Shown here piece by piece: positions 1 to 52,306 of a stretch of 52,306 nt of DNA (the stretch's first letter is position 1; every line of letters begins with the position of its first letter). The DNA is taken from the NCBI GenBank assembly GCA_019359415.1, contig JAHHHH010000052.1:1-52306 (forward strand), given 5' to 3'. The stretch is from Iphinoe sp. HA4291-MV1 (GTDB lineage: Bacteria > Cyanobacteriota > Cyanobacteriia > Cyanobacteriales > Nostocaceae). Under the pieces are notes generated by a model. That model was not told where the DNA came from, did not search any database, and saw only the letters and a program-made list of their open reading frames with translations. Position numbers and translations under genes: made by a program.

Positions 1-87
1 ATAAAGTACGGCTGGCTTAGCCGGAACTCAACGCCTGTGGACAAGAAGGAGCCGACTCCCTTGGGTGAAGCAGGAAGAAATCGCTAA
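1..87 (+). pseudogene. Possible 3' tail of a TnpB-type gene
   Basis: An open frame enters from the window edge and stops at TAA 85-87. It encodes about 28 residues rich in Ser, Pro, Lys and Glu, including STPVDKKEPTPLGEAG. This resembles the low-complexity C-terminal tails of cyanobacterial IS1341/IS605-type TnpB proteins, and the DNA (CCTGTGGA, later AAGCAGGAAG) recurs loosely near 19790-19860. The assignment rests on memory of such tails and the body of the gene lies outside the window. It could equally be non-coding debris. Confidence 0.3.
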
Positions 88-117
88 GCAAGGTTTGACC
101 AAGTTTAGGTAAGTATT

Positions 118-339
118 TTGAAGCAGGTAGACCACATTATCCCCCTAAGTAAAGGCGGAAAAGATGAATATAAAAACCTCCAGGTACTACACAAACATTG
201 CCATGATACTAAAACAGCCAAAGATGGTTTGGCTGGAGGTATGCACTTGGACAAGCACCAAATTACTGAGGAGCCGGATGAGGTGAAAATCTCACGTCCG
301 GTTTTGAAGACGAGTCGCTCTGGTGACGGAGCGGCTTAG
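118..339 (+). pseudogene. HNH domain remnant of a group II intron reverse transcriptase
   Basis: The 73-residue frame starts at a TTG with no ribosome binding site. It carries the HNH nuclease core VDHIIPLSKGGKDEYKNLQ followed by HKHCHDTKT, the usual C-terminus of group II intron-encoded proteins, where it cuts the target DNA strand. The reverse transcriptase and maturase domains that should precede it are absent: an in-frame TAG at 106-108 and unrelated sequence lie upstream. The frame runs through intron domains V and VI, as is normal for a fragment read beyond the protein's usual end. It is a truncated, inactive copy. Confidence 0.75.
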
Positions 340-345
340 TTTAAT
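271..345 (+). ncRNA. Group II intron 3' end (domains V and VI)
   Basis: Bases 271-306 start GAGCCGGATGAGG and end CGTCCGGTTTTG. They form the stem, bulge and tip of a domain V hairpin, the catalytic core of group II introns. Bases 314-335 pair GTCGCTC with GAGCGGC as a domain VI stem, followed by TTAGTTTAAT, which would hold the branch and 3' splice region. The 3' boundary is approximate. Only the last part of the intron is present, so it could not splice by itself. Confidence 0.7.
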
Positions 346-739
346 CTGAGGATGGAACCATCCTTGTTGGAGGCATATCAGCGTTATTTAACCCGCGAAC
401 AAGTAGGCAAGTCCGAAAGTAGGAAGTCTGATTCTCCCTCAGAGCGGGTTTCCAACGAGTCACTAACCACTGACCAGGTAGCCAATAGGGGCGAGAAGTC
501 AGACGGGGATGTGGCGTGATTCTGCGCACCTTCAGGTCGCAGAGGGTTCAAAAAGTTCACCAAACCCTTTGAGAGAGAGGGTATTGAATTATGGGAGTAT
601 GGGTGTGGGATTGTAGGTAAAGAATATCAAAGTTGAAAAAATCCCTTACATCCTGATCTGTGTAAAGTCGCAAAGCATTGCGCCTCTGCATCTCTTATTT
701 ATCGTGTTGGTATAAAAATCAGAAATTTTTTCTAGACCC
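346..739. other. Non-coding stretch after the intron end
   Basis: No recognisable gene. An open frame 352-519 (Met-Glu-Pro-Ser start, Ser/Glu-rich) continues the HNH frame after its stop. It may be part of the exon into which the intron inserted, but it matches no family I know. A hairpin at 522-542 (CTGCG-C-ACCT/AGGT-CGCAG) and a weaker GGGTT/AACCC pair follow it. Confidence 0.4.
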
Positions 740-1352
<613 letters not shown>

Positions 1353-1387
1353 CTGTGGCAACTTCCACGCAAGTGGTTTATATTACG

Positions 1388-1425
1388 TTGAAGAAGAATT
1401 CAGCAAGTCCTGATTCAGGAGTCAG
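1388..1425 (+). repeat. 38-bp dispersed repeat, copy A
   Basis: This stretch (TTGAAGAAGAATTCAGCAAG, then TCCTGATTCAGGAGTCAG) recurs in reverse orientation at 47176-47213 with no mismatch seen. It contains the palindrome TCCTGATTCAGGA. It probably belongs to a small mobile element whose other parts differ between the two sites. Confidence 0.7.
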
Positions 1426-1430
1426 AATCA

Positions 1431-1497
1431 ACTCGTTTTGGGATTCAAACCCAAAACGAGTTGAAGACCACTAAATCAAAGATTTAGTGGGGGTCTT
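1431..1497. repeat. Two tandem hairpins
   Basis: Hairpin 1 pairs ACTCGTTTTGGG (1431-1442) with CCCAAAACGAGT (1450-1461), a perfect 12-bp stem. Hairpin 2 pairs AAGACCACTAAATC (1464-1477) with GATTTAGTGGGGGTCTT (1481-1497), with a small bulge. Together with the 38-bp repeat just upstream this looks like one element. Part of hairpin 2 (GACCACTAAATC) also recurs next to the second copy near 47125. A terminator role for the upstream gene is possible but there is no clear T-run. Confidence 0.6.
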
Positions 1498-1640
1498 AAA
1501 CCCCTTTATTCAACCGAACGTCGTACAGAATTCATGCGCTCATTCTGACGACTGACGCCTCTATTCTTTATTGATAAAACTTTTGCCAAATCTCCTATAT
1601 CAGGAGAGGATAACTCCACCACTGCAGCACAACAGACAAT

Positions 1641-2843
1641 ATGGATTTTGAATACTATAGAAATAACGAAGGTACTCTTGCCAATAGTAACCGTCAAAGC
1701 TTACTAGCAAGTGGTTGGCGACCCTTACATAGAGAGTTGGACTGGGAATTTGTCTGGCAACTGTTGTGTAACGACACGCGGGAGTTTACGCAAAAAAGTT
1801 TGAATTTAGCAAGTAATATTGCTGAGATTTTGGGACGGAATAATTATACTTGGTGGGCTAATTTATTAAATGTTGTCTCTGATAATACGCGCTATGAAGT
1901 AGAAAAATTTTGGAGTTACATCACACCCGACCCTTTATCACCAGACCATCGTTACAAAGATGTTTTAAGTACGGAAACGCCTATCGTTCAATTTGTCAGC
2001 CGCAACAGTATTCCAATTGATTATATTCTTAATCGTCTTCAAGAAATTACTGTGTTGCGTGTTTTAGATGTGTTGGAACGTCCTGACATTATCACGCAAT
2101 ATTATTTAGAACGGGATTTCTATTTGCCAGTAGAAAAGTTTGTGAACTGGGAGCGGTTGGATGTTGTTAATACCGTTTTTGCTTACTGGTCTAAGTATGA
2201 CGTTTGGCTACAAATAGACTCCTTTGATAGGGGACGACGACAGTATACTTTAATGGCAAAAAATCTAGCTCCACTCATTAACAAAGCGACATATGATTTA
2301 GCAATTATGTTGAGTGGATATCAAAGTCGTGTGGGTAAACTTTACAGTCAATTTCCGATTCGGAGTTTTCCTGAGGATATTCAAAGCTTTACTGATTCTG
2401 TACAGCAGTCGATTCTTAATCAGAAGCAGTTAGCAGTTTTGGTACATGGAGAACCAGGTACAGGTAAAACCGCATGGACACAAGCAGTCGCAAAAGAAAT
2501 TTTGGTACCTTTAGGGTATGTGATTTTTATTTTGGATCATGATGCGATCGCTAACTTTGTCCCACCGACATATCTAGAAAGAATTTGTATTATTATTAAC
2601 GAGGCAGATAATTTAGCACAAAATCGCGCTAGCGAGGTAGCGCAGTACAGTAATAAAACTGAACATGTATTGAGTTTGCTAGATGGCACGCTGTACCAAA
2701 GCGTCATTGATGATGCTGGTATTCATATACAGCAGCAGTTAGTTGTGTTGATGACTTGTAACACTACAGAAAGATTAGACCCAGCAATGCTACGTAAGGG
2801 TAGAGTAGATTTGATGTGTGAGTTTACGCAGAGATTTGTTTGA
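1641..2843 (+). CDS. AAA-family ATPase with cyanobacterial N-terminal region
   Basis: The 400-residue protein has an N-terminal half (1-250) of aromatic-rich helical sequence that I do not recognise, then an AAA module. Walker A is GEPGTGKT at 270-277. The Walker B region reads CIIINEADN at 316-324, with Asn where Asp is usual. Sensor 1 lies in MTCNTTERLD, and RKGRVD supplies a candidate arginine finger. AAA proteins of this kind remodel or unfold partner proteins, and the substrate is unknown. The ATG at 1641 is the first in frame. The next gene, a GNAT acetyltransferase, lies 111 bases downstream across a tandem-repeat spacer, so co-transcription is possible but not shown. Confidence 0.8.
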   Translation: MDFEYYRNNEGTLANSNRQSLLASGWRPLHRELDWEFVWQLLCNDTREFTQKSLNLASNIAEILGRNNYTWWANLLNVVSDNTRYEVEKFWSYITPDPLSPDHRYKDVLSTETPIVQFVSRNSIPIDYILNRLQEITVLRVLDVLERPDIITQYYLERDFYLPVEKFVNWERLDVVNTVFAYWSKYDVWLQIDSFDRGRRQYTLMAKNLAPLINKATYDLAIMLSGYQSRVGKLYSQFPIRSFPEDIQSFTDSVQQSILNQKQLAVLVHGEPGTGKTAWTQAVAKEILVPLGYVIFILDHDAIANFVPPTYLERICIIINEADNLAQNRASEVAQYSNKTEHVLSLLDGTLYQSVIDDAGIHIQQQLVVLMTCNTTERLDPAMLRKGRVDLMCEFTQRFV

Positions 2844-2936
2844 ATCAGTGATCAGTTATCAATTATCAGTTAGCAGTTATCTGACAACTGTTCACTGTTT
2901 ACTTCTCACTGTTCACTGACAACTGTTAAGGTGGTG
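2844..2936 (+). repeat. Heptamer-like tandem repeat spacer
   Basis: Degenerate units of the TTATCAG and CAACTGTTCACTG types fill the gap between the AAA ATPase and the GNAT gene. They resemble the short tandemly repeated repetitive (STRR) sequences described in heterocystous cyanobacteria. No terminator is evident. Confidence 0.6.
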
Positions 2937-2954
2937 AAGGTTTAGGAGTATAAG

Positions 2955-3806
2955 ATGAAACTTCATCGGTTTGAGGATGCGAGTCAATTTTACGAGCGGG
3001 TGAAAGATTACTTGTTGAGTCATGAAGCATTGCATAGCTTGTTGTTAGGAATTTGCAACACCTTGATTCGTCATCCACAACGCTATGATTGCCAATCCTA
3101 TCTGGCTACAGTAGAAATGGATGGAAATATTATTGCAGTGGCAATGAGAACACCGCCTCGCAGATTGCTTTTATCAAAGATAGAAAAGTTTGCAGCAGTG
3201 GAAGCGCTCGCTCAAGATTTGCACTATCATCAGGAGCAGTTACCAGGTGTGAGTGGTTTAGTAGCAGAAGCTTTCGCGTTTGCTCAAGCTTGGGAAAGTA
3301 TCACAGGTCAATCCTACAGACTGCTTAATCAATTGAGAATTCATCAACTCGACAAAGTACAGCCAATTTCTAAGTCGAGTGGGTACTTGCGCCTGGGGAC
3401 TGAGGATGAGTACCTCTTATTACTAGACTGGTATAAAGCATTTGCAATAGAAGCCTTTGGCGCTGTTGAGGGGAGTGAAGAACGCAGTCTAGAACATCAC
3501 TTAAGCCAGAATACTCTGTATATTTGGCAAGATGAAGTACCGGTATCAATGGCTTGTGGTAAAGTTTCAACCCCTAATGGTGGTTGGATAGGACCTGTAT
3601 ATACACCCCCAGAGTACCGAAGAAAGGGTTATGCTAGTTCTTGTGTGGCGGCTTTGAGTCAAACCCTTTTGGATCGAGGGTGTCGATACTGCTCTTTGTT
3701 CACTGATTTAGCAAACCCAACTTCTAATCACATTTACCAGGCGATCGGCTACCAAAGAGTAGGAGATTGGAACGATTACTCTTTCAGCGAAAACACAGCC
3801 ATATGA
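2955..3806 (+). CDS. GNAT-family N-acetyltransferase
   Basis: The 283-residue protein has an N-terminal divergent domain and a C-terminal GNAT fold. The acetyl-CoA pyrophosphate-binding loop reads YRRKGYASS around residues 222-230, and the family's terminal NPTSNHIYQAIGYQRVGDW block lies at about 254-272. It would transfer an acetyl group from acetyl-CoA to an amine; the acceptor cannot be told from sequence. The ATG at 2955 follows GGAGTATAAG (GGAG about 7 bases upstream). The last bases, GAAAACACAGCC, are repeated just before the start of the dehydratase gene 880 bases away. Confidence 0.85.
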   Translation: MKLHRFEDASQFYERVKDYLLSHEALHSLLLGICNTLIRHPQRYDCQSYLATVEMDGNIIAVAMRTPPRRLLLSKIEKFAAVEALAQDLHYHQEQLPGVSGLVAEAFAFAQAWESITGQSYRLLNQLRIHQLDKVQPISKSSGYLRLGTEDEYLLLLDWYKAFAIEAFGAVEGSEERSLEHHLSQNTLYIWQDEVPVSMACGKVSTPNGGWIGPVYTPPEYRRKGYASSCVAALSQTLLDRGCRYCSLFTDLANPTSNHIYQAIGYQRVGDWNDYSFSENTAI

Positions 3807-3929
3807 GCATTTGCATCAACTATGACCTAACCCCCTAACCAACTTTTTTTAAGCGCATCTACATTAGACATAGTACGTAGCCAAGCTTTGTATTGCCAGT
3901 TAGGATGGCTTGGATATTAACAATGTAAA

Positions 3930-4574
3930 TTAACCAATTGGGGAAATCACTAACTGACTAAGGCGTTTTAAAATACTTAGAACATCGTACAATTCATTAT
4001 CAGGATTTCGGAGTTCAAAAACTTTAGAGGTACCATACTGTTGGATTTCTCCTTTAACTAATTTAAGAAATAGAAAGCTTCCTCCAGTGGTAATCATGCC
4101 AAAACTAGGCTTTTCTGGGTAAGGGTTTGCTAACATATAAGCTAGGATTTGAGCTAGTCCAGCTTCTACAGAAAAAGCTGCCTGTTTGGATTCAATCACC
4201 ATTACCCAAAATTGGTCTTTTAAAACCAAGGCATCCAAGCTACCCTTGATGACAATATCTTCATCTACTGCGGAAATTTCTATAGATTTTTCCGATTTAA
4301 CATAAAATGGAGATAAATAAAAATCACTAATAAATAAAAGTGGATCTAAGACTGACATTTTGACAACATTTTCAAGCATCGGTGGATACCTGAGTAAATT
4401 AAAATATCCTGCCTGAACTTTGTCTAATTGTTGTTTTTCTAGTTCAGTAATCTTAGGCAAATTATCTTGCCATTCAGGAAAAAATTGTTTATCCCGGATT
4501 AGCTTTAGTCCAAATAGAGTTTCTAATTCTAGTAAGGTGATATCTTTCGCTTGGATTATTTGCACCATAATCAA
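3930..4574 (-). CDS. PD-(D/E)XK-type putative restriction endonuclease-like protein
   Basis: The 214-residue protein matches the small cyanobacterial proteins usually labelled type I restriction endonuclease subunit R-like. A conserved Asp in IKGSLDALVLKD is followed by VMVIESKQAAFSV, giving the D...(E)xK signature of the PD-(D/E)XK nuclease fold. No helicase or methyltransferase genes accompany it, so a restriction role is not supported by context. It is often a stand-alone accessory gene. It runs opposite to its neighbours and sits between two copies of a 12-base direct repeat, which may mean it was inserted. The Met codons at the start (MIMVQ) allow a start three codons later. Confidence 0.7.
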   Translation of the reverse strand: MIMVQIIQAKDITLLELETLFGLKLIRDKQFFPEWQDNLPKITELEKQQLDKVQAGYFNLLRYPPMLENVVKMSVLDPLLFISDFYLSPFYVKSEKSIEISAVDEDIVIKGSLDALVLKDQFWVMVIESKQAAFSVEAGLAQILAYMLANPYPEKPSFGMITTGGSFLFLKLVKGEIQQYGTSKVFELRNPDNELYDVLSILKRLSQLVISPIG

Positions 4575-4697
4575 TTATGGAATGAGTAATACTCATGTAT
4601 TATTATATGTCCTCGCAAACAAGTTATCTGTTATTGCGAACAAAGCAGCAATAGGTGATTTGTCTGATGACTCTTTGTATTGAAAACACAGCCGTCG

Positions 4698-5663
4698 ATG
4701 TCACAGTATAATTCTGTCACCATAACTGATGTTGAAGCCGCCGCTAAGCGTCTTGCTGGTATTGCTCACCGTACCCCGGTTCTCACCTCCAGAACTGTCA
4801 GCGATCGCACCAAAAGCCAGGTATTTTTCAAGTGCGAGAACTTCCAGCGCACGGGATCTTTCAAATTTAGAGGTGCATACAATGCACTGTCACAATTGTC
4901 TGAAGAACAAAAGCAAAAAGGCGTCTTGACCTTTTCTTCTGGGAACCATGCTCAAGCGATCGCGCTTGCTGGACAACTGCTCAATATTCCTACTAGTATT
5001 GCTATGCCTGACGATGCTCCAGCAGTGAAGCTAGCTGCGACTCGTGGGTATGGTGCTGAAGTCATTTTGTATAATCGCAAGCAAACCAACAGAGAAGAAT
5101 TAGCCCAAACACTCATCACGGAGCGAGGAGGTGTGATGATTCCTCCTTATGATCATCCTCATATCGTAGCAGGACAAGGTACAGCTGCCAAAGAACTCAT
5201 TGAAGAAGTTGGCGAACTAGACTTGCTGCTCGTTTGTTGCGGTGGTGGGGGATTACTTTCTGGTTCCGCTATTGCAACCAAAGCTGTTTTACCCAACTGT
5301 CGGGTGATAGGAGTTGAACCAGAACTTGCTGACGATGCGACACGCTCCTTTCACACCAAAACTCTACAAACTGTCAACAATCCCGATACCATTGCTGATG
5401 GCGCTCGTACCCCCTATCTCGGTAAGATAACTTTCCCACTGGTGCTGCATTATGTTGATGATATGGTCACGGTATCAGAAGAAGCGATTCTTCGCACCAT
5501 GTTCTTTTTGTGGGAACGCCTCAAAATTGTTGTTGAACCGACTGGGGTGTTAGCCGCAGGGGCTTTGTTGGAAGGAGTGGTGAAAGCACCTGGGGCTAGG
5601 GTTGGTGTTATTATTAGTGGTGGTAATGTGGATTTGGCGAAAGTCGGTCAATTACTTTCTTGA
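4698..5663 (+). CDS. PLP-dependent threonine/serine dehydratase-like enzyme
   Basis: This fold-type II PLP enzyme has about 321 residues from the ATG at 4698; a TTG at 4680 would add six. SFKFRGAYNAL holds the Schiff-base lysine, FSSGNHAQAIA binds phosphate and PLP, and CGGGGLLSG is the glycine loop. The length and the lack of a C-terminal ACT domain fit the catabolic threonine dehydratase / serine racemase / hydroxyaspartate ammonia-lyase group rather than isoleucine-feedback-controlled IlvA. The likely reaction is deamination of L-threonine or L-serine to a keto acid and ammonia. The exact substrate is unresolved. Confidence 0.88.
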   Translation: MSQYNSVTITDVEAAAKRLAGIAHRTPVLTSRTVSDRTKSQVFFKCENFQRTGSFKFRGAYNALSQLSEEQKQKGVLTFSSGNHAQAIALAGQLLNIPTSIAMPDDAPAVKLAATRGYGAEVILYNRKQTNREELAQTLITERGGVMIPPYDHPHIVAGQGTAAKELIEEVGELDLLLVCCGGGGLLSGSAIATKAVLPNCRVIGVEPELADDATRSFHTKTLQTVNNPDTIADGARTPYLGKITFPLVLHYVDDMVTVSEEAILRTMFFLWERLKIVVEPTGVLAAGALLEGVVKAPGARVGVIISGGNVDLAKVGQLLS

Positions 5664-5759
5664 ACGGGAGCATCCCAATGCATGCAAAAAATGGGTTTCT
5701 CTTCGTTCAACCCAACCTGCGAAGTAATCAAGGTTTCACGAATTCGCCAAAAAAGTCTG

Positions 5760-5900
5760 TTATATCGCGAACCGTATTTCTTTTTCCATATCCCGTGAAA
5801 AGTCAGGTCCGAAATCGGGGCGATCGCCAAAAGCAGTGTGCCACCACCATTCGTTGTAGAAGTAGATTCCACCGCCGCCATCTTGCGACCATCCATCTAT
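5760..5900 (-). pseudogene. Gene remnant with WWWHTAFGDRPDFGPDF motif
   Basis: Read leftwards, one frame gives IDGWSQDGGGGIYFYNEWWW and continues HTAFGDRPDFGPDFSRDMEK before a TAA at 5760-5762. The dense aromatic and glycine content and regular wording look like protein sequence. There is an in-frame stop just upstream and no start. It may be the C-terminal part of the same dead gene as the 6488-6715 remnant, separated by inserted repeats. I do not recognise the family. Confidence 0.4.
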
Positions 5901-5972
5901 TTACCATAACAGCGATCGCCCTACTAATTATCCCACTATCAAGCCAGTATCACGCGATCGCATTTGCGTAGA

Positions 5973-6190
5973 TTACAGCAGTTTTCACCTACAGCGCTTC
6001 TCAATTGCATAGACTACAAACGAGATGGTAAGGGCACAGCATTGCTGTGTCTTGGAAAGTCAACCTGTGTTCTATCCAATAGAAAATTGCTGTAAATGAA
6101 CCACGCTGTTTGTAAGGGCGCAAGCAAGAGTAGGGGCGCAAGGCATTGCGCCCCTACGACTGTGGTCTATTTACTTGAAAATGGCTGTAA
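5973..6190. repeat. Repeat island with TACAGC(A/G)TTTTC ends
   Basis: TACAGCAGTTTTC near 5973 is matched by inverted copies GAAAATTGCTGTA near 6082 and GAAAATGGCTGTA near 6178. These are common ends of small cyanobacterial repeat units. The island contains the palindrome at 6130-6157 and carries no gene. Confidence 0.45.
6130..6157. repeat. 12-bp-stem palindrome GTAGGGGCGCAA/TTGCGCCCCTAC
   Basis: A perfect hairpin with a GGCA loop. This palindrome type is very common between genes in heterocystous cyanobacteria. No function is established, and here it sits inside decayed DNA. Confidence 0.75.
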
Positions 6191-6242
6191 ACACACTTTT
6201 GGACAAACTAACGGAATATTTTGAGTTTTGGCACTTAAGCGT

Positions 6243-6317
6243 AATAAAATGTCCCGCCGTCAAACCCAGATCCTCTACACCAACCCGTTAACTTAATACA
6301 CGGCGGGACATTTTATT
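6243..6317. mobile_element. 75-bp MITE-like element with 17-bp perfect terminal repeats
   Basis: AATAAAATGTCCCGCCG (6243-6259) is exactly inverted as CGGCGGGACATTTTATT (6301-6317), enclosing a 41-base centre. No transposase is encoded. A clear target duplication was not found. As RNA it would be a strong hairpin followed by a T-rich run on the plus strand, so a terminator role is an alternative. Confidence 0.6.
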
Positions 6318-6487
6318 TTTTGGATCTCCCTTTGCGCTTATTGCACCATTAGAAGTTGGATTGGTGCGCAATCGCCCGATAAGCCAGAGGCTTGACGCTC
6401 CGCATATCGCCCTACAAATTATCCCACTTTTAGCATTGCTTCTACCGAGTCAGCCATTATGCAGGTTGAAAAACATCTTGCTAAGGC

Positions 6488-6715
6488 TTATGGTGTATTA
6501 CAGTTTAGGCTACCTTGGTTTTTCACCAAATCTGCAAACTCCTCATACCAAGGAGGTAAGTTAATGTGGGTTGCGCCCATTGCCTGTTGATTCGACGAGT
6601 AGTACCAGAAACCGCCATTTTTCTGAAAGATTGTCCTACGATTAAAAGCTTCTTGAGCTAATGATGCGGCAAGGTTTGCTGGATCGCCCTGAACTGCCAG
6701 CCAACGCCAAGACCA
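6488..6715 (-). pseudogene. Gene remnant with FQKNGGFWYYSSNQQAMGA motif
   Basis: Leftward reading gives WSWRWLAVQGDPANLAASLA, then QEAFNRRTIFQKNGGFWYYS and THINLPPWYEEFADLVKNQ, before a TAA at 6488-6490. An in-frame TGA sits immediately upstream and there is no start codon. Composition is clearly protein-like. Together with 5760-5900 it probably represents one cyanobacterial gene broken by repeats and point changes. The family is unknown to me. Confidence 0.45.
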
Positions 6716-6795
6716 TCAGATGCCATGAGAATTATTGTTGCTCGTAGCGCTATCTGTTGCGCAATGTTGTACCTGTTTATCAACTGTTGGAGTTC

Positions 6796-6833
6796 ATGGC
6801 GTTAAGCGTAGCTCTGCCGTAGGCAATCGCCAT
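6796..6833. repeat. Interspersed palindromic repeat (ATGGCG...CGCCAT)
   Basis: ATGGCGTTAAGCGTAGCTCT, then GCCGTAGGCAATCGCCAT, is an imperfect palindrome of the GCGTAGC/GCCGTAGGC type. Related units occur at 16330-16390, 18978-19037, 35640-35700 and 36229-36268. The rest of 6716-6986 shows no convincing gene. Confidence 0.5.
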
Positions 6834-6986
6834 CGCTTAAATTTAAGATTTTTGGAGTTAATCTTGCCACAACGTGATTCCTTAGTACGCCGCGCCAAAA
6901 CAGTTTTTGAGCTTACTATTTATTCTCCCACAACTATGGTCTGTTTATTTACGCCGACCTGTACTAGTTTATAACCTACACCCTGT

Positions 6987-8888
6987 TTATTCGACCGTCA
7001 CAGACTTCGCCAAATTCCTCGGTTGATCGACATCCAAACCGCGAAGCGCCGCAATATGATAAGCCAACAATTGCAGAGGAATCAATGTAAGAATTGGAGA
7101 AAGCAATTCATCAACTTTTGATACTGGAATCAAGTTGTCAAAGATTTCCGCTGCTTGTGTCCCGTTGATTGGAGTTACACCAATTAACCGAGAATCACGG
7201 GCTTTTGCCTCTTGGGCGTTAGAAATGACTTTTTCGTAAACACTTCCAGGCATAGCGATCGCCACAACTGGCACTTTTGCATCCAATAGAGCGATCGGTC
7301 CATGTTTCATTTCTCCAGCAGGATATCCCTCTGCGTGAATATAGCTAATTTCCTTTAATTTCAACGCTCCTTCTAAAGCAATTGGGAAGTTAATCCCTCT
7401 TCCCACAAAAATGAAATCTTTAGTTTCTGCAAACTCATGAGCTAATTGTTCAATAGAATGCTCTTGTTTTTCCAAAGTTGCCTCAATTTCACCTGGAATT
7501 TGCCGCAATCCGTTAATAATTTCCTGCAATCTCGTTGGAGAAATGCTGTTGCGAAGATATGCCAAATCTAATGCTAATGCGTAAAATGCCATCAGTTGAG
7601 CAATAAAAGTTTTCGTTGCCGCAACTCCAATTTCAATTCCCGCGAGAGTATTAATAATATGAGGTACCATATGACCCAGAGTACTTTCTGGGCGATTGGT
7701 AATTCCTAACAGTCGTGCTTGATATTTTGGTTCTTTATGCTGACGACGTTCTTGTTCCATCGCCAAAGCTGCGAGCGTATCAGCAGTTTCACCAGACTGT
7801 GTCACACCAATAGTTAGGGTATTTGGTGTCAGGGGTGATGGTGCATAACGAAATTCTGAGGCATAATGCACTTGAGTAGGAATTTCCGCTAGTTGTTCTA
7901 TTAAATATTTACCGACTAATGCTGCGTGCCAACTCGTACCACAGGCAACAATTTGAATTTGTTCTAAATTAGCGTAAATCTCTGTAGATAATCCAAGCTT
8001 AATCGGAGAATTGGTGGAATCACCAACATTCCAATTAGCATGGAAGTAAGCATCTAAACAAGCTCTTACTACCCCTGGTTGCTCGTAAATTTCCTTGAGC
8101 ATGAAGTGCTTGAATCCCTGCTTCTCCACCATCATGGGATTCAAGTTAAGCAGGCGGGGCTGTTTTTTCAACCTTTCACCTGCAAAGTTGTAAATTTCAA
8201 CTCCTAAAGGTGTTAGGCGTCCTATTTCCCGATTTTCTAGGGGTAACACTGCACGAGTGTGAGAAATAATGGCTGGTGTATCGGAAGCACAGAAGAATTC
8301 CCCTTGCCCAAAACCAATCACTATAGGTGCTTGTTGTCGGACGACGATCAGCTCATCCGGATAGTCAGCACAAATAAGTGCGATCGCAAACGCCCCCTTA
8401 AGTTTATGAACAGTATCGCGAACAGCTTCAAGGAAAATAGAGGGACACAAGGGAAGAACAGAAGAAGGGGAGTGCTTCAAAAACTCAGCTATAAGGTGGG
8501 GAATGACCTCAACATCAGTATCGGAGCGAAACTGGTATCCTTTGTGTTTTAGTTCCTCGCGCAATTCGCTGTAGTTTTCAATAATCCCGTTCACAACTAC
8601 TGCTATTCGCATCGCCGCATCCATATGAGGATGTGCATTGTATTCTTCTGGCTTACCATGAGTTGCCCAGCGAGTGTGACCAATACCAATTTGAGCAGGG
8701 GTTTCTACTTGTTCTAGCTTAGAACGTAGATTATAAAGTTTGCCTTTTGCCCGGATACAATTCACCTCATTTTCCCATATCGTGGCGATTCCTGCAGAAT
8801 CGTATCCCCGATACTCTAGTTTTTCCAGACCAGATAGCAAAATTTCCGTTGCCGCTTGAGTGCCAATATAGCCAACGATACCGCACAT
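6987..8888 (-). CDS. glmS: Glutamine-fructose-6-phosphate aminotransferase (isomerizing)
   Basis: GlmS makes glucosamine-6-phosphate from fructose-6-phosphate and glutamine, the first step to UDP-GlcNAc for the cell wall. The 633-residue protein starts MCGIVGYIG, exposing the catalytic Cys2 of the Ntn-type glutaminase domain. EYRGYDSAGIA and GHTRWATHG follow, then two SIS sugar-isomerase domains (VACGTSWHAAL; FVGRGINFPIALEGALKLKE), and the family's usual end DQPRNLAKSVTVE. An unusual short segment, SPSSVLPLCPSI, replaces the normal few residues after AEFLK around 155-166. It looks like low-complexity DNA absorbed in frame. psaC lies upstream on the same strand, 249 bases away. Confidence 0.96.
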   Translation of the reverse strand: MCGIVGYIGTQAATEILLSGLEKLEYRGYDSAGIATIWENEVNCIRAKGKLYNLRSKLEQVETPAQIGIGHTRWATHGKPEEYNAHPHMDAAMRIAVVVNGIIENYSELREELKHKGYQFRSDTDVEVIPHLIAEFLKHSPSSVLPLCPSIFLEAVRDTVHKLKGAFAIALICADYPDELIVVRQQAPIVIGFGQGEFFCASDTPAIISHTRAVLPLENREIGRLTPLGVEIYNFAGERLKKQPRLLNLNPMMVEKQGFKHFMLKEIYEQPGVVRACLDAYFHANWNVGDSTNSPIKLGLSTEIYANLEQIQIVACGTSWHAALVGKYLIEQLAEIPTQVHYASEFRYAPSPLTPNTLTIGVTQSGETADTLAALAMEQERRQHKEPKYQARLLGITNRPESTLGHMVPHIINTLAGIEIGVAATKTFIAQLMAFYALALDLAYLRNSISPTRLQEIINGLRQIPGEIEATLEKQEHSIEQLAHEFAETKDFIFVGRGINFPIALEGALKLKEISYIHAEGYPAGEMKHGPIALLDAKVPVVAIAMPGSVYEKVISNAQEAKARDSRLIGVTPINGTQAAEIFDNLIPVSKVDELLSPILTLIPLQLLAYHIAALRGLDVDQPRNLAKSVTVE

Positions 8889-9031
8889 TGATCACACCAC
8901 TCTTTTATAGGACTAATAAACCTAGTATAGTCGCTAGCACAAAGGTGGCGTTTTGGCAAAAAAATGACTTTATCCTATTTATTCTGACTACTGAGTTGGT
9001 AAATTGGTAAGTTCTTTCTTCAGTCATAATT

Positions 9032-9088
9032 TTGTAGGCTGAACCTTTCCACCATTGCGATGAATGGTAGAAAATGCCCAGCCTACAA
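9032..9088. terminator. Imperfect palindrome between psaC and glmS
   Basis: TTGTAGGCTG (9032-9041) pairs with CAGCCTACAA (9079-9088), with an inner ACCATT/AATGGT stem. It lies 50 bases beyond the psaC stop on the psaC strand, so it may end that transcript. It has no long T-run and could also be an interspersed repeat. Confidence 0.4.
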
Positions 9089-9137
9089 TGCTAAAAGTGC
9101 TTGCTATCGAGATAATGAATGCGATCCCAAGGAAAAA

Positions 9138-9609
<472 letters not shown>

Positions 9610-9661
9610 ATCCCCTGGCTATAAAAACGAGCGTACCGCGATGTTTTTATAGCCAGGGGAT
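9610..9661. repeat. 19-bp-arm hairpin ending GGGGATGAGTTAA
   Basis: ATCCCCTGGCTATAAAAAC (9610-9628) is perfectly inverted at 9643-9661 (GTTTTTATAGCCAGGGGAT). The downstream sequence GATGAGTTAA is shared with a similar hairpin at 28121-28166. Such ends occur on IS200/IS605-type relatives, so this may be a trace of one, but that is inference. Confidence 0.55.
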
Positions 9662-9710
9662 GAGTTAATTCATACGTGTCAACTTAAGCTGAAAACCTTG
9701 TAATTACATT

Positions 9711-9922
9711 CAGTAGACCGAAAAGATTTCTAGAAGGCTTACCATTGGGGCATTCTGGCGGATTGTATACAATCCGCCAGAATGCCCGTATCATCTGCGT
9801 TTTGAGCAATAGGGTTGTAGATGAGTTCTCCTGCTAAGGTAAGCGATCGCTCGACCCTGTGCCCAAAACATCGCCCCAAACCCTCATTCTTGCGTTGACT
9901 GACAAAAGTTTTCGGTCTACTG
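9711..9922. mobile_element. 212-bp MITE, copy 1
   Basis: Inverted ends CAGTAGACCGAAAA and TTTTCGGTCTACTG bound a 212-bp element without coding capacity. It is flanked by the 5-bp duplication ACATT (9706-9710 and 9923-9927). A perfect 40-bp palindrome, GGGCATTCTGGCGGATTGTA plus its complement, fills 9748-9787. The copy at 48453-48664 reads identical throughout, which implies recent movement. The transposase that moves it is not in the window. Confidence 0.92.
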
Positions 9923-10079
9923 ACATTACATCATGCCTTTATGCTTGCCTACAATTCTCGCTCTACCTACCCAGGTTTTGTCTGGGAACGGCTCTTGCGC
10001 CAGCGCTCCTTTCTCAATAGCCCAGACGCACTCGCGTTCGAGTACGCTGAACAGTACTGTGGTCTCACTCCTAACTCCC

Positions 10080-10976
10080 TTACCGCCTTCTACCAAAACC
10101 AGTTGAGCGAGGAGTTCGAGAACGACTACCACTACCACTACCAAAACTGCTACTGCCAGGATTACGTCTGGTCGTATTAGATCTACCAGAGGATTCTAGG
10201 GTACTACCGCCATAACCGGAACCAGTAGCACGACTATTGCCCGTATTTGGAGCAGTGCGCCGTACAGTTGAAGAACCACCAGGATATGATCTTCTAATTG
10301 TTCCTGTATTACGGAAAGCAGTCCGGTTTCTCTCTACTGCTGGCGGCGCATTATAGCGGCTGCGATAACTTTGAACCGCATCGTTATAGTTGCTACCATA
10401 ACCACCGTAGCCAGTCAGCACTCCACCAGGCTGATATGCAGGCGGCACATAATGTTGGGGTCTAAACAACAAGCTACCAAGAGCCTGTCCTGCTAAAGAG
10501 CCAGCAACAGATCCAGCAAATGGTGCCCAGAAGCTATTTTCTTGACGGACGACGACTGTTTCCTGCTGTCCCGTTTGGGGATTAGTTTTCGTCTCAGTAA
10601 CGTTGTGGACGTAATCAATTTTGAAGTCTTCAGTTAGGTACAAGGCTGGCTGTCCATTCTCTACCTTTAAGTAAGTTTTCTTACCTTGCTTAATTTCATC
10701 ATCTGTCAGCCGCGCCATTTGCAAATTTTGGGTTCTAAAATTTGGGGGCGTGGCATTGAGTAGAAGCAGCGTGTACTCCCCGTCAGCATCGTTGTAGCTT
10801 GCTTGCTGCACCGGATACTGACCATCATTGAGTTTGGTGGTCTCTGTGGTTTGATTAGTGTTCCTAGCTTGAGGTGTAGCTTGGTTTGATCCCCCGCCAC
10901 CACAAGCGACAGTTGTCAAACACAAACTCAAGGCTAAAAAAACGGCTGTAAATTTACGCACGATTGTCATCAACAT
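10080..10976 (-). CDS. Putative lipoprotein with Gly/Ser/Arg-rich tail
   Basis: The 298-residue protein begins with a lipoprotein signal: Arg near the start, a hydrophobic stretch, then the lipobox LTTVAC with Cys at residue 25, so it is probably anchored to a membrane by lipid. Residues 45-135 are a soluble segment (DGQYPVQQASY). A short hydrophobic Gly/Ala stretch (FAGSVAGSLAGQALGSLLF) at about 153-171 may embed in a membrane. The final 100 residues are low-complexity Gly, Ser, Arg and Asn. A later start (MTIVRKF, two codons on) is possible. The function is unknown. The MITE at 9711-9922 lies 160 bases beyond the stop. Confidence 0.75.
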   Translation of the reverse strand: MLMTIVRKFTAVFLALSLCLTTVACGGGGSNQATPQARNTNQTTETTKLNDGQYPVQQASYNDADGEYTLLLLNATPPNFRTQNLQMARLTDDEIKQGKKTYLKVENGQPALYLTEDFKIDYVHNVTETKTNPQTGQQETVVVRQENSFWAPFAGSVAGSLAGQALGSLLFRPQHYVPPAYQPGGVLTGYGGYGSNYNDAVQSYRSRYNAPPAVERNRTAFRNTGTIRRSYPGGSSTVRRTAPNTGNSRATGSGYGGSTLESSGRSNTTRRNPGSSSFGSGSGSRSRTPRSTGFGRRR

Positions 10977-11045
10977 TTGACTATCATCCTATCTCCGAGC
11001 TTAACAGTTTCTCAGTTGGGTAGTATGTACGGACAACCCAACCAA

Positions 11046-11639
11046 TCACAAGGGAATTAATTCAGGGTAAAATTGCAATAGCTGATCATTGGTGAGTTCA
11101 TCGCCCAACCGAGCTGGTGAAAAATGTACCTGAATTGCCCGTAATTTATGTTTGTAGTGTAAGTTTATTAAAGCCTTCAAACCTTCTTTGAGTGCTGTAA
11201 TATTAGTCAAATCAGTTTCCAAATCTGGGACTTCTCCTTCATAAGCGACTGTAATCATAACAACTACATTGCGCGTTACAGGAATAGATAAAGGTTCATC
11301 GTATCCGGAGTCAGAACCAAAATCTGGTTCACTGAGGTAACGTTGGGCAGAGTCTGTAAATAATTCATTCACATAGTCTCCCGCCTCCCCTTCGCTCCAA
11401 AACACATCGCCTTCATTAGCAGCAGAAAGCCAATATTCATCGTATTGCAGTAGGGTTTGGCAAATTTCTACCAATCCTTCTCCCAAAACTTCTATGTCAC
11501 CTTCTGTATCTATGGCTTCTCTAGCAGCACGATTCAAAACTCCCAGAATTGGTGCTACCTCAGATCCAGCTAAATGTAGCATGATACGACAGACCACATA
11601 GCGAGTCCTCCCGATCATTTTATTAAAAGTATCACGCAT
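11046..11639 (-). CDS. DUF1517 family protein
   Basis: The 197-residue protein matches the cyanobacterial/plastid DUF1517 family: RTRYVVCRIMLHLAGSEVAP near the start, FWSEGEAGDYVNELFTDSAQ in the middle and a C-terminal Leu-rich domain ending QFYPELIPL. This form lacks the N-terminal membrane segment found in some longer DUF1517 proteins. Its biochemical role is not known. A strong AAAGGAGGAATAAAG Shine-Dalgarno region precedes the ATG. It is on the same strand as the lipoprotein gene, 69 bases upstream of it, so the two may form an operon. Confidence 0.85.
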   Translation of the reverse strand: MRDTFNKMIGRTRYVVCRIMLHLAGSEVAPILGVLNRAAREAIDTEGDIEVLGEGLVEICQTLLQYDEYWLSAANEGDVFWSEGEAGDYVNELFTDSAQRYLSEPDFGSDSGYDEPLSIPVTRNVVVMITVAYEGEVPDLETDLTNITALKEGLKALINLHYKHKLRAIQVHFSPARLGDELTNDQLLQFYPELIPL

Positions 11640-11763
11640 CTTTATTCCTCCTTTCTTTTAAAGATTGTTAGTTGTTAATTATCAACCACTAACTACTGAC
11701 TTATAGAAACTTTGTGGGAAGCTGCAAGATATACATGACATAGAATCACAAAATCACACAGAA

Positions 11764-12603
11764 ATGAATATTGGTATTTTAGGACTTGGACTAATAGGTG
11801 GCTCTTTGGGTTTGGACTTGCGATCGCAAGGACATTATGTTTTAGGCGTTAGCCGTCGAGAATCAACCTGTCAGCAAGCAAGAGCACTAGGTAGTGTAGA
11901 TGAGTCGTCTATTGACATGAGCCTGCTAGCAAAAGCAGAGGTGGTATTTATCTGTACACCCATAGGGCTGATTATTCCCACATTAGAGCAGCTCATCACT
12001 CATCTGCCTTCAACTACAGTTGTAACTGATGTAGGTTCGGTTAAAACACCGATAGTCAAAGCAATAGCTCCCCTTTGGAACAATTTTATCGGTGGACATC
12101 CAATGGCGGGTACAGCCGACAGTGGTATAGAAGCAGCGATGCGGAATTTATTTGAAAAAAAGCCTTATGTGCTGACACCACTCGCAACAACACCACCAGA
12201 TGCGATAACAATCGTAGAGAAAATTGTACGCAATCTTGGAGCGACTCTCTATTATAGTTCTCCAGAAGACCACGACAAAGCAGTCAGTTGGATTTCTCAT
12301 TTACCCGTAATGATTAGTTCCTCATTAATTGCTGCTTGTATGAGTGAAACGGACGCGAATGTGCTGCAATTAGCTCAAAAGTTAGCTAGTTCTGGCTTTA
12401 GAGATACAAGTCGTGTTGGTGGTGGAAATCCAGAGTTAGGATTGATGATGGCGCAGTATAATCGGCAGGCGTTGCTCAATTCACTCCAGCAGTATCGTCA
12501 CAATCTAGATGAATTAACTCGCTTCATTGAGCAGGAAGATTGGGAAGCTTTAGAACAACAGTTACAGTCTACCCAAAAGGCAAGACCCAAGTTTGTTGAC
12601 TGA
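11764..12603 (+). CDS. tyrA: Prephenate/arogenate dehydrogenase
   Basis: TyrA catalyses the NAD(P)-dependent oxidative decarboxylation leading to tyrosine. Cyanobacterial enzymes mostly use arogenate with NADP, which is inference here. The 279-residue protein has the Rossmann loop GLGLIGGSLG at 6-15, TDVGSVKTP, and GGHPMAGT with the catalytic His at residue 112, then the C-terminal helical dimer domain (FRDTSRVGGGNPELG). It has no ACT domain. The ATG at 11764 starts MNIGILGLG, the normal N-terminus. Confidence 0.93.
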   Translation: MNIGILGLGLIGGSLGLDLRSQGHYVLGVSRRESTCQQARALGSVDESSIDMSLLAKAEVVFICTPIGLIIPTLEQLITHLPSTTVVTDVGSVKTPIVKAIAPLWNNFIGGHPMAGTADSGIEAAMRNLFEKKPYVLTPLATTPPDAITIVEKIVRNLGATLYYSSPEDHDKAVSWISHLPVMISSSLIAACMSETDANVLQLAQKLASSGFRDTSRVGGGNPELGLMMAQYNRQALLNSLQQYRHNLDELTRFIEQEDWEALEQQLQSTQKARPKFVD

Positions 12604-12643
12604 TACAGCAGTCGCCAAGCTGATTAGGACGAAGGTTCTTGGC

Positions 12644-12660
12644 TTATCCTCAAAGGATAA
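12644..12660 (+). terminator. Weak hairpin after tyrA
   Basis: TTATCCT-CAA-AGGATAA followed by CTTTT, 41 bases past the tyrA stop. The stem is AT-rich and short, so termination would be weak. A repeat of the TGCGTTA...TTACGCA type follows before the next gene. Confidence 0.35.
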
Positions 12661-12777
12661 CTTTTCCCAGAGTGACTAAAGAGGGTTATCAGCTAAAATT
12701 AAGGTGCGTTACACTTCGTTACGCAACCTACGCCTTCAAGCCATTAGCAGCATAAAGTGGGTAGGTAGAAGATTCTC

Positions 12778-15390
12778 TTGGGAATTGACGGTGTGGCAGT
12801 GGTTGGAATTGTCATAGTTTCTCACAGTCGCCAGCTAGCTGAAGGAGTCCGGGAACTGGCAGAGCAAATGGTTCAAGGCAGAGTTCCCCTGGCTGTAGCA
12901 GCAGGAATTGACGACCCACAAAACCCGCTAGGTACAGATGCTATGCAGGTTTATGAGGCGATCGCCTCCATTTACAATGATGAAGGTGTCATCGTCTTAA
13001 TGGATCTAGGTAGCGCTTTGATGAGCGCAGAAATGGCACTTGAGTTTCTCTCAGAAGAACAACGCGATAAAGTCCATCTGTGTGAAGCACCACTTGTTGA
13101 GGGTGCAATTGTAGCTGCTGTTGCTGCAGCCTCTGGTAGCAACATTCAACAGGTGATAGCCCAAGCAAGAGGAGCATTGGTTGCTAAAGCCACTCAATTG
13201 GGTGTAGACATAAGTCATACCCTGCAGCAAGCTGCTGATGCGTCTGTGTCATTTGTTATTGAAGAACAAGTGACAAAAGAAATACGCCTGGTAATCCGTA
13301 ACCTATTGGGATTACACGCTCGTCCTGCGGCTAGATTTGTCGCAACAGCAGCCCGTTTTCAATCTCAAATTAAAGTACAGAATATCACTAAAGGTACCGA
13401 AGCAGTACGCGCTGACAGTATCAACCAAGTAGCCACCTTAGGTGTACGTCAAGGACACGAATTGGTTATTACTGCTACTGGTTCTGATGTGGATGAGGCA
13501 CTAGCAGCATTGCAAGCATTAGTCGAAAGTAATTTTGGCGAACAAGATACCACTTTACCTCCTATCCCCACCTCATCTCCCTCATCTCCCAGCCTACGGC
13601 TCGCTGAGTCCCAAGAGGGACACACGCAAGGGACGCTAACATTTCCCTCATCTTCCCATCACTTTCTCCAAGGTATTCCTGCTTCCAAAGGAGTGGCGAT
13701 CGCACCCGTTTTTCTGTATCGTCCCACTCCTATCAGTATCCAGCAATACCACGTAGATAATATTGAACAAGAGTGGCAACGTTTACAAGTAGCCATTCAA
13801 ATTGCATATGAGGAAATTCAAGCTTTACTCTCACAAGCATCTATTCAAATTGGAGATGCTGAAGCTGCTATCTTTGACGCTCATCTGCTCTTTTTAGAAG
13901 ATCCTGTGGTACTTGAAGCAGTTCACCAACGTATCTTTGAACAACATCTTAATGCTGAAGCAGCTTGGCAGGCAATTGTCGATGAATTGGCAAATAATTA
14001 CCGTAGGATTGAGGACTCTTATCTACAAGAGCGAGTTGCTGATGTCGTAGATGTTGGACAACGAGTACTACGACTGCTAACCGGATTTCAATCTCACGTT
14101 AGAATTTCAGATATCAATCCTACCGATTTGAATCTATCTGATCCAGTTATTTTAATTGCAACTGAGATAAGTCCTTCCGATACAGCTAGGCTAGACCCGA
14201 CAAAAGTCCTCGGAATTTGTACGACATCTGGCAGTATCATTTCACATAGTTCCATAATAGCTCGGAGATTAGGTATCCCTGCGATTGTTGGCTTACCACC
14301 AGAGATACTGCAAGTAGCAAACAGTACCCTTGTCGCACTTGACGGTGAGAGTGGTAGAGTTTGGATAGAACCAGAACCAGATATCCAGACTGCGCTTGAG
14401 GCAAAGCGAAATGCACAGCAAATTGCCCATCAGCAAGCAAGAACGACGATGGCGGGTCCAGCAATAACCCGCGATAAAACGAGGCAAATCAAAGTATATG
14501 CTAATATTAGTGGTCTATCTGATACTGAAGAAGCCTTGAGCTTTGGTGCAGAAGGCGTGGGACTATTCCGCACCGAGTTCCTCTATTTAGAAAGAACAAC
14601 TCCGCCTTCAGAAGAAGAGCAATTAGCAGTTTATCAAAGTATCGCGCAACTTCTTGAGAATCGTCCGTTGATTATCCGCACACTTGATGTGGGGGGTGAC
14701 AAACCAATTCCCTACCTGAATTCCTCACACGAAACTAATCCTTTTTTGGGTTGGCGCGGAATTCGTTTTTGTCTCGATCATCCTGATATTTTTAAAACCC
14801 AATTGCGGGCAATTTTAAAAGCCAGTCTCGGACATCAAATTAAGATCATGTTTCCGATGATTGCTACTATGCGAGAAATACAAACCGCAAAGGCAATATT
14901 AGCAGAAGTACAAGCTGAACTACGTCAAGCGGGTATCTCTTTTGATGAAAATATGGAAGTGGGGATGATGGTAGAGATACCCTCGGCGGTTATCCTTGCT
15001 GAACAGTTAGCTGCAGAAGTGGACTTTTTTAGTATAGGAACTAATGACCTCAGCCAATATATTATGGCAGCAGACCGTACGCATCCGCGAGTAGCAACTT
15101 TGGTTGATGCAATGCATCCAGCTGTGTTACGAATGATTCAGCAAACTGTCCAAGCTGCACACAAAGCAGGTATTTGGGTAGGGTTATGTGGAGAACTAGC
15201 AGCAGATCCTCTAGCAGCACCGATTTTACTAGGGTTAGGATTAGATGAGGTGAGTCTGAATCCGCAAACTATCCCTATATTTAAGCAGGCGATCGCTCAA
15301 TTAACAATGGCAGAAGCAGAGGCAATTGTCGCATCAGCAATTCAACAAGATTCTGCAGATATGGTAAGAGCGTTATTTGTCAACAGTTAG
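12778..15390 (+). CDS. DhaM-HPr-Enzyme I fusion phosphotransferase
   Basis: Three PTS modules sit on one chain of up to 870 residues. An EIIA-mannose/DhaM domain carries VIVSHSRQLAEG with active His16. An HPr domain carries LGLHARPAARF with His180. A complete Enzyme I carries GSIISHSSIIAR with His490, GLFRTEFLYLERT for PEP binding and LCGELAADP with the conserved Cys. Such DhaM proteins relay phosphate from PEP to the DhaK-DhaL dihydroxyacetone kinase. No dhaK or dhaL is present here, so the acceptor may be elsewhere or different. The start is uncertain: TTG 12778, or GTG 12793 or 12799, which fit DhaM N-termini better. The linker near residues 260-300 is Ser/Pro-rich and includes repeat-derived DNA. 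Confidence 0.88.
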   Translation: MGIDGVAVVGIVIVSHSRQLAEGVRELAEQMVQGRVPLAVAAGIDDPQNPLGTDAMQVYEAIASIYNDEGVIVLMDLGSALMSAEMALEFLSEEQRDKVHLCEAPLVEGAIVAAVAAASGSNIQQVIAQARGALVAKATQLGVDISHTLQQAADASVSFVIEEQVTKEIRLVIRNLLGLHARPAARFVATAARFQSQIKVQNITKGTEAVRADSINQVATLGVRQGHELVITATGSDVDEALAALQALVESNFGEQDTTLPPIPTSSPSSPSLRLAESQEGHTQGTLTFPSSSHHFLQGIPASKGVAIAPVFLYRPTPISIQQYHVDNIEQEWQRLQVAIQIAYEEIQALLSQASIQIGDAEAAIFDAHLLFLEDPVVLEAVHQRIFEQHLNAEAAWQAIVDELANNYRRIEDSYLQERVADVVDVGQRVLRLLTGFQSHVRISDINPTDLNLSDPVILIATEISPSDTARLDPTKVLGICTTSGSIISHSSIIARRLGIPAIVGLPPEILQVANSTLVALDGESGRVWIEPEPDIQTALEAKRNAQQIAHQQARTTMAGPAITRDKTRQIKVYANISGLSDTEEALSFGAEGVGLFRTEFLYLERTTPPSEEEQLAVYQSIAQLLENRPLIIRTLDVGGDKPIPYLNSSHETNPFLGWRGIRFCLDHPDIFKTQLRAILKASLGHQIKIMFPMIATMREIQTAKAILAEVQAELRQAGISFDENMEVGMMVEIPSAVILAEQLAAEVDFFSIGTNDLSQYIMAADRTHPRVATLVDAMHPAVLRMIQQTVQAAHKAGIWVGLCGELAADPLAAPILLGLGLDEVSLNPQTIPIFKQAIAQLTMAEAEAIVASAIQQDSADMVRALFVNS

Positions 15391-15404
15391 CGTAATCCTT
15401 TTGC

Positions 15405-15508
15405 GGCGTTGCATAATAGAGGGATGAATTGAGGTATTATTACTTCATGATTTAGAGTATAAGCAAATACCTGTATTTTCTTGATTCATCCCGCATTTAT
15501 GCAACGCC
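15405..15508. mobile_element. 104-bp MITE with GGCGTTGCATAA ends
   Basis: The left end GGCGTTGCATAATAGAGGGATGAAT and the right end ATTCATCCCGCATTTATGCAACGCC are inverted repeats with a few mismatches. The interior is AT-rich and non-coding. No clear target duplication was seen. The left 34 bases recur at 28215-28248 in reverse orientation. The element ends 50 bases before the ridA start and could carry part of its leader. Confidence 0.7.
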
Positions 15509-15558
15509 AGAAAATCAACTGTATCAGTTGCACAGAAGGTAGAGAGGAGGAGAAACAG

Positions 15559-15954
15559 ATGAGTAAAAGGGTTATTCGTTCTGATAAGGCACCTGCACCA
15601 GTGGGACCTTATAATCAAGCGATTGTCGCCTCTGGTGAAATGATTTTTGTGGCTGGGCAAATTTCTCTTGATCCCAGCACAGGGAAAATTGTTGGTGAAG
15701 GGGATGTGACTGAGCAGACTCAACAGGTGATGGCAAATGTGGAGGCGATTCTCACATCTGCTGGGGCAACTTTTGAGGATGTGGTGAAAACAACTGTGTT
15801 CTTGGCGGATATGAATGATTTTGCCGCAATGAATACGGTGTATGCTAAGTATTTTAATGAGGCGACAGCGCCTGCACGTGCGTGTGTGCAGGTGTCGCGT
15901 TTACCTAAGGATGTATTGGTGGAGATTGAGTGTATTGCGGTGATTTCAGGTTGA
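15559..15954 (+). CDS. ridA: RidA-family enamine/imine deaminase
   Basis: RidA hydrolyses reactive enamines and imines released by PLP enzymes such as threonine dehydratase. The 131-residue protein has [19 protein letters not shown] near residues 16-34 and the binding Arg in [19 protein letters not shown] near the C-terminus, as in the YjgF/YER057c/UK114 family. The ATG at 15559 follows GAGGAGG; longer upstream starts would read through the MITE and are rejected. A PLP dehydratase, a natural source of its substrate, lies at 4698-5663 but is not linked in transcription. Confidence 0.95.
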
Positions 15955-15957
15955 ATT

Positions 15958-16263
15958 ATGGCGAATGAGTTACCTGTTGCTCAAGTTGATTTTTTGAGTT
16001 TAGGTAATGCAGCACAAGAGCGACTATTCGTGAAAAGTTACCGTTTTTGATCGGTTTGACAATTGAGGAGCGTAAATCCTTACCTAAGTTAGGTGACAAG
16101 AGTCAGGCGTTTGTGACTAAGGCGTTGGAAGTGGCTACACAGAATCCGGACTTTCTACCTCGCTCGTTTGATTTGTATGAAATGCGTCGAGATGTGGAAC
16201 TTTTTGAAACGTTGTACCCAGTTTTGCTGTCATTGATCCAACTGCAAGAACTCGTGAATGATC
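15958..16263 (+). pseudogene. Broken conserved cyanobacterial hypothetical gene
   Basis: The ATG at 15958, four bases past the ridA stop, opens a frame (MANELPVAQVDFLSLG) that ends at TGA 16048-16050. The shifted frame gives IREKLPFLIGLTIEERKSLP, then DKSQAFVTKALEVATQ and DVELFETLYPVLLSLIQLQELVND, which matches a family of about 130-160 residues found widely in cyanobacteria. One frameshift lies before IREKL. After ELVND (about 16263) the expected C-terminus is replaced by repeat DNA. The gene is therefore damaged twice. Its function was never known. Confidence 0.7.
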
Positions 16264-16484
16264 AAAAGTCATTGCGATCAGCAATGCTTGTGCCCCTTGG
16301 GCAATCGTCCTTGGCGGGCACTTCGTGCCATCGCGTTCGCGTAGCGTCTCCGTCAGGAGAAGCGGCTCCTTTTGGGAGCATCGCAACGAAGTGGAGCACA
16401 GCAATCCCAAACCCACAGCGATTGCTAAGAAAGCGGGAAGCTCCCTCCGGAGTCTACGTTTCACTTTGTTCCACTTGCAATTGA
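16264..16484. repeat. Interspersed palindromic repeat cluster replacing a gene end
   Basis: GGCGGGCACTTCGTGCC, GCGTTCGCGTAGCGTCTCCG, TCAGGAGAAGCGGCTCCTTT and TGGGAGCATCGCAACGAAG are palindromic units typical of cyanobacterial genomes. GGCTCC-TTTT-GGGAGC here resembles the units inside pilQ (36229-36268) and the decarboxylase gene (18978-19037). Confidence 0.65.
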
Positions 16485-16522
16485 CTTTCGTAAGTAATTA
16501 GCCGCACATGATATGATTACTG

Positions 16523-18229
16523 TTAAATGCCGTGACTTTTCCCAATTACCCAATGACGTTTGAAAAAACGCGCTAAAGCCGATTCTTCCAAAGATAAATA
16601 AATTGGACGTCCATGAGGACAAGTTCGAGGATTACGCGTGCGTTGCCATTCATCTAAAAGTGTTTGCATTTCTTGTAAACTTAAGGGAGTACCGTTGCGA
16701 ATGGCACTACGACAAGCAACAGCGACTTGTGCAGTTTGCAAATCACCTCCCCAACTCAGTTCTAAAATCGCATCTGCACAGTCGTCTCGCTGTTGTAAAA
16801 GTGTGGGTACGCTGCGAACTGCCCAAAGTTGCTCACCAAAGGTTTCTATATCCAAACCAATGTGTTGCAGTTGCGATACTTGAGCCGGAGATAATTGATA
16901 GAGAATGATTGGAGGTTCGATGGAAATAATTTTCCAATCATCGCATAATTGCTCGTACAAAACTCGCTCATGGGCAATGTGCTGTTCCACTAACCACAGT
17001 CCACCAGGATGTTCTGCCACGATATAGGTGTTATTGACTTGAGCGACAGCTTTTAGTTGTAGAGACGTTGTATGCAACGTCTCTCCATGCGTTTTGTGTT
17101 CTTCACTAGGAATAGAACGATTGACATTGTATCCGTTTTTTTCTTCTGCGGCTTTGAGTAATTTACTGACTCGCGTTGTGTGAACAGCGTCTTTAACAGA
17201 CGTAGAATTGATACGGAGTGCTTGCTCGATCGCCTGGGTAATTTGTTCTTGCCAGTAACTGAGTTGGTTAAGATAAATTTCTGATTTTGCTGGGTTGCGG
17301 TTCCAGTTGATATGCTCTGGGGAAACGAATAGATGGAGGAGACAGACTGGATAGCGATCGCGTGGTAATGTGCGGTGAAATCCTGACAGAATAGTCTGCT
17401 CTAATTCCGATGACTTCACCATTCTTCCATTCACAGCAACTCGTACCCAGTCTGGACGATGGCGATGACAGCGATCGGGTAATCCTATTAGTAAATGTAA
17501 TCCTGAGTTCTGTGTTCTGAGTTCTGAGTTTTCAGGTAATGGTATTTCTAGTTTTAACTCTTGTAGATCAGCTTCTTTAACTTGATGTAGAATCTGGGGC
17601 AGTAATTGTCCTATTGAGACAGAGGGACTGAGGGTGAACCACTCTCGGTCATTATGCCAGACTTGCCAGGTAACATGAGGATGACACAGGGCGATTTGTT
17701 GAATTGTTGCTTGCACTGCTTTCATTTGCTGTGCTAGTGTTGGCAATGCCTCACGACGACCTGAACAATTTCCAAATAGATTTGAGACTGTCACAACTGT
17801 ACCAGGAGCGATCGCAGCAGCTTCTACGTACAATGCTTCTCCAGCGTAGCCATAGACAACTCGCCAACCACAATCTCCACCGAGTGGACGACTTAATATT
17901 TCTAAATCTGCTAGCGTCGTTAAACTATGCAACGCCTCTCCACGAAACCCCAAACTCGTAATTTTCCACAAATCTGCACAACTACTAATTTTACTGGTAC
18001 TGTGTGCCGTGGCTGCTTTGTGCAAGTCATCTAAGGTCATTCCACAACCATTATCTGCCACACGCACACGCCATTGCTGGGACCATAAGGAAACAACAAT
18101 TCGTGTTGCACCTGCATCTAGAGAATTTTCTACCAATTCTCGCACCACAGAGGCTAAAGAGTCGATGACCTCTCCGGCTGTAATAAGATGTACGACTTCT
18201 ACTGGTAAAGCTTGAATAGTTGACAACAT
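16523..18229 (-). CDS. mutL: DNA mismatch repair protein MutL
   Basis: MutL links mismatch recognition by MutS to strand removal. The 568-residue protein has an intact GHKL ATPase (ELVENSLDAGAT, DNGCGM, TAHSTSKI, SLGFRGEAL) and a C-terminal endonuclease-type domain. The DQHA-type motif reads EQHIAHERVLYE, with Glu for Asp, and is followed by ACRSAIRNG and CPHGRP. Two parts of the middle linker look repeat-derived yet stay in frame: ENSELRTQNSG (17510-17536) and GETLHTTSL over the hairpin AGAGACGTTG/CAACGTCTCT (17059-17082). The ATG start MLSTIQALP is canonical. Confidence 0.95.
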   Translation of the reverse strand: MLSTIQALPVEVVHLITAGEVIDSLASVVRELVENSLDAGATRIVVSLWSQQWRVRVADNGCGMTLDDLHKAATAHSTSKISSCADLWKITSLGFRGEALHSLTTLADLEILSRPLGGDCGWRVVYGYAGEALYVEAAAIAPGTVVTVSNLFGNCSGRREALPTLAQQMKAVQATIQQIALCHPHVTWQVWHNDREWFTLSPSVSIGQLLPQILHQVKEADLQELKLEIPLPENSELRTQNSGLHLLIGLPDRCHRHRPDWVRVAVNGRMVKSSELEQTILSGFHRTLPRDRYPVCLLHLFVSPEHINWNRNPAKSEIYLNQLSYWQEQITQAIEQALRINSTSVKDAVHTTRVSKLLKAAEEKNGYNVNRSIPSEEHKTHGETLHTTSLQLKAVAQVNNTYIVAEHPGGLWLVEQHIAHERVLYEQLCDDWKIISIEPPIILYQLSPAQVSQLQHIGLDIETFGEQLWAVRSVPTLLQQRDDCADAILELSWGGDLQTAQVAVACRSAIRNGTPLSLQEMQTLLDEWQRTRNPRTCPHGRPIYLSLEESALARFFKRHWVIGKSHGI

Positions 18230-18344
18230 AAATTACAGTGTAGAATACGAGTCATCTTTGTGGGGGAATTCCGAGCTATAAATTCAAAATTAAAATTCTC
18301 GTACCACAAGTTTGGAAGCTGGTATAGAATTTCCGGAGGATGTC

Positions 18345-19157
18345 ATGAAGTTGAAACAGTACTTATGGATTGGATTGCTAGTCATGGTACTGATACTCAG
18401 TGGATTGCCTGTCTATTCACAACAAAGCTTCTATAAAAAAGTAGGATTTCAAGTCTCAACTTTCGGGGCGTTGTCGGTTGGAGTCTATGATGGTGTGGCG
18501 ACTTTTGGAGACATCAAGCAGCAAGGGGACTTTGGTTTAGGAACCATTGAGGGATTGGACGGCGAACTGATAGCGCTTGATGGCAAGTTTTACCAGGTTA
18601 AAACGAATGGGGTTGCCTATCCAGTGAAAGACGAGATGAAGACACCGTTTGCTGCGGTAACGTTTTTTCGTAAGGAACGAACACTCCATCTTAAGGAACG
18701 CATGACTTATGAACTATTGCAGCAAGCAATTGATCAACAGCTTCCCTCCAAAAATCTTCCCTATGCAATTCGTATACAAGGAATTTTTCCATACCTAAAA
18801 GTTAGGAGCGTTCCGAAACAAAAACCTCCTTATCCAGTCTTAAGTGATGTGATTAGTCATTCGCAGACTATCTTTGAATTGCGAAACGTGCAGGGGACTC
18901 TCGTAGGATTCCGCCTACCGCAGTACTTTAAAAGCATGAATACAGCCGGTTATCACTTTCATCTTATAACCAGCGATGCTCCCAAGGGGAGCCGCCCAAA
19001 GGGCGATGGCGCAGAGCGCCCGCTACGCGAACGCAAAACAGGAGGACACTTACTGGATGGGGAATTCTTCAATACTGATGCTGAGATAGAAATGTTACAC
19101 GATTGGCACATTGCCTTGCCCAACAACGCATCATTTGAGCGAGCAACGCTAGATTGA
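18345..19157 (+). CDS. budA: Alpha-acetolactate decarboxylase, exported, with in-frame insert
   Basis: The enzyme converts acetolactate to acetoin. The ATG at 18345 follows CCGGAGGATGTC (GGAGG); a signal peptide (residues 1-24, ending VYSQQ) suggests export. Family motifs are FGDFGLGTIEGLDGELIALDG-like, GFRLP, GYHFHLITSD and GGHLLDG. By homology the metal ligands are His204, His206 and His235. The last two are normally 11 residues apart but here 29, because about 20 residues (APKGSRPKGDGAERPLRERK, 18978-19037) come from a palindromic repeat. The product may be altered or inactive. Confidence 0.9.
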   Translation: MKLKQYLWIGLLVMVLILSGLPVYSQQSFYKKVGFQVSTFGALSVGVYDGVATFGDIKQQGDFGLGTIEGLDGELIALDGKFYQVKTNGVAYPVKDEMKTPFAAVTFFRKERTLHLKERMTYELLQQAIDQQLPSKNLPYAIRIQGIFPYLKVRSVPKQKPPYPVLSDVISHSQTIFELRNVQGTLVGFRLPQYFKSMNTAGYHFHLITSDAPKGSRPKGDGAERPLRERKTGGHLLDGEFFNTDAEIEMLHDWHIALPNNASFERATLD

Positions 19158-19171
19158 CACTCTGCTCTCCA

Positions 19172-19278
19172 TGTAAGCTGAAAATCCGATAATTTGCACA
19201 CTACATTTAAATAAAACTCTTGTAGGGTGGGCATCTGATCCCCCCGAATTGTGCAAATTAAAGGCACAACAGCTTACA
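19172..19278. mobile_element. 107-bp MITE-like element
   Basis: Outer TGTAAGCTG/CAGCTTACA and inner AATTTGCACA/TGTGCAAATT inverted repeats give imperfect arms of about 29 bases. There is no coding capacity. Similar AAGCTGAAAA wording occurs just left of the MITE at 9711, perhaps a fragment of the same family. A target duplication is not evident. Confidence 0.45.
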
Positions 19279-19416
19279 ACAAAACCGAGTTGTAGAAACA
19301 AAACGTATGTGAGCTAGAGACAGGGTATGGAACTGTAATCTAAAAGCTATTCAAGCCTCATCAAAGATAGTCAATTTTGAGTAGGTATAGCGAAAAGATG
19401 CTAGAATAGTCAATAT

Positions 19417-19627
19417 CAGTAGATCACAAAGTTTTTTAGAAGCCCTGCCACATCAGCATTCCACCAAAACACTCGGACACAATAAAAGAACCTATTAATC
19501 AACATTTCAGCCAATACCGTTAGTTGCCCCAAAGCGATCGCTCTTAAACTAAAGCTGTTTGTCTCCTTGTCAGCGAGGGCACAAACCCTCATTCTTACGT
19601 CAGTTTCGGAAAGTTTGTGATCTACTG
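19417..19627. mobile_element. 211-bp diverged relative of the 212-bp MITE
   Basis: The ends CAGTAGATCACAAA/TTTGTGATCTACTG match the pattern of the 212-bp MITE, and the element is flanked by a 5-bp duplication AATAT (19412-19416, 19628-19632). The interior shares blocks such as AGCGATCGCTC and CAAACCCTCATTCTT in the same order but lacks the 40-bp palindrome. This points to an older or different branch moved by the same kind of transposase. Confidence 0.82.
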
Positions 19628-19632
19628 AATAT

Positions 19633-19921
19633 ATTAACGGTTAACAACCGTGCTGTCAGAGGATAACCCTTCCAGCAAACGACTGGCGTTTGATAAACGT
19701 GCCACAGGCGAAGTGCAAGCTCCACAGACAGAGGATCGTTAGTAGCCCCTCAAAAGCAGTTTTTCAATAGCTGTCAGTTAGACAGTGTTAGCCTGTGGAC
19801 TGGTTAACGCGCCCCGTTGCCAGGATAAAGCAGGAAGTAAACGAAACTCAGACTTTGTTGCATAGCTTTGATAAGCTTTGACTAATTCTGAGTAGGATTT
19901 ATGTAACGGAACGAAGACAAA
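19633..19921 (+). other. Non-coding stretch, possible tnpB 3' remnant
   Basis: No intact gene. The segment around 19780-19860 (GTTAGCCTGTGGACTGG ... AAAGCAGGAAG) loosely resembles 30-85 at the window start, and both could be tnpB tails with their overlapping guide-RNA region. Short open frames here have no recognisable motif. Confidence 0.25.
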
Positions 19922-19931
19922 CGTTCCAAGT

Positions 19932-20023
19932 CAATACTGCTCGGTTAAGAATAGTTGAGCTGCCAGAAACCCGGTTTCTTAAAGAAACCGGGTTTCTAAT
20001 TTTTGCTTATCCGAGCAGTATTG
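19932..20023. mobile_element. 92-bp palindromic element with 10-bp target duplication
   Basis: CAATACTGCTCGGTTAAG (19932-19949) is inverted with one mismatch at 20006-20023. The direct repeat CGTTCCAAGT flanks it at 19922-19931 and 20024-20033. Inside is the common palindrome GAAACCCGGTTTCTT-A-AAGAAACCGGGTTTC. It has the structure of a very short MITE, different from the 5-bp-duplication family. Confidence 0.8.
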
Positions 20024-20194
20024 CGTTCCAAGTGAGTTAAGGTATTATAACTTTTTTATATAATTTTATTTAAATTAAAAATATTTAATCTTACTTATTT
20101 AAACTTAAAAAGAAATATGTATTAATTTTAAAAAACCCTGAGAAAAATCGGTTTTTTGGTAGATTTCAGGTGATGTCAAGAATGAGAAGTACGT

Positions 20195-20542
20195 ATGACA
20201 AACTTGTTATTAGGAGACTTAACACCCCAAACCGATGCACATGACCTCAAGTCTCGTTTGCAGTGGGGACAACCAGCTTTTACTATTATTGATGTGCGTG
20301 AACGTCAAACGTACAATCAAGGACATATTTCAGGAGCAATTCCGCTTCCTGTAAGTCAACTTGTAGAAAGAGCAACAATTTCCCTAGCTAAAGAGCGCGA
20401 TATCTATATTTACGGTGACAGTGACGAGCAATCAGCTAATGCAGCAAAAGCACTGCGCGATGCTGGATTTAGCCGTGTATCAGAACTGACAGGCGGTTTT
20501 TCTGGTTGGAAAGCAGCTGGTGGTTCCACAGAAGAAGTTTAA
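20195..20542 (+). CDS. Rhodanese-like domain protein lacking the active Cys
   Basis: The 115-residue protein is a single rhodanese domain: IIDVRERQTYNQGHISGAIP at 31-50 and GGFSGWKAAGG at 100-110. The sulfur-carrying Cys loop (normally C-x-x-G-x-R/S) is replaced by YGDSDEQS at 73-80, and the protein contains no Cys at all. It cannot be a sulfurtransferase by the usual mechanism and may act as a binding domain. The start is the ATG at 20195 in an AT-rich leader. Nearby genes give no clue to a partner. Confidence 0.88.
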   Translation: MTNLLLGDLTPQTDAHDLKSRLQWGQPAFTIIDVRERQTYNQGHISGAIPLPVSQLVERATISLAKERDIYIYGDSDEQSANAAKALRDAGFSRVSELTGGFSGWKAAGGSTEEV

Positions 20543-20604
20543 CAATTATCAGTTAACAGTTACCAGTTTTTGTTCACTGTTAACTGATAACTGTTAACTG
20601 ATTT

Positions 20605-21651
20605 CTATGACTCCATCATAGCTAGAGCCTTATTGGGTTGCAGGTTTAGCAACCCATTCAATAGGGACAGTGGTCGTTGTCTGTGGGGCCAAGCAAAAGC
20701 ATGACGGAATGCTGCATCCTGACAGGCTTGTAGCTGTTTAAAGTTAATAATGTCGTAAGTTAAGAGATTCTCATACTCAAAAGGTAGACGCACATTGTGC
20801 AAGCCAGCATTATCAGTACAAATAGCGATGTCTACCCCTGCATCAAAACAACGGTCAAACACTAACTTGAGTTGACGTATATCCTGCAAAGTACCAGTTT
20901 TTAGGTAGGTTGTGGGGCAAACTTCTAAACACTGACCTCGCTGTTGCACATTTTTGAGCAACTCTGGATATAGCAGAGGAATTTGGATGCCATGACCAAT
21001 CCGCATCAGATACGGTAAAAGTTGGGGATAACATCCAGCAGTTGTTTCGTAAAGGTGTCCTGTGGTGTTGAGTCCAAGCGATCGCGCGTAATTATACAAG
21101 CTTACCCATTCGTCCATGCGCTCTGCAAAATAGGTATCTCCCCCAGCCACGTCTATTGCACAAACATACTGTCTGTTTTGCGCTGCTAAATCAACAATCG
21201 CCTGATTCACCTCAAAGGGTAGACGCGAGTGCATACAAAGAATTTGGCTGGTAACAATGGGATATTCTGGGAGTTTGCTTGCTTTACCCACAACTTCCAC
21301 AATTTCCGCCATCATATCAATTCTCTGTGATTGACTCAGATGCTCTGGTGTTCGCAGATAAGGGGTATAGCGCAACTCCAAATAAGCCAAGTTTTCAAAA
21401 ATATAAGCACCCCTGAGCAAGCGATAGATGAAGTAAGGCAAAGTCTCCAAAGTTTGCACGCTTTCCACCAAGGTATGCAACTCCAAATACTCATTTAGAG
21501 TGTTGCGTGGACGCGTGTAGAAATCTTCAAATGCTAAATAATCAGCAAAGCGGGAAATCAACTCGGGCGAATGACGTTCAAAGTACCGCCATAAAATACG
21601 AGGTACAACCGATCCACCCAGATGCCTATGTAGTTCTGCGTATAGAGTCAT
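20605..21651 (-). CDS. Adenosine deaminase-like amidohydrolase
   Basis: The 348-residue protein follows the adenosine deaminase fold: metal-binding ELHRHLGG (His8, His10), then TGHLYE, RIGHG and a final Asp in CTDNAG. Several blocks depart from true adenosine deaminases: HAGE is HLYE (Glu kept), CPTSN is CPTTY and TDDP is TDNA. The metal-centre residues survive, so it is probably an active deaminase or hydrolase on a nucleoside-like compound, but the substrate should not be assumed. It is convergent with the rhodanese gene and divergent from purA. Confidence 0.85.
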   Translation of the reverse strand: MTLYAELHRHLGGSVVPRILWRYFERHSPELISRFADYLAFEDFYTRPRNTLNEYLELHTLVESVQTLETLPYFIYRLLRGAYIFENLAYLELRYTPYLRTPEHLSQSQRIDMMAEIVEVVGKASKLPEYPIVTSQILCMHSRLPFEVNQAIVDLAAQNRQYVCAIDVAGGDTYFAERMDEWVSLYNYARSLGLNTTGHLYETTAGCYPQLLPYLMRIGHGIQIPLLYPELLKNVQQRGQCLEVCPTTYLKTGTLQDIRQLKLVFDRCFDAGVDIAICTDNAGLHNVRLPFEYENLLTYDIINFKQLQACQDAAFRHAFAWPHRQRPLSLLNGLLNLQPNKALAMMES

Positions 21652-21867
21652 AGCGGTCTTTTAACAAAACTAAAAATTTTAATTATTATTAACAGTAACA
21701 AATAAAATAAAAAAACAAGCTATGGGTGAAGGAGATTTGATGAGACTTTCTTATCTCACACTGGTGACCAGAAAAAGGATGTGGGATGGTGAGATAGACA
21801 AATGTTTCTTAAATTCTTGACAAAGCTCAATAAATCTGCTATAAATAGTCCTTTGTGCAAACTTTAG

Positions 21868-23226
<1,359 letters not shown>

Positions 23227-23279
23227 TCAGTGCTTATGCTGAGTCATAATATCAAAATCTAAGATCCGAAAACCCGAAA

Positions 23280-23879
23280 ATGGAGCTAACAGTCGATTGT
23301 CAGAAGCGACCAGAAGGCAGTAAGCCCAATGCTTTGCGCCATTCTGGGAAAATTCCCGCCAATTTGTACGGTCATAAAGGTACCGAGTCGATTTCTCTCG
23401 TCCTTGATGCTAAGGTTGTTGAGCGTCTGCTCATTAAGGCTTCGGTTAACAACACTTTGATTGACCTCAATATTACTGATATTCCTTGGCGCGGGAAAAC
23501 CTTACTACGGGAAGTTCAGTCTCATCCAGCAAAACATACGCCTTACCACCTCAGCTTTTTTGCCGTTGCAGGTCACGGCGATACAGATGTGGGAGTACCT
23601 GTGCATTTTGTCGGAGAACCAGTGGGTGTGAAGCAAGAAGGTGGTGTCTTAGACACGCACATTACACTTTTACCGCTGCGTTGTGCACCGGAAAACATTC
23701 CTGAAGCGATTGAGGTTGATGTCTCTAACCTGCACATAGGAGACAGTTTGATCGTTGAGCAACTCTCCCTACCTACAGGAGCAAAATACATGGGTGAGCC
23801 AGGACAATCTGTTCTTACTATTTTGCCCCCTCAAGTCAGTTCTGATACAGGAACAGAATCAGTAACTGAAGAAAGCTAA
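23280..23879 (+). CDS. rplY: 50S ribosomal protein L25 (Ctc form)
   Basis: L25 binds 5S rRNA in the large subunit. The 199-residue protein is the long Ctc type: an N-terminal RNA-binding barrel ([17 protein letters not shown], residues 18-34; LLREVQSHP) and a C-terminal TL5-like beta domain ([17 protein letters not shown] ... LPPQV), then a short acidic tail. A Rho-independent terminator lies 22 bases downstream, so the purA-rplY unit probably ends here. Confidence 0.95.
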
Positions 23880-23901
23880 AGTTTGATATAGTTACCGAAG
23901 A

Positions 23902-23929
23902 AACCAGGGGGCATACCTCTGGTTTTTTT
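23902..23929 (+). terminator. Rho-independent terminator after rplY
   Basis: AACCAGGGG-GCATA-CCTCTGGTT forms a 9-bp stem with one G-T pair, followed by a run of T to 23929. It closes the purA-rplY unit before the kinase gene. Confidence 0.85.
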
Positions 23930-23962
23930 GTTATGTAAACTGTAGAGGCGCAGAAAAAAGAG

Positions 23963-25510
23963 ATGGTAGAGGTTTCTATTCCCCCTTTAATTCAGCAGAT
24001 GTTGCAGCCTGAGTTTTATCCGCATCAGGTGAAGGAACCTATTCAGTTGGTTCAGACGCATATTTCTTATGTGCTGTTGACTGGGGATTATGCTTATAAG
24101 GTGAAAAAGCCAGCCAATTTTGGTTTTTTGGATTTTTCAACTCTAGAGAAGCGGCGACATTTTTGCCAAGAAGAATTACGTTTAAATCAGCGGGGTGCTG
24201 CGGAACTTTATTTGGAGGTGCTCCCTTGTACCGTTGTAGGGGAAAAGTACCAACTCGGAGGAACGGGAGAACCAGTGGAATATGTGCTGAAAATGGTTCA
24301 GTTTCCCAATGAGACGCTGCTTAGCAAAATATTTGAGCAGGGTCAGTTAAATGAGGCACTCCTGGAAGAGTTGGGACGGGTAGTAGCCCAATACCATAAC
24401 ACGAAAACTGTAACGAATGATTATATTCGCTCTTTTGGTGAAGTGGAGCAAGTTCGGGCTGCGTTTGACGAGAATTACGAGCAAACTCAAAAGTATATTG
24501 GTGGTCCCCAGACGCAGAAGCAGTTTGAGGAAACAAAGCAATACACAGATAAATTTTTTGCAGAACGTCGCGAACTCTTTAACAGCAGAATTCAAAATAA
24601 CTATATTCGAGAATGTCACGGGGATTTGCACCTGGGAAATATTTGCTTGTGGAAAGATAAAATTTGGCTGTTTGACTGCATTGAGTTTAATGAGCCGTTT
24701 CGTTTTGTCGATGTGATGTTTGACATTGCTTATGCTGTCATGGATTTGGAAGGTCAGCAACGTCAAGATTTGAGTAATGCTTATTTAAATACTTACCTTG
24801 AGACAACTGGCGATTGGGAAGGGTTACAGGTCTTGCCCATTTATTTAAACCGTCAATCCTATGTCAGGGCAAAGGTGACATCATTCTTGTTAGATGACCC
24901 GAGTGTATCCTCTTCAGTGAAACAGGAGGTGGCAAAAAAAGCAGCTAATTACTATAAGCTGGCTTGGGAATATACAAAACCTCGTCAAGGACGTCTGATT
25001 TTGATGTCGGGTGTGTCGGGTTCTGGTAAAAGTACGACAGCGCGGTATTTAGCTCGTCAACTGGGAGCAATTCAAATTCGGTCGGATGCGGTGCGAAAAC
25101 ATTTGGCGGGAATTCCGTTAATGGAACGCGGTGGTGATGATTTGTACACAACTGAGATGACTCAGAAAACTTATGCAAGGCTGTTGGAATTGGGAATTTT
25201 GTTGGCAAAAGAAGGATATATAGTGATTTTGGATGCTAAGTATGACCGACAGCAGTTGCGTGAAGAGGTCATCACCTCTGCTGTTGAGCATCAACTTCCT
25301 CTCCAAATTATCTCTTGCACAGCACCATCCGAAGTTTTGCAACAACGACTGGATGACCGTACTGGTGATATTGCTGATGCGACTGCTGATTTATTAGCGT
25401 CTCAACTTCAGCAAGCTGAACCTTTGAGCGAAAAAGAAAAACCACTCGCCAAAATTTTGGATACGACTCAACCAATAGAGGCACAATTAAAGGATATAAT
25501 TCGGCGATAG
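23963..25510 (+). CDS. Aminoglycoside phosphotransferase-like / AAA kinase two-domain protein
   Basis: This 515-residue protein pairs two domains of the COG2187/COG0645 type. The N-terminal kinase-like domain (1-330) has YVLLTGDYAYKVKKP, CHGDLHLGNI (catalytic loop) and WLFDCIEFN (metal-binding Asp). The C-terminal P-loop nucleotide-kinase domain has LMSGVSGSGKST around 350 and IQIRSDAVRKHL. Substrates of this family are not settled; small-molecule phosphorylation is inferred. The ATG at 23963 lies after the rplY terminator. The next gene starts 10 bases past its stop, so the two are likely co-transcribed. Confidence 0.85.
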   Translation: MVEVSIPPLIQQMLQPEFYPHQVKEPIQLVQTHISYVLLTGDYAYKVKKPANFGFLDFSTLEKRRHFCQEELRLNQRGAAELYLEVLPCTVVGEKYQLGGTGEPVEYVLKMVQFPNETLLSKIFEQGQLNEALLEELGRVVAQYHNTKTVTNDYIRSFGEVEQVRAAFDENYEQTQKYIGGPQTQKQFEETKQYTDKFFAERRELFNSRIQNNYIRECHGDLHLGNICLWKDKIWLFDCIEFNEPFRFVDVMFDIAYAVMDLEGQQRQDLSNAYLNTYLETTGDWEGLQVLPIYLNRQSYVRAKVTSFLLDDPSVSSSVKQEVAKKAANYYKLAWEYTKPRQGRLILMSGVSGSGKSTTARYLARQLGAIQIRSDAVRKHLAGIPLMERGGDDLYTTEMTQKTYARLLELGILLAKEGYIVILDAKYDRQQLREEVITSAVEHQLPLQIISCTAPSEVLQQRLDDRTGDIADATADLLASQLQQAEPLSEKEKPLAKILDTTQPIEAQLKDIIRR

Positions 25511-25520
25511 GCTACATTTT

Positions 25521-26015
25521 ATGGCATCACCAAAGCTAAACCTCTCAGCAAACTTCATCACTCAAATTCTATTAGGGTTATTTTTCACACTTACATTTTT
25601 GAGTACGGGATACGACCCAGCCCTCAGTATTTTTTTAGGTGTATTGGGTGGTTTTGCCCTAGGCTGGGTGACAGCATCAACAAAAGCTGGACCTCAGACA
25701 TCTACAGTAGCTACCTCTGAGGGTGTTGATGCAGGCTTGAAGTATTGGTTATTTTTCTTACTCGGCTTTGTGTTTGTAGGGTATCAACCACCCATGAGTA
25801 TCTTCCTAGGTGCGATCGCCGGTGTCGGCGGAGGTTGGATTATTGCTTGGTGGCAAAGCAAGGAAGAATCAAAAACTCAGCTCCCACAAGAAGAACTGGA
25901 AGAAACTGAAGCTGAAATTAGTAGTGAAAGACCAAACAGACGGCAAATTAGGAAAACCACTCGCCGTTATCGTCGCCGTCCTGGAAGTATTAATTTCAGG
26001 TTTTGGGAAAGGTAG
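25521..26015 (+). CDS. Small membrane protein with internal duplication
   Basis: The 164-residue protein has two similar hydrophobic halves. Residues 14-51 read LLGLFFTLTFLSTGYDP then ALSIFLGVLGGFALGW; residues 75-112 read LFFLLGFVFVGYQP then PMSIFLGAIAGVGGGW. This suggests duplication of a hairpin of two membrane helices. The C-terminus is charged, first Glu-rich (EELEETEAEI) then Arg-rich (RRYRRRPG). The family is unnamed to me. It follows the kinase gene by 10 bases and is probably its operon partner. Confidence 0.8.
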   Translation: MASPKLNLSANFITQILLGLFFTLTFLSTGYDPALSIFLGVLGGFALGWVTASTKAGPQTSTVATSEGVDAGLKYWLFFLLGFVFVGYQPPMSIFLGAIAGVGGGWIIAWWQSKEESKTQLPQEELEETEAEISSERPNRRQIRKTTRRYRRRPGSINFRFWER

Positions 26016-26023
26016 GTGAAATA

Positions 26024-26050
26024 GGCAATGGGCAATGGGCAATGGGCATT
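26024..26050 (+). repeat. Heptamer repeat GGGCAAT
   Basis: Three to four tandem copies of the 7-base unit GGGCAAT/GGGCATT lie just past the membrane-protein stop. The same unit appears inverted at 40018-40052 and in 30358-30400. Confidence 0.7.
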
Positions 26051-26139
26051 GGATTCTTAATTTTGAACTTTGAATGAGCGAATTTTGAATTGTTTAGTCT
26101 CCTTGTCCCCCTAGTCATGCTAAGTGAAAAATTTGCCAA

Positions 26140-26931
26140 ATGTTTTTATATCTTTCCAAGTTGCTACCACTGTTTTTCTATCCCCTTGGACTGGCTTGCT
26201 TATGCTTGCTAGTGGCGCTTTTCATGTTATGGAAACGACCACGTACAGCGGCGCTCGCCATTGCGTTGGCGCTAATTTTATTATTATCTAGTAGTAATGG
26301 CTGGGTTTCTCGCTTGCTTGTGCAGTCTCTGGAATGGCAAAATCTTCCACTTGCTAAAATACCAACAGCAGAAGCTATCGTGGTTTTGGGTGGTGCGACG
26401 AAATCAGCTTTACCGCCACGACCTTTTGTAGATTTAAATGAAGCAGGCGATCGCGTCATTTATGCTGTTCAACTCTACCGCCAAAAAAAAGCTCCTATCA
26501 TTATTCTTAGTGGTGGTCGCATTAATTGGAAGGGAAGTGGTCTATCAGAGTCGGCGGATATGGCTACCATCCTTACCTCTATCGGTATACCAAAAGAAGC
26601 AATTGTACAGGAGCCGAATTCCTTTAACACTTATCAAAATGCGGTGAATGTTAAGAAAATTCTGGAGTCTCGTAGGATTCGCCGTATTTTGCTAGTCACT
26701 TCGGCAATTCATATGCCGCGATCGCTTCTCATCTTCAAACATCAAGGTATTGATACGATTCCGACACCTACTGACTTTCTCATAAGTCAAGGTGAATTGC
26801 AAGAATTGACTAGCACCCCCAAAGCAGCGTTACTGAATGTGTTACCTAATGCTGACAACCTATACCTATTTACCTCTGCTTTGAAAGAATACGCTGGTAT
26901 TCTTGCTTATCGTTTACGTGGATGGCTTTAA
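26140..26931 (+). CDS. YdcF family (DUF218) membrane-anchored protein
   Basis: The 263-residue protein has two N-terminal membrane helices (about 8-29 and 37-50) and a DUF218 domain. AIVVLGGATKS begins the domain at about 79-89, IIILSGGRINWKGSGLSES and EPNSFNTYQNAVNVKKIL form the central motifs, and VTSAIHMPRSLLIF closes the core. E. coli relatives include YdcF, which binds S-adenosylmethionine, and ElyC/SanA, linked to envelope polysaccharides. A cell-envelope role is the most likely inference. The TTTTATATC leader lacks a clear ribosome binding site. Confidence 0.9.
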   Translation: MFLYLSKLLPLFFYPLGLACLCLLVALFMLWKRPRTAALAIALALILLLSSSNGWVSRLLVQSLEWQNLPLAKIPTAEAIVVLGGATKSALPPRPFVDLNEAGDRVIYAVQLYRQKKAPIIILSGGRINWKGSGLSESADMATILTSIGIPKEAIVQEPNSFNTYQNAVNVKKILESRRIRRILLVTSAIHMPRSLLIFKHQGIDTIPTPTDFLISQGELQELTSTPKAALLNVLPNADNLYLFTSALKEYAGILAYRLRGWL

Positions 26932-26932
26932 C

Positions 26933-26970
26933 AAGTCAAAAGTCAAAAGTCAAAAGGCAAAAGGCAAAAG
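26933..26970 (+). repeat. Tandem AAGTCAAA/AAGGCAAA repeat
   Basis: Five or so units (CAAAAGT, then CAAAAGG) follow the ydcF-like stop directly. They are of the short tandem repeat type scattered through this genome. Confidence 0.65.
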
Positions 26971-27066
26971 AATAATATAAGAAAGCTATGAGTTATGAGG
27001 TAAGTCATAATAAAGAAAGATTTGTAGAAAAAATCCTTACTTCTAACTTCTAACTTAATTTGGATT

Positions 27067-27288
27067 ATGTCTCAAGAGTTGTCGCATATTATACCCTTGC
27101 CTCAAGCAGAAGTTGAGGACACATTTTCTGCATACCAAACAACTCACCAGTTTTACACAGAAGTTCAAGCGCGGTCAGAATTTCAAAGATATTGTGACTG
27201 GTATTATACTACAGCAGAGCACCATCGCCAAGACCTAAAAAGAATGCGCGGCGAACTGAATATCATGCAGTGGTTTCGCCGCAAATAA
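27067..27288 (+). CDS. Small conserved cyanobacterial protein
   Basis: The 73-residue soluble protein contains FYTEVQARSEFQRYCDWYYT (29-48) and a basic end HRQDLKRMRGELNIMQWFRRK. Similar short proteins are widespread in cyanobacteria without an assigned role. It is convergent with ftrV, its stop lying five bases from the ftrV end. Confidence 0.7.
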   Translation: MSQELSHIIPLPQAEVEDTFSAYQTTHQFYTEVQARSEFQRYCDWYYTTAEHHRQDLKRMRGELNIMQWFRRK

Positions 27289-27293
27289 GCAAT

Positions 27294-27563
27294 CTAGAGG
27301 ATTTCTAATTCATTTTCACGTAAGTGTGCCTTAAATTTTTTACTAAACTGAACTTGAATCGGCAAATTAGCACTAACAGGTCTACCTTGCCATTGATTGA
27401 TTATACCCTTCACTTCACCTTCTGTGCCTTTGATATCAAAAGCTTTACCGCGATGCTCTGGATGATGGTAAACTATGACGGATTCTTTAACGCGGACGCG
27501 ATCGCCAATTTTCATAACAGTATTTACACCTAGCTTCTGTTCCACAAGTGTCTCCACAGCCAT
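27294..27563 (-). CDS. ftrV: Ferredoxin-thioredoxin reductase variable subunit
   Basis: FtrV is the small, non-catalytic subunit that holds the 4Fe-4S/disulfide subunit of ferredoxin-thioredoxin reductase, which passes light-derived electrons to thioredoxins. The heart-shaped beta-barrel core reads MKIGDRVRVKESVIVYHHPEHRGK and ends KFKAHLRENELEIL. The ATG at 27563 gives 89 residues. An internal ATG at 27515 (MKIGDRV) matches the start of shorter cyanobacterial forms and may be the true one. The hairpin-rich region and terminator lie upstream. Confidence 0.9.
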   Translation of the reverse strand: MAVETLVEQKLGVNTVMKIGDRVRVKESVIVYHHPEHRGKAFDIKGTEGEVKGIINQWQGRPVSANLPIQVQFSKKFKAHLRENELEIL

Positions 27564-27675
27564 CCCTCACTGAACTTGCTTTTTTGAAAAATAGACTGCT
27601 TGCACATTTTGTTGCTGTTTCTAGTTGATCTGTACAGAAGCGCCGTCTAAACGCCTCTGTCGCTGCTAGACAAAC

Positions 27676-27697
27676 AAAGCCTGCCCGTGCAGGCTTT
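27676..27697 (-). terminator. Strong terminator-like hairpin upstream of ftrV
   Basis: AAAGCCTGC-CCGT-GCAGGCTTT forms a 9-bp perfect stem. Read leftwards it is followed by TTTGTTTG, read rightwards by ATTATTC. It is better placed to end a leftward transcript from the structured region 27723-27984 than to serve the convergent pair at 27288/27294, about 380 bases away. Confidence 0.6.
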
Positions 27698-27722
27698 ATT
27701 ATTCAATAATGAGCCTTAGTCC

Positions 27723-27984
27723 TTACCCCTTTGTTCTCCTAATCAACGAAGAGACGAACAGAGGTAGGGCAACATCAAAGTTGCCTTGTACTTCGGCAAG
27801 AGATCTAATTCTTATTATCTTCACTCTAGGATGTTCCTAAGGTCAACTCTTTCGTTGATTGCTGAAAGTCTTACAAGAGTCTTAAGTTGCATCTTGGGTT
27901 TTCCGAGCGCTGTGAAAGAGAAAAATTTATTTCTTCTCTTCACCGAAAGACGGCTTCGGTTGCCCCGTCTCTTCCAGAGCGGGG
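27723..27984 (-). ncRNA. Candidate structured RNA with two tiny open frames
   Basis: The stretch holds GGCAAC/GTTGCC (27768-27785), TCAAC/GTTGA (27843-27858), AAGAGAA/TTCTCTT (27916-27940), ACCGAA/TTCGGT (27942-27960) and CCCCGTCTC/GAGCGGGG (27963-27984). There is also a long-range match ATCAACGAA (27742-27750) with TTCGTTGAT (27851-27859). Read leftwards it ends in the hairpin at 27676-27697. On that strand a 23-residue frame (27892-27821, MQLKTLVRLSAINERVDL) overlaps by GTGA a 33-residue frame (27824-27723, starting GTG). It could be a regulatory RNA, a leader or a decayed gene; nothing known matches. Confidence 0.35.
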
Positions 27985-28009
27985 AGGAATTGCCGCCTTG
28001 CCGCCTTAG

Positions 28010-28105
28010 TCATCAGTCATTGGTCAATAGTCATTAGTATGATTAAACACGAAAAATCATGAAAAACTACTAATGACTAAGGACTAATGACTAATGACTT
28101 CGATT
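28010..28105. repeat. AGTCATT/ACTAATG tandem repeats
   Basis: Units of GTCATTAGTCAT on the left and ACTAATGACTA on the right form a loose inverted arrangement around AAACACGAAAAATCATG. It is a short tandem repeat island, related to the unit 3' of 28686. Confidence 0.6.
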
Positions 28106-28111
28106 TCTCCC

Positions 28112-28166
28112 CGACTTTAAATCAAAACAAGCGTAGCGATGTTTTGATAGCCGGGGGATGAGTTAA
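28112..28166. repeat. Hairpin with GGGGGATGAGTTAA end, second copy type
   Basis: ATCAAAAC (28121-28128) pairs with GTTTTGAT (28141-28148), extended imperfectly by CTCCCCG/CGGGGGA. The right flank GGGGATGAGTTAA equals that of 9610-9661. The arms differ in sequence but keep complementarity, a sign of selection for the fold or of independent members of one element family. Confidence 0.5.
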
Positions 28167-28214
28167 CATTTTTTCTAATCTCAGTAGACTCACAGTATGG
28201 ACAATGCACAGTAT

Positions 28215-28248
28215 AATACCTCAATTCATCCCTCTATTATGCAACGCC
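28215..28248 (-). repeat. Solo MITE end matching 15405-15438
   Basis: AATACCTCAATTCATCCCTC, then TATTATGCAACGCC, is the exact reverse complement of the left end of the 104-bp MITE. The opposite end was not found nearby, so this is a solo or truncated copy, just beyond the NUDIX stop. Confidence 0.7.
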
Positions 28249-28254
28249 GATTTT

Positions 28255-28686
28255 CTAACTCAACCTCGGACGTATCCCATAATGCCGATACCGCCAATAA
28301 TCCCGCAAAATCTTATCATGGTCAAAACATAAATTACCAGGCACACGCCAAGACTCAAAAATTTCTATACCCTTAGCATCATCTCCCGCCTTGGGTTCAC
28401 CCGTTGTAGTTGCCAAAAACACAACACTCAGTGTGTGCTTGCGGGGATCGCGACTGGGATCAGAATACACGTGAAATTGTTCTATTAACTCCACCTGTAA
28501 GCTAGTCTCTTCCAAAGCCTCACGCCGCGCTGCAACCTCTACAGATTCTCCGTAATCTACGAAACCACCAGGTATAGCCCAACCTAAAGGAGGATTGTGT
28601 CGCTCAATTAACACTATTGGTCGATGAGGACGGTCAATCAATTCGATGATGATATCAACTGTCGGAGCAGGATTTCGGTAAGTCAT
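28255..28686 (-). CDS. NUDIX hydrolase
   Basis: NUDIX enzymes hydrolyse nucleoside diphosphates linked to another group. The 143-residue protein has the NUDIX box [24 protein letters not shown] (about 40-63), with REALEE intact for metal binding and Ser in place of the usual Gly. The PGGFVDYGE wording is common in ADP-ribose or 8-oxo-dGTP-type hydrolases, but the substrate is not defined by sequence. It starts [11 protein letters not shown], in AT-repeat DNA, opposite to malQ. Confidence 0.9.
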
Positions 28687-28842
28687 TAGTAGTAGTTATT
28701 AGTCATTTGTCATTAGTCATTTAACCAAAGACAAAGGACTGATGACAAAGGATAATCAATCAGAGGTTACCGAGTACATCTCCAGTTACTGTTCCGTGAT
28801 AGATTCAATGCGATCGCTTGCTCATTAACAATAGGGTTCAGT

Positions 28843-30351
28843 ATGCCTTTTCCCAGATCCAGCGGTATTCTACTACATCCCACCTCCTTTCCCAACCGAT
28901 TTGGCATTGGAGATTTAGGAATCGAAGCTTATCGCTTCATTGATTTTCTCAGAGAGAGTTGCCAACAATTTTGGCAAGTACTACCTCTAGGACCAACTGG
29001 GTATGGTAATTCTCCTTACGCTTGTTATTCCGCAATGGCTGGAAATCCCTTGCTGATAGCTTGTGAAAAACTGGTAGAACAGGGTTTGCTAGCTGAGGAG
29101 GACTTTGCTAATTTACCAGTATTTCAGGGGTCCAAGGTAGATTACGAGAAGGTCACGCCCGTTAAGATTGGGCTATTAAAAAAAGCCTGCGAGAATTTTA
29201 AAGATAGGGCAACACCCATACAGCAGACGGAATTTACAGGTTTTTGCGACAGCAAGGCTTATTGGTTAGAGGATTATGCCTTATTTATGGCGCTCAAAGA
29301 TGCTCATGATGGAACAAGCTGGCATACTTGGGAGCCAGAACTTGCCAAGCGTGAACCGGAAGCAATCGAACAAGTACGACGTCAGTTAACAACTGAGATT
29401 TTTTATCACAAATTTACTCAATATGAATTCTTCCGCCAGTGGTCGCAACTCAAAACATATGCCAATATGAGCGGTATTCAAATTATTGGCGATATTCCCA
29501 TCTACGTAGCTCATGACAGTGCTGATGTATGGTCCCATCCCGACATTTTTTGCTTAGATGAAGAGACGGGAGAAGCAGCGCTGATGGCGGGAGTCCCACC
29601 AGATTACTTCAGCGCCACTGGTCAATTATGGGGTAACCCCATTTATAACTGGGAGGAATTGAAAAAACAGGGCTTTAAGTGGTGGATAGGACGCTTTGAG
29701 GCGATGTTGGATTATGTAGACGTCATCCGCGTTGACCACTTCCGAGGGTTTGAAGCTTATTGGGCTGTGAAAAAAGGGGAAGAAACAGCCGTTAATGGAG
29801 AATGGATAAAAGCTCCTGGAGAAGAGTTGTTTGAAGCGATTAAACAGCAATTGGGCAAGCTACCCGTTATGGCGGAAGATTTGGGAGTCATTACGCCAGA
29901 GGTAGAAGCGCTGCGAGATAAGTATGAATTCCCTGGAATGAAAGTTTTGCACTTTGCCTTTAGTTCTGATGCTGGTAACCCGTTTTTACCCTTTAACTAT
30001 TTACGCAATTGTATCGTCTACACCGGAACTCACGACAACGACACAACGATTAGTTGGTTTAATCTGGCGTCAGAGTACGAAAAGCAAAACTTGTTGCTTT
30101 ACTTAGGTTGTCAAAGTCCTGAAGGTATCCATTGGGATCTGATTCGACTTGCCATGACTTCTGTGGCGAATCAAGCAATTATTCCCTTACAAGATGTTTT
30201 GGGATTGGGAGGTGAAGCGCGGATGAATTTCCCTAGTAAGGCTGAAGGTAACTGGGAGTGGTGGTATCAAGCGGATGCTTTGACTAAGGAATTAAGCGAT
30301 CGCCTACAAACGCTCACCAGATTATGTGGACGTGCGCCACAATCTAAGTGA
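28843..30351 (+). CDS. malQ: 4-alpha-glucanotransferase (amylomaltase)
   Basis: MalQ moves alpha-1,4-glucan chains between maltooligosaccharides during glycogen use. The 502-residue GH77 protein shows [13 protein letters not shown] at the start, [29 protein letters not shown] (catalytic Asp nucleophile region), [12 protein letters not shown] (acid/base Glu) and [10 protein letters not shown]. Length and motifs are complete. The ATG at 28843 follows a HIP1-containing leader. A long tandem repeat follows the stop. Confidence 0.96.
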
Positions 30352-30357
30352 GGGCAA

Positions 30358-30482
30358 AATGGGCAATGGGCAAGGGGCAATGGGCAAGGAGCAAGGGGCA
30401 ATGCTCGATTCACAGTTCCCAGTTCTCGGTTCCCAGTTCTCGGTTCCCAATTCCCAATTCCCAATTCCCAATTCCCATTGCC
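30358..30482 (+). repeat. Tandem repeat tract after malQ
   Basis: GGGCAATGGGCAAGG units are followed by AGTTCTCGGTTCCC and then five AATTCCC units. Much of it is built on 7-base steps. It fills the space between malQ and the convergent RodZ-like gene and has no terminator hairpin of the usual sort. Confidence 0.75.
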
Positions 30483-30489
30483 CATCTCT

Positions 30490-31299
30490 TTATGACCTAG
30501 TATTAGCTGCGATCGTCATTTCTTTCACTTTGCCAGATTCTCCTAGTTGCTTGGCTTGTTGCTTGTTAACGCTCACCAACACTCCACCAGCATTACCTGC
30601 TTTAACAGTCAGTTGCTCCTGAGCCATCCAAGTCCGTTGGGTTCCTTGTGGGAGTTCCCCCTCATACTGGACTTTGCCATCGGCTACCACTTTAATCCAG
30701 GACTTCTCTTTCAAAGTCACACCAATTTGCACCTGCTGTGTTTCTGTGGTGCTGTTAGGTAATTTGCTGAAAGCTTGGAGTTGTACCTTTTGATTTTGAG
30801 TGGCTTGTGATTGTTCAATGCGCTCTGTTTGTGCCTTCTGTTTGGTTTGGCTACGACTGACTTGTAATGTTGCTGCGTTGAGTAACCCAGACAAGCCACT
30901 AACGGAGCAAAAAATCAAAAATATGTATAGCACATAAAGGTGAACGGGGCGTAATTGACCCACTGATGCTGTTTTCCTGCCTAACTTTAGGCTCACCCGG
31001 TTCATACTTACGGGAAAAGTGCTGGAAAATTCTGCACCATTCAACCCCAGTGCATCAGCAAATTGCCGTATCAAACCCTGAGTGTAAACTGGCTCTGGCA
31101 GTTCAGTTAAATTGCCTTCTTCTATCGCCTGTAGTAGTCGTCGAGGAACTCGGGTCAAAACGACCACTTCCTCTAGCGATAAACCCTGTTCCAAGCGTAA
31201 CGTCCAAAGTTGAGCACCCATGTCGGCTAAAATTTCGCCCCTTTGTTGCTCTGGTGAAGGTGTTGACTCATGCTTGTCTTTCCTTCTTAACCACATCAT
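30490..31299 (-). CDS. RodZ-like helix-turn-helix membrane protein (DUF4115)
   Basis: The 269-residue protein has a Cro-type HTH domain ([21 protein letters not shown], about 32-52; [10 protein letters not shown]), one membrane helix ([20 protein letters not shown], about 121-140), a Gln/Ser-rich linker and a C-terminal DUF4115 domain ([20 protein letters not shown]). RodZ connects MreB to the cell-wall elongation machinery; this orthologue is likely but the cyanobacterial role is inferred. The rluB-like gene lies upstream on the same strand, 123 bases away across a palindromic repeat. Confidence 0.85.
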
Positions 31300-31422
31300 C
31301 TTTTATTAAACTCCTTAACCCTGGTAGATCATTCATAGGAACTTCGAAGTTTTGCAGCCCACTCCCTCCTTGCAAGGCGCTCAGCATGAGCGTTCGCGAG
31401 GAGCTTACGCTAACGGCGGCTC

Positions 31423-32229
31423 TCACCATTCAAAACTTCTCTGTTGCTGCAACTTCTCTGTTGCTGCAACTGCTTTTTTTAAAAAGCGAATTTCAAACTC
31501 TTCTAGGTGACGATACTCACCCTCAGCTAAATAGCCTTTTCCAGGCGTTTCTAATTGAATAGAACCTATAGCAGTGCGATGTAGTTCGATAACCGGATAT
31601 CCCAATTGCTGGGCAATACGGCGAATCTGACGATTTCTTCCCTCCTTCAAAATAATTTCTAAGCAGCAAGAATGAGCAAACTTTTCTATGACTCGCACTT
31701 GTGCTGATCGTGTTTTTCTTCCCTCCAAAATCACACCCTGACGCCACATCTGTAGCACTTCTTGTGAAAGATGTCCTCTGACCAAAACACGATACGTCTT
31801 AGGAACACTACGACTGGGATGGGTTAACCCAAAAGTTAGATCTCCATCGTTTGTAAGTATTAATGCCCCTGTAGAGTCTACATCTAAACGCCCTACTGGG
31901 TGAATACCTTTACCGGAACTTATTTGTTTCGGCAGTAAGTCTAAAACTGTAGGTCTTCCTTGCGGGTCTTCACAAGTGGTAAGTACTCCAACTGGTTTGT
32001 GCAGTAATAGATAAATGGAAGCTGGACGCTGTACAACAGACACCAGCCTTCCATCAACCGTGATACTATCTCTTTGGGGATCAGCTTTTTGACCCAAATG
32101 TGCCAATTCACCATTGATCCTCACGCGTGACTGCTTGATCATTTCTTCAGCTTCACGACGTGAGGCTATACCCCATTGAGAAAGAATTTTTTGTAACCGC
32201 GCTTGCATGTGGAAGTTACTGACAATCAA
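31423..32229 (-). CDS. RluB/RsuA-type rRNA pseudouridine synthase
   Basis: The enzyme isomerises a uridine in ribosomal RNA. An S4 RNA-binding domain (RLQKILSQWGIASRREAEEMI) precedes the catalytic domain with VGRLDVDSTGALILTNDG (Asp nucleophile), KTYRVLVRG and LKEGRNRQIRRIAQQLGYPV. The start is probably Met8 (32208, MQARLQK). The last residues (AVAATEKLQQQRSFEW) are coded by two direct repeats of about 17 bases (GTTGCTGCAACTTCTCT), so the tail is recent and dispensable. RluB and RluE/RsuA cannot be separated from sequence alone. Confidence 0.9.
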   Translation of the reverse strand: MIVSNFHMQARLQKILSQWGIASRREAEEMIKQSRVRINGELAHLGQKADPQRDSITVDGRLVSVVQRPASIYLLLHKPVGVLTTCEDPQGRPTVLDLLPKQISSGKGIHPVGRLDVDSTGALILTNDGDLTFGLTHPSRSVPKTYRVLVRGHLSQEVLQMWRQGVILEGRKTRSAQVRVIEKFAHSCCLEIILKEGRNRQIRRIAQQLGYPVIELHRTAIGSIQLETPGKGYLAEGEYRHLEEFEIRFLKKAVAATEKLQQQRSFEW

Positions 32230-32366
32230 TCAGAATGTTGATAAGTAGATAAGATGTTTACCTTTTATCACTAGTCATCATAAATGCTACAGTGATAGCC
32301 TGTTATAGTTTTTTGTGCTTGTTGTTTTGGATACGTATAAGTAAAACTAATAATTAAAAAAGTTAG

Positions 32367-33083
32367 ATGCAAGAGTTTAATTTACACTTGAAAAAGTCAA
32401 AAAAGACACGCATTGTGACAAACGTGCTGACAACAGCACTAAAGCTGTGGCTGAAAACGCAAGTGAGCCAAGTCTCTCAACTAGAAGTGGAAATCAAAGC
32501 CAGCGATCGCCAAATTCTCTCTGGTTGCATCCCAGAGGTATCTGTTTTTGCCAGTCATGCTGTTTATCGAGGTCTCCATCTTACACAAATTCAACTAGTG
32601 GCAGAAAATATTCGTATCAATATTGGTTCAGTACTGAAGGGACAACCACTACGACTGTTAGAAACAGTACCAGTAGTTGGAAAGTTGATCCAGTCGGAGG
32701 AGGATCTCAACGCCTCTGTTTCATCTGCCCTATTATCGACTGCTCTAAATGACGTTCTGGTTGAACTTTTACCAGAACATTGCCCAAAATCCAAATCAAT
32801 AAGTTGGAAAAAAATTAACCTTGACCAGAGTAAAGCAACACTCTTCACTACTTTGACAGATGAAAGCGAGTCTATTCACCTAGATATTAGTATGAGACCG
32901 GAGTTACTTAGTACACAGGAGTTACAACTCTCATCAATCCAAGTAAAAAGTAATACAGAAATGCTGCTTGAGGGTAGCCACAAAGAACTTTATTTCAATC
33001 TGGGATCAGATGTTGATATTCAAGAACTAACTCTCATTCCAGGGAAGGTAGTCTGTCGAGGAAGGATTAACGTCAACCCTTAA
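32367..33083 (+). CDS. DUF2993 family protein
   Basis: The 238-residue protein matches DUF2993: VTNVLTTALKLWLKTQVSQV near the start, SVFASHAVYRGLHLTQIQLV and NDVLVELLPE later. Characterised relatives (actinobacterial LmeA) sit in the envelope and bind phospholipid; no signal peptide is visible here, so cytoplasmic-side attachment is equally possible. The ATG at 32367 is the first in frame. It is divergently transcribed from the rluB-like gene. Confidence 0.8.
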   Translation: MQEFNLHLKKSKKTRIVTNVLTTALKLWLKTQVSQVSQLEVEIKASDRQILSGCIPEVSVFASHAVYRGLHLTQIQLVAENIRINIGSVLKGQPLRLLETVPVVGKLIQSEEDLNASVSSALLSTALNDVLVELLPEHCPKSKSISWKKINLDQSKATLFTTLTDESESIHLDISMRPELLSTQELQLSSIQVKSNTEMLLEGSHKELYFNLGSDVDIQELTLIPGKVVCRGRINVNP

Positions 33084-33113
33084 TAATTAGAAAGAAAAAA
33101 CAAAATCAGTTAA

Positions 33114-33290
33114 TTATTGATTGTTTGTTATAAATTTAGCAACAAAATCTTTGGTGAATCTGAGTACAGTCTTTCCTAATTTCGTAGCACTGTGGGTCGG
33201 AGTTGAAATAACCGCATCATAGCCAACAATCGTTACGATTTTATACAGTTCTGTACTCAGTGGAACCCAGGAGATTTTTACAGTTGTTTC
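33114..33290 (-). other. Open frame directly after the dps stop, possible gene remnant
   Basis: After the dps TGA the same frame stays open for 58 codons to TAA 33114-33116. It reads ETTVKISWVPLSTELYKIVT, then VGYDAVISTPTHSATKLG and RFTKDFVAKFITNN. It has no ATG. The composition is protein-like. It may be the residue of a fused or neighbouring gene, or chance. Confidence 0.3.
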
Positions 33291-33839
33291 TCAGTTATGA
33301 GAAGCTACCCGATGATTTTCATCAAAGCATGAGGTCATCAGCTGTTCATCCAAAAACCACAAACGCTTGTCAATAACTCTAGAGATTTCTGCATACAGGT
33401 ATGCTGTATCTGCATCCCCCAAAATAGCAGTGCGATCAATGTTCTCCCACAACAAAGAGCCATAGATGGATAGACGCTCTGCTAGGGATGCTATGTGTTC
33501 TTGACCTTCTGTAATATGAAAGGGGTATTCAGGTAATACTGAATGTTTGACAGCGGCTCGAGCGGTTCCTCTGGCTAAGCCACCAAGGGTTGTCACTCTC
33601 TCTGCAAGCAAATCCGTGTACACCTCTAGTTCCATTGCAATTTCATGAAACAGTTCGTGTAAAGGACGAAAGTTCATGTTTTTCACATTCCAACGTGCTT
33701 GTTTGACCTGAGTCTTCAGATCAACAGTAGTTGCAAGCGTTTGGTTGAGAATGTCAATGAGTTGCGCTTGAACTTCTAAGGTTGTACTATGGCGAGTGGC
33801 ATCAGGGCGAGTACACGGAGGTTTGCGATTATCGCTCAT
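33291..33839 (-). CDS. dps: Dps-family ferritin-like protein with altered ferroxidase site
   Basis: Dps forms 12-subunit cages that bind DNA or oxidise iron with peroxide. The 182-residue protein has RWNVKNMNFRPLHELFHEI (49-67) and DLLAERVTTLGG (76-87). Compared with the usual HW...LHELFDE pattern, the first His is Arg49 and the Asp is His65, while His61, Asp76 and Glu80 remain. A His-type centre of this sort has been described for a Nostoc punctiforme Dps (Dps4), as I recall. Iron chemistry should therefore differ from typical Dps. Confidence 0.9.
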   Translation of the reverse strand: MSDNRKPPCTRPDATRHSTTLEVQAQLIDILNQTLATTVDLKTQVKQARWNVKNMNFRPLHELFHEIAMELEVYTDLLAERVTTLGGLARGTARAAVKHSVLPEYPFHITEGQEHIASLAERLSIYGSLLWENIDRTAILGDADTAYLYAEISRVIDKRLWFLDEQLMTSCFDENHRVASHN

Positions 33840-34255
33840 ACACTCTCCTCAATTTTAAGAGAAAAGAAAAGGACGTAGTGGTGGAACGCCCAGCAAGCAT
33901 TTGTTTGCAAACGTCTCTTTGGAGATGCACCGCAATACTCATCACTCTCATTCGATTTCTCCCAATCCCTTGAATTTGACAGGGCTATTTCTGTGCGCCA
34001 CAAGAAGAAATGCGGGGAATAAGGGAGGATATTATCCCCAGCCTCTTTTGCTGCAAGAGTTATTAGGTGAATAATCTTGCTGAATTTGAGGGGCAAGAAA
34101 TGAGTCGTGTGTTTCCAAGGGGAGCTACTTTAGGAGAGTCTACTGGATCGAACACCACTAGCCGCCATTAATAGGGACATTGATGTTTTATCTAAGGTAT
34201 ATGAAACACTGATTCCTGCTGTCTAGAGCATTCTTGCTGTTTTGTAACATTCTTG
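33840..34255. other. Intergenic region between dps and the AraC gene
   Basis: No gene, repeat or hairpin of note was recognised. The dps promoter must lie at its left end on the minus strand; I could not choose one. Confidence 0.4.
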
Positions 34256-35152
34256 CTATTTTTTAGCACGAATTTCTTTAGGTGTTACTCCCAATAGGCG
34301 TTTAAAGTGACGTGTGAATTGACTTTGGTCAGCAAAACCAACCTGTGAGGCAATTTCAGAAATTTTTAGTTGACTCTGTAGAAGTAGTATCTTGGCACGC
34401 TCAATCCGACAGTGCATCACATATTGGTAGGGAGAAAGCCCTGTAGACTGCTTGAACAAGCGGGCGAAGTGATATTGACTCATACCTACTTCTTGTGCCA
34501 TAGTCCCAAGTAGCAAATTATCTGCCAAATTGTCGATAATAAATTCAATAACTCGCTGTAGCTTATGTTTCGGCAATCCTCCTTGATATTCTTGAAGCGT
34601 GTGCTTCGGTGCAGAGTAATGCTGCAACAGGTGAGCTGATAATGCAGTTGCCATTGATTCAGCGTAAAGGCGACTAGCCGCTCCATCTGATTGCAATGCT
34701 GTTTTAAGGGCAAGCCCAATTTGATAAATTAACGGATCAGGTTTAGAAAAGTGTGGTATTACTCCCAAAACGTCTGGATTGACTGACTCAGCCGCAATAT
34801 TTGAGACAAACTGAAAATCCAAGCACAAAGCAATGAATTCTGACTCTTGTGAAGAAAATACCTTATGGGTGACATAGGGAGGAATAACCACTACATCGCC
34901 TGGTATGGAGTTCTCACTTTTGTGGCAATCGCCTAACCACCGCTCCAGCCTTGACTGACTTCTTAGTCGAATCGCAAGTGTGTAATGTAGTGCGTAATGT
35001 TCAGGGCTTTCATACTCTGGTTGAAGGTGATACTCCAAAGATAGGTTTTCCCATCCAGCTTGGTGACTAGATAGCAAAGGTGGTCTGGGGAGTACCCTCT
35101 TGCGAGCTTCTGCTCTACTCACATCAATGGCTAAAGTTTTCTCTTGTGGCAT
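34256..35152 (-). CDS. AraC-family transcriptional regulator
   Basis: The 298-residue protein has a C-terminal AraC DNA-binding domain with two helix-turn-helix units: DNLLLGTMAQEVGMSQYHFA, LFKQSTGLSPYQYV, then ISEIASQVGFADQSQFTRHF and KRLLGVTPKEIR. The N-terminal 190 residues are a cupin-like sensor with weak conservation. In cyanobacteria such regulators often control iron uptake or secondary genes, but no target operon is adjacent. It points away from pilQ. Confidence 0.92.
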   Translation of the reverse strand: MPQEKTLAIDVSRAEARKRVLPRPPLLSSHQAGWENLSLEYHLQPEYESPEHYALHYTLAIRLRSQSRLERWLGDCHKSENSIPGDVVVIPPYVTHKVFSSQESEFIALCLDFQFVSNIAAESVNPDVLGVIPHFSKPDPLIYQIGLALKTALQSDGAASRLYAESMATALSAHLLQHYSAPKHTLQEYQGGLPKHKLQRVIEFIIDNLADNLLLGTMAQEVGMSQYHFARLFKQSTGLSPYQYVMHCRIERAKILLLQSQLKISEIASQVGFADQSQFTRHFKRLLGVTPKEIRAKK

Positions 35153-35917
35153 TGATTTTACCTCGTCTGCTAGGCTTTTGCTGTTAATCCCGCCAAAAAC
35201 GTGTTTGACTTTGACTTGTAGTTTCTGTCGGTAAACCTAACTTCCTGGGTAACTATAGAGCCAGCGTTACTTTTGGAAGTCACGCCTGCATAGGGAACAC
35301 AATTTTGAGCAAGCTGGTGCGTGTCAATTTTTTTAAAGGCGAGACAACGAAATCATTTCCGTTGCTAAGAAATTTACCCCAAGGTTAGATACCGAAATAT
35401 CTTGTTGCTTTTAGTAACAGTTACCATTACTATTAGCATAAAATATTAAGAATAAGTTAACGTAAACATTATAAATCTTAATAAAAATATAAATATCCTT
35501 ACAAATAAAGTGGGTATGAAAAATGATGAATAAGAGTAAAGTTCGTGACTGATCATTCATCATTATTTACATTTAAAAGAATTTGTTACCTAACAAATTT
35601 TAGATTTTTTAGTAATAAATACCTGATTTTACAGAGAAGATTACGCGTAGCGTGTGCGTAAGGACATAGGGACTTAGTACTCGCCCAAAGGGCATCGCGA
35701 TATATTGTCCAACTTTCCCTCTCTTGGCTGATGTCAATATTTTAAAAAAACTGTTAGTTCTGCAGAATTTTAGGGAAATATATCAACGGACCTTCTGTTG
35801 ATTGTCGGTCAGCCAAGACAGGAGCCTAGAAGCCAAAAGCTCAAATAGCTTCGATGACAAAGCACACGACTCAGAAGTTCTCTAAATAGTAAATTTTTTT
35901 ATTGTGAGGAATAAACT
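35153..35917. other. Long intergenic region upstream of pilQ
   Basis: 765 bases without a gene. An AT-rich block (35390-35640) is followed by an interspersed repeat (TTACGCGTAGCGTGTGCGTAA, 35641-35661; CGCCCAAAGGGCATCGCGA near 35684). The pilQ leader contains a possible GAGG ribosome site before the GTG. No confident promoter could be chosen. Confidence 0.45.
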
Positions 35918-38059
35918 GTGAAACAGCTTCACGCTAGTGCTAGTAGTTTTGTATTAGGTGCCGCTGCAATGGTTGTTTTAGCGGCTCAACCAGTATGGGC
36001 AAAGACTACTCAAATTACTGGAGTGCAGCTAAGTCTAGTTGATGGTGGAATTAACGTAACATTGAAAACTGCCTTAGGTTCGCGCCCACAGATTTTTACG
36101 ACAAAAAAAGGTAATGCTTTAGTCGCAGATATTATTAACACTCAATTACGTTTACCAAAAGGAAATAGTTTCCGCCAGGACAATCCTGCTCCAGGAATTG
36201 CTTCAGTGACAATTCATCAACTTGATGCCGATCGCGCCTTGCGCGGCTCCCTTTGGGAGCATCGCGTTCAAGTGATAGTAACCGGAACGAGCAGCGTCCC
36301 CAATAGTCAACCTGTAGTGCGACAGCAGAATAAAATTGTCCTCGCCTTTACCCCAATGGAGAGAACACAGACGAGGACAACTGCACCACAAGCAGTACCA
36401 GTACAAAGTGCGCTTTCTGTTTCTCACTCACCTCAACCTGGTCAAAGTACGAACCAAACTCCGCCTTTTTTACCAAGAGCCGTTGCTCCACCAGTGGGTG
36501 ATATTGCTATCTCAAATATCGATGCTTCTCCTGGCAATATTGACTTGGGAACTCAAGAACGAGTGTCTCGCCTAGTGTTGCGAGAAGCTCCGGTACGCGA
36601 GGTTTTGTTACTGCTTGCCCGTGCTGCTGGTCTTAACCTGGCTTATGCGGGAAGAGAGACACCAGAGCAGGTTTCTGGAGGTCAACAGAGTACTACTGGT
36701 ACTGCTGGGAATGACGGACCGACAATCTCGTTGGATATACAAAACGAGTTAGTTCAAGATGTTTTTAACTACGTCTTGCGCTTGAGTGGTCTTGAAGCGA
36801 ACCGCAGCGGACGGACAATTTTCGTTGGAGCCAAACTGCCCAGTTCCGCTCGTGATATGGTCATGCGTAACCTGCGACTCAATCAGGTACCAGTGGGAAC
36901 AGCACTAAACTTTTTGGTTGCCTTGGGAGCAGAAAGTGCAGTCAGCCGTGAACGGCAAGTAACTAGTGTCAGTGCTGTACCTGTGGGCAGTAGTACTGCT
37001 AACCCTGTCACACAAAGTCAGACGACAACAGAAACTAAAATTGAACGTTTAAGTCTTGAAGACTCCAAATACTTAACGCCCTTACTCCGAGGTTTACAAG
37101 CACTAGGAGACGAGCGCACCAATTCCATTACTTTAATTGGTTCTCCCAAGCAAGTTGAAATGGCGATGACTCAACTCGCTCAGCTTGATGTCCGCCGTCG
37201 GCAAGTTGTAGTTAACGTCAGAATTATCGATGTTAATTTATTGGACACAAAGGACTTTAACACTAGCTTCTCCTTTGGCATAGGCAACAACTTCTTTACT
37301 AATGATGGCGGTGCAGCAGTTCTAAATTTTGGCGGTTCTAGACCAGCTAATCGTTCTGAAGTGACAAGTAGTGTGAGTAGGAGTCCAACAATCAATAACC
37401 CTCTACCAGGAAATCCGTTAAAGTTCCCTAGGCGTTTACTTGTTAATTTGCAAGCTCAAGTACAAAATGGTAATGCCAAGATTTTGACCGACCCAACTCT
37501 GATTGTACAAGAAGGTCAGCAAGCGCAGGTGAATCTAACTCAAGAAGTCGTAGGAAACGTGACAGAAAAGATAACAGATACTCCAGGTGGCTCTAGAACA
37601 CAAAAAACAATTGATAAACAAAAAGTCGGGTTAACCTTAAATATAAAAATTGAGCGAATTGACGATAATGGTTTTGTCTCTTTATCGGTTGCTCCCTCTG
37701 TCAGCGCACCCGCAGGTGAACAAGATACAGGAAATGGACGAATTGTTTTAGTGTCAGAGCGCTCACTCCAGTCTGGCTTGATTCGTCTCCGCGACGGTCA
37801 AACGCTAATTCTTAGTGGTATCATTCAGGATTCTGACAGGGTAAGTGTATCTAAGGTTCCCATCTTGGGTGATATTCCCCTGCTTGGTGCTCTTTTTAGA
37901 AGAACAAACAAAACCAATCAACGTAATGAAGTGATTGTATTACTAACGCCTCAAATTGTAGATGACTCGGAGCGCTCCTCTTTTGGCTATAACTACACCC
38001 CTAGCCCCGAAGTGAGGCAAATGCTAGAACGTAATGGTTTCCAGGTACCGAAGCGTTAA
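35918..38059 (+). CDS. pilQ: Type IV pilus secretin PilQ
   Basis: PilQ forms the outer-membrane ring through which type IV pili pass, needed for motility and DNA uptake. The 713-residue protein starts at GTG 35918 with a signal peptide (to about residue 28, VWAKT). It has an AMIN domain (about 32-125), a Pro-rich linker, a secretin N-terminal region (VREVLLLLARAAGLNLAY) and a secretin core (LNLQAQVQNGNAKILTDP, RDGQTLILSGIIQDSDRVSVSKVPILGD, VIVLLTPQIVDD). Within AMIN, residues about 104-117 (RALRGSLWEHRV) derive from a palindromic repeat (36229-36268) yet stay in frame. pilMNO, usually upstream, are absent here. Confidence 0.93.
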   Translation: MKQLHASASSFVLGAAAMVVLAAQPVWAKTTQITGVQLSLVDGGINVTLKTALGSRPQIFTTKKGNALVADIINTQLRLPKGNSFRQDNPAPGIASVTIHQLDADRALRGSLWEHRVQVIVTGTSSVPNSQPVVRQQNKIVLAFTPMERTQTRTTAPQAVPVQSALSVSHSPQPGQSTNQTPPFLPRAVAPPVGDIAISNIDASPGNIDLGTQERVSRLVLREAPVREVLLLLARAAGLNLAYAGRETPEQVSGGQQSTTGTAGNDGPTISLDIQNELVQDVFNYVLRLSGLEANRSGRTIFVGAKLPSSARDMVMRNLRLNQVPVGTALNFLVALGAESAVSRERQVTSVSAVPVGSSTANPVTQSQTTTETKIERLSLEDSKYLTPLLRGLQALGDERTNSITLIGSPKQVEMAMTQLAQLDVRRRQVVVNVRIIDVNLLDTKDFNTSFSFGIGNNFFTNDGGAAVLNFGGSRPANRSEVTSSVSRSPTINNPLPGNPLKFPRRLLVNLQAQVQNGNAKILTDPTLIVQEGQQAQVNLTQEVVGNVTEKITDTPGGSRTQKTIDKQKVGLTLNIKIERIDDNGFVSLSVAPSVSAPAGEQDTGNGRIVLVSERSLQSGLIRLRDGQTLILSGIIQDSDRVSVSKVPILGDIPLLGALFRRTNKTNQRNEVIVLLTPQIVDDSERSSFGYNYTPSPEVRQMLERNGFQVPKR

Positions 38060-38293
38060 GCCTCTAGGGATGTGGGGTTTATTGATCACAAGTGACCTGT
38101 ATAGAGATAAATTAACTACAGGGCAATTTCTGACGACAAAAGCCAGTCTGAGCAAAATGCTATCCACTGGATGCCATCTACCATCCAAAGTAGTATCAAG
38201 TGTTGGATGTTCAGGATGTTTACACTTTAAATTACGAATCAGGAGTCACCGAACTACCGAGAACGCAAATAGTTGCGCATAAAAGTCACCTCA

Positions 38294-40003
38294 ATGGACA
38301 ACTTTTACACCTTCAAATTCAACCACTCAAAAGCCATGATCGCCCTAAAAGAGGGGCGAATTGACTCTATTGACTACTACCAAGCCCGTTTAGACCTGTT
38401 CAACTTATCCGTAATGGCAGATTACGATCAACTTGTCTGCCTTCCCACTCTTACTCAAATTGACAAACACTGGTATCAAATCGAAACTGCCAGAAAAGTC
38501 CTCAGACAAATGGGAGGACGTGCTTTACTTGCTGATGAAGTTGGACTGGGTAAAACCATTGAAGCTGGACTTATCTGTGCTGAATATCTGGTAAGAGGAC
38601 AGATTCAATCAATATTGGTTCTTACCCCAGCATCTCTCGTCTCTCAATGGCAGCAGGAATTATCTTCTAAATTTAACATAGATACCATTACCACAGACGA
38701 TAAACTTCTCCAACAAAACCTTGAAGAATTCTGGACAAATAACCCCCGAATAATTGCCTCTCTCAACACAGCAAAATCTGCCAAACACTATCCCCATGTC
38801 ACCCAAAGAAACTGGGATTTAGTCATAGTCGATGAAGCACACCACCTGAAAAACCGTAGCACTCTCAACTGGAAACTTGTCAACGCCCTGAACAAGAGAT
38901 TTATTTTAATGCTTACCGCCACACCAGTGCAAAACTCTCTGGTGGAACTCTTTAATCTATTAACCCTTTTAAAGCCTGGTTTACTCAAAACTGAAGTAGA
39001 CTTCAAAAGAGAGTACGTTTCCTCAAAAAATGGACGAGTCCCTAAAAACCCAGAAAAGCTACGCCAATTAATGCGGGAAGTGATGGTACGCAATACCCGC
39101 TCTCTTGTGGATGTGAAATTGCCCAAACGCTTCGCCACAACTATCACTGTCAACCCAAACCCGAGTGAGGAGAAACTCTATCAGGATTTAACGAATTTTT
39201 TGCGGGACTCCTGTGTTGATTTAGACAAGTTTTCGCGTACCAATTTGTTAATGCGAGCCGGTTCAAGTAGTCGCGCCTTAACTGAATCTCTGAAAAACCT
39301 CTCGAAAAGATTGCCAAGTGATGAACTGAAAAATTTAACTCAAAGAGCTTCTAAGATTAAACAAGTAGAAAAAGCTAAGGCTCTAGTAGATTTATTAAAA
39401 CAATCTAAACAGAAAACCATAGTATTCACCACTCATAAAGCAACTAGTGCATACTTAGCCGAAACTCTACTAGATGCAGGGATACCGTTTGCAACATTTC
39501 TTGGGGATATGTCTTTAAAAGAGAAAGATGCTGCTCTTGACGCTTTCCGAGATAGCGTTTCTGTCCTCTTGGCGTCGGAAACGGGTGGCGAAGGACGTAA
39601 TATCCAGTTTGCTAACTGTATTGTTAATTATGACTTACCCTGGAACCCGATGAAGATTGAACAACGCATTGGGAGAATTCACCGAATAGGACAGACGCAG
39701 GATGTCTTTATCTTCAACTTTTGTCTTAAGGACAGTATTGAGGAATATATCCTGAAGATATTACACGATAAAATCAATATGTTTGAACTGGTAGTAGGAG
39801 AGATTGAAACTATTTTGGGGAATGTTGATGATGAGTTTGACTTTAGTGAAGTTGTTATCGATATTTGGTTAAAAAATCAATCTCAAGCTGAACTGAATAC
39901 TGCGTTTGACTCTTTGGCAGATAATTTGTTGAAAGCTAAAGATAAATATCGGGACATAAGCCAACTAGATGAGCAGATTTTTGGTGATGATTTTGAAGCT
40001 TAA
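38294..40003 (+). CDS. SNF2/RapA-type helicase, short form
   Basis: The protein has 569 residues from ATG 38294; a TTG at 38273 would add seven. It is little more than the two RecA-like lobes: LLADEVGLGKTIEAGL (Walker A, about 79-94), VDEAHHLKN (179-187), LTATPVQNSLVELFN, TGGEGRNIQF and QRIGRIHRIGQ (457-467). SNF2 enzymes translocate on duplex DNA and push off bound proteins, like RapA on RNA polymerase. The usual flanking domains are absent, and the next gene, 55 bases on, supplies a coiled-coil partner. The stop is followed by a GCCCATT repeat. Confidence 0.92.
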   Translation: MDNFYTFKFNHSKAMIALKEGRIDSIDYYQARLDLFNLSVMADYDQLVCLPTLTQIDKHWYQIETARKVLRQMGGRALLADEVGLGKTIEAGLICAEYLVRGQIQSILVLTPASLVSQWQQELSSKFNIDTITTDDKLLQQNLEEFWTNNPRIIASLNTAKSAKHYPHVTQRNWDLVIVDEAHHLKNRSTLNWKLVNALNKRFILMLTATPVQNSLVELFNLLTLLKPGLLKTEVDFKREYVSSKNGRVPKNPEKLRQLMREVMVRNTRSLVDVKLPKRFATTITVNPNPSEEKLYQDLTNFLRDSCVDLDKFSRTNLLMRAGSSSRALTESLKNLSKRLPSDELKNLTQRASKIKQVEKAKALVDLLKQSKQKTIVFTTHKATSAYLAETLLDAGIPFATFLGDMSLKEKDAALDAFRDSVSVLLASETGGEGRNIQFANCIVNYDLPWNPMKIEQRIGRIHRIGQTQDVFIFNFCLKDSIEEYILKILHDKINMFELVVGEIETILGNVDDEFDFSEVVIDIWLKNQSQAELNTAFDSLADNLLKAKDKYRDISQLDEQIFGDDFEA

Positions 40004-40017
40004 GTGAATTGGGAATT

Positions 40018-40052
40018 GACCCATTGCCCATTGCCCATTGCCCATTGCCCAT
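40018..40052 (+). repeat. Heptamer repeat GCCCATT between helicase and partner
   Basis: Five tandem units of CCATTGC/GCCCATT lie in the spacer. Their reading frame feeds into the next gene from a TTG at 40038, but the ATG at 40059 is the better start. Variation in copy number could change the spacing between the two genes. Confidence 0.75.
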
Positions 40053-40058
40053 TTCCAA

Positions 40059-41105
40059 ATGATATCAGATCCAATTCTTTCCACCCTAGAAAAAATCGTT
40101 TCTCTGCACGATGGGATAGCAGAACCATCTAGCGAGCAGACTTTGAATGTGCTGTTGACAGAAAACATAGCTAAGCTGCTTTCCATTCCAGAAGAAGTGA
40201 CTTTCACCACTAGAGCCGATATTCCTAATAGCTTTTTTGTCACCTATCATTCAGAAGTGCTAAATAAGTTTTCTGAACTATTAGCTTCTAGAGGACAAAT
40301 TACTGCATTGGGTGTCAAATTCGACGGGTATTTAAAAACCACTGGATTTGAGAAACTGGTGCAAGAAAAACTTATACCTGAAAATGGTTTAATTCGCTTT
40401 GTGGAGGCGAAACCAGAAATCACCCGTTATATCTTATGTAATGTAGCTTACACAGCCAATGCAGATGAAAAAAGGATTGGCTTAGTTTCTTTTATTATCA
40501 ATGAACTAACAGGAGTCACACCAGTAGAAATTGGGGATGCTTTGTTTTGGGAATCAGACAGAATTTCTGTGGACAATGAACAGCTACCATTACCCATACC
40601 TTTTGAGGAGTTATCGAGGCTAATCGAAAATCAAAGCACAAAATTGATTAAAAATGCTCTAGAAAATTGGTATGCTAAATTAACAAGGGCTAAGGCTAGG
40701 GATGAAGAACGACTCAAAGCTTACTATGGTACTATAAGCTCTGAAATTCGCTCCAAAATAGAATCGAAACACCTAGAGGGTGAAGAGTTAGAGAAAGAAT
40801 TGGCACGCATAGAAGCCACTAGCAAGGAATTAGAAAGGAAACTGTTCGATATCCAAGAGCGTTATGCTTTGAGTGTAGAGGCTTCTTTGTACAGTGCAAT
40901 GGTTATTTATTTGCCTACGGTACATATTCAGTGTACTTTGCAGAGAAAGAAAGCCAAACGGACAGTAACAGTAATTTGGAATCAATTCACTAAAATTATT
41001 GAGCCATTGCGCTGCGAAATATCAGGAGAACCTGTTTACCATTTCTATTTAGATGATAAAGAAGCGAAAATTATCTCACCGACAATTTGGGGAAGCAAAG
41101 CATAA
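40059..41105 (+). CDS. Coiled-coil partner of the SNF2 helicase (unknown)
   Basis: The 348-residue protein has no family I can name. Residues 1-190 look globular (VTFTTRADIPNSFFVTYHSE, NGLIRFVEAKPEITRYILCN). Residues about 205-270 are highly charged with heptad spacing (ERLKAYYGTISSEIRSKIES, GEELEKELARIEATSKELER). The C-terminal 75 residues are beta-rich with an unpaired RCEISGEPVYHFYLDD motif that recalls a degraded zinc-ribbon. Position directly after the helicase and the lack of helicase side domains suggest that the two form one machine split over two genes. Confidence 0.75.
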   Translation: MISDPILSTLEKIVSLHDGIAEPSSEQTLNVLLTENIAKLLSIPEEVTFTTRADIPNSFFVTYHSEVLNKFSELLASRGQITALGVKFDGYLKTTGFEKLVQEKLIPENGLIRFVEAKPEITRYILCNVAYTANADEKRIGLVSFIINELTGVTPVEIGDALFWESDRISVDNEQLPLPIPFEELSRLIENQSTKLIKNALENWYAKLTRAKARDEERLKAYYGTISSEIRSKIESKHLEGEELEKELARIEATSKELERKLFDIQERYALSVEASLYSAMVIYLPTVHIQCTLQRKKAKRTVTVIWNQFTKIIEPLRCEISGEPVYHFYLDDKEAKIISPTIWGSKA

Positions 41106-41168
41106 CTAGTTTGTTCGTATTGATTGATAAAGTAAAGATTTTTTGCACCTTTAGAGTGGCGTTTTATA

Positions 41169-41609
41169 TTATGTTTGTTTTTCAGTATTAAACTGCTTGC
41201 TCAAGATCTGTTCTAGATATTCTAATAAAGTATCCACATCTTTACCAACTCGTTCATAGCAAGTTGGTGGTGCAAGTTCTGGTTCAAAATAAATTAACTT
41301 GACTTGGTCTTTGCCAATTCCTATCATGAGAACTTCTACTTCTGGCTTATAATGCTCCACAATCCCCAAAATCTCCTGAAGTCTGTTCTCAACTCCGTTA
41401 TTTAGTTGCTCTATAGCCTCTTTCGGACAATAAACAAAATGCGGTGTTGGTTGCAAATCAATACCAATCGTACCCTTTTCATCACCATTTTCTAACCACA
41501 AACCCCAAGATAGCGCTGCTAATTCTTGTTGATTTTTTCTAACGAATTTATCCAACTGGCGACGCCATTCGTCATTTGGTGAATCAGATTGGGTAGGAGC
41601 AAATATCAT
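41169..41609 (-). CDS. Conserved cyanobacterial hypothetical protein
   Basis: The 146-residue soluble protein contains DEWRRQLDKFVRKNQQELAA, SWGLWLENGDEKGTIGIDL, HFVYCPKEAIEQLN and ENRLQEILGIVEHYKPEVEV. I recall closely similar proteins in many cyanobacteria, without assigned function. It is convergent with the helicase pair, so probably not part of that unit. Confidence 0.75.
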   Translation of the reverse strand: MIFAPTQSDSPNDEWRRQLDKFVRKNQQELAALSWGLWLENGDEKGTIGIDLQPTPHFVYCPKEAIEQLNNGVENRLQEILGIVEHYKPEVEVLMIGIGKDQVKLIYFEPELAPPTCYERVGKDVDTLLEYLEQILSKQFNTEKQT

Positions 41610-41731
41610 ACCAATTTTAGATTTTCAATTTTCAATGAGAGTTTGCATTTTGTTATAAAAACAATAATCTCACACCAAAACGCAAAGACTCTCAGAAAAA
41701 CTCTGCGCCTTTGCGCCTTTCTTGCGAAATT

Positions 41732-43567
41732 TTACCTCAAACCTGACTGCACACGCCACAGACTCGCATAAACTCCATTTTTCTCCAACAATTCTTGATG
41801 CGTCCCCGATTCAACAAATTGTCCGTATTCCATGACGTATATACAATCAGCATTGCGGATGGTGGAAAGACGGTGTGCGATCGCAATTGTTGTCCGATTC
41901 ACAGTGATATGTTCTAGCGATCGCTGAATGGCTGCCTCTGTTTCATTATCTACTGCTGATGTCGCTTCATCTAAAATCAAAATTGGTGGATTCTTTAGGA
42001 TGGCGCGAGCAATAGCAATCCGTTGGCGTTGTCCACCAGATAATTTTTGTCCCCTCTCACCCACAATCGTCTCATATCCCTGAGGTAATCGCACAATAAA
42101 TTCGTGTGCTTCAGCCACTTTAGCTATAGTCATGATTTCATCATCTGAAGCATCAAAACTGCCATAGGCAATATTTTCTGCTACACTACCATGAAATAAG
42201 AAAACATCCTGGCTGACCAAACCAATGCAACGGCGTAAATCCTGTAGATTCAACTGTTGTATATCAATGCCATCAAGGGCAATTGTTCCTGATTGCACTT
42301 CATACAATCGCAATAGCAGTTTCACCAAAGTGCTTTTCCCAGAACCAGTGGAACCAACTATGGCAATTGTTTGACCCGCTGGAATCTGTAAAGATAGATT
42401 TTCCACGACTGGCGACCTATCTTTATAAGCAAAAGTGACATTTCTGAACTCCAATTCACCGCGTACTGTATCAGTAGGTAAATGTATCTCTCCCGTATGA
42501 ATAGCGATAGGAGTATCCAACAAATTCATAACTCGATTTGTGGAAGCCATTGCTCTTTGATATTGGTCAAAAGTCTCACCTAATCTGGTTAAAGGCCAGA
42601 GTAACCGCTGGACGAGAAACAATAGTACACTGTAGGTACCCACAGATATTTTGCCATTCACTGCTGCAATACCACCAAACAGCAATAATGCTGTAAAACT
42701 CACCAAAATCAACATCCGGATCAGCGGAACAAATGCAGCTGAAAGTTGAATTGCTTTAGTATTACTGCGGCGATATGCTTCACTTTCTTGTGCTAAACGT
42801 AAAATTTCGTAGTCTTCGGAGGTAAAACTTTTAATAGTAGTAATACCGCTTAAATTATTCGCTAGACGCGAGTTGAGAAGACCAACCTTTTCTCTGACAT
42901 CAGCATAACGAGGTGCCAGTAAATTTTGAAAAGCAAACGAACCCCAAAGAATAAATGGTATCGGCAACATTGCCATCCAGGCAACACTAGGAGCCAAAAT
43001 AAAGAAAGCACCACCTATAATTATCACAGTTGTGACAACTTGGAGAATATCATTTGCCCCGACATCTAAAAAACGTTCCAGTTGGTTGATATCATCACTG
43101 AGGATAGACATCAAACCACCTGTACTGCGTTCTTCAAAATATGCGAGTTCTAACTCCTGCAAATGTTCATAAGCATCCAGACGCAAATCATGCTGAATGT
43201 CCTGTGCCAAATTACGCCAAAGCCTGTCGTAAGCGTATTGAAAAACCGATTCTAGTATCCAGATGATGACAGTCAGGAACGAAAGAATAAAAAATTGCCC
43301 AAAAACATCTTTCACTCCCCACTGAGCAATGATAGAGTCTTGCTGCTTTACTACCACATCCAGCGCAACACCAATCAACCATGGTGGAGCCAAGTCGAAA
43401 AGTTTATTGAGGATAGAATAGGTAGTCGCCTGCCAAATTTTTTTGCGATACTGGTGTCCATAGTCCAGCAGACGCATGAGAGGATGAGTTGGGGGCGATA
43501 TCTGACGACCACCTGCTACACGTGTCTGTCTTCTCGATACGCGATGAGGTTTGAATATCTTAGCCAC
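41732..43567 (-). CDS. ABC exporter, fused membrane and ATPase domains
   Basis: The 611-residue protein has an N-terminal six-helix exporter domain (about 30-330, with FERRSTGG-like [20 protein letters not shown]) and a C-terminal ATPase: GSTGSGKST (Walker A), [14 protein letters not shown] (signature), [12 protein letters not shown] (Walker B) and AHRLSTI. It works as a dimer to move lipid, peptide or drug outward. The substrate is unknown. The closest general type is the MsbA/HlyB-like multidrug group. The start [14 protein letters not shown] is basic, as usual for the cytoplasmic end. Confidence 0.93.
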
Positions 43568-43668
43568 TGTTGTGTGTAGATGCGTGGATTGTAAATCTTA
43601 CCACGATTACCAGCAGCTATGTATCACCTTAAGAGGAGTTGTCTAAAAACACAAAAGGAGATAAAGAG

Positions 43669-44511
43669 TTGAAAAATCAGCAATTGGGGAATTGGCAAAC
43701 CATCGTCGCAGGAATTGTTGCAGCAGTACTTGTAATCCTTAGCCTCAATTCCTTTATCATTATGAATCCAGGGCAAGCAGGAGTACTAAGTATCTTGGGT
43801 AAAGCCAGAGATGGAGTATTAATAGAGGGTATCCATGTGATACCACCCTTCATATCGAGAGTAGATGTGTATGATTTGACTGTGCAAAAGTTTGAAGTTC
43901 CGGCAGAGAGTTCAACCAAGGATTTGCAAACCTTATCTGCAAGATTTGCGATTAACTTTCGCATTGACCCCATACAAGTTGTTGATATAAGAAGAAAACA
44001 AGGAACTCTCGAAAATATTGTTAACAAAATTATTGCACCCCAAACTCAGGAATCATTTAAAATCGCCGCTGCTAGAAGAACAGTTGAGGAGGCGATTACT
44101 CGAAGAAGTGAATTGAAAGAAGACTTTGATACGGCATTGGAGCAACGCTTAGATAAATATGGAATAATTGTATTAGATACCAGCGTGGTTGACTTAACAT
44201 TTTCTCCAGAATTTGCCAGAGCAGTTGAAGAAAAACAAATTGCTGAGCAAAAGGCACAAAGAGCCGTGTATGTAGCAAGGGAAGCTGAACAGGAAGCTCA
44301 AGCTGAGATAAATCGCGCCAAGGGAAAAGCGGAAGCTCAAAGACTTTTAGCGGAAACTCTGAAAGCTCAAGGTGGACAGTTGGTTCTGCAAAAGGAAGCG
44401 ATCGAAGCTTGGAAGAGTGGCGGTGCTCAGATGCCAAAAGTCCTCGTGATGAGTGGTGATACAAAAAGTAGTGTACCATTTTTATTTAACTTAGGTAATA
44501 TGCAAGATTAA
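43669..44511 (+). CDS. Prohibitin/SPFH-family membrane protein
   Basis: The protein has 280 residues from TTG 43669, chosen because AAAAGGAG lies 8 bases upstream; an upstream TTG at 43639 would add ten. One membrane helix (about 10-33) precedes an SPFH domain (IMNPGQAGVLSILGKARDGV, VPAESSTKDLQTLSARFAIN) and a long Ala/Glu/Gln-rich coiled coil (EKQIAEQKAQRAVYVAREAE). Prohibitins form large rings at membranes and steady membrane proteins or proteases. The cyanobacterial role is not settled. It is divergent from the ABC exporter. Confidence 0.92.
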   Translation: MKNQQLGNWQTIVAGIVAAVLVILSLNSFIIMNPGQAGVLSILGKARDGVLIEGIHVIPPFISRVDVYDLTVQKFEVPAESSTKDLQTLSARFAINFRIDPIQVVDIRRKQGTLENIVNKIIAPQTQESFKIAAARRTVEEAITRRSELKEDFDTALEQRLDKYGIIVLDTSVVDLTFSPEFARAVEEKQIAEQKAQRAVYVAREAEQEAQAEINRAKGKAEAQRLLAETLKAQGGQLVLQKEAIEAWKSGGAQMPKVLVMSGDTKSSVPFLFNLGNMQD

Positions 44512-44588
44512 TTCAGATTTGAAATTTGATACAGGGTGTATATCCTACTTAAGTAGATAGAAAACAATAAGGAATAATAAATAAATTT

Positions 44589-45005
44589 ATGTCAAGCAAT
44601 AATCAGAGCAATCTCACCATTCAAGACGCCAAGAAGATTCTCAATAAATTTAACTGTGTAGACATTGCTCCCAAACTCAAGCCATCAGAAAAAACTTTAG
44701 TTCGTCAAGCTTTGGTTTTTCTTGCTCACATTTCTGACTACCAAATTTTAGGGATTTGTGCGGACACGCCAGAGGAAGGAATACTAGCAATGAAAACATA
44801 TTCCCATGCTTTTGGTTATGAACCACCAAGCAATTTACCTGAAATTGAAGGTCCAGTTTACATCAAATTAAACGGCAAAAATGGCGTATGTTATCTCGAT
44901 TCTTACTCAGGACATCATCGGGGTGTACTAGTCTCTTGCCAGTCTTACTCTCAAGGCGGAATTAACGAAATGTACGGACATTTACCCCTTGATTTATTTG
45001 TTTAA
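44589..45005 (+). CDS. DUF1824 family protein
   Basis: The 138-residue protein matches DUF1824, restricted mainly to cyanobacteria and plant plastids. It contains RQALVFLAHISDYQILGICA (45-64), VYIKLNGKNGVCYLDSYSGH and RGVLVSCQSYSQGGINEMYG, ending HLPLDLFV. Function unknown. It follows the prohibitin gene by 77 bases on the same strand. Confidence 0.92.
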   Translation: MSSNNQSNLTIQDAKKILNKFNCVDIAPKLKPSEKTLVRQALVFLAHISDYQILGICADTPEEGILAMKTYSHAFGYEPPSNLPEIEGPVYIKLNGKNGVCYLDSYSGHHRGVLVSCQSYSQGGINEMYGHLPLDLFV

Positions 45006-45098
45006 AAAGTAATCGCAGCCTGTAGCAGACAAACGCAGATAAAATAGATAATTATCTGCGTTTCTTCGTCCATCTGCGGTTAAAATCTAAAATCCAAA

Positions 45099-47036
45099 AT
45101 GATTGATATGAGTCTTATTATCCTACAATCTGTTACAAAAGATTTTGGCATTAAGGAAATATTGAAAGATGCCAGCTTTAGCTTAGATGCTGCGGATAAA
45201 GTTGGCTTAATTGGTACTAACGGTTCTGGTAAGTCAACGCTATTAAAAATGATTGCGGGACTAGAACCGATTGATAATGGTCAAATTTTAGCAAATTCAG
45301 GAGCTAAAATTGTATACTTGCCACAGCAGCCAGATTTAGATGAAAATCGCACGGTTTTGGAGCAGGTTTTCGCTGACAGTGGCGAACAAATGGAATTAGT
45401 GCGTGAGTATGAGGAAGTTTCTGATAAGTTAGCTCATGCACCGGAAGATAAGCAACTGATGGCACGTCTTTCTTCCGTAATGCAACGCATGGACTCAATT
45501 GGTGCATGGGAATTAGAAACGAATGCTAAAATCATTCTTTCAAAGTTAGGAATTACAGATTTTCATGCTCTTATCGAAACTTTATCTGGTGGTTATCGTA
45601 AGCGCATTGCTTTAGCCACTGCTTTGCTGTCAGAACCAGATTTGTTACTGATGGATGAGCCGACAAACCATCTAGATGCTAATTCTGTTGAGTGGTTGCA
45701 AAGCTATTTAAATCGCTATCGTGGTGCACTCTTCCTCATCACTCACGATCGCTACTTTTTAGATAAGGTTACTAATCGCATTATCGAGATTGACCGAGGT
45801 GACATTTACACTTACGCAGGTAACTATTCATATTACTTGGAAAAGAAAGCACTAGCAGAAGATTCTGCTATTAGCAGTCAACGCAAACATCAAGGTGTAT
45901 TGCGACGTGAGTTAGAATGGCTAAAACGAGGACCAAAAGCTCGTAGTACGAAACAAAAAGCGAGAATTGAGCGCATTGGCGATATGCAGGAAACTGAGTT
46001 TAAACTAGCTCAGGGTAAAGTTGATATTTCTACACCCGGTCGTCGTATCGGTAAAAAAGTTATTGAACTGAAGAATATATCTAAAACTTATGACGGACGT
46101 ACTTTAATTAAGGATTTTACCTACGAGTTTAGTCCAGAAGACCGTATTGGTATTATCGGTAGTAATGGCGCGGGTAAATCTACGTTATTAGATATTATCA
46201 CCGATCGCATTCATCCAGATTCAGGAAGTGTGGAAATTGGTACTACCATTCACATTGGTTATTTTGACCAACATTCTGAGGCATTACAATCGGCGTTGAA
46301 CGAAAATCAGCGAGTGATTGACTACATTAAAGAAGAAGGAGAATTTGTCAAAATTGCCGATGGAACTAGAATTACAGCATCCCAAATGTTGGAGCGTTTT
46401 CTATTTCCTGGTAACCAACAATATGCCCCAATTCATAAACTATCTGGTGGTGAAAAACGGCGGTTGTTTCTGTTGCGTGTTCTGATGAGTGCACCAAATG
46501 TTGTCATATTAGATGAACCGACGAATGATTTAGATGTGCAGACACTGGCAGTGCTAGAGGAATATTTAGAAGATTTTTCTGGTTGTGTTATTGCCGTTTC
46601 TCATGATCGCTACTTTCTAGATCGCACTGTAGATACAATTTTTACCTTTGAAGGGAGTGGGAGTATTCGACAATATCCAGGCAATTATTCAGTGTATCTA
46701 GATTATAAGCAAGCAGAAGAAGCACAACAGCAACAGACAACCAATACCAAAGAAAAACAAAAAAATATAGAGACATTACATACAATATCTCCCAAAGAAA
46801 CCGAAACTAAAAAGCGGCGTAGGTTATCTAATTGGGAAAAGCGAGAATTTGAGCAGTTGGAAGATAAAATTGCCCATATGGAAGCCGAAAAAACAGAAAC
46901 AGAAAAAGCAATGACGAATGTTTCTCCCGGTAACTACACTCAAGTGCAAAAACTCTATGAACAGGTGGAAGCGCTGAAGCAAGCGATTGATGAGGCAACT
47001 GAGCGTTGGTTAGAATTGGCTGAGATTGAATCTTAA
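45099..47036 (+). CDS. ABC-F family ATPase
   Basis: The protein has 645 residues from ATG 45099; ATG 45108 (MSLIILQS) is equally good. Two ATPase modules (GTNGSGKSTLL, LSGGYRKRIALA, LLLMDEPTNHLD; GSNGAGKSTLL, LSGGEKRRLFLL, VVILDEPTNDLD) lack membrane helices. A linker with LEWLKRGPKARSTKQKARIE joins them, and a C-terminal coiled coil (about 575-645) with KRRRLSNWEKREFEQLE follows. ABC-F proteins bind ribosomes and help stalled ones; the C-terminal coiled coil resembles the Uup group. No antibiotic-resistance claim is made. Confidence 0.94.
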   Translation: MIDMSLIILQSVTKDFGIKEILKDASFSLDAADKVGLIGTNGSGKSTLLKMIAGLEPIDNGQILANSGAKIVYLPQQPDLDENRTVLEQVFADSGEQMELVREYEEVSDKLAHAPEDKQLMARLSSVMQRMDSIGAWELETNAKIILSKLGITDFHALIETLSGGYRKRIALATALLSEPDLLLMDEPTNHLDANSVEWLQSYLNRYRGALFLITHDRYFLDKVTNRIIEIDRGDIYTYAGNYSYYLEKKALAEDSAISSQRKHQGVLRRELEWLKRGPKARSTKQKARIERIGDMQETEFKLAQGKVDISTPGRRIGKKVIELKNISKTYDGRTLIKDFTYEFSPEDRIGIIGSNGAGKSTLLDIITDRIHPDSGSVEIGTTIHIGYFDQHSEALQSALNENQRVIDYIKEEGEFVKIADGTRITASQMLERFLFPGNQQYAPIHKLSGGEKRRLFLLRVLMSAPNVVILDEPTNDLDVQTLAVLEEYLEDFSGCVIAVSHDRYFLDRTVDTIFTFEGSGSIRQYPGNYSVYLDYKQAEEAQQQQTTNTKEKQKNIETLHTISPKETETKKRRRLSNWEKREFEQLEDKIAHMEAEKTETEKAMTNVSPGNYTQVQKLYEQVEALKQAIDEATERWLELAEIES

Positions 47037-47175
47037 TCTATCAGTGATAGGTTAAGGTCATCAACCATTTGTCAATAAGTAATAATGCTTAAAACTGCAG
47101 CCTCTCATAGAGAAGAGAAGATTTAGTGGTCAACAAGACAATGGCGGCGGGTCTGAATCCCCCACTGAAAGATTG

Positions 47176-47213
47176 CTGACTCCTGAATCAGGACTTGCTG
47201 AATTCTTCTTCAA
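47176..47213 (-). repeat. 38-bp dispersed repeat, copy B
   Basis: Exact reverse complement of 1388-1425. It sits in a 432-base intergenic region (47037-47468) before the RRM gene, with GATTTAGTGGTCAAC at about 47128 corresponding to the second hairpin of copy A. The rest of this region holds no gene; the RRM promoter and a long leader probably lie at 47360-47468. Confidence 0.7.
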
Positions 47214-47468
47214 TTCAAGGCAAATGCTTAAGAGTATGGCTCCAAGTTGTGCCATCATCCATACTTAGCTATCAATTGCTTACATGACTTTATATAACGC
47301 TTTTTCCAACTTCCCCCCTAAAAGTTGACTGCTATGTCATAATGGGAGATGAGAGTTAATTCGGTGACCTCGTTTGTTTTTAGTATTGACAAGCTTTTTG
47401 TTATTGGTATTTGCAGACTTTTCTCCGAAACTTAAATCTCTACATACTTATAATTTCGGAGACAGTAT

Positions 47469-47771
47469 ATGTCAGTTTATGTAGGCAATCTTTCCTACGA
47501 AGTTACAGAAGATAGCTTGAATACTGTATTTGCAGAATATGGTACTGTCAAGCGGGTTCAGCTACCTACTGACTCTGAAACAGGTCGTGTGCGCGGCTTT
47601 GGTTTTGTGGAAATGGGTACAGAAGCAGAAGAAACAGCTGCCATTGAAGCTCTTAATGGTGCTGAGTGGATGGGACGTGAGCTCAAAGTAAATAAAGCTA
47701 GACCTAGAGAAGAAAGAGGCTCGTTTGGTGGTAACCGCAGTAATTACGGCGGCGGACGTAACCGTTATTAA
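47469..47771 (+). CDS. RRM-type RNA-binding protein (Rbp)
   Basis: The 100-residue protein is one RNA-recognition motif with a short Gly/Asn/Arg tail. RNP2 is VYVGNL (3-8) and RNP1 is RGFGFVEM (43-50); the tail is SFGGNRSNYGGGRNRY. Cyanobacterial Rbp proteins bind mRNA, are often cold-induced and can guide mRNAs to the thylakoid. A long AT-rich leader (from about 47370) and a terminator after the stop make it a single-gene transcript. Cold control is inferred from the family. Confidence 0.95.
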   Translation: MSVYVGNLSYEVTEDSLNTVFAEYGTVKRVQLPTDSETGRVRGFGFVEMGTEAEETAAIEALNGAEWMGRELKVNKARPREERGSFGGNRSNYGGGRNRY

Positions 47772-47834
47772 GCTTTATAGATTTAACTCTTTGAGCTAAT
47801 CTGTTAGTCCAGCAAATTAATTTGATCTGTTAAC

Positions 47835-47863
47835 GGCTCAGGCATTTCTGCTTGAGCCTTTTT
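47835..47863 (+). terminator. Rho-independent terminator after the RRM gene
   Basis: GGCTCAGGCA-TTTC-TGCTTGAGCC, a 10-bp stem with one G-T pair, followed by TTTTT. Confidence 0.85.
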
Positions 47864-47988
47864 GACACAAAATTTGGACTGCGAACGAAAATGTAAGCTT
47901 GAGAAGCCAAAACTGACAATTGGGCAATACACCACGAAATGCTCAATTTGGACACAAACTGCGAGGAAGATGTTAATTGGCTCACTAA

Positions 47989-48192
47989 TTATTTGATGTT
48001 TTCGCCAAAGTCAGATGCTCTGTTGTTTGCTTCCTTAACTGCGGCATTCAGTGCTTGGTGCGCTGTTTCATAACAACCAAACAAGCATGAGTCAAAGTCG
48101 GCAATGGGGAATAGGTTGCGCTCTAATATGTTATCGATAGCAATAGCGTAAGAATAATTCCCTTTAGCTAAAGGATGGGAAGACCGGCTCAA
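47989..48192 (-). CDS. Short hypothetical protein, possibly truncated
   Basis: The 67-residue frame reads KGNYSYAIAIDNILERNLFP and IADFDSCLFGCYETAHQALN before a charged end. Its composition is protein-like, but there is no clear ribosome site, and the first residues (MSRSSHPLA) may not be original. It could be the C-terminal end of a longer lost gene. Family unknown. Confidence 0.4.
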   Translation of the reverse strand: MSRSSHPLAKGNYSYAIAIDNILERNLFPIADFDSCLFGCYETAHQALNAAVKEANNRASDFGENIK

Positions 48193-48248
48193 CCCCTAAA
48201 ATATTTACTAGGCGATCTAACATTCAAGTTGTATTAAATTTTGTGTTG

Positions 48249-49089
48249 ATGACTTTGACTTGCAAACAACTTCTACAAAACCATGCTCAAGCTTGGCACG
48301 AAGCAACTGTGCATCCCTTCCTTGAGCAGTGTAAATTAGGAACAATTCATCCTCGGCAATTTAACACATGGCTTGTGCAAGATTATCTGTTCGTTATCGA
48401 TTTGACACGGATGGTGGGACGATTACTGGCGATCGCACCTTCACACCATTTTCAGTAGACCGAAAAGATTTCTAGAAGGCTTACCATTGGGGCATTCTGG
48501 CGGATTGTATACAATCCGCCAGAATGCCCGTATCATCTGCGTTTTGAGCAATAGGGTTGTAGATGAGTTCTCCTGCTAAGGTAAGCGATCGCTCGACCCT
48601 GTGCCCAAAACATCGCCCCAAACCCTCATTCTTGCGTTGACTGACAAAAGTTTTCGGTCTACTGATTTTGATATTATACTGGCAGGACTAGCAGCACTTA
48701 AAGATGAACTCAATTGGTTTAAGGAAAAAGCAGCCCAACGACAGCTTAATCTTGATGTAGCAAAACAACAAACCTGTATAGAATACTGTGAATATATGCA
48801 TAGCCTTGTTGCAATGCCTTATCCAGTTCAAGCAACTGCATTTTGGGCAATTGAATTGGCATACAATCAAGGTTGGCAATTGCCTGGAGTCATGCCTAAA
48901 CTATACACTGAATTTGCAGACAAATGGGGAAATGCAGGTTTTACTGAATATGTAAAACTTTTAGAACATCAAGCTGATGAGGTATTGCAAACTGCTTCAG
49001 AAACTATTTCCCAGCAAGCGGAAGAAGCTTTTTTAAGGGTAGCAAAATTTGAGAAAGATTTTTGGCAGATGGCTTTTCATGCAGCATAG
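48249..49089 (+). pseudogene. tenA: TenA-family gene split by a MITE
   Basis: The first part (ATG 48249; CKQLLQNHAQAWHEATVHPF, WLVQDYLFVIDL) ends at the MITE, and the second resumes at 48668 (DIILAGLAALKDELNWFKEK, AMPYPVQATAFWAIELAYNQ) to the stop at 49089. Removing the 212-bp element and one ATTTT duplication joins APSHHF to DIILAG in frame, giving a complete protein of about 207 residues. TenA proteins recycle thiamine pyrimidine. This sequence seems closer to the TenA_E group than to the Cys-dependent TenA_C group, an inference. In this state the gene cannot make a normal product. Confidence 0.88.
48453..48664. mobile_element. 212-bp MITE, copy 2, inside tenA
   Basis: The sequence reads identical to 9711-9922, including CAGTAGACCGAAAA/TTTTCGGTCTACTG ends and the 40-bp central palindrome. 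The target duplication is ATTTT (48448-48452, 48665-48669). Total gain of 217 bp shifts the tenA frame by one base and brings in a stop. Confidence 0.93.
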
Positions 49090-49117
49090 TAGAAAATAAA
49101 GCTACATTTACTATTTT

Positions 49118-49708
49118 CTACGGCTCATATTTCACAATTCCCTGTCGTGACAATATAGAATCTACACAATCAACATTCCCTGTCCAGTTTTTACAGGGTT
49201 CTCTCACTTCTGAAAGACCTTCGACAATGCGAACACGAAAGCCATATTCTGTTGGATAAACCTTATATAAAAGCGGTTTCTGATGACGCTTAGCAAAAAG
49301 CGCAGCTGCTAGGACTGGTGTTGTACAAATCATTGCTTTCTTATCTGGAGGTATATAATAATCTATAAAAAAATCACGATCCTGAGAATCACGAGTCCAG
49401 CCTCTACCGACTTCAGTTGTCGCCCAAAATAGACATCTAAAATCAGGTCTTATATCAGAACCTATCCGCCTTTGTATATCAACTTTAGGAATGGCATGAG
49501 GATTTTCTACCTGTGTTTTGCTTTGAGCTTCTAAGTACTTAAGTGCAAAATCAATTTCTACAAATTTGACTCTAATAATTTTAGTGAAGAAGCAGGTCAA
49601 AAACAGTGAAATCATCCCAAACAATATTGTTATTGTGAGTATACGACCTTTCATTTTAAACGGTATAGTCACTTTTCTCATGATAGTGTTGATATCAAAG
49701 GTTGTCAC
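49118..49708 (-). CDS. Hypothetical membrane-anchored protein
   Basis: The protein has up to 196 residues. A membrane helix (ILTITILFGMISLFLTCFF, about 23-41) follows a basic start, leaving a soluble domain with RCLFWATTEVGRGWTRDSQD, IDYYIPPDKKAMICTTPVLA and a C-terminal pair of Cys around KNWTGNVDC. Several internal Met codons make the start uncertain. No family was recognised. Confidence 0.55.
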   Translation of the reverse strand: MTTFDINTIMRKVTIPFKMKGRILTITILFGMISLFLTCFFTKIIRVKFVEIDFALKYLEAQSKTQVENPHAIPKVDIQRRIGSDIRPDFRCLFWATTEVGRGWTRDSQDRDFFIDYYIPPDKKAMICTTPVLAAALFAKRHQKPLLYKVYPTEYGFRVRIVEGLSEVREPCKNWTGNVDCVDSILSRQGIVKYEP

Positions 49709-49752
49709 TATAACACTAAACTCAAACTACCATAACTGGTCTGTGTCTATCA

Positions 49753-49920
49753 CAAACTGGGGTTTTCAAAATCTGCTTGCGAAACGTCGTAACCGCCTAA
49801 TTCATCAATGTATTCGAGAATAGAAGTGCCAAATTCATCGAAAGATACTTGGTCTTTGAGCAGAAGGTTTGCTAACCCACCAGCACCTCTCAGATGTGCC
49901 CCCGCTAGAATGCTAGAAAG
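49753..49920 (-). pseudogene. C-terminal remnant with HLRGAGGLANLL motif
   Basis: Leftward reading gives LAGAHLRGAGGLANLLLKDQ and SFDEFGTSILEYIDELGGYD before the stop. This resembles the end of lysozyme-like or peptidoglycan-linked proteins that carry an AGAHxxGxGG block, recalled only loosely. The N-terminal part is missing; upstream residues (MIIIFIDRGVSKTI) look unrelated. It is treated as a fragment. Confidence 0.35.
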
Positions 49921-50147
49921 GGAGATTGTTATTGTTTTTGACACCCCTCTATCAATAAATATGATAATCAATTGCCAAAGGACGATTTTGCCACACAGAC
50001 TAACTCACCCACTGCCAATGCTGTTTGCTTTGGCAAGCTGCTCAACTCTCGCAGTTCATTCGCTCCTGCTAGCTCAACCTTCACAAGCCCCAGTTCTGCC
50101 AAAAAAGCTCCCAGTCTTTCAGACTCCAACCCCAGGGTAAGCGCATT

Positions 50148-50390
50148 TCAAACCCTATTGGTAATCCCTTCAAAACCTTCTCGCAAGCGTTGCTCAAACC
50201 AATCTTTAACTTGTGCATGAAGCGTGGGATGGTTACCTTTAAGCGCTAAGACGTAATCAGCTTTCGCCTTGAAAATTTGAGATGCAATTGCAGTTTGTGC
50301 ACCCATTGCATCAATTGTAATAATACATCCGGCAATATCTAATAACTCTAATAAGGCGGGAATTGCGGTAATTTCGTTGTGACGTGTACT
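50148..50390 (-). pseudogene. ISAs1-family transposase fragment
   Basis: The frame reads RHNEITAIPALLELLDIAGC, IITIDAMGAQTAIASQIFKA, then DYVLALKGNHPTLHAQVKDW and ends at TGA 50148-50150. NEITAIP...L and IDAMGxQ followed by YVLALKGN are the central block of ISAs1 (DDE) transposases. About 80 residues survive out of roughly 370, so it is dead. No terminal repeats were found near it. Confidence 0.8.
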
Positions 50391-50503
50391 AAGAGCAAGT
50401 TAACATTGGGCGATCGCGTTGCTGATACGGTTGCAGAAAATGTTGGCTCTTGGAGATTTATCATTATCCAAAGCATTCTGCTTTTGTTGTGGATTATTCT
50501 TAA
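50391..50503 (+). pseudogene. N-terminal piece of a split DUF1003 gene
   Basis: The frame reads KLTLGDRVADTVAENVGSWRFIIIQSILLLLWIILN-like sequence, the first membrane helix region of DUF1003 proteins (GDRVAD...GSW.FII). It breaks off at an inverted-repeat element at 50504. The true start lies before 50391, where a transposase fragment now sits. Confidence 0.65.
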
Positions 50504-50679
50504 CCCATATTCCGCACTTCAAAATGTATTATCTTGATTTTCAAGAATTATTTCTAATAATGCTCAAAGTATTAAGTATTAATATTGAAAATCATTGATA
50601 ATTCGTGCTGTTTATTTAACCATTGTTAGCCAGATTTTGGAAATCTACGCGTATTACACGATGAAGTGCGGAAAGTGGG
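50504..50679. mobile_element. 176-bp element with TTCCGCACTTCA ends inside DUF1003
   Basis: CCCATATTCCGCACTTCA (50504-50521) matches the complement of TGAAGTGCGGAAAGTGGG (50662-50679) with two mismatches. The interior is AT-rich and non-coding. It begins exactly where the DUF1003 frame ends. No convincing target duplication was seen. Confidence 0.6.
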
Positions 50680-50811
50680 TTTTACCACTATAAAATAGCG
50701 CAAAAATCTTAGTAAAAATTAACATATTAACTTGTGATTTTTTCCTGATTGTCAATCAGTAACTTTCTCAAAACCTGATTCTTACGTTGAAACTGGCTAA
50801 GATTTGAAGTT

Positions 50812-50846
50812 GGCGATAAGCGGAGCTTAAGCCTTCGGCTATCGCC
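50812..50846. repeat. GGCGATA...TATCGCC palindromic repeat
   Basis: GGCGATAAGCGGAGCTTAAG, then CCTTCGGCTATCGCC, is another interspersed palindrome, in the gap between the two DUF1003 pieces. The remainder of 50680-50888 shows nothing else. Confidence 0.5.
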
Positions 50847-50888
50847 TGCTGAAATCTAGTTTTAGAGCGGTATTGGCATTTTTCGGAG

Positions 50889-51155
50889 ATGTCTAATCAG
50901 CAGACGGACACGGATAGAGAGCGTGCAGAGCATGACTATCAAGTGAATGTAAAAGCAGAACTAGAAGTAGAACTGCTACATGACAAAATGAATCTTCTGC
51001 GGGAGGTAGAAATTGTAGATCTGGTACAAATGCTTAAACAGCAAAGGCTGCAACTTGAAAAATTGGAAGCATTATTACAACAAAAGTTAGATTCATCTAC
51101 AGCTATTGAAAATTCTCTTAATCCATCCCAATCTGATGATAAATCTGATGATTAA
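50889..51155 (+). pseudogene. C-terminal piece of the split DUF1003 gene
   Basis: The 88-residue frame starts MSNQQTDTDRERAEHDYQVN and continues KAELEVELLHDKMNLLREVE. DUF1003 proteins end with a similar block after their second membrane helix (MMSxNRQ...RAExDYQVNxKAE). It is open from the ATG, so a shortened soluble coiled-coil peptide could still be made. The second membrane helix is missing from the window sequence. Confidence 0.65.
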
Positions 51156-51218
51156 GACTTCTGAGTCCTAACTACTTATAACAACCATTGCTAATAGAAA
51201 GACTCAAGCTAAAAGTAG

Positions 51219-51533
51219 CTAACCCATGTAAAGTGCAAGACTGAACGCAGAGACTGCAACTAGGACAGGAATCACAGTACTGAACTCAACCTTCCGTGTT
51301 TTAAAGATTTCTATAAAAGATAGAGGAACAATGATGGGCCATAAAACAGTAGTCATGAGAAGTATCACACAAGACAAAAATTTGTCTTCTGGAGAAGAAC
51401 TAGGATGACGAAAAGAAAATCTTAACCAGTTAATAAAAAAATAACCAGTCATTAGCAGGTAACTAATAGTCAAAGCCAATTGTATCTTGTTCACTGTTGC
51501 TACTCCCTTAGTTATCAAAGAGTCAGAAAACAT
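51219..51533 (-). CDS. Small membrane protein, three predicted helices
   Basis: The 104-residue protein has hydrophobic stretches at about 17-37 (IQLALTISYLLMTGYFFINW), 52-72 (FLSCVILLMTTVLWPIIVPL) and 85-103 (STVIPVLVAVSAFSLALYMG). MNKIQ-type internal starts are possible. I do not recognise the family. It is single, pointing left. Confidence 0.55.
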   Translation of the reverse strand: MFSDSLITKGVATVNKIQLALTISYLLMTGYFFINWLRFSFRHPSSSPEDKFLSCVILLMTTVLWPIIVPLSFIEIFKTRKVEFSTVIPVLVAVSAFSLALYMG

Positions 51534-52034
51534 AACTTCGACTCATTTATTACAAAAAATCAACAGTATAAGCTAGAGGTTTGTAAAGCAACTGTCATAT
51601 TATTAAAGTGGGCACATACAATTCATTTATGATTTAGCTAAATGTTAATATAATCGGAATAATGTATAAATCAGTACATACACTGAATTCATATATTATT
51701 GAATTGAACAGGAATTTTACGGATGTATTTTGGCTATTTTACCCTTGTTCACTCCATAGACTAGGAATTAACTGACTAATCATAACTATTCCTCCCTTCG
51801 TATAGTTTAGATTAAATATTAAAATATGAAAAAATAAAATTCATATATCGTGAGTTCAATTGAAGCAAATTCATACTGTTTTGGAACTATACCAATCGTC
51901 TTGAATATCAAGGCATTTGCATAGATACGGGACACATTCAAGTATAGATTAATTGATTTTATGAATTACAGCAGAATACAGGAGTCAGAACTCAGAACTC
52001 AGAACTCATATCAAGTTCGGATGATTACTTATAA
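51534..52034. other. AT-rich intergenic stretch
   Basis: No gene or strong hairpin. Near its end (about 51984-52008) three tandem AGAACTC units form a heptamer repeat like the one absorbed into mutL. Confidence 0.5.
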
Positions 52035-52306
52035 TTAAGCTGCCCTTGTTTTTGGCCACCAGTGGTAGCAAGTTAGACCAGAGATGAAATCATGCTGTTT
52101 CATCAGTTGTTGACAACGAAGTACCAAAAGCGCTTCTAGTTCATCTAAACAAGTTGGGGAGCTATTGGCTACAATCTCGTTAGTCAGAGGCCACAAGCGT
52201 TCTGCGGGTTGGAGTTCGGGTGAGTAAGCAGGTAAATATATTAAATCGATACCTTCTGGTAAGTCTAAATCATTACTTGTATGCCAACCGGCTTGGTCAA
52301 TAGTTA
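52035..52306 (-). CDS. IS630-family transposase, C-terminal part (runs off window)
   Basis: Leftward frame, open at the window edge: TIDQAGWHTSNDLDLPEGID, LIYLPAYSPELQPAERLWPL, then a helical end to TAA 52035-52037. DQAGWH and YSPELQPAERLW carry the second Asp and third acidic residue region of the IS630/Tc1 DDE-type catalytic triad. Whether the full gene is intact cannot be seen from here. Confidence 0.88.
   Translation of the reverse strand, partial: TIDQAGWHTSNDLDLPEGIDLIYLPAYSPELQPAERLWPLTNEIVANSSPTCLDELEALLVLRCQQLMKQHDFISGLTCYHWWPKTRAA

Follow-up and report, generated by a model that had tools for sequence, protein, structure and literature searches.

The DNA analysed here, referred to as the window, is a stretch of 52,306 bp that constitutes contig C66 of the Iphinoe sp. 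HA4291-MV1 assembly (G000; 7.36-Mb draft, 140 contigs) and contains two copies of a 212-bp repeated element, MITE-A. Copy 1 occupies positions 9711-9922 on the forward strand and is enclosed by the 5-bp target duplication ACATT (9706-9710 and 9923-9927, forward strand). Copy 2 (48453-48664, forward strand) lies within a gene of the TENA/THI-4 family and is enclosed by ATTTT (48448-48452 and 48665-48669, forward strand); the interrupted gene is represented by a 5' part at 48249-48452 and a 3' part at 48670-49089, both on the forward strand and both matching Pfam PF03070 (E 1.6e-9 and 6.5e-13, respectively). The first-pass annotation had described these copies, 38.7 kb apart, as identical over 212 bp, as flanked by different perfect 5-bp direct repeats, and as sharing a perfect 40-bp palindrome; the description proved accurate in every respect, and no base differs between the two. 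The ends of the element, CAGTAGACCGAAAA and TTTTCGGTCTACTG, form perfect 14-bp inverted repeats (in copy 1, 9711-9724 on the forward and 9909-9922 on the reverse strand), and the palindrome, which has 20-bp arms and no loop, is located at element positions 38-77 (9748-9787 in copy 1 and 48490-48529 in copy 2). As the longest open reading frame (ATG, GTG, or TTG start) wholly inside MITE-A comprises only 46 codons (46 aa), the element encodes no transposase. It thus displays the features by which a MITE is recognised: it is short and multicopy, carries terminal inverted repeats, generates a target duplication of constant length, and lacks a transposase gene.

The window contains 12 matches resembling the terminal inverted repeat, a number reached in 0 of 100 window shuffles. 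A sister element with a related interior, MITE-B (211 bp), is located at 19417-19627 on the forward strand between duplications of AATAT (19412-19416 and 19628-19632, forward strand); its ends, CAGTAGATCACAAA, are those of another ISH3 subgroup. MITE-B is present in the host in four complete, identical copies with the duplications AATAT, ACCTT, AAAAT, and ACAAT. A perfect 37-bp inverted repeat pair, the members of which are 12.8 kb apart, was also observed in the window at 15404-15440 and 28213-28249.

Copy number, target sites, and age

The copy count in the host rests on a genome search with the 33-bp left end of MITE-A, which yielded 55 exact matches; no match had one or two mismatches, and the two that had three represent another subfamily. 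The fetched loci comprised 52 complete copies and three left halves that end contigs. These halves were paired with right halves by matching target duplications (C22/C29, AACAT; C57/C50, ACCCT; the two ends of C91, ATTGT), the AACAT pairing not being unique, as this 5-mer also occurs to the right of one complete copy whose flanks are unequal. With two further right halves, on C3 and C19, that remain unpaired, the family amounts to 57 copies, made up of the 52 complete ones, the three reassembled from contig-end halves, and these two right halves. All complete copies are exactly 212 bp long, and only 9 mismatches were found among them in 11,024 bases, all of them C-to-A changes at position 154, which splits MITE-A into two otherwise identical sub-lineages of 43 and 9 copies. 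A draft assembly that merges repeats could somewhat inflate this near-identity or hide variants; nevertheless, the variant at position 154 was kept.

Two contigs deserve separate mention. C91 (38.4 kb; loci L066 and L073) stops at both ends in the two halves of one MITE copy that share the duplication ATTGT, and it is therefore probably a circular replicon. In the 23-kb contig C115, five MITE-A copies form a local cluster where 0.17 would be expected (Poisson probability about 1e-6, or 1.6e-4 allowing for 140 contigs).

Perfect 5-bp target duplications enclose 48 of the 52 complete copies, and all 48 conform to ANNNT. This pattern accounts for 8.2% of the 5-mers in the window, and the chance of 48 out of 48 is about 6e-53. 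The four complete copies with unequal flanks carry A...T on both sides in every case, as recombination between copies or an incorrect join would leave them. It may also be possible to parse the element as 214 bp with T...A ends and a 3-bp duplication; however, the 5-bp parse is simpler and agrees with the published ISH3 rule (see below). No two of the 52 copies share their flanks, which means that the repeat does not belong to a larger duplicated segment. An artefact in which one repeat was misplaced in many contigs during assembly might be imagined in a draft of 140 contigs, several of which end inside the element. However, different flanks with matching duplications at 48 of 52 copies are unexpected from misassembly, the contig-end halves pair by their duplications, and a variant base was retained in nine copies; such an explanation is hardly worth entertaining.

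Comparison with related strains reveals sites from which the element is absent. The left flank of copy 2 matched four relatives; three of them (L225, L227, and L228) contain an uninterrupted gene with a single ATTTT at the empty site, and the fourth locus (L226) is uninformative in this respect. Copy 1 is nested in a separate dispersed repeat of approx. 97 bp (about 9671-9984 of the window) that occurs in several genomes of the genus. In two relatives, this paralogous repeat is uninterrupted (L267 and L268) and has a single target with a slightly different 5-mer. In a rough test on joined flanks, some of which were shorter than 600 bp, open frames of 300 nt or more contained 28 of the 52 sites and those of 600 nt or more 18, compared with 77% and 61%, respectively, of 2,000 random positions drawn from the window only. 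Insertions into open frames are thus rarer than random yet common, which fits a recent burst.

Folding of the element was considered as well. Both strands are predicted to fold strongly (z -8.9 and -7.9), and the interior is conserved across genera, as might be expected of a chromosomal element that acts as a regulatory hairpin or a structured RNA and was spread through gene conversion or under selection. However, the predicted fold derives largely from the 40-bp palindrome and the inverted ends, and none of the nine Rfam matches listed reaches the gathering score. Moreover, ANNNT duplications at 48 of 52 copies and empty sites in relatives denote insertion, and some copies break genes. A spread as functional RNA is therefore very improbable.

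The distribution of the family outside the host bears on its age. Exact matches to the terminal inverted repeat number 129 in the host versus at most 10 in each of 40 other genomes searched. MITE-A-like matches were present in 15 of 60 genomes, the host included, with at most 13 candidates scored per genome; two separate scans scored 40 of 94 and 40 of 93 candidates, and the copy count was for this reason taken from the left-end search. Among the candidates scored, no long match outside the host exceeds 79% (over 206 positions), with up to 92% for shorter pieces, and relatives possess only diverged members; with at most 13 scored per genome, they may carry more diverged copies than those listed. 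The near-identity of the host copies, together with the few terminal matches and the diverged members in relatives, shows that the burst is recent; within the genomes covered, it is limited to the host lineage. The first-pass annotation had called the family recently active and had proposed counting its copies and searching related strains for empty sites. Both steps bear the claim out: 57 copies exhibit near-zero divergence, the flanking 5-mers match at 48 of 52 complete copies, and the site of copy 2 is empty in three relatives. Neither of the two outcomes that the annotation had named as contrary to its claim occurred, since most copies have matching 5-mers and no larger duplication encloses the repeat.

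ISH3 elements and the probable driver of transposition

The passages on the ISH3 family in PMC2266710 place it in the IS4 superfamily and give it an end consensus of CRGT and 5-bp duplications bounded by A and T; they also state a length of 1225-1500 bp and describe the family as 'so far restricted to archaea'. MITE-A starts with CAGTAGACC..., which fits the CRGT consensus. The presence of ISH3-type ends in the host led to a 1,849-bp element of Brasilonema sp. CT11 (G005:C351:53760-55608) with 26-bp identical ends and the duplication ACCGT. It encodes a 378-aa transposase (P0001), to which the NCBIfam model NF033541 (transpos_ISH3; cut-off 225) assigns 233.9 bits and which carries, at 287, YRLRFGIESSYR, corresponding to the ISH3 motif Y-(2)-R-(3)-E-(3)-R. 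More complete ISH3 elements were found in Tolypothrix PCC 7601, Trichormus variabilis 0441, and genome contigs. In particular, a search of eight loci, six of which gave ends and in which equal target duplications were required, identified complete ISH3 elements with MITE-A ends at L128 (ACCGT), L129 (AAAGT), L139 (AAATT), and L140 (ACATT); the left end of copy 1 is that of L128, L140, and others. Further ISH3 elements with the same ends are L164 (AAAAT), L168 (AATTT), and L173-L175 (AAATT). Of 44 loci, 29 were scanned by script, which located ends in 21 and a perfect target duplication in 8 of the 21, one being the CT11 element again. Departures from ANNNT also occur among ISH3-type elements or ends, namely AGAAA at L141, CTCAG at L231, TATTT on one side of L163, and TTAAT on the sole readable side of L202. 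The ISH3 elements measured here are mostly 1.45-1.85 kb long.

Near the 3' end of the ISH3 transposase gene, 186-215 bp from the right end of the element, there is often a stretch that resembles the terminal inverted repeat. It was considered as a possible seed of MITEs; as it accumulates both synonymous and coding substitutions from one IS to the next, it was instead treated as resulting from the protein sequence.

The host itself provides traces of the family. No intact ISH3 transposase is present in the host assembly by either search used, the protein search returning one weak 43-residue remnant with two stops and the family search none. Contig C63 begins with a right end of the ISH3 type that is 88% identical to L192 over 124 bp, and the start of C90 carries an end that resembles that of L230 by eye; the flank of the latter, AGAGC, does not conform to ANNNT. 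A draft would lose a multi-copy IS at contig edges formed by repeats, and these ISH3-like ends at contig edges suggest that an intact ISH3 copy presumably exists in the host. The first-pass annotation had noted that no autonomous parent lies within the window, which is correct, and had proposed movement in trans, which agrees with a gene-less element bearing target duplications at 48 of 52 copies. Its suggestion that the genome be searched for a full IS with the same termini and a transposase was answered only in part: such an IS was not found in the host assembly, whereas complete ISH3 elements exist in relatives and make an ISH3-family IS the likely driver.

Taken together, MITE-A most likely represents a recent MITE burst mobilised in trans by an ISH3-family transposase, and we assign this reading a probability of about 0.88. 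It builds on directly observed features of the insertions (ends, target duplications, target rule, copy number, near-identity, and empty sites) and on the occurrence in relatives of ISH3 elements that share these ends and, for the most part, the target rule; that ISH3 acts as the driver in this particular host is what we infer from them. In the mechanism proposed, the ISH3 transposase would bind the approx. 14-20 bp ends, and the element would be cut out or copied by the transposase and joined at ANNNT sites to cuts staggered by 5 bp, the repair of which would give rise to the 5-bp duplication. The MITE could instead have been driven by a yet undiscovered IS, perhaps a divergent ISH3 or a member of a different family, with a MITE-like subterminal sequence, in which case the ISH3 elements found would merely have similar ends. 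Such a driver would account for the lack of a match between the MITE interiors and any ISH3 interior compared, for the host assembly being without a transposase of the family, and for subterminal blocks that are kept across genera, as if needed for binding. However, known ISH3 elements agree with the MITE in their first 14-20 bp, in a duplication length of 5 bp, and in the ANNNT rule, and the host does contain ISH3-like ends. Moreover, in a family search of 60 genomes, none of the five loci that were end-searched gave an element whose subterminal sequence is MITE-like, convincing ends being recognised by eye in two of the five. A driver of another kind is thus unlikely, and an ISH3-family transposase remains the preferred candidate.

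The interior and the palindrome

When 20 bp were trimmed from each end, six MITE types compared with 27 ISH3 elements gave best local scores of 23-28, no better than the shuffled maxima, which average 25-28. An origin of MITE-A by simple internal deletion of an ISH3 element is thus not supported for the 27 ISs compared. Among the MITE interiors themselves, 13 of 15 pairs exceed all 200 shuffles; the pairs A-C and B-F do not. By these alignments, the interior is evidently a separate lineage of approx. 211 bp, found in several genera, that keeps only the ends of ISH3. Its length varies little: members measure 211-213 bp at L043, L092, L095, L097, L104, and L107 and 216 bp at L099; longer relatives of 233-238 bp occur at L091, L096, L106, and L145, and shorter matches at L090 (195 bp) and L105 (203 bp). 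Phages contained no match to the element. Two plasmid records matched 61% and 29% of it, and one of these, a plasmid of Nostoc sp. C052 (L145), contains a 237-bp relative in which both ends are present and the flanks are unequal.

MITE-A and MITE-B carry this interior under two sets of ends. Their interiors align with a score of 71 (shuffled maximum 50.5 in 500), and CAAACCCTCATTCTT is common to both, 31 bp from the right end in each. The CAGTAGATCACAAA ends of MITE-B are also found on a 1,457-bp ISH3 element of G014 (L230, duplication AATAT), the transposase of which is 58% identical to P0001. Right ends were recognised by subterminal sequence, with the ends themselves excluded and a score of at least 36 (shuffled maximum 24 in 300); of the 20 found, 17 are of the first type or close variants and three of the second type, two of these three being single ends. 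A tree of the 20 right ends is weak on the number of end switches, and one change suffices.

Several other structures in the host involve ISH3-like or MITE-like sequence. A 255-bp element at L069:232-486 (C48:37131-37385) has ends and subterminal DNA that look ISH3-like on either side; its flanks are unequal, and it is apparently a true ISH3 deletion derivative. A related MITE at L218:574-888 (G000:C126) is split by a stretch of approx. 100 bp that resembles an inverted-repeat element. At L067:527-565 (G000:C99), a 39-bp element consists of little beyond two facing CAGTAGATCACAAAGTTT ends with the duplication ATAGT and is perhaps a minimal mobile unit. Finally, two inverted ISH3 right-end remnants of approx. 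150 bp (L088:1656-1810 and 3912-4062; G000:C115) surround 2.1 kb of DNA in which three forward ORFs exceed 150 aa, and AAATT adjoins each end; this unusual arrangement is possibly composite.

The palindrome differs among members of the lineage. At L091, L092, and L093, the corresponding site holds a palindrome of 8 bp (4-bp arms) and the left side differs. The arms reach 9 bp at L090 and 20 bp in the burst element; L094 has the left side of L090 and a changed centre, with a perfect arm of 2. The palindrome therefore looks recently derived. Template switching is a mechanism that converts quasi-palindromes to perfect ones, and the arm series of 4, 9, and 20 bp fits a stepwise conversion of this kind.

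It is conceivable, though rather doubtful, that the interior, rather than being a broken IS, is an independent parasite 'chassis' in Nostocales that has acquired, or followed by change, ends belonging to two or more ISH3 subgroups (CAGTAGACCGAAAA and CAGTAGATCACAAA) while its length and subterminal blocks are kept. In one lineage, template switching would have made a quasi-palindrome into the perfect 40-bp hairpin; as the same lineage exploded in number, the hairpin might boost mobility.

Significance and comparison with known systems

This is a real and very recent MITE burst, and what takes it beyond the routine is an interior shared under two sets of ends and a series of palindromes. A reading of the window alone does not reveal the strict ANNNT target, the non-ISH3 interior, the sister MITE-B, or the derived palindrome. 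A transposase of the ISH3 type, known mainly from archaea, becomes connected with a burst of very small passenger elements in a cyanobacterium that is multicellular, and some of the insertions in this burst break genes. Because the copies hardly differ and both related elements and empty sites persist in relatives, the family offers a clean case of a MITE interior that is maintained while its ends follow different transposases; it also suits asking whether a growing palindrome alters mobility.

A text search for the letters of the MITE-A terminal inverted repeat returned only a paper on trout RAG genes. PMC9208149 mentions MITE, ISH3, and cyanobacteria together; the 12 of 14 passages considered in it describe no such element, none of them being a passage on MITEs. 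MITE-A resembles the ISH3 family in that its ends start with CAGT, its 5-bp duplications are bounded by A and T, and same-ended relatives encode an ISH3 transposase; it differs in being 212 bp long, without a transposase gene, and unrelated in its interior. In type II MITEs of eukaryotes, the driving transposon is matched at the ends only and the interior is of other origin. MITE-A likewise matches its likely driver at the ends only; in contrast, it is prokaryotic and has a 5-bp ANNNT target. Among cyanobacterial MITEs, Nezha, which Zhou and colleagues reportedly described in 2008, and the MITEs of Anabaena PCC 7120 are said to be short, gene-less elements of Nostocales with inverted ends, and it is in this description that they resemble MITE-A. 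Chunjie, a MITE of Geobacter uraniireducens, varies in size between 178 and 235 bp and is present in tens of copies, according to the passages on it in PMC10969869. It is comparable to MITE-A in size and number of copies; the MITE-A copies are instead uniformly 212 bp long and nearly identical.
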